A stretch of 34,275 bases of DNA, taken from assembly GCA_001769125.1 (NCBI GenBank), contig MEOG01000048.1, positions 1-34,275 of the forward strand. Reading direction: 5' to 3'. Both the position numbers and the translations under genes were made by a program. Under the pieces are notes generated by a model. That model saw only the letters and a list, made by a program, of their open reading frames with translations, searched no databases and was not told the DNA's origin. This stretch comes from Bacteroidetes bacterium GWF2_35_48. Its GTDB lineage: Bacteria; Bacteroidota; Bacteroidia; Bacteroidales; GWF2-35-48. This document shows, piece after piece, positions 1 to 34,275 of the stretch (its first letter is position 1; every line of letters begins with the position of its first letter).

Positions 1-129
1 GGCATATATTTTTATATCATCTGAGTTGCTGCTATTTTGATCTATTTTTTTTACCCATTCCATTTGTTGTGCATAGGTTGGGAGCATGCTGAATATACAT
101 ACACCTAATATAAATATAAATCGTTGCAT
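1..129 (-). CDS. N-terminus of an exported protein, cut by the window edge
   Basis: Forty-three codons are visible from an ATG whose first base is 129 and the frame is open to base 1. The product starts with a Lys/Arg-poor but clearly hydrophobic signal peptide (MQRFIFILGVCIFSMLPTYA) followed by QQMEW, so cleavage after the Ala is likely. The rest of the protein lies outside the window and its function cannot be named. It is 160 bp downstream of the LytTR regulator on the same strand. Its upstream region carries 21-bp-spaced repeats also found before that regulator, so it is a plausible regulatory target. Confidence 0.7.
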   Translation of the reverse strand, partial: MQRFIFILGVCIFSMLPTYAQQMEWVKKIDQNSSNSDDIKIYA

Positions 130-224
130 AATTGAAAAATTATATAATTTGAAAAACGAGCTTAATCTCTTTTACTATAGTAAAAATACAATATATAACA
201 GAACAGAAAAAACGATTCCGGATG

Positions 225-286
225 AAGCGGAATAAAAAGCTATTTAAGCGGAAAAAATAGAGATGAATTTTTATAAAACCGGAAAG
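225..286 (-). promoter_or_regulatory. Candidate LytTR operator upstream of the exported-protein gene
   Basis: Read on the plus strand, AAGCGGAATAAAAA (225-238) and AAGCGGAAAAAATAG (246-260) are direct repeats whose starts are 21 bp apart. A third related box, AACCGGAAAG, sits at 277-286, 31 bp further on. Known LytTR regulators such as AgrA and ComE bind two direct repeats about two helical turns apart. The boxes lie 96 to 157 bp upstream of the ATG at 129. The assignment to the neighbouring LytTR protein is inference. Confidence 0.45.
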
Positions 287-289
287 ATT

Positions 290-1060
290 TTAGCCATTAA
301 GCCATTCTTTAAAGCTGTGCGCTTTTTCTTTACTGATGATGATTTCTTCCGGAGAAGAAGGATAAACAACAATTTTTAGTTTATTGCTAAAGGAAGAAAT
401 AATGTCTTTAATGCAGGTTAAGCTAAGTAAAAATTGTCTGTTTGCTCTAAAGAAATTTTCAGGATTAAGCATTGTTTCCATAATTTCCAAAGAATGATTT
501 ACAACAAATCTTTTATCCTCGTGGGTAACAAGGATGGTCTTTTTTCCTTCAAAATAAAAATATGCAATATCTTCGGAATCAATAGGAATAATATGCTCAC
601 CTTTATACACAAGTATTCTTTTAACAGAAGAGTTAACAGAGTCAGTGCTGGCATCAGTAAGGATTTTTTTAATTTCTCCTATATAATTATGGTGCTGGAG
701 TTTTTTTTCAAGACCTTTATATTTTTCAATGCTTTGTTTCAGTCTGCTTTCTTCTGCAGGTTTGATAATGTAATCAATCCCGTTAAGTTCAAATGCCTTA
801 ATGGCATAATCATTAAATGAAGTAATGAAAACAATAGGGCAATCAATTTTTATCTGATCAAAAATTTCAAAACACATCCCATCCTCTAATTGAATATCCA
901 TGAATACAAGATCGGGAAAGGCGTTTGAAGAGAACCACTCAACTGCTTGCTTTACTGTAGATATTTTTGCAGCAATATCAAAAGAAGAATCTATGTTGAG
1001 GAGTTTTTTTTCAAGGTTTGCTTGTAAAACAGGATTATCTTCTATAATAATAATGGTCAT
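290..1060 (-). CDS. LytTR-family response regulator
   Basis: This 256-residue protein has a receiver domain at about residues 1-120 and a LytTR DNA-binding domain at about 148-256. The receiver keeps the acidic pair E7/D8, the phosphoacceptor D55 (in FMDIQ), T80 and K100 (in IIKPA), so it should be phosphorylatable. The C-terminal part shows the LytTR pattern, including the FFRANRQFLLSL segment. It lies downstream of the TPR histidine kinase on the same strand, with a 253-bp gap that contains its own candidate promoter and operator. The likely partner is that kinase, and the likely targets are itself and the next gene. Partnering is inferred from position only. Confidence 0.92.
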   Translation of the reverse strand: MTIIIIEDNPVLQANLEKKLLNIDSSFDIAAKISTVKQAVEWFSSNAFPDLVFMDIQLEDGMCFEIFDQIKIDCPIVFITSFNDYAIKAFELNGIDYIIKPAEESRLKQSIEKYKGLEKKLQHHNYIGEIKKILTDASTDSVNSSVKRILVYKGEHIIPIDSEDIAYFYFEGKKTILVTHEDKRFVVNHSLEIMETMLNPENFFRANRQFLLSLTCIKDIISSFSNKLKIVVYPSSPEEIIISKEKAHSFKEWLNG

Positions 1061-1117
1061 ACCCGATATTATAAATTGTTGCCAAATTAATTAAAAAATC
1101 AATTTCCTCGAACAATT

Positions 1118-1160
1118 TTAAGATAAACCGGAAAAAATAGGAATTGAAAAGGAAAATTTT
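1118..1160 (-). promoter_or_regulatory. Candidate LytTR-controlled promoter of the second regulator
   Basis: On the plus strand, AACCGGAAAAAATAG (1126-1140) and AAAAGGAAAATTTT (1147-1160) are direct repeats with a 21-bp start-to-start distance. The 12-mer CGGAAAAAATAG is identical to the copy at 249-260. Immediately next to the boxes, on the minus strand, is TATCTTAA (1125-1118), a near match to the Bacteroidota -7 box. The repeats therefore occupy the place of the -33 element, as expected for an activator-dependent promoter. The start codon is at 1060. Autoregulation is inferred. Confidence 0.45.
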
Positions 1161-1313
1161 TGTTTGAACCAATTTCGTTAAAGATTAACCTGATTGTGAT
1201 TTTTTTGAAATTGTTGTTGTGCAAAATTATTTTGTAGTAAGTCAGAACGTAATTGAAAAAGATAGTTGAAGTTTACACGTTGAGGCGCAGGTTTCCCTCG
1301 TGGGATGATGAAA

Positions 1314-3503
1314 TTATTGTATAGAAAACTTTACAGAAGTTCCTTTTTCATAAATACTTTCTATCCAAATTTCTCCTCCGTTTTTTTTAATAAATTCCTG
1401 ACATAGACTCAGTCCGAGTCCATGCCCTTTTTGGTGCATCGTACCATTTTTTATAAGAACAGTTTCCTCTGAAAATAATTTTGGCATATCCTCTTCTTTG
1501 ATCCCTATACCATTATCATTTATTTCAAAAATTGTTTTATCAGAGATATGGGAAAAGATTTTTATTTCTCCATTTTGAGGAGCAAACTTAATAGCATTTG
1601 AGATTAAATTTCTGAAAATTGCATCTATCATATTTTTATCAAAAGATATGATTAAATTTTTGTCAACATGGTTTGAAACAGTAATATTTTTTGAATCTAT
1701 TGAAATTTTGTGGAACAGGATATTCTTTTCAATAATTTTATGAGCATTGATATTTTCCTTGTTTACTAATAATAATTTTTGCTGACTCATTGTCCACAAT
1801 AAAAGATTCTCTAACATTTGATACATTTGATTTATTGACAAGCTGAGGTTTTCTGCCAATCCTTTCAATTCTTTTTCAGATATATTGCCAATAGAATTTT
1901 TAATTAATTGTGTGAAACTTATCACAGAAATTAAAGGATTTTTTAAATCGTGAGAAAGAATGGAAAGAAATTTATCACGTACTGCAATTGTATCCGTAAG
2001 ATCTCTTTTGGTTGCCAATAATTTTGAATTAGTATTCTGTAATCGCTGTTTATGCGCCTCAAGAAACTGATTCGTTTTTTTATTAATTCTGTATAAATAA
2101 AAAATAAATACTGCAGTTACAATTACAAATAGGAGAACAATTATTAATATATAAGTAACAATTCGTTGATTTTTCAGGCTGAGTAATTGAATCTGGTTTT
2201 GTTGTTTTAAAATCGTATTTTCTTTTTCTTTTTTATCAACTTCATATTGGGTCATTTGTTTTGAAATTTTATTTCTTTGTTCCCCTGTCAGTATATTATT
2301 TTTAATTTCTGAATATTTTTTATAATAGCTTAATGCATAATTAAAATTGCCCAACTTTTCATTTGCTTCTGAAAGAGTATTGTAAACAGATTGTTTCACA
2401 AAATACGCCTGAGTATTTTGTATGTATTCAAGACTTTCGTTTGCTTTTGATACAGCCATAGAAAAATTATCTAATTTATAATATAAGTCTGCAATGTTTG
2501 CTAATATAGCGGCTTTCCCATAATCATTCTCAAGCTGATTGTATATTGAAAAAGATTTCTGATACGACTCCATTGCGCCTGAATATTTTTTTTGATTGGC
2601 ATAAACGAGTCCGATATTGTTTAAATCCCGGGCAAGTATAAGCGTATTATTTAATAGCAAATCAATCTTCAGCGCTTTATTGTAATATTCTAAAGCTTTT
2701 TCAAATTTGTTAAGGCTGAAATACGAACTTCCAATGTTATTTAGGCAAGTTGACTCTCCTTCCCTATCACCTGCTTTCTGATCAATTTTCAATGCTTTGT
2801 TATAATATTCAATAGCATTTTCAAAATCTTCCTGATAAAAATATACAACGCCAATATTCGTGTAACAGACAGAAAGCATTTTCATGTCCCCGAGTTCTTC
2901 TTTTATTAATAAGGCTTTTAAATAGTAATTTAGTGCTATATCATAAGTCCCCTGGTCTGAATACTTAACACCAATACTGTTATAGCAATTAGCAATTCCT
3001 TTTTTATCTCCTTTTTTACGGAAAAAAATTAAGGCTTTATGATAAGCTGACAAAGCCTGTTTATGAAGCTCTTTTTCTGAATATATATCTCCTTTATTTG
3101 TATAACATTCGGCAAGACATGAATATATATAATCTTTTCTTGTTTTATCAGCCTCTTTCTGTTTTGATTCTATATCTCTAATAATCTGACTATAGATTAA
3201 TAAAGCATCATCTGGTTGCTTGTTATGATTATAAGCGGCTGCCAAGCACATCCGAGCTTCAGTTTTTTCTTTAAACAAATTATATTTGTTTGCAATATTA
3301 TTGGCTTCCTTGCCACATTTTATTGCCCTTTCCACATCTTCTTTTATAAAGTCTTTACAACATTTAATGTACTCTGATATTTTTATTGTATCCTGAAAAT
3401 CATTTTGGATTTTTACTTGAAGAGAATGAGCAAAAAGAAATCTGCTTATACATAAAAAAAAGTATAAAAAAAACAGAATATATATAATAAACCCTTGTTT
3501 CAC
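1314..3503 (-). CDS. TPR-containing membrane histidine kinase
   Basis: With a GTG start at 3503 the protein has 729 residues. It begins with a signal peptide or anchor (KQGFIIYILFFLYFFLC), followed by about seven TPR repeats with the CYTNIGVVY / A-EYYNKALKI pattern. One transmembrane segment lies near residues 447-472, then a coiled coil, a HisKA domain with the phosphorylated His518 in LSHDLKNP, and an HATPase_c domain with N, DNGIGI and GHGLGL boxes. The sensor is thus periplasmic TPR and the kinase cytoplasmic. The open frame extends upstream to a TTG at 3554, but a perfect -7 box (TATTTTTG) lies there. The GTG has AGGAAAA 7-10 bp before it, so I prefer the GTG. No receiver domain is attached. 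It probably signals to the LytTR regulator at 290-1060. Confidence 0.88.
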   Translation of the reverse strand: MKQGFIIYILFFLYFFLCISRFLFAHSLQVKIQNDFQDTIKISEYIKCCKDFIKEDVERAIKCGKEANNIANKYNLFKEKTEARMCLAAAYNHNKQPDDALLIYSQIIRDIESKQKEADKTRKDYIYSCLAECYTNKGDIYSEKELHKQALSAYHKALIFFRKKGDKKGIANCYNSIGVKYSDQGTYDIALNYYLKALLIKEELGDMKMLSVCYTNIGVVYFYQEDFENAIEYYNKALKIDQKAGDREGESTCLNNIGSSYFSLNKFEKALEYYNKALKIDLLLNNTLILARDLNNIGLVYANQKKYSGAMESYQKSFSIYNQLENDYGKAAILANIADLYYKLDNFSMAVSKANESLEYIQNTQAYFVKQSVYNTLSEANEKLGNFNYALSYYKKYSEIKNNILTGEQRNKISKQMTQYEVDKKEKENTILKQQNQIQLLSLKNQRIVTYILIIVLLFVIVTAVFIFYLYRINKKTNQFLEAHKQRLQNTNSKLLATKRDLTDTIAVRDKFLSILSHDLKNPLISVISFTQLIKNSIGNISEKELKGLAENLSLSINQMYQMLENLLLWTMSQQKLLLVNKENINAHKIIEKNILFHKISIDSKNITVSNHVDKNLIISFDKNMIDAIFRNLISNAIKFAPQNGEIKIFSHISDKTIFEINDNGIGIKEEDMPKLFSEETVLIKNGTMHQKGHGLGLSLCQEFIKKNGGEIWIESIYEKGTSVKFSIQ

Positions 3504-3543
3504 ATTAAATTTTCCTAACAATAACGGGGAATAGAAAGATGTA

Positions 3544-3551
3544 CAAAAATA
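3544..3551 (-). promoter_or_regulatory. -7 box of the TPR histidine kinase promoter
   Basis: The minus strand reads TATTTTTG, a perfect TAnnTTTG Bacteroidota -7 element, 41 bp before the preferred GTG start at 3503. No TTTG is seen at the usual -33 distance. Its position argues against the longer TTG-started reading frame. Confidence 0.4.
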
Positions 3552-3622
3552 CAAATATCAGGGAAAGAAGAAAACTTTATTTGCATAAAATAAAATCTGA
3601 CGACAGGAGAACATTATATGTT

Positions 3623-4360
3623 TCAGATTAAACTTCTCTTGCTAAGAAAATCCTGAAACGGTTTCCTGTAGGTTTCGCTGACAGGAATTAATTTATCATT
3701 GATTTTTATTCTGTTTCGCTCAATATTTTCAATTTTATCTACTGCGACTATATACGATTTGTGTACTCTGAAAAAGTTTGTGGAAGGCAGCATTTCTTCC
3801 ATTTTTTTAAAATTCTGCAGTGTCATAATTTTTTTTGTTGGCGTAATTATTCTCAGATAATCTCCCATACCTTCAATGTACAAAATATCTGAAAACATTA
3901 TTTTTTCGAGGCGGAATTCTGTTTTCACAAAAACGTATCCTTCGTTTCCCGAAGATTGAGATGCCATTACCTCCTGTTTAAAATGCGTTTGAGGCAATGC
4001 GTTTTGTAATTTCTCGTACACTTTATCCACCGCTTTTACAAAACGTTCAAATGATATTGGCTTCAATAGGTAGTCAGAAATATCAAGATCGTATCCTTTA
4101 ATAGCATACTCGCTGTATGCCGTAGTGAGTATCACATTCGGCTTATTACTTAAAACCTCCAGAAACTGAATGCCTGTAAGCCGCTCCATCTGAACATCTA
4201 AAAATATCAAATCCACTTTCTTCGTTTTTAAAAAATCCAGCGGTTCTATAGCATTATCAAATGTTGATAATAAATTCAGATAGGGCAATTTTTCTATATA
4301 ACCCACCATTTTTTCCATGGCTAAAGGTTCATCGTCTATAACAATACAAGAGATTTTCAT
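3623..4360 (-). CDS. LytTR-family response regulator, partner of the LytS-type kinase
   Basis: The product has 245 residues. The receiver domain occupies about 1-120 with the acidic pair D9/D10, phosphoacceptor D55 (FLDVQ), T79/T80 and K100 (LLKPI). The LytTR domain covers about 140-245, with VFVKTEFRLEKI and NFFRVHKSYIV typical of the family. It starts 86 bp after the end of the LytS-type kinase gene on the same strand. That is the usual kinase-regulator order for this family in Bacteroidota. It can also be transcribed alone from the -7 box at 4390-4397. Target genes are unknown. Confidence 0.93.
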   Translation of the reverse strand: MKISCIVIDDEPLAMEKMVGYIEKLPYLNLLSTFDNAIEPLDFLKTKKVDLIFLDVQMERLTGIQFLEVLSNKPNVILTTAYSEYAIKGYDLDISDYLLKPISFERFVKAVDKVYEKLQNALPQTHFKQEVMASQSSGNEGYVFVKTEFRLEKIMFSDILYIEGMGDYLRIITPTKKIMTLQNFKKMEEMLPSTNFFRVHKSYIVAVDKIENIERNRIKINDKLIPVSETYRKPFQDFLSKRSLI

Positions 4361-4389
4361 TTTTTGTGATTTATGAGTTTCTATCTATA

Positions 4390-4397
4390 CAAAGTTA
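4390..4397 (-). promoter_or_regulatory. -7 box before the first LytTR regulator
   Basis: The minus strand reads TAACTTTG, matching TAnnTTTG exactly, 30 bp upstream of the ATG at 4360. It lies in the 86-bp gap after the kinase gene, so the regulator may have an internal promoter. No good -33 element is visible. Confidence 0.4.
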
Positions 4398-4446
4398 AAA
4401 AAAAAATTAGACTGAAAATATATTTTTTTGTTCATTCCGGTGTCTT

Positions 4447-5484
4447 CTAACTTAAATTTTTAATTTTCAAAGAAACATTGAATATGCCATTATCATTTGA
4501 AATAATCAATTCATATCTGTCTTTGTAAATTAGCTCCAGCCTTCTTTTCACATTTGTTAGGCCTATGCCACTGGTTTTGTCTTTTAACAAGGAAGGAGTG
4601 TAATTATAATAATTCAGAGAGGTAAAATAAAGATCATTGTTTTTAATTTCGACAGTAAAAATTACACCCGGAGTCTTAACATTGCGCGAACCATGTTTGA
4701 ATGCATTCTCAATAAAAGGGATGAAAAGCATAGGGGCAATTATTTTATCTGCAGTATCTCCGATAAGTTTAAAAGAAATAAAATCGGGATCTTTTATTCG
4801 TAGGCGCTGTAATTCAATAAAGCTTTCTAAATATTCTATTTCTTTTTGCAAACTCACTCGTTCACCCGAAGTATCGTATATCATATAACGCATTATTTCG
4901 GACAATTTTATCATGGAGGCAGATGCCTTATCGGGATCGCGGGAAATAAGGCTGTCAATGTTGTTTAACGTGTTAAAAAGAAAATGCGGACTTATCTGCG
5001 ATCGCAACAAAGCAAGTTCACTGGCTTGTTTTTGTGTTACAAGTTCTGCGCGCTGCCTCTGACTTTTCAGCCATTCAATAACTATATAAATCAGCAATGC
5101 ATAAATACATGTTACAATAGAACCTCTGAAGTGATAAATAAGAATTTGCAGTTCGGCATTTTTCATGCTTGCAAGTTCATTTGCATAATCCTCTGGAAAT
5201 AAAGTTTTATAGAAAAACAAAAATGCATAGGTTCGTATAATCCCTATTACACTTGCAATGATTAGTCCGTAAGAAAAAGCAAGCAATTTGTATTTCTGAT
5301 TAAAAATAAAAGGGAGTATCCAGTAAAAAATATAAAAGTTGGCTATTGTAAACAACATTGAAAAAATAAATTCAACAAAATTAAAAGGCTTTTCAATTAC
5401 GCTGAAAAATAAAGGGAATATAGATTGGTAAACAATATACAACCAAAAAAATAAATGAATTGTTATGATATTTTTTGTTTTCAT
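4447..5484 (-). CDS. LytS/YehU-type sensor histidine kinase
   Basis: The 345-residue protein has four hydrophobic segments in the first 140 residues (about 8-30, 36-60, 68-92 and 120-138), then a short coiled coil. The His_kinase domain follows, with the motif QISPHFLFNTLNNI; His167 is the expected phosphorylation site. An HATPase_c domain follows, with FIENAFKHG as the N box and TSGIGLTNVKRRL as the glycine box. This is the membrane kinase type that pairs with LytTR regulators, and one lies directly downstream (start 4360). There is no periplasmic sensor domain, so the signal is probably sensed in the membrane. Confidence 0.93.
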   Translation of the reverse strand: MKTKNIITIHLFFWLYIVYQSIFPLFFSVIEKPFNFVEFIFSMLFTIANFYIFYWILPFIFNQKYKLLAFSYGLIIASVIGIIRTYAFLFFYKTLFPEDYANELASMKNAELQILIYHFRGSIVTCIYALLIYIVIEWLKSQRQRAELVTQKQASELALLRSQISPHFLFNTLNNIDSLISRDPDKASASMIKLSEIMRYMIYDTSGERVSLQKEIEYLESFIELQRLRIKDPDFISFKLIGDTADKIIAPMLFIPFIENAFKHGSRNVKTPGVIFTVEIKNNDLYFTSLNYYNYTPSLLKDKTSGIGLTNVKRRLELIYKDRYELIISNDNGIFNVSLKIKNLS

Positions 5485-5511
5485 TTTTGAATGAAGTTTG
5501 ATATTATTATG

Positions 5512-5543
5512 CTAAGATATAACAATCATTTCCATTTATCAAA
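5512..5543 (-). promoter_or_regulatory. Promoter of the LytS-LytTR operon
   Basis: On the minus strand TTTG (5543-5540), a 20-bp spacer and TATCTTAG (5519-5512) match the Bacteroidota -33/-7 layout with one mismatch in the -7 box. The start codon is at 5484, giving a short leader of about 20 bases. Confidence 0.5.
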
Positions 5544-5824
5544 TATTATGAGATGAAATCTTACTTCGCATTCTTTTCATCGGTAAACTATGCAAAACAA
5601 TCGGTTAATGCCTGAACAGCTTTCTTGCCACTTTTATCTGATTTTATTCGTGCTTAAAAGAATATTGTTGTTTTGATATTTACAAATTAAGACATTTGTG
5701 TCATTAAACATTAGGGTTTTAGTTAAACAGGGATTAACCGGGATTGTATTTTATGTCCCGGTTTTTCTTTTTTAGAATGACAAATCAAAATGCAGAACAA
5801 AAATCGCAAGATTTAATAAATTGT
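5544..5824. other. Intergenic stretch between lytS and pepF
   Basis: The 5485-5866 interval contains no convincing gene. Besides the two divergent promoters it holds one plus-strand terminator (5736-5773). The stretch 5544-5735 has no reading frame with a plausible start and product. It may be the body of a small RNA ending at that terminator; that is inference only. Confidence 0.4.
5736..5773 (+). terminator. Rho-independent terminator with no gene before it
   Basis: The 8-bp arms AACCGGGA (5736-5743) and TCCCGGTT (5756-5763) enclose a 12-base loop and run into TTTTTCTTTTTT. The T-tract is on the plus strand only, so a rightward transcript should stop here. The gene to the left (lytS) runs leftward, and pepF begins beyond the terminator. 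Confidence 0.65.
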
Positions 5825-5832
5825 TATCTTTG
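5825..5832 (+). promoter_or_regulatory. -7 box of pepF
   Basis: TATCTTTG is an exact TAnnTTTG match 34 bp before the ATG at 5867. It lies downstream of a possible earlier ATG at 5744, which supports the shorter reading frame that starts with a signal peptide. No TTTG is found 20 bp upstream. Confidence 0.5.
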
Positions 5833-5866
5833 CTTGCACAAACATTTTCATTATATTTCTATCACT

Positions 5867-7783
5867 ATGACACAAATTTTTAAATTTAAATTAATTGCAA
5901 TGATGATGACAAGTTTGCCCTTTCTATCAGCAGCGCAGGATAAAGAAATTCCTGATTTTTCTTCAAAAGACCGCAAAGAAGTTCCTTTAGAATATACATG
6001 GAAAATAGAAGATATTTACTCTTCTTTGGATGGATGGAAAAAAGACAAAGATGCTTACGATGCCTTGATTGAAAAAATTGATGCAACAGCAAAAGGCTGG
6101 ACAACATCACCTCAGAAAATGCTTGCATTGTTTGACCTGCAAATAGAACTGAGCAAAAAAGGTACGCTTCTGTATTCCTATATCAGTCATCAAAAAAATA
6201 CAGATATGGGTAATGCGGCTCTACAATCTATGATGGGAGAAATACAATCAAAATTTGTTAAAGTGGGAACAAAATTTTCTTTCATGAGTCCCGATATTCT
6301 TGCCCTTGGCAGCGCAAAAGTTGCTGAATATCTAAAGGCAGAGCCAAAACTACAGGTGTATAAATTTAAGCTCGATAATATTCTTCGCAAAGAGCAACAT
6401 ATTTTACCAGACGAGCAACAAAAAATTGTTTCTCTGACAGGCTTATTTGGAGAATCTTTTGACGATGCCTCTATGATGTTGAATAACCTTGAAATTCCGC
6501 CTGCTGAAATTACTTTGAAAAATGGAGAAAAAGTAGTTTTGAATACTTCAAATTATGTGAAGTTGCGCTCTGTAAAAGAAAGAGAAGACAGAAAGCTGGT
6601 AGTAAAAGCGTTTATGGAAAATCAGAAAAAATTTGAAAAAACACATGCTATATTACTGAACAGCGAAATAAAAAAACATTTATTCAATTCGCAGGTATAC
6701 AAATATCCGGATTGCCTCTCTGCTAAATTGCACGACAATGATATTTCTCCTGATGTTTACAATAATCTTATTAAACTTACAAAAGAAAATCTTGCTCCTC
6801 TGCACCGGTTTTTAAATCTGAAGAAAAAACTTTTAAAACTCGATAAACTGCACACCTATGATCTTTTCGCATCCGCAGTACCAAGCATTGAGAAAAAATT
6901 TTTATACGATGACGCAAAAAAAATTATCACAGAGTCGTTATTAATTCTTGGAAAAGACTATACAGAAGGGCTGAACAAAGCATTTTCGCAACGCTGGATT
7001 GACATATATCCCAACAGGGGCAAAGAAAGTGGCGCTTACTCGGGTGGCGTATATGGAGTGCATCCCTATATAAAAATGAATTACAATGGGAAATACGATG
7101 CACTTTCAACACTGACCCATGAACTGGGTCACGCGATGCACACTTATTTTTCAGATAAAAATCAGAATTTTATAAATACCCGTTATCCTACTTTTCTTGC
7201 AGAAATAGCTTCAACTTTTAATGAAAATATGCTTGTGCAGTATATGCTGAAAAACGAAAAAGACGATTTGTTTAAATTGTATTTACTCGATAATTATCTG
7301 GAGCAAATTCGCGCTACCTTGTATCATCAGACATTTTTTGCAGAATTTGAACTTGCCATGCACAAAAAAGTTGAAGAAGGACAAACATTAACAGCAGAGT
7401 GGCTTAATGAAAATTATCTGAATACCATGAAAACTTACTATGGTCATGATAAACAAGTGTGCGAAGTGAGTGATTATTCACAATGTGGCTGGAGTTTGAT
7501 TCCTCATTTTTATTATAATTTTTATGTGTTTCAATACAGCACGGGAATTATTGCATCGCTTGCACTTTGCGACAGAGTACTGAATGGCGGACAAAAAGAA
7601 AAGGAACAATATATGGGAATGCTCAAAGCAGGTGGCAGCGATTTTCCGATTACAATTCTTCAGAAAGCTGGTGTGGATATGACAAAACAAGATCCCTATC
7701 TTGCGGCATTCAAGCAGTTTGATGCGCTTGTAGGAGAAATGGAAAAAGTATATCAGAAATTACAAAAAGAAGGGAAATTGTAG
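5867..7783 (+). CDS. pepF: Exported M3-family oligoendopeptidase F
   Basis: The product is a zinc metallopeptidase of family M3 that cleaves short peptides. With the ATG at 5867 it has 638 residues, near the usual size for oligoendopeptidase F. The active site is HELGH with His418, Glu419 and His422, and the third zinc ligand is Glu446 in LAEIAST. The N-terminal helical domain (about 50-200) and the C-terminal motif HFYYNFYVFQYSTG fit the PepF/M3B group. Unlike the classical cytoplasmic enzymes it begins with a signal peptide (MTQIFKFKLIAMMMTSLPFLSAA), so it probably acts in the periplasm on peptides from protein breakdown. A longer frame starts at 5744, but the -7 box at 5825 argues against it. 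It is monocistronic and convergent with the next gene. Confidence 0.93.
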   Translation: MTQIFKFKLIAMMMTSLPFLSAAQDKEIPDFSSKDRKEVPLEYTWKIEDIYSSLDGWKKDKDAYDALIEKIDATAKGWTTSPQKMLALFDLQIELSKKGTLLYSYISHQKNTDMGNAALQSMMGEIQSKFVKVGTKFSFMSPDILALGSAKVAEYLKAEPKLQVYKFKLDNILRKEQHILPDEQQKIVSLTGLFGESFDDASMMLNNLEIPPAEITLKNGEKVVLNTSNYVKLRSVKEREDRKLVVKAFMENQKKFEKTHAILLNSEIKKHLFNSQVYKYPDCLSAKLHDNDISPDVYNNLIKLTKENLAPLHRFLNLKKKLLKLDKLHTYDLFASAVPSIEKKFLYDDAKKIITESLLILGKDYTEGLNKAFSQRWIDIYPNRGKESGAYSGGVYGVHPYIKMNYNGKYDALSTLTHELGHAMHTYFSDKNQNFINTRYPTFLAEIASTFNENMLVQYMLKNEKDDLFKLYLLDNYLEQIRATLYHQTFFAEFELAMHKKVEEGQTLTAEWLNENYLNTMKTYYGHDKQVCEVSDYSQCGWSLIPHFYYNFYVFQYSTGIIASLALCDRVLNGGQKEKEQYMGMLKAGGSDFPITILQKAGVDMTKQDPYLAAFKQFDALVGEMEKVYQKLQKEGKL

Positions 7784-7836
7784 AGGAATTGAATTGAGGG
7801 AGTTTGTTGGTGCGGAGCAAGTTTTTTTCACGAATC

Positions 7837-9081
7837 TTATTTCTCTTTCGACCAGGCATCTCGCGACAATTCATAATTATAAATCAACCGGCCAAGATTT
7901 TTTAAAAAAGGCATGGCTACTGTCTTATATTCATATTTGTCGTTATTCAGAATTTCATCTTCATTCGTATAAATAACAGTGCTTAAAAAAAATTCAACTC
8001 CCTTGGTTGTATCGGTAATGTAAGCGCAGTCTACAGAAAAACCATAGGAAAGCCCTACAATATTATAAATCTTAATGTTCTCATTTATGATAGCCTTTTT
8101 ATCCCAACCGTAATAAAGATAATTCGTGTAGGTATTCCAGTATTTTTCTTTATTTTGAAACTTGGGTATTTCTGTTTCAGAAGGTTTTGCAGACAGGCAT
8201 TTCTTCAGGAACTCACGATCCTTTTCTTTAATACAAAATTGTTCTTCCTGCTTATAAAGCTGTGGATAAATCAAGCGAATCAGCATGTCGTGCGTATAAG
8301 AGAGGGGCATACTATTCGCGCTTGAAAAATCATGGGGTTCATCCAGAATTGTTTTTCCCTGCTTAAATTGCTTCCCGATTTTCATATCATGAAAAGGAGG
8401 CGAGAAATTTATGGAATTATATTCCGGCAACTGAGAAAACAAAGTGTCGTTATCTTTATTAAAAAAAACAAATCCATTTGTACATGAATTATCCAAAGAA
8501 TCGCAAGAAATAAATTTATTTACGATACGTGCATTTGAATACCCCAGTTCCCATAGCCGTTGATTAAGATATCTCTGACCTATAAAATCATAAATGCGGT
8601 TATAGGATTCATTATCGCTTAGGACAAGGGCTTTTAAAATATAATTTTCTATGGTTGGTATTGAATCAGAAGTCAGAGAGTCTTTTTTTAATTCAGAAAA
8701 GCATTTACACGAACCATCGAAACCAATTTTAGTGTCTTTGAAAACGCCATTTTGACTAAGGCTGTTAATTTTTTCTATAGCATGCAAAGAGGCTGCAAGC
8801 TTTACGGTACTTGCCGGGTAAAAATATTCTTCGGGTCTGTTACGATACGCAAAATGTTTTAAAGAAAGGTTCTTGTTTTTATCCCGGTTTATTTGTGTAT
8901 AAATAATCTGCACCCTGTATTTCTCAGGGTTATCAAGGATTTTTTTTAAATCTTTTGAACCTGTTTTCATTATTTTTTTTAGGAAAACAGTATCTGTAAT
9001 TGTACTATTTTGGGCATTTGCTGTGAATATCAGACAAAAAAGTATTGGAATAAACAATAAGTTCTGTAAAACAGGATGCAT
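7837..9081 (-). CDS. Exported serine hydrolase of the class A beta-lactamase-like fold
   Basis: This 414-residue protein has a signal peptide ending at TANAQ (about residue 23). It carries YPASTVK, the SxxK motif with nucleophile Ser91 and Lys94, and SDN at 155-157. The third motif, normally KTG, aligns as IVG at 341-343 in IVGLSYGFSVDCAYI, whose remaining pattern (YG...D.A.I) fits class A enzymes. The Lys of KTG is therefore missing. At about 390 mature residues it is longer than a typical class A beta-lactamase (about 265). I call it a periplasmic serine hydrolase of this fold; beta-lactam hydrolysis is uncertain and a role in peptidoglycan or peptide cleavage is possible. It is convergent with pepF and divergent from lpxK. 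Confidence 0.8.
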   Translation of the reverse strand: MHPVLQNLLFIPILFCLIFTANAQNSTITDTVFLKKIMKTGSKDLKKILDNPEKYRVQIIYTQINRDKNKNLSLKHFAYRNRPEEYFYPASTVKLAASLHAIEKINSLSQNGVFKDTKIGFDGSCKCFSELKKDSLTSDSIPTIENYILKALVLSDNESYNRIYDFIGQRYLNQRLWELGYSNARIVNKFISCDSLDNSCTNGFVFFNKDNDTLFSQLPEYNSINFSPPFHDMKIGKQFKQGKTILDEPHDFSSANSMPLSYTHDMLIRLIYPQLYKQEEQFCIKEKDREFLKKCLSAKPSETEIPKFQNKEKYWNTYTNYLYYGWDKKAIINENIKIYNIVGLSYGFSVDCAYITDTTKGVEFFLSTVIYTNEDEILNNDKYEYKTVAMPFLKNLGRLIYNYELSRDAWSKEK

Positions 9082-9168
9082 CTTTTGTTAAAGGTTTAAA
9101 ACAATAAAAGTACTAAATATTTCTTTATTCTGTATTATTGCCGTGAACATGAAAATCTATTAAAAAGC

Positions 9169-9202
9169 TGCAGGTTGCAAGTTGCAACCTGCAACCTGCA
9201 AC
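9169..9202. repeat. TGCAACC-type inverted and tandem repeat
   Basis: Twelve-base arms TGCAGGTTGCAA (9169-9180) and TTGCAACCTGCA (9182-9193) form a perfect inverted repeat around one base. The right arm continues as a tandem of the heptamer GCAACCT (9184-9202). It sits between the divergent serine hydrolase and lpxK genes and has no T-tract. It could be a protein-binding site or a dispersed genomic repeat; only one copy is in this window. Confidence 0.7.
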
Positions 9203-9245
9203 AAAAAATCAACTAAAAGCCAGCGACTTTATAATAAAATTTTTC

Positions 9246-9275
9246 TTGTTCATTTAATTATTTTTCATATATTTA
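9246..9275 (+). promoter_or_regulatory. Candidate lpxK promoter
   Basis: TTG (9246-9248), 19 bp and TATATTTA (9268-9275) approach the Bacteroidota -33/-7 pattern with one mismatch in the -7 box. The spacing to the GTG at 9306 is about 30 bp. Support is modest. Confidence 0.3.
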
Positions 9276-9305
9276 CAAACTTTTTCAACAAATTATTAAC
9301 AATTC

Positions 9306-10394
9306 GTGCAGAAAAAAAATTCTTTTGGCAGAGCCCTGATAATGTTCCCCCTATCCTTACTATTCGGGATTGTTATATGGTTTCGCAACAAACTGTACGA
9401 TTTAAAATTATGCCGGTCAAAAGAATTTGATGTTCCGGTAATTTCAGTTGGAAACATAACAGTTGGAGGAACAGGGAAAACACCCACGACGGAATATATT
9501 ATACGCCTTCTAAAAAATGAATTCACGGTTGCAACTTTAAGCAGAGGCTATAAAAGAAAAACCAAGGGTTTTATTCTTGCAACAGAAACTTCAACATCAA
9601 AGCAAATTGGCGACGAGCCAAAACAAATCAAACAAAAATTTCCTGAAATTTGTGTCGCTGTGTGCGAAAACAGGCTTACAGGAATTAATAAAATACAGAA
9701 AATACAGTCAAATGTTAATGTTATTCTTTTAGATGACGCTTTTCAGCATAGAAGAGTGATTCCCGGCGTTTCTATTTTACTTATTGATTACCATAGACCC
9801 ATATCGAAAGACAGCATGTTGCCCATGGGGACATTAAGAGAAAGTCCTCATCAGATGAAGCGCGCAAACATTATTCTTGTTACAAAGTGTCCAATAGAAA
9901 TGAAGCCCATTGAAAAAAGAATAATTGAAAAAGAGTTGCACTTATTTCCCTATCAGACTTTATATTTTACAACTATTAAATACGGAGCCATACATCCGGT
10001 TTTTGAAGCGGTTTCAAATATGAACATTTCAAAATCAAATTGTCTGCTGGTAACAGGAATTGCAAACGCAAAACCCTTAGTTGATCACGTTGCGAGTATT
10101 ACAAAAAATACGAACCACATTACATTTCCGGATCATTACGCCTATTCCCAAAAAGATCAGGAAGCGATAATCATGGCTTACAACCAGATGCCGGGAGATA
10201 ATAAAATAATTCTAACAACAGAAAAAGATGCTGTAAGATTCAGAGATTTTATGAATGTGAATGAGATTCTGATTGAAAAAATGTATTATATTCCCATCGA
10301 AATAGAATTTATGTATAATGATAATGATAGTTTTAACAAACAGATTTTAAATTATGTTAGATCAAATAAAAAGTACATCGGCTTTCGTTCTTGA
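9306..10394 (+). CDS. lpxK: Tetraacyldisaccharide 4'-kinase
   Basis: LpxK phosphorylates the 4' position of the lipid A precursor DS-1-P using ATP at the inner membrane, giving lipid IVA. The 362-residue product shows the membrane-associated N-terminal helix PLSLLFGIVIWFRNKLYD, the Walker A loop VGGTGKTP (residues 53-60) and the family motif LLDDAFQHRR. Length is within the family range. The start is a GTG at 9306; an in-frame ATG at 9342 would leave only two residues before the conserved PLSLLFG, so I prefer the GTG. Its 3' end overlaps the purine nucleoside phosphorylase gene by 41 bp, so the two are co-transcribed and probably translationally coupled. It shows the organism makes lipid A. 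Confidence 0.95.
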   Translation: MQKKNSFGRALIMFPLSLLFGIVIWFRNKLYDLKLCRSKEFDVPVISVGNITVGGTGKTPTTEYIIRLLKNEFTVATLSRGYKRKTKGFILATETSTSKQIGDEPKQIKQKFPEICVAVCENRLTGINKIQKIQSNVNVILLDDAFQHRRVIPGVSILLIDYHRPISKDSMLPMGTLRESPHQMKRANIILVTKCPIEMKPIEKRIIEKELHLFPYQTLYFTTIKYGAIHPVFEAVSNMNISKSNCLLVTGIANAKPLVDHVASITKNTNHITFPDHYAYSQKDQEAIIMAYNQMPGDNKIILTTEKDAVRFRDFMNVNEILIEKMYYIPIEIEFMYNDNDSFNKQILNYVRSNKKYIGFRS

Positions 10395-11163
10395 AAAAGC
10401 CGGCATACAGCCAGAGCTTGGCATTATTTTAGGAACCGGACTTGGCGGATTAGCCAAGGAAATTGATGTGAAATGCATCATAGATTATAACGAAATACCA
10501 GAATTTCCCGTGTCTACTGTTGAAGGGCATTTCGGGAAATTAATTTTTGGTGTATTAGGTGGAAAAAATGTTGTTGCCATGCAGGGACGGTTTCATTTTT
10601 ATGAAGGCTATTCCATTCAACAGGTAACATTTCCCGTACGCGTAATAAAATTTCTTGGCATCAAACATTTGTTCGTGTCCAATGCAAGTGGTGGTGTAAA
10701 TCCTGATTTTGAAATTGGCGACCTGATGATTATCAACGATCATATCAACTTAATTCCAAACCCGCTTATTGGAAAAAACAATCCTGAATTGGGCCCGCGT
10801 TTTCCGGACATGAGTAAAGCCTACGATAAAAACATTATTAAAAAAGCTATTGAAATCGCATCGAAACATTCTATTAAAGTCCATCAGGGAGTGTATTGCG
10901 CTACTACCGGACCAACTTTTGAAACACCTGCAGAATATAAGTATTTCAGAGTAATCGGCAGCGATGCAGTGGGAATGTCTACAGCACCGGAAGTTGTTGT
11001 TGCGCACCACATGGGCATTCCGGTTTTTGCAATTTCAATTATTACAGATCTTGGTGTTCCCGGAAAAATTGTGGAAGTATCTCATGAAGACGTGCAGAGT
11101 GTTGCAGCTGCAGCAGAGAAAAAAATGACTCTGATAATGAAAGAACTTATTCAGACTCTTTAA
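10354..11163 (+). CDS. Purine nucleoside phosphorylase (trimeric type)
   Basis: This cytoplasmic enzyme splits purine nucleosides with phosphate to free base and ribose-1-phosphate, feeding purine salvage. The 269-residue protein has the family motifs GIILGTGLGGL (23-33), VEGHFG (56-61, phosphate loop), VSNASGGVNP (108-117), TGPTFETPAEY (185-195, with Glu190 matching the purine-contacting Glu) and GMSTAPE (207-213). The position that is Asn in mammalian and Bacillus enzymes (ITN) is Asp232 here (IITD), which may shift base specificity. It begins inside the end of lpxK in another frame. No clear terminator follows in the 297-bp gap to the next, convergent gene. Confidence 0.94.
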   Translation: MLDQIKSTSAFVLEKAGIQPELGIILGTGLGGLAKEIDVKCIIDYNEIPEFPVSTVEGHFGKLIFGVLGGKNVVAMQGRFHFYEGYSIQQVTFPVRVIKFLGIKHLFVSNASGGVNPDFEIGDLMIINDHINLIPNPLIGKNNPELGPRFPDMSKAYDKNIIKKAIEIASKHSIKVHQGVYCATTGPTFETPAEYKYFRVIGSDAVGMSTAPEVVVAHHMGIPVFAISIITDLGVPGKIVEVSHEDVQSVAAAAEKKMTLIMKELIQTL

Positions 11164-11460
11164 AGAATAATCCCTTTTCAAATGCCCCGTGCTTGATTTT
11201 CTGCAAACAAAGAAAATCTATCACGATTTTTTTATTAAGAATGCTTAATATATAAATCTATATTACGTTTTAATAGAATAGAAAAAAACCAAATTATTCG
11301 CAAAGACTGTAGGTGGAAAGACTTGCTCTTTTAAATAAGAAGCGATGAAAGATTTGTATGATAGTTGTGAGCTTTTAAATGTGCAAGTATGAGTTGGTGG
11401 CTGTTTCTATCTTTATGAAACTATTTCAAATTTTCGTTTTCTTTATTGGAAACACAAATT
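11164..11460. other. Intergenic stretch between convergent genes
   Basis: These 297 bp separate the 3' ends of the phosphorylase gene and the YfhO-family gene. I see no reading frame with a plausible product, no strong hairpin with a T-tract and no RNA gene. Confidence 0.5.
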
Positions 11461-14115
11461 CTATTTTTTATTTTGCCGTTTTGTTTTTCTCCTTTCAAAA
11501 ATTATAGCACCTAAAACAAATAATATTAGGAAGCCAGACCCTGCATAAGAAATTTTTCTTCCCATTAAATAGGAGTTTGGTTCAAATTTAAACTCTATTT
11601 TATGATTTCCTTTTGGTATATTCATCGCTCTTAAAACATAATTTGCTTTGAAGTATTCAGATTTATTACCGTCAATATAAACATTCCAGCCCTTATCATA
11701 GTATATTTCAGAAAAAACTGCGAATTGGTCAATTTGCGAAGATGTTGTATAAACAAGATGATTGGGTTTATATGCAGTTAATTTAATTATCGCAGTAGAA
11801 TCAAATTTAAAATTTTGAGTTTTATCCTTGTTTCTTTCACTTACTATAGCTGTGTTTTTATCTAATTGTTTTAAAAATAATATTTCTTCATCGGCATTTT
11901 TAGCATACTGTATTTGTTTTACAAACCAGGCATTACCATAATAAAAAGGATTTTCAATAGGTGGCACTGAAGGGTTATAAATAATATATTTCGTATTTAG
12001 CATATTTAAAACCGGCATGCTATCTGATAGCAATTTGCTAACACGTTCTAAGGTTGGTTTACTTTTCAGAACATTATAAATTCGTTCGTATTCTTCTTTT
12101 AAATAAAAATCCCATAATTCCTGATATCTTTTAAGTTTTGCACCATGATAGCCTCCTATTGATTTATGATAATATGATATTTCACTATTTGCAAAAGGAT
12201 TATCTAAAGTGAGAACTCTATAGTTTGTTGCAAAATTTAGTTCCCTGAAAATTATTTTTTCTTTTTCATTCTGATATTCTTCTGCATTAAATTTACTGCG
12301 GTTTTGAATATTGTTTACTTCCTTATCAATTATTTGCTTTAGTTCAGAGGATGCATTGATTTCTTTTTTTAAAATTTCCTTGTCTGCAACGGAGGCTTTA
12401 AACGGGTTGTCGTGTTTATAAGAATCTTCCCAGTAAACATATTTTGCATTATTTTTTTCGTTGTTGAAATACCGCTTGTTTACAGTCCATAAATCAATAA
12501 TTACAATAATTCCCAAAATTACATAAAATACATTTGGTTTAATTTTTTTTAGAATTGCAAAATACAATAAACATGAAGTAACGATAATAAATAAAAGGCT
12601 TCGGATGCAATCTGCCTTAAAGATACTTATCCTGACATTGATTAACTCATTTTTAATTTCGTTTATTTGCAGAATCGTTTTGGGGTTATTTTGATAGGCG
12701 CTTAATTGATTATTGATATCTGCCATCTCCCGATAACTGAGGAAATCAAACCATGCCGTTGGTACAATATAAAACAAAACAAATATTGAGCTTATGCCTG
12801 CCGAAACAATTAAGAATTTTTTCTTGTTAATTTCTTCTGATAATAATTTCTTTAATAACAATATTCCAAGCAGAGGTAGAGAAATTTGAACTAAGACAAG
12901 CATCATTTTTGTATCTCTGAATTTATTAAACATTGGTGCATATTGTATAAATAAATCCAAAACACTGCTATACTTCCACGATAAAACTATTGACAAAATT
13001 GAAATGCTAAATAATGCCCATTTTATTTTATCTGAAACGAAAAACATTCCTAACACAAATAATAAGAAAATTGTAGCTCCGTAATAAAAAGAACCACCAG
13101 AATAATCTTGTTCTCCCCAATAAGTAGAAAATTGTGCTATCGAATTTCTATAATTTGGATTTACTTGCTCAATTAATTCATTGTTATTGCCAATAGCCCC
13201 ACTTGATCCGCCTTTAACGTTAGGAAATACAGAAGCCCAGGCTTCACCATAACCCATACTGTATTCTTTAATGTAATTACTACTCAATGCATCAACCGTT
13301 GTACTTCCGCCTGAATTTTGATTAGATATTGTTAATTCTGATTTTCCACGCATTGTGTCTTTTCCATATTCATAAGTAGATATTAGATTTGAAAATGCAG
13401 GTAATACTCCAATAACTCCTGAAAGAATAAGAATAGCGGAAATCTTAAAAAACTTTGTCAATAAATGATTTTTCCAAAAAATGTAAAATTCGACTAATAA
13501 AATAGCAAGTAAAAAATAAATAAAATAATAAGTGATTTGAAGATGGTTTGATGATAATTGTAAACAAACAAAAATACTTAATAAAGCAGCCCCGATCAGA
13601 ACATTTTTTCTATATGAATAAATTACACTGCCTATTAATGGTGGAATAAAAGACAAAGCATGTACTTTAGAATAATGACCTGATGCCATGTATAAAATAT
13701 TATAAGATGATAAGCCAAATGCTATAGACCCTATAATTGCCAGCCAGGAATTAACATTAAAGCACAATAATAAAATATAAAATCCGATCATTAAAATAAA
13801 CAAGTAGCCTATGGGTCTTGGAATTATTTTTAGAATTAAATTTTTGACTGAGTCAATTAAATTAGAATTATCAGTACTGATTTGATAAGCTGGCATACCG
13901 CTGAACATTGAATTTGTCCATAAGGGTTCTTCTTCATATTTCGCCCTGAAATCAACAATCTCCTTACTCATCCCTAAAAAATTCCCAATATCATATTGCT
14001 TGGGTTGATAACCGGATATTTGAGGAGCAAAGAAAATTGCACTGATAGATAAAAAAATAAGAATGGCAATAATATGAGGTAATGCGACCTTTAAATTAAA
14101 TAATTTCTTTTCCAT
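11461..14115 (-). CDS. YfhO-family polytopic membrane protein
   Basis: With the ATG at 14115 the protein has 884 residues. An N-terminal transmembrane helix and the loop with GMPAYQIST are followed by about a dozen hydrophobic segments up to residue ~560. A hydrophilic domain (about 570-845) ends in a beta-rich part with YYDKGWNVYIDGN and PKGNHKIEFKFEPNSY. A last transmembrane helix and a basic tail (FERRKTKRQNKK) complete it. This is the layout of the bacterial YfhO family, related to GT-C glycosyltransferases and tied in Firmicutes to glycosylation of lipoteichoic acid; the substrate here is unknown. The frame extends to 14166, but a perfect -7 box (14133-14140) lies inside that extension, so the shorter start is preferred. 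Confidence 0.88.
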   Translation of the reverse strand: MEKKLFNLKVALPHIIAILIFLSISAIFFAPQISGYQPKQYDIGNFLGMSKEIVDFRAKYEEEPLWTNSMFSGMPAYQISTDNSNLIDSVKNLILKIIPRPIGYLFILMIGFYILLLCFNVNSWLAIIGSIAFGLSSYNILYMASGHYSKVHALSFIPPLIGSVIYSYRKNVLIGAALLSIFVCLQLSSNHLQITYYFIYFLLAILLVEFYIFWKNHLLTKFFKISAILILSGVIGVLPAFSNLISTYEYGKDTMRGKSELTISNQNSGGSTTVDALSSNYIKEYSMGYGEAWASVFPNVKGGSSGAIGNNNELIEQVNPNYRNSIAQFSTYWGEQDYSGGSFYYGATIFLLFVLGMFFVSDKIKWALFSISILSIVLSWKYSSVLDLFIQYAPMFNKFRDTKMMLVLVQISLPLLGILLLKKLLSEEINKKKFLIVSAGISSIFVLFYIVPTAWFDFLSYREMADINNQLSAYQNNPKTILQINEIKNELINVRISIFKADCIRSLLFIIVTSCLLYFAILKKIKPNVFYVILGIIVIIDLWTVNKRYFNNEKNNAKYVYWEDSYKHDNPFKASVADKEILKKEINASSELKQIIDKEVNNIQNRSKFNAEEYQNEKEKIIFRELNFATNYRVLTLDNPFANSEISYYHKSIGGYHGAKLKRYQELWDFYLKEEYERIYNVLKSKPTLERVSKLLSDSMPVLNMLNTKYIIYNPSVPPIENPFYYGNAWFVKQIQYAKNADEEILFLKQLDKNTAIVSERNKDKTQNFKFDSTAIIKLTAYKPNHLVYTTSSQIDQFAVFSEIYYDKGWNVYIDGNKSEYFKANYVLRAMNIPKGNHKIEFKFEPNSYLMGRKISYAGSGFLILFVLGAIIFERRKTKRQNKK

Positions 14116-14132
14116 GTAGATTGATTTTTTCG

Positions 14133-14140
14133 CAAAAATA
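14133..14140 (-). promoter_or_regulatory. -7 box of the YfhO-family gene
   Basis: The minus strand reads TATTTTTG, an exact TAnnTTTG match, 17 bp before the ATG at 14115. This implies a very short leader, and it excludes the upstream in-frame ATG at 14166. No -33 TTTG is seen. Confidence 0.4.
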
Positions 14141-14332
14141 TAAAAAAGAGTATAAATTATGCCCACATAAACTATTTATTGTGCGGGTTTGAATACTTAA
14201 ATTTGATTCCTTCTTTGTTATTAAATGACTTTTTAAAATAGTGTAATTTAAATTTTGTATTTAATTTTAATATTATGGTTTTCACTCCGACAGAAAGCTT
14301 ACTAAAAAATATAATAAGGAAACACTAACTAT

Positions 14333-14365
14333 AAAAAAGGCCGCCCCAACAGGACAGCCCTTTTT
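14333..14365 (-). terminator. Terminator of the Ig-repeat T9SS protein gene
   Basis: On the minus strand AAAGG(G)CTGTCC pairs with GGGCGGCCTTT over 11 bp, with one bulged G and two G-T pairs. The loop is TGTTG and a run of T follows (TTTTTTATAG). It starts 17 bp after the stop codon at 14382. Confidence 0.75.
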
Positions 14366-14381
14366 ACTATTATCATTATTA

Positions 14382-17300
14382 TTATTTCTGTAAAATAATT
14401 TGTTTCACAACCTGTTTGCTTTCTTTTATTCTTACAAAATAAGTTCCGTCAGACAGCTGTGTTAAATTCATTTGGTGCATTGAATTGTTGATTTTTTCGA
14501 CCATTACAACTTTTCCGATTATATCAAGCAATTCTATCGTTTGTCCTTTTGCTCCTGCAATAGAAATCATCCCCTGATTGGGATTTGGATATATATCTAT
14601 ACTGATTTTATTGGTTTCTGTAATATCAAGACAGGGATCAACAGTTATAACAATTGCATCTGTTCCCTGACATGTACCATTTGTTACTGTTACACTGTAA
14701 GAATAAATGCCGACATCTAAAGCTGAACCGTTAACCGCCAGTGTTTGTGAAGTGCTGCCTCCTGTCCATAAATAACTTGCACCTGCGTTTCCTGCATCAA
14801 GAACGAGGCTTCCGCTTGGGCAAATGGTTGTGTCTGCTCCGAGATTAATTACAGGAATCGTATTGATAACAACTTCCACTTCTGCTTCTGCTGTGCCGCA
14901 GGAATTTATAGAGAGAATATAATAAGTTCCACTTACGGCTATGGCTGCGGGATTTGAAACAACTGTTCCAACAGTATCTGAATAGAAAAATGTCATATCT
15001 CCGGTATTGACCAGAATAACTGCCTGTGATGTTATATCAACAGTAGTTGCGCAGACAGGAGCAGGATCAGCAATCGTCAGAACAGGAATATCGTTAACTG
15101 TAATTGTTATTGCAGAAGAAGAATTCGAGCAATTATTTGCATTCATAACCTCAACTGTAAAATCACCGCTTTCATCTACTGAATAGGTTTCAGAAATTGC
15201 GCCTGAAATTGCTGTAGTTCCATTATACCATTGGTAAGAATAGGAAGGATCGCTCGTTGCTGAAAGTGTAACAGAGCCACCTTCGCAGAATGTTGTTGTG
15301 CCTCCTGCTGAAATTGTTACAACAGGAAGGTTGCTTACTGTAACTGTTACAGCCGTTGATGTTGCTGAGCAATTATTTTCAGAAACTTCAACCGTGTAAT
15401 TTCCTTCAATACTTGCATTAATTGAAACCGAAGTTTCACCGTTTATCGGAGTATTATCAAGATACCACTGATAGGTCAGGTTCGCTCCTGTAGTAGCATT
15501 AATCTGAACACTTTCTCCCGCACAAATAGATGTAGAACCAACAGGTGTAGCGGTGGCAGTTGGAATTGCAGTTACTGTAACTACTACAGGAATTGTCGTT
15601 GCCACACAAGTATTTGCTCCTGTAACTTCAACCGAATAGCTCCCGCTTGCATTAGCTGAATAAGTATTATTCGTTTCTACTGTAATAAGTGTTGTTCCTT
15701 CATACCATTGATACGTAAAAGATACATCATTTGTCGCAGTTAATATAACACTTCCGCCCTGACAGAATGATAGATTTCCGTCGGCAGTAACCGTTACATT
15801 TGGTAATGCATTTATAGTTATTGTTTGTACTGTAGACACTGCCGTGCAACCGTTTTCAGTTACTTCAACGGTATAATCGCCCTGTGTTTCTGCTGTAAGC
15901 GAACCAGTTGTTGCGCCATTGATTGCATTTCCATCAAGATACCATTGATAGCTAAATCCCGCTCCTGTATTAGCATCCAATTGTACGCTTTCGCCATCAC
16001 AAAATGTAGTTGAACCAGCAGGCGTAATTGTAGCAACAGCAGTACCGCTGGCACTAACAGTTATCGAATTTGATAAATTTGCACATGAATTACCGTCTGT
16101 AATTTCAACGGTGTAATCGCCGCTTGTGTTTACAACCAATGAGTCGTTTGTTGCAGCACCTATTGGAATAAGTCCATTATACCACTGATAAGAATAATTA
16201 CTGTTTTCTGTTGCAACAAGCAGTACGGTTTCGCTACCGCAGATAGTTGTTGAACCAATAGCTGTAATATTAATAACGGATTGCGCATTCATTGAAAGCG
16301 TTTCTGTGGTTGATGTATTTTCACATAAATTTGCATCCGTAATTTCAACAGAATAATCGCCTGCTACTGTTACATAATATTCGTTAGCTGTTGCGCTGTT
16401 AATAGCTGTCGTTCCGCTATACCATTGATAATTCAAACCTGCGCCTGCATTTGTAGAAAGCAACACACTGTCTCCTTCACAGAACGTATTTGCAGCAGCG
16501 GTTATGCTTGCAACAGGGAGTAAATTAACGGTAACAACAACCGGAGATGATGTTCCTGTACAGTTACCAGCATTCGTTACTTCAACAGTATAGCTACCGG
16601 CAGTATTTGCATCGTATAAATTTGTTGTTGCGCCAGTAATGGGCGATGCATCTACGTACCATTGGAAGGATGTTCCGGTTTCATTTGTGCTGAGATTGAT
16701 TGAGCCACCTGCGCAGAAAGAAGCCGAAGTTCCATAAGTGATTATCGGTGCAGGAGTTGGATTAACTGTAGTTGTAATATTACTGCTGACACTTGTACAT
16801 GCGCCTTCAACTGCTTCAACGTAAACTACGTCTCCATTGGCAAGCTGGCTTGTTGTAAATGTATTCAGCGGATGATTGATGCTTCCCTGAGATACACTGT
16901 TAATAAAAAACTCATAAGTTCCGGAGCTTGTTCCTGTTGCAGTAAATATTACGCTTTCTCCTGCACAAATAATATTTGCAGCAGCAGAGCTGGCAATGTT
17001 AACGGTTGCACCCGGGTCGCTTAATGTATGACTGAATGTTGTTTCGCAATCATTATTTGTTACTGAAACAACATAAGTTCCTGCGCTTAAATTTGTTATC
17101 GAAGAGGTGGTTTGAAAATTACTCCATGTGTAAGTCCATGCAACATTATCCGTAACACTTATTGCGCCGTCTGTAGCACCGCATACTGTTGGCGCAGTTT
17201 CGCTGACAAGGCTTACAACGGGATAAGTATTAATAGTAACAGTATAAGTGCCGCTTGCTGTTCCCGTACAAGTATTTGCTGTTACAGAAGTAAGCGTGTA

Positions 17301-19796
17301 GCTTGTTGTTGCAGCAGGTGTAAGCGTTAAGGTATAGGGGCTTTGAGTAATTCCTGAAATTGTATAGGGACTTGTACCATCGCTGTAAACAACATCCCAG
17401 GGACCAGTTCCTGTTAAAGAAATATCGGTTGAAGCAGAAGTGCCCTCGCAAATGGACTCTGTTTCATTCATTGCTGCTGTTGGTAACGCAAAATAATTAA
17501 TACTTACTGAAGATGTTTCAGAAGAGCTGCAAGCGCCGTCAGACAATGTATTAACGGTATATGTTTCGTTTCCGGTTGGCGTAACATTAATGGTAAATGG
17601 GTTATCGGTAATATTCATATAGACTGTTGTTCCTGTTGAAGATACAAGATTAAATGTCCAGGGGCTTGTTCCTGTAAAATTTACATTTAAAACTGTTGAA
17701 TTGCCGGCGCAAATATTTGTGCTTGTTGCAGAAATGCTTGCAGTTGGCGGGGCTACAATATTTACAACAATTTCTCCTCTTGCGCTTTCGCAGGTATTGA
17801 TTGTTTGTGAAACAAAGTATGATGTAGCTCCAATGGCTGATGTTACCGGAGTTGGCGCTGTAGCCGAACCTGTTCCCCCTGTTGATGTTGTATACCATAA
17901 TAAATTGCTGCCGGTCGCTGTAAGCGCATTTGCTGTTGAATTTACGCAATATGCTACAGGGCTGGTAACTGTAGGTGCAGAAGGCGTAGCATTTATAATT
18001 ACATCAATTTGTGTCCTGTCACTTTCTGTACTATTGACAGTCTGAGAAACATAATAAGACGTTGTCCCGGGAGTTGTTGTTGTGGGAATAGGAGCAGTAG
18101 CACTTCCTGTACCTCCTGTTGGAACGGTGTACCATAATAAATTACTTCCTGTTGCTGTAAGTGCAGTTGCTGTTACTCCCTGACAATATGTAACAGGAGT
18201 CGTTGCTGTGGGAGGATCTACTGTAACATTGGGATTTTGAACTTCTACTCCTACTAATGGCATAGAGGACGTTAAATTATACCAATCCCATACGCCACTA
18301 ACCTGAATGTAAACTTCACTGAAGCCAAAATCTCCCGGATACTGTCCGTCTGCGAGAAGCCAGACTGTATCTACTCCTGCTGTAATATTCATTTCAATTG
18401 TGGCGGTTAAAATAGCTGTACCTGTTACATTGTAAGGAGCAGTCAAAGGAATTGTTATTGCTTCAATGTTTCCATAAGTTGTAGTTGGAGCATAGTTTGA
18501 TGTTGATGCTACTTCTGTTCGTACACCTGTGTTTAAATCCATACTGTATAAGCGGCCGGTAATAGTAGGACTGCCGGATTTACCATACAGAAAAACTGTA
18601 ATTCCATTCACAACATCATTATTTAAAAAGTGATAATCTGCCCCGAATTCATAACCTGTTGCGCCCGCAACCCCTGATCCTGTAAAGCTGTATGAAGTCA
18701 AATAACTTGTTATTTCACCACCTCTCAAGTACAATGTAGTATCTGTTGAAAAGTATACAGAATCTGTATTATTCAGCGGAGTTTCATCTGTTTGAGTTTG
18801 TGTTACTGTAAGTCTCACTCCATAATCCGTAGGAACAGTTGAAACCATGCTGATATCTGCAGTTAGTGTATCTGTAATACTAGAAGCAAATGAAGCAGTA
18901 GGATTGTTGTCTCCTGTAGATGAAGTATAAGCATTATTATTTACATTTGCTGTTAATGTAACATTCGTTTGAGCATCGGTACCTACATTAGAAATAGAAG
19001 ATGTAAAATAAACTTCTCCAAGCTGAGAAATCGGAGTAATAGAATAATGGCTCATACCATAGAAGTCAGCATAAACTTTGTTAATTATAATATCATTGGT
19101 AGCCAAAACAACATCAGCTTCAGGTCCGGTTACATTATCTATGAACAATGCAAATCCACCCCAGTCACTAACAGCTCTAAAACGAACTTGTACGCTACCA
19201 CCATTGTAAGCAGATAAGTCAACAGTAAAAGTTGTTGGTGTTTCAACAACTCCAGCTGTATTATGACCTGTTATACCTGTTAATACATTTGTAGTACTAG
19301 TTGTCCAATTAGTACCATCAGTAGAAAATTCAATATATAATGCCATTCCTCCAGCAATCCAACTTGGTTCACCATAATAAATTTCCATTATCTCGTAACT
19401 TAAAGTAATATTACCAGCTACAGGGTGAAGAACAGGTGTAATCATAGAACCTACATTACCAGCGTCATAGTTTGGAATATCTGCAAATGCAAATAAGCCA
19501 TCACCATACGCTGACGGATCAATGTTAGAAGTGCTTGCACTACCAATCCAATAGCCTGTAGCAGGATTAACCGACCAGCCTGCAGGAGGGAAAATATTAA
19601 ATGATTCGCTTAAATTTGCTGTAATGTTTTTTGTAGTCTGTATAGGCGCGGGTTTTATTTCGCCTTTTTTCTTAAATAGACAAGTGTTAACCTGTTTTTT
19701 TGGCAAGTTTACTTTTTTCAATGTCTGTGCAGAAACAAGACTGACAAGAAAAAATGTAAACGCAATCATTAAGCTTAGAAACGTAAAATTTTTCAT
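14382..19796 (-). CDS. Large T9SS-secreted Ig-repeat protein
   Basis: The 1804-residue product has a signal peptide (about 1-23, ending SLVSAQ). A jelly-roll ('choice-of-anchor J'-like) domain at about 65-230 follows, with ESFNIFPPAGW and WGGFALFIDNV. Two Ig-like domains of the CQGVTATALTATG...WYTVPTGGTG type sit near 525-670. Several further Ig/PKD-like modules lead to seven tandem modules of about 78 residues between about 1019 and 1570, each with (S/T/N/F)YQWY-type cores, GDYTVEV and a Cys near the end. The last ~80 residues (from about 1725) are a T9SS type A sorting domain: IDIYPNPNQG, LLDIIGK, DGTYFVRI and the end VVKQIILQK. The protein is therefore exported, moved through the type IX system and probably fixed to the surface, with an adhesive role inferred from the modules. 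A terminator follows at 14333. Confidence 0.92.
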   Translation of the reverse strand: MKNFTFLSLMIAFTFFLVSLVSAQTLKKVNLPKKQVNTCLFKKKGEIKPAPIQTTKNITANLSESFNIFPPAGWSVNPATGYWIGSASTSNIDPSAYGDGLFAFADIPNYDAGNVGSMITPVLHPVAGNITLSYEIMEIYYGEPSWIAGGMALYIEFSTDGTNWTTSTTNVLTGITGHNTAGVVETPTTFTVDLSAYNGGSVQVRFRAVSDWGGFALFIDNVTGPEADVVLATNDIIINKVYADFYGMSHYSITPISQLGEVYFTSSISNVGTDAQTNVTLTANVNNNAYTSSTGDNNPTASFASSITDTLTADISMVSTVPTDYGVRLTVTQTQTDETPLNNTDSVYFSTDTTLYLRGGEITSYLTSYSFTGSGVAGATGYEFGADYHFLNNDVVNGITVFLYGKSGSPTITGRLYSMDLNTGVRTEVASTSNYAPTTTYGNIEAITIPLTAPYNVTGTAILTATIEMNITAGVDTVWLLADGQYPGDFGFSEVYIQVSGVWDWYNLTSSMPLVGVEVQNPNVTVDPPTATTPVTYCQGVTATALTATGSNLLWYTVPTGGTGSATAPIPTTTTPGTTSYYVSQTVNSTESDRTQIDVIINATPSAPTVTSPVAYCVNSTANALTATGSNLLWYTTSTGGTGSATAPTPVTSAIGATSYFVSQTINTCESARGEIVVNIVAPPTASISATSTNICAGNSTVLNVNFTGTSPWTFNLVSSTGTTVYMNITDNPFTINVTPTGNETYTVNTLSDGACSSSETSSVSINYFALPTAAMNETESICEGTSASTDISLTGTGPWDVVYSDGTSPYTISGITQSPYTLTLTPAATTSYTLTSVTANTCTGTASGTYTVTINTYPVVSLVSETAPTVCGATDGAISVTDNVAWTYTWSNFQTTSSITNLSAGTYVVSVTNNDCETTFSHTLSDPGATVNIASSAAANIICAGESVIFTATGTSSGTYEFFINSVSQGSINHPLNTFTTSQLANGDVVYVEAVEGACTSVSSNITTTVNPTPAPIITYGTSASFCAGGSINLSTNETGTSFQWYVDASPITGATTNLYDANTAGSYTVEVTNAGNCTGTSSPVVVTVNLLPVASITAAANTFCEGDSVLLSTNAGAGLNYQWYSGTTAINSATANEYYVTVAGDYSVEITDANLCENTSTTETLSMNAQSVINITAIGSTTICGSETVLLVATENSNYSYQWYNGLIPIGAATNDSLVVNTSGDYTVEITDGNSCANLSNSITVSASGTAVATITPAGSTTFCDGESVQLDANTGAGFSYQWYLDGNAINGATTGSLTAETQGDYTVEVTENGCTAVSTVQTITINALPNVTVTADGNLSFCQGGSVILTATNDVSFTYQWYEGTTLITVETNNTYSANASGSYSVEVTGANTCVATTIPVVVTVTAIPTATATPVGSTSICAGESVQINATTGANLTYQWYLDNTPINGETSVSINASIEGNYTVEVSENNCSATSTAVTVTVSNLPVVTISAGGTTTFCEGGSVTLSATSDPSYSYQWYNGTTAISGAISETYSVDESGDFTVEVMNANNCSNSSSAITITVNDIPVLTIADPAPVCATTVDITSQAVILVNTGDMTFFYSDTVGTVVSNPAAIAVSGTYYILSINSCGTAEAEVEVVINTIPVINLGADTTICPSGSLVLDAGNAGASYLWTGGSTSQTLAVNGSALDVGIYSYSVTVTNGTCQGTDAIVITVDPCLDITETNKISIDIYPNPNQGMISIAGAKGQTIELLDIIGKVVMVEKINNSMHQMNLTQLSDGTYFVRIKESKQVVKQIILQK

Positions 19797-19865
19797 AGTA
19801 TATAAATTTTAGGGTTATACGAAGCGGTAAAATTAAACATAATTTACTTTATTGCAATTCTATTT

Positions 19866-19999
19866 TTACAATACTCTAATGTCAATACAAACAAGAGTTT
19901 GCATGTGGCGCAGATATAATCTTCCGTTTGCAACAACAGGTACTGTCCATGCATGATTGCTTACGTTTTCAAGCTTCCGACAGCAACAACATTTTCCTC
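19866..19999 (-). pseudogene. Decayed 3' end of a PQQ-like beta-propeller gene
   Basis: On the minus strand two frames give EENVVAVGSLK and then ENVSNHAWTVPVVANGRLYL followed by RHMQTLVCIDI and a stop at 19868-19866. The second part has the closing-blade pattern (HPV-ANGRLYLR---L-C-DI) of PQQ-binding-like beta-propeller proteins. The two parts are joined only through a frameshift near 19970, and no start or upstream blades are present. It lies in the 219-bp gap after uvrC. I read it as the remnant of a gene mostly deleted here. Confidence 0.55.
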
Positions 20000-20015
20000 A
20001 ATTCACATAACGTTT

Positions 20016-21785
20016 TTATTTAAAAAAAACATTTGCAATTTCTGCCTTTGCTTTTCCAATAACATTTCCCAATTCTTCTAATGAAGCGGCTTTGATGTTT
20101 TCAATGGTTTTAAAATGATCGAATAATTTTTGTTTTATTTTGGGTCCGATTCCTTTAATTTCATCCAGTTCAGAAACAATAAAAGCTTTGGAGCGCTTGT
20201 CTCTGTGGAATGATATTCCAAAACGATGTGCCTCATTTCTGAGTTGCTGTATAAGTTTTAATGATTCTGAATTTTTGTTCAGATATAAAGGAATGGAATC
20301 ATCCGGGAAATATATTTCTTCTAATTTTTTTGCAATGCCTACAATTGCTATTTTTCCTCTCATTTTAAGTTTTTCGAGACTGTTTACTGCTGCGCTTAAT
20401 TGTCCTTTTCCTCCATCTATAATTATTAGCTGAGGTAAAGATTTTTGTTCTTCTAAAAGCCTTTTGTAGCGTCTGAAAACAATTTCTTCCATTGAAGAAA
20501 AATCATCAGAACCAACAACTGATTTGATATTAAAATGCCTGTAATCTCTTTTGCTTGGTCTTGAATTTTTAAATACTACACAAGCAGCTACAGGATTTGT
20601 TCCCTGAATGTTTGAATTGTCGAAACATTCAATGTGTATGGGTAATTCAACAAGTCGCAAATCTTTTTTTAAAGTTTCAAGTACGCGTTGTATTTTTTCA
20701 TGAGGATTTATTTTTTCAAGTTGCAGCAATTTTTCTTTCTGATAATATTTTGCATTGCGCCAGGACAGGTCGAGCAGCTTTTTTTTATCGCCACGTTGCG
20801 GTATGGTAAAAGATATTTTATCAAGCGAAAAATCCGGATCAAAAGGAACCAGTACTTCTGTTGAGACACTGTCGAAACGATTTCTTAGTTCAACGATAGC
20901 CATTGAAAGCAAATCTTCTTTTGTTTCTTCAATGCGTTTTTTCAGTTCAATCGTGTGGCTTTGAATAATAGCGCCACTCATAACTTTCATAAAATTCACA
21001 TACGCCACATTTTCATCATCAATAAAAGAAAAAACATCAATGTTGTTTAAGGAAGCATTAACAACGGTGGAGCGACTTTGAAATTTCTCCAGCACTTCTA
21101 TACGCTCTTTTACCTGCTGCGCTGATTCATATTTATATTCTTCTGCATATTGATTCATCATTTTTTTCAGATAAATAGTTACAGAATGCAGATTTCCTTT
21201 AATAATATTTTTTATCTCCTCAATGGTTTGCAGGTATTCTTCTTCCTGCTGATTTCCCACACAGGGACCCTTGCAGTTCCCTACATGATATTCCAAACAG
21301 ACTCTGAATTTTTTTTGTTCAATATTTTCTCGCGTAAGTTTAAGATTGCAGTTGCGTAGATGATATAGTTGCTTTATAAGTTCAAGAAGAGTTTTCATCG
21401 CATAAACAGAGCCATAAGGACCAAAATATTCTGACCCGTCTTTAATAAGAGTGCGGGTTGGAAATACTCTTGGAAAATGTTCTTTTTTGATACAAATCCA
21501 GGGATAGGTTTTATCGTCTTTCAGCATCACGTTGTATCGTGGCTGATGTTTTTTTATCAGACTGTTCTCAAGAAGTAGTGCCTCTGTTTCTGTATCAACC
21601 ACAATGTGTCTGATGGTTTCTATTTTCCCTACTAAAATTCTAATCTTGCCTGTATCGTGATTTTTATTGAAATAAGAAGAAACACGCCGTTTCAGATTTT
21701 TTGCTTTCCCGATATAGAGTAACTGATCATTGCTATCATAGAATTGATACACGCCCGGAAGCTCTGGTAGAATGGAAAGAAGCAA
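20016..21785 (-). CDS. uvrC: Excinuclease ABC subunit C
   Basis: UvrC makes the two incisions around DNA lesions in nucleotide excision repair together with UvrA and UvrB. The 589-residue protein has the GIY-YIG nuclease (GVY at 11-13, YIG at 24-26). Four cysteines (146, 163, 171, 175) could hold the Fe-S cluster. A UVR motif lies at about 200-235, and an RNase H-like nuclease with Asp389 (ECFDNSNIQG), Asp457 (IIDGGKGQ) and His520 (RNEAHRFGISFHR). A C-terminal helix-hairpin-helix (DEIKGIGPKIKQKL) follows. All catalytic residues expected are present. No in-frame ATG lies upstream of PELPGVY; the start given is a TTG, and a CTG at 21812 is the alternative. It follows the 11-bp repeat array. Confidence 0.94.
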   Translation of the reverse strand: MLLSILPELPGVYQFYDSNDQLLYIGKAKNLKRRVSSYFNKNHDTGKIRILVGKIETIRHIVVDTETEALLLENSLIKKHQPRYNVMLKDDKTYPWICIKKEHFPRVFPTRTLIKDGSEYFGPYGSVYAMKTLLELIKQLYHLRNCNLKLTRENIEQKKFRVCLEYHVGNCKGPCVGNQQEEEYLQTIEEIKNIIKGNLHSVTIYLKKMMNQYAEEYKYESAQQVKERIEVLEKFQSRSTVVNASLNNIDVFSFIDDENVAYVNFMKVMSGAIIQSHTIELKKRIEETKEDLLSMAIVELRNRFDSVSTEVLVPFDPDFSLDKISFTIPQRGDKKKLLDLSWRNAKYYQKEKLLQLEKINPHEKIQRVLETLKKDLRLVELPIHIECFDNSNIQGTNPVAACVVFKNSRPSKRDYRHFNIKSVVGSDDFSSMEEIVFRRYKRLLEEQKSLPQLIIIDGGKGQLSAAVNSLEKLKMRGKIAIVGIAKKLEEIYFPDDSIPLYLNKNSESLKLIQQLRNEAHRFGISFHRDKRSKAFIVSELDEIKGIGPKIKQKLFDHFKTIENIKAASLEELGNVIGKAKAEIANVFFK

Positions 21786-21837
21786 TGTTATATGATCGTT
21801 ATTTGAAGACAGATTATTATTTTTTAGAACTACGTTA

Positions 21838-22044
21838 GATATTCAATAGTGCTACAATAGATGCTCGGTAGATGGACAATTGCTTCTTCGGTAGATGGAC
21901 AATAGTGCTACGATAGACTTACAATTGTTTCTTCGATAGATGTACAATTGTATTCCTATCGAACACCTATTGAATTCCTATTGTACACCTATTGAATTCC
22001 AATTGAATATCTATTGTACACCTATTGTATTCCTATTGTACATC
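21838..22044. repeat. Inverted array of degenerate 11-bp units
   Basis: The right half (from about 21946 to 22044) is a plus-strand tandem of 11-bp units such as TATTGTACACC, TATTGAATTCC, TATCGAACACC and TATTGTACATC, about nine in all. The left half (21838-21950) contains about ten units of the same consensus, TAT(T/C)G(T/A)AnnnC, on the minus strand, two of them 12 bp long. The halves meet at the palindrome CAATTG (21945-21950). The DNA or its RNA could fold into a long imperfect hairpin with arms of about 100 bp. It fills the gap between the M1 peptidase stop and uvrC, both on the minus strand. It does not have the repeat-spacer form of a CRISPR array. Confidence 0.85.
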
Positions 22045-22051
22045 ATTTTTT

Positions 22052-24376
22052 TCACTGAAGAACAAGTTTTTTAACAGAAATTTTTTCTTTGCCTTCATAA
22101 ACAGTAACAAAATATTCTCCTTTTATGTGTGTGCGTGAATCCCAAACAATTTTATTATTGCCCTTACTTATGTTTTGAATATAAATGATTTTTCCCATAG
22201 AATTTGTGATTTCAATTTTTCCTGTTTTTTTGATTTCATATTCAATTGTTACCTGACTGTCAGTGGGGTTTGGATAAACGTTAAGATGCATTGTGCCCTC
22301 AGTATTGCTTTCAAGAGAAGATATCCAGCTATAGGTAGCAAGTGCGTATTCTCCTTTGTAAAGCGTGTCAACAGTGAGAAACCCAACGTATGCATTTCCG
22401 GTTTTTGTAAATTTTGTTCTTCTCCATTCACGGGAGGAATTTTCGCGGAAGAATATAACAATAGAATCAGTAGTATTAATTAAAAGTTCATGGTCTAATT
22501 GCGTAGATGGGGTTGCATTATAGGAAAACTTTCCCTTTGCAAGAAATCCGTCAGATAAAATACCATCAACTTTATAATACCTGTTTGGTGAAAGCGTATA
22601 TGAAGGGTGGGGCGTTTTGAATCCATCGGGAGCAACCCAGTTGTGCTCAATTCTTAAAAAAGCAGAATCGGGTAAATTTGAAACAATGGCAGTAAAATAG
22701 GCCTTGTCGAATGCATACGTGCCGGTAGTTTTAATAACTTTATAATTATCAACGGTTGCATCGGCTGTTTTTTCTTCCAGATCGGCCATTACGGCTACAG
22801 GATAAAATGGCAAACTAAATACGGCATTTCCGGTTTCACCATTAAAAGAAATTACGCGACTTGTCTGCTGCCATGCAGAATCCATGAATGTTATTTCAAA
22901 TTTATTTGAATTTGCAAATTGAGTGACGCCTTTTAATCGTTGACGAACATAAATATTCACATCAAAATTTTGTCCTGCCGGCGTTACAATGAAAGAATCA
23001 ATTGAGTAATGCGTGAAACCCGGAGAAAAAACAAAAAAATCAAAAAAGTCCGTCAAATCTACACCTGTATGCTGTGAAAGAAAGTCCCGCATCTGAATAC
23101 TTGAAATATTATTATATGCAAACGAATCAAGCATCGCTTTTACAGCAGAAAAAAACAAAGAATCTCCAAGATAATTTTCCAGAGTATGCACTACATTTGC
23201 TCCTTTTTGGTAAACGGTAGAGCAATAGGTCATATCTAAAGGCAATCCGTATACCGCCCTGTATCCACTATCTTCAACATGAAGGTAACGAACAACCTCT
23301 GCATGCCTTGCGCGAACATGACTTTTAAAAGCATCGTGTCCGGTTACATGTTTTCTGAAAATTTCTTCACAATAAGTTGCCCATCCCTCGTTTATCCACA
23401 TATCTGAATCAGTTTTACATGTTATCAGGTTGCCGAACCAGTGGTGTGAAAGTTCATGCGCTAAAAGTTCTTCATAATATAAAGTGTTATCAATGCAGGC
23501 ATTCGGATAAGCAATATTTGTGGCATGCTCCATGGCACCGCTGTTAAAGGGCACTCCGACATAACCCACACGTTCCCACCGGTAGGGTCCAAAACAATCT
23601 TCATAAGCAGCAAGAATATTATTCAGATTAATAAATGAATTTTTTGCTTTAGTCGTGTCTGCCGGACGCACATGAAGGTATGTGGGAATATTTGCCTGAA
23701 TCCCGTTGAATGTGTCAATGACAGCAGCATAATCGCCAACTGCAACAGATGTAAGATAGGTCGGAATAGAATTATTAAGTTTCCAGTGATAGGTTTTTGA
23801 CAGGGTGTCATTATTTGTAACAGATTGCAGTGTTCCACCGCAAACAGCATATTTGTCGAAGGGCGTGATGATATACAAATCATACAGTGCACGATCAACA
23901 AAATCATCTACGCAAGGAAACCAAGTTCTGCCATAGCAATGGGGGTAATCTGCAAAGCCCACACCCAGATTATAAGCTCCTCCGCTGTAAAAATAAAATC
24001 CACCCCAACCGGAAGGATCTGTAACCGGATGCCCGTGATAAAAGACAGTTACCAAAAATGTATCGTTTGCAGAAAAACCTGAAGTCTGAATTTTCAACAA
24101 CGTATCATTGTACGTATAATTTACATCAGAAGAATTAATTTTTACTGAATCAACATTCAATTTTAGTAAATCAAGACAAAATACATCAAGATTGTTAATT
24201 TTTGAAGCAATTCTCAGCTCCGTATTTCCAGAAATTTGCTGATTGATGTAATCTTCAAAATTCAGTGTAATTTTATAATGCAGAACATCTATTGAATCAC
24301 TGTGCAGCTTCGTATTCGCAATCATACTGATATTGAACAGAAGGACTGTTAAAAGAGGCAAAAATATTTTTTTCAT
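22052..24376 (-). CDS. Exported M1-family aminopeptidase with T9SS tail
   Basis: The 774-residue product (ATG at 24376) starts with a signal peptide (MKKIFLPLLTVLLFNISMIA). The M1 N-terminal beta domain follows, then the exopeptidase motif as GAMEH (usual form GAMEN), and the zinc site HELSH with His307, Glu308 and His311. The third ligand is Glu330 in WINEGWATY, exactly 18 residues after the second His. The last ~75 residues form a T9SS type A sorting domain (LNVYPNPTDSQ, ITNSMGKIIY, GEYFVTVYEG, KKLVLQ). It is a secreted metallo-aminopeptidase, presumably feeding peptide uptake. The frame extends 17 codons upstream, but the promoter lies there, so the shorter start is chosen. Confidence 0.94.
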   Translation of the reverse strand: MKKIFLPLLTVLLFNISMIANTKLHSDSIDVLHYKITLNFEDYINQQISGNTELRIASKINNLDVFCLDLLKLNVDSVKINSSDVNYTYNDTLLKIQTSGFSANDTFLVTVFYHGHPVTDPSGWGGFYFYSGGAYNLGVGFADYPHCYGRTWFPCVDDFVDRALYDLYIITPFDKYAVCGGTLQSVTNNDTLSKTYHWKLNNSIPTYLTSVAVGDYAAVIDTFNGIQANIPTYLHVRPADTTKAKNSFINLNNILAAYEDCFGPYRWERVGYVGVPFNSGAMEHATNIAYPNACIDNTLYYEELLAHELSHHWFGNLITCKTDSDMWINEGWATYCEEIFRKHVTGHDAFKSHVRARHAEVVRYLHVEDSGYRAVYGLPLDMTYCSTVYQKGANVVHTLENYLGDSLFFSAVKAMLDSFAYNNISSIQMRDFLSQHTGVDLTDFFDFFVFSPGFTHYSIDSFIVTPAGQNFDVNIYVRQRLKGVTQFANSNKFEITFMDSAWQQTSRVISFNGETGNAVFSLPFYPVAVMADLEEKTADATVDNYKVIKTTGTYAFDKAYFTAIVSNLPDSAFLRIEHNWVAPDGFKTPHPSYTLSPNRYYKVDGILSDGFLAKGKFSYNATPSTQLDHELLINTTDSIVIFFRENSSREWRRTKFTKTGNAYVGFLTVDTLYKGEYALATYSWISSLESNTEGTMHLNVYPNPTDSQVTIEYEIKKTGKIEITNSMGKIIYIQNISKGNNKIVWDSRTHIKGEYFVTVYEGKEKISVKKLVLQ

Positions 24377-24396
24377 AACAACAAAAATTAAAAAAT

Positions 24397-24428
24397 GCAA
24401 GATAGGAATAATGGAGAAGAAGAACAAA
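24397..24428 (-). promoter_or_regulatory. Promoter of the M1 aminopeptidase gene
   Basis: On the minus strand TTTG (24428-24425), a 20-bp spacer and TATCTTGC (24404-24397) follow the Bacteroidota -33/-7 layout; the -7 box lacks one T of TAnnTTTG. The ATG is 20 bp downstream. Confidence 0.4.
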
Positions 24429-24536
24429 TTTTTATATCTTTACAGTCTCGTTTTTTGAAAACAATTTATGAAATTACCATACAACCTTATGTAAATATAA
24501 CAATTTTCGGAGCAAGCATAACAAAAAAAGAAAACA

Positions 24537-24955
24537 ATGCGAAACAAACGATTAAAATTAAGTGCTGTATTTTTGCTTGGACTTGGATTAACAGGACTAC
24601 AGGCACGGGAAAATATTTACACCACGGGTGGTAATTCATCCGGCAGCGGAGGTTCTGTAAGCTATTCCGTTGGTCAGCTTACCTGCCAAACCCACGTCCC
24701 GAGTGGGAAGCCGAACGTACAAGTTGGAGCAGTAATAATTCTGCCGGAGCTTTTGCCTCTCCGCTTAAATTGTCCGTGGCAGACTACCGCAGCAACAGCA
24801 ATGGTTCGCTCTACAGTGTGGATTCCATCGGCGGCTATGGATCAAGTACCGTGGATGATACCGACTCGCAGTGCTTGTTCTTCATCGACAGCACTGCCAG
24901 CATGAGCATCGGCTACCGGGCGACCGGAAACTCTGTACGTTGCCTTAAGGATTAA
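24537..24955 (+). pseudogene. Out-of-frame chimera: T9SS-type N-terminus joined to a FISUMP domain
   Basis: The ATG at 24537 opens a frame with a signal peptide (LKLSAVFLLGLGLTGLQA) and TGGNSSGSGGSVSYSVGQ, the usual N-terminus of a family of small secreted Bacteroidota proteins. After about 24680 that frame becomes non-homologous and stops at 24905. From about 24690 another frame gives LPNPRPEWEAERTSWSSNNS, then GSLYSVDSIGGYGSSTVDD, and ends SVRCLKD at 24955. This is the C-terminal half of a Fibrobacter succinogenes major paralogous (FISUMP) domain, where the family expects RLPTEAEWEAER. The two parts meet out of frame near 24685, so no intact FISUMP protein can be made. The FISUMP part is visibly richer in G+C than its surroundings, suggesting transfer or recombination between paralogs. 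Confidence 0.7.
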
Positions 24956-24964
24956 GAGAGTAAA

Positions 24965-25013
24965 GAGTAGAAAGGTAGCAACGCAGTTGCTTTAAAAGCT
25001 TTCTACTTTTTTT
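24965..25013 (+). terminator. Rho-independent terminator after the FISUMP chimera
   Basis: Outer arms AGTAGAAAG (24966-24974) and CTTTCTACT (24999-25007) enclose a second stem AGCAAC (24977-24982) / GTTGCT (24986-24991). TTTTTTT follows at 25007-25013. It begins 10 bp after the stop at 24955. Confidence 0.85.
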
Positions 25014-25060
25014 CTTTATAAATATCACGATTGAATTGGATTTTTTACATTTTGCATCAT

Positions 25061-25144
25061 TTATTGATTTGGAAATTTCGCATTTTATTTCATTTATTGG
25101 TTTGGATTATTTATATTTGCAGTTGGTTATTGATTTGGAAATTT
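25061..25144 (+). repeat. Three direct repeats at 33-bp spacing upstream of the ATPase gene
   Basis: TTATTGATTTGGAAATTT occurs at 25061-25078 and identically at 25127-25144, with a diverged copy TTATTGGTTTGGATTATT at 25094-25111. The starts are exactly 33 bp apart, about three helical turns. The last copy ends 17 bp before the ATG of the ATPase, and the -7 box lies between the second and third copies. They could be an operator array. Confidence 0.75.
25112..25119 (+). promoter_or_regulatory. -7 box of the AAA_14 ATPase gene
   Basis: TATATTTG is an exact TAnnTTTG match 42 bp before the ATG at 25162, placed between two of the 33-bp-spaced repeats. A protein bound to those repeats would cover the promoter. 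Confidence 0.45.
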
Positions 25145-25161
25145 AATAATTCTATAAAAAA

Positions 25162-26487
25162 ATGTATCTGAAACGAACAATAGATAAAGAATTGCTAAAT
25201 TGGCAATCAGCAAAAAATAGAAAACCTCTGATGTTGCGAGGAGCTCGTCAGGTAGGTAAAACCTCAACTGTTAAAAATTTCGCAGCACATTTTACATATT
25301 TTGTAGAAATAAACTTTGATGAGCAGCAGGTTTTTTCTATCATATTTGAAAAAAAATTATCGGTATTTGAAGTTTGCGAACAACTTTCGGTATTAACCAA
25401 CACTCCTATTGTTGAAGGGCAAACCTTGTTGTTTTTTGATGAAATACAAACTTGTATTCCTGCTATTAGCATGCTTAGGTATTTTTACGAGAAAATGCCC
25501 GAATTGCATGTTATAGCGGCAGGCTCTTTATTAGAGTTTGCTTTGTCCGATATTCCTTCCTTTGGTGTTGGCAGGGTTCGTTCGTTGTATATGTACCCGC
25601 TATCTTTTCACGAATTTTTAATGGCTCATGGAGAACATTTGTTACTAGAGCAATTGAACAAGACCGGCGTCTCCAATCCATTATCAGAACCTATCCATCA
25701 AAAATTAATTACGCTGTATAAAAAATTTCTCATTATCGGAGGTATGCCTGAAGCAGTGAGCGTATATGTAAACAGTAAAGATTTATTGGAAGTACAACGG
25801 GTATTAAACGATTTATTGATATCTGTACAAGCCGATTTTGCCAAATATAAAACGAGTGTGCCCGGGGCAAGGTTGGTAGAGGTTTTTAATGCCGTTGCAC
25901 GGCAGGTGGCAATAAAATTCACTTATTCTTATCCAAATGCTACCTTGAATAATTTGCAAATTAAAGAAGCCATAGAGCTTCTAAAAATGGCAGGTTTGGT
26001 TTATGCGGTTACACATAGTGCGGCAAATGGTATTCCTTTGGGTGCTGAAATAAATTCCAAAAAGACAAAATACTTGCTTTTTGATACAGGAATATTTCAA
26101 CAGATTTTAGGTTTAAATATCGCTGATTTACTAATAAGCGATGATTTTAATGCTATTAACAAAGGCAATATTGCAGAACTTTTTGTAGGATTGGAATTGT
26201 TAAAAGCCGAAAGTTGCTATCAAAAGACCGACTTATTCTATTGGCAGCGTGAGGCTAAAAATAGTCAGGCAGAAGTAGATTATGTTTGTCAGTTTAATAA
26301 TGCCATTGTTCCGGTTGAAGTTAAAGCCGGAACAAAAGGAAGTATGCAAAGTTTGTATTTATTCTTAAAAGAAAAAAAACTAACCCTGGGTTTTAGACTT
26401 TCTCTTGAAAATTTTTCGAAAATGGAACAAATTAATATTTTGCCAGTTTACGCAGTTAATAATTTAGCCGATAATTTACAGAAATAA
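25162..26487 (+). CDS. AAA_14 ATPase with C-terminal DUF4143 domain
   Basis: The 441-residue protein has a Walker A motif GARQVGKT (27-34), Walker B LLFFDEIQ (Asp93, Glu94), the sensor-like HVIAAGSLLEFAL and the family motif GVGRVRSLYMYPLSFHEFL. The C-terminal DUF4143 part carries EVDYV (Glu371, Asp373) and VEVKAG (Glu386, Lys388), a pattern resembling a PD-(D/E)XK nuclease core. These ATPases are abundant, often multicopy, and of unknown role; the pattern suggests DNA binding or cutting, but this is not established. The gene has its own promoter among 33-bp-spaced repeats. A broken TlpA-like gene starts 15 bp after its stop. Confidence 0.9.
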   Translation: MYLKRTIDKELLNWQSAKNRKPLMLRGARQVGKTSTVKNFAAHFTYFVEINFDEQQVFSIIFEKKLSVFEVCEQLSVLTNTPIVEGQTLLFFDEIQTCIPAISMLRYFYEKMPELHVIAAGSLLEFALSDIPSFGVGRVRSLYMYPLSFHEFLMAHGEHLLLEQLNKTGVSNPLSEPIHQKLITLYKKFLIIGGMPEAVSVYVNSKDLLEVQRVLNDLLISVQADFAKYKTSVPGARLVEVFNAVARQVAIKFTYSYPNATLNNLQIKEAIELLKMAGLVYAVTHSAANGIPLGAEINSKKTKYLLFDTGIFQQILGLNIADLLISDDFNAINKGNIAELFVGLELLKAESCYQKTDLFYWQREAKNSQAEVDYVCQFNNAIVPVEVKAGTKGSMQSLYLFLKEKKLTLGFRLSLENFSKMEQINILPVYAVNNLADNLQK

Positions 26488-26502
26488 AAAATAATTAGAA
26501 CC

Positions 26503-28081
26503 ATGAATAATCGCATTATAGATATTTTGTTATTATGCATATCTCTAATATCCATACCTGCTTTTGCACAGCACAGCATCACTGGCAATTTCCCTCCTTT
26601 GTCAGGTCAGAAGATTCTTCTTATGGGTTTTGACGGTTTTGATATTTATACCATGTGATAGTACTCTGGTTAATGAGCAAGGCATTTTTATATTAAAATA
26701 TACCGATAAAGATTATGGCATGGGCTATTTGTCGGTCGCCGACAATAAACAGTTATTTTTAGTTCTTGGCGGTGAAAGTGTAAAGTTGAAAGGCAAAAGT
26801 TTTGCCATAGCTGAAAGTATTAAAATTATTGAAGGCTATGAAAACCAAGTTTTTGAGCAATATGCAACCGAACATCCACTCAGGGAGCAGGCATTAAGTG
26901 CATGGGGCTATTTAGTGCTTGCAAGAAAACGTCAATTTCTGCGTTACTCTCGACCTGAAAAACAGTCATGTACATTAGTACACTCCTGATTTTCAGGTCT
27001 TCGAAAGCCTTGAACTTGACGTTTTCTTATCAAGCACTGACACTGTCAATCAAAAAACATGAGTTTTCTTGCTGGCACTATTTAGAAAAAATTTATAGTA
27101 TAGATTCTCTTTTTGCATTGCAGAAAACACCCAAACAATCAATTACCAACGAAACGCAACGAATAAAAAACCGAAGATAGCTTGTTTTTAGCCGTTTTAC
27201 CCAAAAATTTTTACGTAAGCTACTATTTGCCACTTCGCAAATTAGTCAGTTCTGTTTCTACCATTGCACAATACCGTACCGAAGAAATACAGGCTACTAT
27301 CAATGCGTTTAGAAAAATTGACTATACCGACCCTCATTTGCAAAAAAGCGGCTTGCCGGCAGATGTTATTGAAAGCCATTTTTGGTTGATAGAGAATAGC
27401 GGACGTTCATTAGATTCCATTTATATTGAAATGAATAAATCCATTGACTTCTTGGTCGAAAATCTTTTACAAGATAATCAACAATTGAATGAGATAACAG
27501 AATATTTATTCAAATTTCTTGAAAAACGCAGTTTGTTCAAAGCATCGGAATATTTAGCCTTAAAATTACTCAATGAAAAGGATTGCTCCATTAACAATGA
27601 TTTTGCTGCTCAATTGGAAAGCTACCGTGCTATGAAAAAAGGCATTATTGCTCCCGATTTTGCTTTCAAAAAAGATATAATTAACCTCGGCTATAAAGCT
27701 ACTAAACTACCAAAAAAACTTTCAAATTTAATAAGCAAATATACCGTAGTGGTATTCGGAGCAAGCTGGTGTCCGCAATGTCCGCAATAACTTTCAAAAA
27801 TTTCAGGGATTTACAAAAAATGGAAAGAACAAGAAGTTGAAGTAGTTTTTATATCGCCCGACGAAGACAATAAAATGTTTAAAAGTTTTGCAGGAGTATT
27901 TCCATTTATCAGCATCTGCGATTACCAAAAATGGGAAAGCCCAATCGTACAAAGATATCACGTATTTGCATTACCTACCATATATTTGCTAAATGACAAA
28001 CGAGAAATTTTGCTTCGACCAAATTCTGTAAGTCAATTAGATTTGTGGGTTGATTGGTATTTGGTGCAGGGAAATAAATAG
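26503..28081 (+). pseudogene. TlpA-like thioredoxin-fold protein gene, multiply disrupted
   Basis: The ATG at 26503 starts a signal peptide (ILLLCISLISIPAFA) and HSITGNFPPLSGQKI, an N-terminal domain like that of Bacteroidota TlpA-type lipoproteins and thiol-disulfide proteins. The product would end with a thioredoxin domain with the CxxC motif WCPQC at about 27767, and finishes at 28081. Four lesions are visible: a one-base insertion near 26655 (IYTM then TGA, where IYTIDSTLVNEQG is expected); a 162-bp element plus duplication at 26908-27085; a one-base frameshift near 27170 (RIKNRR stop, where EDSLFLAVLPK continues in the next frame); and an in-frame TAA directly after WCPQCPQ at 27788. Joining the pieces gives about 470 codons. 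It follows the ATPase gene by 15 bp. Confidence 0.85.
26908..27085. mobile_element. MITE-like insertion with target duplication
   Basis: An insert of 162 bp (26916-27077) is flanked by CTATTTAG at 26908-26915 and again at 27078-27085. Removing the insert and one copy restores the host reading as LSAWGYLEKIYSIDSLFAL. The ends are imperfect inverted repeats: TGCTTGCAAGAAAAC on the left and TGCCAGCAAGAAAAC (reverse complement) on the right, 13 of 15 matching. Because the bases next to TATTTA match the repeat ends, the duplication may be 6 to 8 bp. The left end also pairs almost perfectly with 27016-27037, giving a 123-bp core with concentric stems. It has no gene and so must have been moved by a transposase elsewhere. 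Confidence 0.8.
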
Positions 28082-28321
28082 CTCCCATGCTAGCTCGAAT
28101 TTGCAATCCGGGCAAATCTTCTAATTTTACCTTATAATATTCCGCACTATATCGGATTTGCAATCTGAGCAAATCTTCTAATTTTACCTTCTAATTCCTG
28201 CTATTCACAAAAAACTTAATACAAATTTAACACAAATAGGTATTTTAACCCATTGGATATTTAAATTTTTATATATAATTTTATACCCTCATATTTTGTA
28301 ATCAATTAAAATTTAAATACT
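28082..28321. other. Intergenic stretch with a repeat pair
   Basis: Besides the 37-bp direct repeats (28097-28190) this 240-bp gap holds only AT-rich sequence. TATTTTG near 28296 resembles a -7 box with one base missing, so the adhesin promoter is not settled. Confidence 0.45.
28097..28190 (+). repeat. Pair of 37-bp direct repeats at 57-bp spacing
   Basis: Copies at 28097-28133 and 28154-28190 agree at 34 of 37 positions and share GCAAATCTTCTAATTTTACC. Each contains ATTTGC and GCAAAT arms around a 7-base loop (AATCCGG or AATCTGA). The pair follows the broken thioredoxin gene by 16 bp. Short GGATTTGCAATCC-like repeats may be dispersed in the genome, but only these two are seen here. Confidence 0.7.
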
Positions 28322-31300
28322 ATGAAAAATTCTTTACTGCTTCTTGCTTTTATCCTTATGGGGATATATGCTTCTGCTCAGGTTTCCGGCGACTTTAGAT
28401 CAAAATTTTCTGGAAGTTGGAGTTCTACTGCCACCTGGGAATATTTTAATGGTGCTTCATGGGCTAATGCCACAGAGTATCCGGGGCAATCAACTATTCC
28501 CGAGACTGTAACTATTCTAGATGGTCATTCTGTAACACTAGAAATAGGTACGATGTATCCTATAGGCTCCCTTGTTATTGGAGGAGGTACTTCTGGCAGC
28601 TTGATGCTTGAAGCCTATAATTTTACGGTTCAAAGTACAATTACGATTAATCAAAACGCCACATTTGACGTTTACAATGGTGCTTTTCAGGCAAATGGGA
28701 ATGTAGAGGTATATGGGATCTTAACCGATGGAAGTATCGGTGGATCTTATCATACTTTTAATGGTTTAGTAACAATTTATTCTGGTGGTTCTTTTCAAAC
28801 AATTTATGCCTCCCCTTTTACATTTGCCGGAGGTATTACCAATAATGGTGTTTTCAGCCAAACTGGAGCAGGAGCTATTACATTTAATGCGATTCAGACC
28901 ATTCAAAATAATGGAACCATGAATTTTAGTGGTTCAGTAACTTCTTCGGCTAATATTACTTTTTCCGGTAATTCTCCCATTACTTTTAGTGGTAACTATA
29001 CAATATCAGGCGCAAGCCAGGTAACAAACCAAAATTCATATCTTACAATTATTGGATATTTAACAGGAAACGATGCTGCTTCCGAGTGGATTAACTCGTC
29101 AAACTCAACTTTGGTTTTAGAGTCTTTAACTGCTGTTATGGACATGGGTGTATTCAATACCTATACATATCCAAATAAAGTTGTATATACAGGAATGAAT
29201 ACTCAAAGTATAAAAGAAGGGACATATAACAAACTTACTATTTATAAAACGTCCGGAGATGTTAGTTTAAATGGAAACATTATCGTACAGGATACACTAA
29301 CAATGATAAACGGAAATATTATTACAAATTCGTACACATTGACTCTTGGTGAAAGCACAATAATTTCTGGCGTTTTAGAATATATTTATGGAACAATTAT
29401 AGGAAATTTTGAACGCTGGATTACTTCTTCTGTCCTTTCTTATGATTTTCCTGTGGGCGATGCAGCTAATTACCGTCCTTTGAATCTAAAGCCAAATGCT
29501 ATTACAACAGAAGGCTCTGTTACGGTTAGCTTCGTACAAGGTGATCCGGGTATTATGGGTTTGCCTCTTTCCGATGGTGCATACAATGTTTCGAATCAAT
29601 TTATAGAAGGTTCTTGGAATGTGGTTGCCAATAATGGCTTTGATTGTAGTGATTATGATATCGGTGTTTCAAATATGGGCTTTTCAAGTTATATGATAGA
29701 TAATAACACCCGAGTAATTCAAAGAGAGAGTGCCGGTAACTGGATGTTGAGCGGTGTTCATTTTGATGCTGATGCGAATAATTGTTACAGAAACAATGTT
29801 ACAAATGCAATATCTCAAACAGGAACAGACTTTGCTCTTGGTTATACAGAATGCCCGCTTCCAGAAAATGCCGGTACTATTTCCGGACCTGCCAGTGTTT
29901 GCGAGGGTACCACAAGTAATGTCTTTTCTGTGTTATCAATAAATGGAGCCACAAAATATGCTTGGAATTTACCAGCTAATTTTAATATTGTATCAGGCGA
30001 TAGTACTGAAAGTATAACTGTTGAGATATTACCCGGAGCCATGTCTGGTGATATCACTGTCTTTGGAAGAAATGCATGTGGAGACGGAATGGCATCTCAA
30101 ACTTTTCCTGTTATGGTCAACCAATTACCGGCAGCAGCAGGCGCAATTGGTGGTCCTTCCAATGTTTGTGAAGGTAGTACAAATATGTTTTCAATTCCTG
30201 AAATCACAAATGCCGTAGATTATTTCTGGTCTCTTCCTACAGGTATTAATATAATTTCAGGGGATAATACAAATAATATCACGGTTGAAGTTATTTCTGG
30301 AATGTCTGGAGATATTACCGTATATGCTGCTAATGCATGTGGTAATGGTTCTGGTTCTGCAAATTATCCTGTTACTGTTAACCCGATTCCGGATAATGCT
30401 GGAATAGTAAGCGGTCCTACTAATGTTTGCGAAGGCAGCAACACGGCTGTTTTTTCAGTTTCTGTAATTAACGGTGCATCGGATTATTTCTGGAATCTTC
30501 CATCCGGTTTTTCAATACTTTTTGGCAATAACACAAATGAAATAAATGTAGAAGTAATGGCTGGTATGTCTGGAAATATTTCCGTTTATGGTTCTAATAT
30601 ATGCGGTAACGGTGGAATATCTTCAAATCATCCTGTAACTATAGATCCGCTGCCTGATGCAGCAGGCATGATTACTGGTCCATCAACTGTTTGTGAAGGA
30701 GTTACTGTAATGTATTCTGTTGCCCCTGTTAACGGTGCTGATATTTATGTGTGGAATCTTCCATCCGGATTTACAATTACATCAGGAGTAAACACTAATA
30801 ATATTTCAGTTAGTGTAGCAGGAGGAGCTATGCCAGGTAATATAACTGTCTATGCCACTAATATGTGCGGGGACGGAATGATTTCTACTGCATTTCCTGT
30901 TATGATTAATCCTACACCCAATGTAATAGCAACTCCTTTTACAGAAACTATTTGCTCAGGGAGTTCAACTAATATAGGATTAACTTCAGGTGTTCCTGCA
31001 ACTACATTCAATTGGATAGCAACTGGTATTAATGGCATTATGGGAGCGACTAACAGCATGGGTAGTATGATAAACCAAATGCTAACTACAACCGGAAGCG
31101 TTTCTGGAAATGTTACTTATGTGGTAACTCCCGAAGCAAATGGGTGCATGGGTATGCCAGAAAATGTAGTTGTTAATGTAAATCCAATTCCAAATATTTC
31201 TTTTACTCCAAGTAGTCAGACTATATGTTCAGGAAACAACACAGCTATTAATATGAGCTCAATTGTAGCTGGTACAACTTTTTCATGGACAGTTGTAGAG

Positions 31301-34275
31301 AGTGGAGTTATGGGAGCTTACCCTAGTTCCGGTAATGTTATAAATCAAACATTAACAGTATCTGGAACAATGCCGGGCACTGCAACTTATACTGTTATGC
31401 CAACTGCAAATGCTTGTTCAGGAGTACCCGAAAATGTTATTATTAATGTAACCCCAATTCCTTCTGCAGGCGGTGCAATAACCGGTCCGACAAATGGCTG
31501 CCTTAATGCCACTGGCTTAATATATTCTGTTCCTACGATTGATAATGCTACTTCTTACTCATGGAATTTACCCACTGGTTGGAATATTACAACAGGTTGG
31601 AATACTAATAATATAACTGTTGAGATAACAGCAGGTGCTGCTTCTGGTAATATTTCAGTATCAGGAACAAATGCTTGCGGAAATGGAACTCAGGCAGATT
31701 TGTTTGTAAACGTTGATTATTTTCCAGATAACGCAGGAATGATTTCAGGTCCTTCTAATGTTTGTGAAGGGAGTAATAGTGCAGTTTTTTCAGTCCCTAC
31801 AATAACTGGAGCCACAGATTATATGTGGAATCTTCCCTCTGGTTTTTCAATTATTTTTGGCGATAACACGAACGAAATTAATGTCGAAGTAATCTCTGGT
31901 ATGTCAGGGGATATTTCAGTTTATGGTTCTAACTTATGTGGTAACGGAGGAATATCCTCTAATTATCCTGTAATGGTTAATCCAATGCCTGATGCTGCCG
32001 GAATGATTACAGGGCCATCAAATGTATGTGAAGGTGTTACAAATATTATGTATTCCATTGCTCCAGTTAATGGTGCTGATAGTTATGTTTGGGATTTACC
32101 TGTTGGATTTAACATTACGATGGGTCTTAATACAAACAATATTTCTGTTGATATTATGCCCTCTGCTATGCCAGGAGATATAACTGTTTATGCCACTAAT
32201 ATGTGCGGGGATGGAATAATTTCACCTGCTTTAACCGTTACAGTCGCTCCCCCTCCTACTGCTTATGCGGGGGCAGATCAGTCTGTTTGCGCTAATAATT
32301 CAAATATTACTTTAAGTGGTAGCGTTACCATCGCAAGTGGAGGGATTTGGATATCCTCTGGCTCTGGTAATTTTTCTCCTAATGCGAATACATTAAATGC
32401 TATATATACCCCTTCTCCAGGAGATATTTCAGGTGGCAACATAACATTAACATTAACTTCAACGGGAAACGGGACATGTGATGCTGTTTCTGATAATATG
32501 ATAGTAGGATTTACGCCCGCTCCTACAATTAATGCAGGTTCAGACCAAAGTGTCTGCGCAAGTTCTCCGACTGTAACTTTATCGGGTAATGTTACCAATG
32601 CTTCAAGTGGAACCTGGTCCGGCGGTATGGGTTCTTACAGTCCGGGAAATACAGTTTTAAATTGTTCATACACTCCTTCTGCAGGAGAAATCTCTGCTGG
32701 TACAGTAACGTTAACACTTACCACAACAGGCAATGGAAACTGTCTTGCAGAAAGCGATCAGATTACGATTACTATTAACCCCAATGTTACTGCATCTATT
32801 CAATCGCAAACAAATGTAAGTTGCTTTGGAGGGAACAATGCTACAATAACAACCGGAGCGATTGGTGGCACTCCCGGATACAATTATATTTGGGATGCCG
32901 GAACCGGAAATCAGACAACACAAACAGCTTTAGGATTGACTGCCGGAAGTTATACGGTAACAGTAACAGACAGTAAGGGTTGCAGTGGGACGGCTACAGG
33001 TACGGTAACACAGCCACCGTCACTTTCTTTAGCTCCATCGCAAATAAATGGGTCTTGTTATGGTAGTTTTGATGGTACTGCTACAGCCACTGTTTCTGGT
33101 GGTACTCCCGTATACATATACATTTGGGATGCCGGAACCGGAAATCAGACAACACAGACAGCTACAGGTTTGACAGCCGGAAGCTATACCGTTACAGTTA
33201 AAGATGCAAATTTATGCGAGGTAAGCAATACTTTTACAATCACTCAACCTGATGCAATTACTTTTACTGAATCTCATGCACCTGTTACTTGTAATGGTTT
33301 ATCGAATGGTATAATTAATAATATTTTTGCTTCTGGGGGAACTCCTTCATATCAATATTCAATAAACAATGGTTCAAATTGGTCTGGATCTAACACTTTT
33401 ACCGGGTTAACAGCAGGAAGCTATCAGGTGCTGGTAAAAGATGTAAACAATTGTTTTTCTAATGTTCAAAATATTACGATAACACAGCCTCCAACCTTAT
33501 CTCTTTCAACAACTGTAGCAAATGTTCTTTGTAATGGAGAAGCAAGTGGAACTATTGATCTTTCTGTAACAGGTGGGACTTCCCCTTATTCTTATACATG
33601 GACAGGTGGCTCAACTATGCAGGATTTATCAAATATTCCTGCTGGGACTTATTCTGTAGCTGTTCAAGATGCAAACTTATGCAGTGCTAGTATTTCGGTA
33701 ACTGTAACTGAGCCTACGATTATTAATTTGGCTACAACAACAGTAAATGTTACTTGTAATGGTACCTCAACCGGTTCAATTGATTTAACTGTTTCAGGCG
33801 GCTCAGGCACTTATACTTATTCATGGACAGGTGGCTCAACGATGCAGGATATTATTAATATTCCTTCTGGCAGCTATACTGTTACCGTAACAGACGGATT
33901 TGGCTGCATTCAAAATACTACGGCTGTTATAACAGAACCAACTATACTTGTTGTAGATGCAGGAACAGGGCAGGCTATTTGTCAGGGGGATAATTTAGCT
34001 TTAGGCGCAGGAGCAACAGGCGGAAATGGAGGCTATTCATATTTATGGGATAATGGTGCAGGAACTATAAGCAATCCAACAGTCTCTCCAACTGTAACAA
34101 CTACATATTCTGTTACCGTTACTGACCTGTATGGATGTACAGCAAGCAATTTTGTTACAATAACAGTTAATCCGATACCTGCTGCAGCAGGTACAATCAC
34201 AGGTCCATCGAATGTGTGCGAAGGTGCTACGGGAATCTTGTATTCAGTACCAGCAATTGGCAATGCAACAGGTTA
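28322..34275 (+). CDS. Giant secreted adhesin with PKD/Ig-like and SprB repeats, open at the window edge
   Basis: The ATG at 28322 opens a frame of 1984 codons without a stop to the edge. A signal peptide (MKNSLLLLAFILMGIYASA) is followed by a beta-helix-like region to about residue 370 and a segment with FERWITSSVLSYDFPVGDA. Modules of about 88 residues start with (G)TISGPASVCEG or its variants near residues 517, 607, 694, 782, 1052, 1139 and 1227, with two modules of another type (ETICSGSST, QTICSGNNT) between. Two AGADQSVCA-type modules lie near 1316 and 1404. Five SprB repeats (SCFGGNN, SCYGSFD, VTCNGLS, VLCNGEA, VTCNGTS with GLTAGSYTVTV) span about 1497-1875. A VCEG module begins again near 1957. 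A T9SS tail is expected beyond the edge. SprB is the gliding adhesin of Flavobacterium; a role in adhesion or motility is inferred. Confidence 0.9.
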   Translation, partial: MKNSLLLLAFILMGIYASAQVSGDFRSKFSGSWSSTATWEYFNGASWANATEYPGQSTIPETVTILDGHSVTLEIGTMYPIGSLVIGGGTSGSLMLEAYNFTVQSTITINQNATFDVYNGAFQANGNVEVYGILTDGSIGGSYHTFNGLVTIYSGGSFQTIYASPFTFAGGITNNGVFSQTGAGAITFNAIQTIQNNGTMNFSGSVTSSANITFSGNSPITFSGNYTISGASQVTNQNSYLTIIGYLTGNDAASEWINSSNSTLVLESLTAVMDMGVFNTYTYPNKVVYTGMNTQSIKEGTYNKLTIYKTSGDVSLNGNIIVQDTLTMINGNIITNSYTLTLGESTIISGVLEYIYGTIIGNFERWITSSVLSYDFPVGDAANYRPLNLKPNAITTEGSVTVSFVQGDPGIMGLPLSDGAYNVSNQFIEGSWNVVANNGFDCSDYDIGVSNMGFSSYMIDNNTRVIQRESAGNWMLSGVHFDADANNCYRNNVTNAISQTGTDFALGYTECPLPENAGTISGPASVCEGTTSNVFSVLSINGATKYAWNLPANFNIVSGDSTESITVEILPGAMSGDITVFGRNACGDGMASQTFPVMVNQLPAAAGAIGGPSNVCEGSTNMFSIPEITNAVDYFWSLPTGINIISGDNTNNITVEVISGMSGDITVYAANACGNGSGSANYPVTVNPIPDNAGIVSGPTNVCEGSNTAVFSVSVINGASDYFWNLPSGFSILFGNNTNEINVEVMAGMSGNISVYGSNICGNGGISSNHPVTIDPLPDAAGMITGPSTVCEGVTVMYSVAPVNGADIYVWNLPSGFTITSGVNTNNISVSVAGGAMPGNITVYATNMCGDGMISTAFPVMINPTPNVIATPFTETICSGSSTNIGLTSGVPATTFNWIATGINGIMGATNSMGSMINQMLTTTGSVSGNVTYVVTPEANGCMGMPENVVVNVNPIPNISFTPSSQTICSGNNTAINMSSIVAGTTFSWTVVESGVMGAYPSSGNVINQTLTVSGTMPGTATYTVMPTANACSGVPENVIINVTPIPSAGGAITGPTNGCLNATGLIYSVPTIDNATSYSWNLPTGWNITTGWNTNNITVEITAGAASGNISVSGTNACGNGTQADLFVNVDYFPDNAGMISGPSNVCEGSNSAVFSVPTITGATDYMWNLPSGFSIIFGDNTNEINVEVISGMSGDISVYGSNLCGNGGISSNYPVMVNPMPDAAGMITGPSNVCEGVTNIMYSIAPVNGADSYVWDLPVGFNITMGLNTNNISVDIMPSAMPGDITVYATNMCGDGIISPALTVTVAPPPTAYAGADQSVCANNSNITLSGSVTIASGGIWISSGSGNFSPNANTLNAIYTPSPGDISGGNITLTLTSTGNGTCDAVSDNMIVGFTPAPTINAGSDQSVCASSPTVTLSGNVTNASSGTWSGGMGSYSPGNTVLNCSYTPSAGEISAGTVTLTLTTTGNGNCLAESDQITITINPNVTASIQSQTNVSCFGGNNATITTGAIGGTPGYNYIWDAGTGNQTTQTALGLTAGSYTVTVTDSKGCSGTATGTVTQPPSLSLAPSQINGSCYGSFDGTATATVSGGTPVYIYIWDAGTGNQTTQTATGLTAGSYTVTVKDANLCEVSNTFTITQPDAITFTESHAPVTCNGLSNGIINNIFASGGTPSYQYSINNGSNWSGSNTFTGLTAGSYQVLVKDVNNCFSNVQNITITQPPTLSLSTTVANVLCNGEASGTIDLSVTGGTSPYSYTWTGGSTMQDLSNIPAGTYSVAVQDANLCSASISVTVTEPTIINLATTTVNVTCNGTSTGSIDLTVSGGSGTYTYSWTGGSTMQDIINIPSGSYTVTVTDGFGCIQNTTAVITEPTILVVDAGTGQAICQGDNLALGAGATGGNGGYSYLWDNGAGTISNPTVSPTVTTTYSVTVTDLYGCTASNFVTITVNPIPAAAGTITGPSNVCEGATGILYSVPAIGNATG

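Follow-up and report, generated by a model that had tools for sequence, protein, structure and literature searches.

REP/BIME elements are single palindromes of 20-40 bp that are moved by a Y1 transposase (RAYT), and the cyanobacterial STRR heptamers are dispersed short tandem repeats with a period of 7 bp. The TAACTGA heptamers of Beggiatoaceae, Cyanobacteria and some Bacteroidetes are 7-bp direct repeats that lie mostly just upstream of start codons; dispersed short tandem repeats of several phyla are reported to have no known mechanism (PMC4679880). BrickBuilt, a MITE of Porphyromonas gingivalis, consists of 23-nt direct repeats with a leader, a tail, IS5-type terminal inverted repeats and, in some copies, target-site duplications (PMC4596501). 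Intervening sequences (IVS) of rRNA are inserted in a 23S rRNA helix and excised by RNase III. In the IVS of the Coxiella burnetii 23S rRNA, an S23 ORF lies in the loop closed by a 28-bp stem, and tandem heptamers immediately precede its start codon. The same report describes this IVS as a selfish element and states that the S23/IVP family, first found in rRNA intervening sequences, has been without a known function ever since (PMC4990558).

Here we describe an inverted array of 11-bp units in a window of 34,275 nucleotides, the whole stretch of DNA analysed, from contig MEOG01000048.1 of Bacteroidetes bacterium GWF2_35_48. The array is dispersed like the STRR heptamers, and the S23 genes of cyanobacterial plasmids also have heptamer arms. 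Like the TAACTGA heptamers, it is made of intergenic short tandem repeats with a patchy distribution across phyla; unlike them, its repeats are inverted and 11 bp long, not direct and 7 bp long, and a term search of the accessible text of that paper returned no mention of S23 (PMC4679880). It resembles BrickBuilt, which is present in about 19 intergenic copies in a member of the Bacteroidales, in having a tandem repeat core and no transposase, and differs from it in being an inverted array of 11-bp units in which a leader, tail and IS5-like termini of the type reported there were not seen (PMC4596501). As in the Coxiella IVS, the repeats form an inverted-repeat stem, and in gene-bearing relatives of the array an S23 ORF lies between the arms, with short tandem repeats just upstream of it. 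Unlike that IVS as described, the window copy is intergenic (uvrC/M1) and not lodged in a 23S rRNA helix, carries no ORF, and has 11-bp units instead of heptamers (PMC4990558).

The array, at 21833-22044, comprises 19 units with a CTATTG-like hexamer core, distributed as 10 in the left arm, 1 at the centre and 8 in the right arm. The left arm (21833-21944) carries units on the minus strand, CTATYG followed by AAGAA, TAGCA, TCCAT and similar tails, with CTATTG-like cores at 21833, 21844, 21855, 21866, 21877, 21889, 21900, 21911, 21922 and 21934. Unit polarity flips at the palindrome CAATTG (21945-21950). The right arm (21956-22044) carries units on the plus strand, CTATYG or CAATTG followed by (T/A)A.. 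tails, with cores at 21956, 21967, 21978, 21989, 22000, 22011, 22022 and 22033. Spacing follows an 11-bp lattice except for two 12-bp steps in the left arm (21877-21889 and 21922-21934). The units at 21877, 21922 and 22000 are themselves CAATTG palindromes, and the outermost left unit is degenerate (CGTTAG). Two 23-bp composites, CAATTG-N6-CRRTAG-N5-CAATTG, occur in the left arm, as in the S23-bearing copy described below. Tandem Repeats Finder (TRF) reported units of 11, 22 and 33 bp in the right half and of 23 and 45 bp in the left half. A pattern of three CTATTG cores separated by five nucleotides, with up to 3 mismatches allowed, matched 13 times in the 34 kb window, always within the array, and on average 0.05 times (at most once) in 100 dinucleotide shuffles. 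The inverted array of about nineteen 11-bp units meeting at CAATTG that had been read from the sequence alone in the preliminary description was borne out; its right end stands at 22044, and its left end lies about 5 bp further out than the 21838 given there.

The array sits between the stop codon of an M1 peptidase gene with a Por secretion tail (22052-24427), 7 bp away, and the start of uvrC (20016-21785), 47 bp away. Both genes are on the minus strand and lie outside the element. No ORF was found between the arms, and a search of the array against Rfam gave three matches, all far under the gathering score. A decayed gene was rejected as an explanation, the 11-bp units having stops and no coding sense. 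Elsewhere in the window, a 33-bp tandem repeat of 2.7 copies (25030-25118) lies directly upstream of an AAA_14/DUF4143 gene.

The window array belongs to a dispersed repeat with about 46 intergenic copies in the source genome. Searching the 5.98 Mb source genome with the array by blastn gave at least 97 matches, a lower bound based on scoring 40 of 75 first-look candidates. A lattice finder identified 46 array clusters in 42 fetched stretches and the window, a count in which one array split by Ns (L086) enters as two halves and the pair flanking an S23 gene (L082) as two arrays; the 47-row tables used below add a weak remnant (L076). The CTATTG pattern gave 285/285 matches in this genome against 2/0 for the reversed pattern, and no array was found in 20 further 20-kb tiles outside the fetched stretches. 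The preliminary description had named as refuting evidence a larger repeat or decayed gene at other loci that would explain the units as coding sequence. Half of this was borne out: the larger repeat family exists, whereas its units are non-coding, and one array pair flanks an S23 gene.

Set in one orientation, the elements have a common anatomy: a CRRTAG left arm, a CAATTG centre and a CTATTG right arm. The tails are arm-specific, with ATGTT, TGCAA and ATGTA among those following CRRTAG and TATTC and AATTC among those following CTATTG. The polarity switch CRRTAG-N5-CAATTG-N5-CTAYYG was present in 33 of the 47 rows and the 23-bp composite in 25, among them the S23-flanking arrays; neither occurred in 800 kb of tiles. 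The number of left-arm units in parsed elements ranged from 2 to 46. AATTC heptamers adjoin the right arm in many elements, and 39 of 55 NNAATTC pairs in the fetched loci lie within 120 bp past that end, a count that is approximate as some flank windows overlap. Apart from these heptamers, no common terminus was apparent when the flanks were compared by eye.

All 47 rows were intergenic, with a single 12-bp overlap with an ORF from a simple ORF caller. The flanking genes were both on the minus strand in 15 rows, both on the plus strand in 13, divergent in 11, convergent in 4 and unknown on one side in 4, with two rows of unclear orientation entered as plus. These counts fit insertion into any intergenic gap and not a terminator. 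The array family has the MITE traits of being non-coding, multi-copy and intergenic. As arrays were also seen at contig ends or gaps (L086 5421-5442; the ends of C59, C77, C82 and C119; several contigs of G341 and G249), their number in draft assemblies is probably underestimated.

The S23 family corresponds to PF05635 (23S_rRNA_IVP) and TIGR02436 ('four helix bundle protein'). The source genome (G000) contains six PF05635 matches, five of them above the cut-off. The best of these, C103:27128-27442, is enclosed by two arrays of the window type (L082 4956-5076 and 5487-5648), which have the 11-bp lattice and the 23-bp composite in common with the window array; the 5' arm beside this gene consists of only one or two units of the right-arm type. 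Elsewhere, 11-bp arrays adjoin S23 genes in G215 (C76), G269 (C26) and G202 (C63, on both sides), and two S23 copies in G343 (L358 and L359) have them as well. A lattice of at least 3 units within 180 bp was found at 4 of 36 S23 loci from the source genome, 15 other array genomes and a genome of the same genus (G001), one of the four (L299) having another repeat by TRF; it was found at 0/27 and 0/30 loci elsewhere. Within the source genome, 11-bp arrays occur at one of the 6 S23 genes, which counts against a link with S23; the other S23 genes there are flanked by different short repeats. For example, one locus (L288) carries 8-mers that are inverted on its far side and occur again at C54, C69 and, in two places, C82. 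PF05635 is present in all 16 array genomes except G071. In the order it was found in 298 of 393 genomes, in the phylum in 232 of 296 and among the control genomes in 0 of 14. Because S23 genes are so common, their presence alone does not predict 11-bp arrays. A single genome had as many as 28 matches, some of them truncated or containing stops, and one match (G119 C1:366616) falls inside a control tile. A run of several S23 genes was observed within about 11 kb of another genome (G339 C7:6077-16764).

The different repeats around other S23 genes follow a general rule: across Bacteroidota, S23 genes often lie between two arrays of a private short repeat, one inverted relative to the other. For each S23 gene, the upstream flank was matched to the reverse-complemented downstream flank of the same gene, and the match was ranked against those of mismatched pairs of S23 loci. 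Among the best-scoring S23 loci returned, which are not a random draw, the own match exceeded the 99th percentile of mismatched pairs at 36 of 59 loci from the order Bacteroidales and 10 of 30 drawn from the phylum (46 of 89 in total). Control ORFs gave 0/193 from tiles and 0/42 from the same loci (Fisher p 1.1e-10). The remaining 43 of 89 S23 loci were below the threshold, and a direct-orientation match exceeded it instead at 8/59 and 3/30 loci, respectively. The private repeats are 6, 7, 8, 11, 12, 14 or 16 bp and longer, with AGGCATT/TGCCTAT, GAGGGACT/AGTCCCTT and AATAGTGAATGGTG/CACCATTCACCATT as examples of pairs. The upstream arm was purine-rich at 29/36 order and 8/10 phylum loci.

In at least some genomes, the S23 gene has been copied elsewhere along with its arrays. 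Of seven compared pairs whose S23 genes had nearly equal scores, four proved to be near-identical, recent copies: L352/L353 (613 bp, 93.6%), L358/L359 (812 bp, 92.1%), L362/L363 (465 bp, 93.5%) and L356/L357 (388 bp, 92.3%, both copies at contig ends). In the three pairs with readable flanks, identity spans the gene and arms and ends where the unrelated flanks begin. The other three of the seven pairs had no long identity and are not recent copies. A non-systematic look at the copies revealed no target-site duplication, and no transposase was identified. In both copies of L358/L359, at about 400-620 bases into the stretches, the S23 gene carries an inserted small GIY-YIG frame (Pfam E 3.9e-15), which would be consistent with invasion of the S23 element by a homing endonuclease.

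Alongside the observed dispersal and intergenic placement of the arrays, the array pair bearing an S23 gene, the general rule for S23 flanks and the joint copying in some genomes, we consider it probable that the window array is a solo, gene-less, non-autonomous relative of an S23 element with inverted short-repeat arms. Since the window copy has no ORF, its membership in this family rests on its arms. In the gene-bearing form, two arms would enclose a PF05635 gene; in the window form, the arms meet at CAATTG, the gene having presumably been lost or never carried. The arms would represent the ends of the element, to be recognized as DNA or RNA by the S23 protein or a partner, through which gene-less arrays may spread in trans. 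Slippage could afterwards lengthen and shorten each arm separately. Insertion at this site was probably near neutral for the host.

Slippage could also be the whole story, with intergenic 11-mers expanding into a minisatellite of independent origin that S23 elements merely adjoin or enter. Arm lengths do vary independently of each other, and 7-bp arrays are also numerous in tiles from the source genome (G000) and G119. Similarly, in a scan of named genomes, most of the CTATTG matches outside Bacteroidota, among those listed, resemble unrelated simple 11-bp repeats. This origin is nonetheless unlikely, as the anatomy is conserved in the polarity switch, the arm-specific tails and the composite at 46 clusters in unrelated flanks, which requires copying, and the S23 gene and arrays move together. 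In the tiles (L247-L286), 7 bp was among the commonest tandem periods, with 20 (G000) and 18 (G119) TRF rows per 400 kb; several of the heptamer families are dispersed and may be arms of other S23 elements.

The preliminary description had proposed searching related genomes for the array. Using four CTATTG cores separated by five nucleotides and allowing up to 2 mismatches, the array was found in 2 of 60 relatives and, within the order, in 16 of 393 genomes, the source genome included, against 1/393 for the reversed pattern. The unit tails vary between genomes (wATTY, wATGA, TCTCA/AATCA). Inverted architecture recurs, most clearly at L218 of G269 as (TGAGACARTAG)n, CAATTG, (AATCACCATTG)n, and many loci in other genomes are tandem only. 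The same-genus genome G001 has no array by this pattern; its uvrC is present (68% identical) and the M1 gene is not adjacent, so that there is no empty site to compare. Eight stretches of viral contigs matched the CTATTG pattern and, among the matches listed, resemble unrelated simple repeats; a distant blastn search of plasmids returned no copies of the array. A compact, multi-locus inverted array, (CAATCGTTCTT)n CAATAAA (CTATTGAAGAA)n, was observed in the rumen Bacteroidales RGIG3667 (L131, L135 and L170 by title; also L174, L188 and L189). Five further contigs (L102, L113, L119, L126 and L168; Butyricimonas sp. BRZ_EC bin33 where titled) share a short CTATTG array whose flanks are long, G+C-rich and conserved, in what looks like a different and larger repeat.

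The recurrence of one core with differing tails in 16 of 393 genomes, together with a fixed 11-bp lattice that continues through the centre, could be expected of a regulatory or nucleoid array in which each CWATWG core is bound, once per turn and in both orientations, by a dimeric DNA-binding protein. Binding of a protein to each unit on one face of the DNA had been suggested in the preliminary description. Such a role is improbable given that the arrays show no preference for gene orientation, their unit number is highly variable (2 to 46 per left arm), core mutations are frequent, and the pattern is absent from G001.

RNA folding, which the preliminary description had also suggested, revealed strong structure in both strands of the window array. 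The region 21820-22060 folds at -63.5 kcal/mol on the plus strand (z -4.9) and -71.2 kcal/mol on the minus strand (z -7.5), in each case better than all 200 shuffles, and read-through transcription from M1 to uvrC would yield RNA that folds there. Across elements, arm lengths were uncorrelated (Spearman -0.08, p 0.61, n 42), and folding was no better for native arms than for arms exchanged among elements (mean -25.0 vs -26.4 kcal/mol; native better in 10/26, p 0.28). In 28 of 34 solo elements, the S23-sense strand folded less well than its complement (p 0.0007). The window array is among the 6 exceptions, its S23-sense strand being taken as the minus strand from the 3' arm of one gene-bearing copy. 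These three results disfavour a selected RNA stem. The odds ratio for matching core letters across the arms is 2.4 at equal rank and 0.8 to 1.8 at other offsets; this match may reflect ancestry, from which it is inseparable. The idea, put forward in the preliminary description, of a hairpin that keeps the M1 and uvrC messages apart or shields them is very improbable despite the folding of both strands, in that convergent contexts are the rarest (4/47) with no bias towards convergent or 3'-end positions and the arms are not co-maintained. A terminator or message-separating hairpin was likewise rejected as the main function of the family, the arms not being kept complementary.

Beyond the relationship of the window array to an S23 element, we tentatively propose that S23 is the core protein of widespread minimal mobile elements that end in private inverted short-repeat arrays. 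Orphan arrays, many heptamer arrays of Bacteroidota and Cyanobacteria, and rRNA intervening sequences might then be states of the same element: with its gene, without it, or lodged in an RNA helix. If this is true, each S23 gene brings its own repeat, readable in sequence, and orphan arrays mark past activity. Such a link makes both the function of S23 and the mechanism behind dispersed short tandem repeats testable. Searches of an open-licence library listed no paper that deals with short-repeat arms in inverted orientation beside S23 genes or with CTATTG arrays of 11-bp period, which is weak evidence of novelty as subscription papers and preprints are mostly outside its scope. A profile of 12 S23 proteins gave good E-values only for the S23 structures 2GSC and 2RLD, and a link to Avd of diversity-generating retroelements is not claimed.

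S23 genes also occur on 42 plasmid records, many of them cyanobacterial. In eight plasmid loci, of ten listed, the own inverted flank match exceeded the 95th percentile of 56 mismatched pairs in six and their maximum in three; for one of these three (L402), the direct-orientation match was even better. Arm pairs include GGGAACA/TGTTCCC (Nostoc C052) and GGGTGTA/TACACCC (Calothrix). S23 is listed in the literature as associated with CRISPR adaptation modules (PMC10910872). The link between S23 and its repeats may bear on this association, which could reflect insertion instead of function. Three of the eight plasmid loci lie inside CRISPR operons, and some have inverted repeat arms. Specifically, in L401, L402 and L405, all from cyanobacterial plasmids, the S23 gene is flanked by cas6 and cas4 or by cas10 and cmr3.
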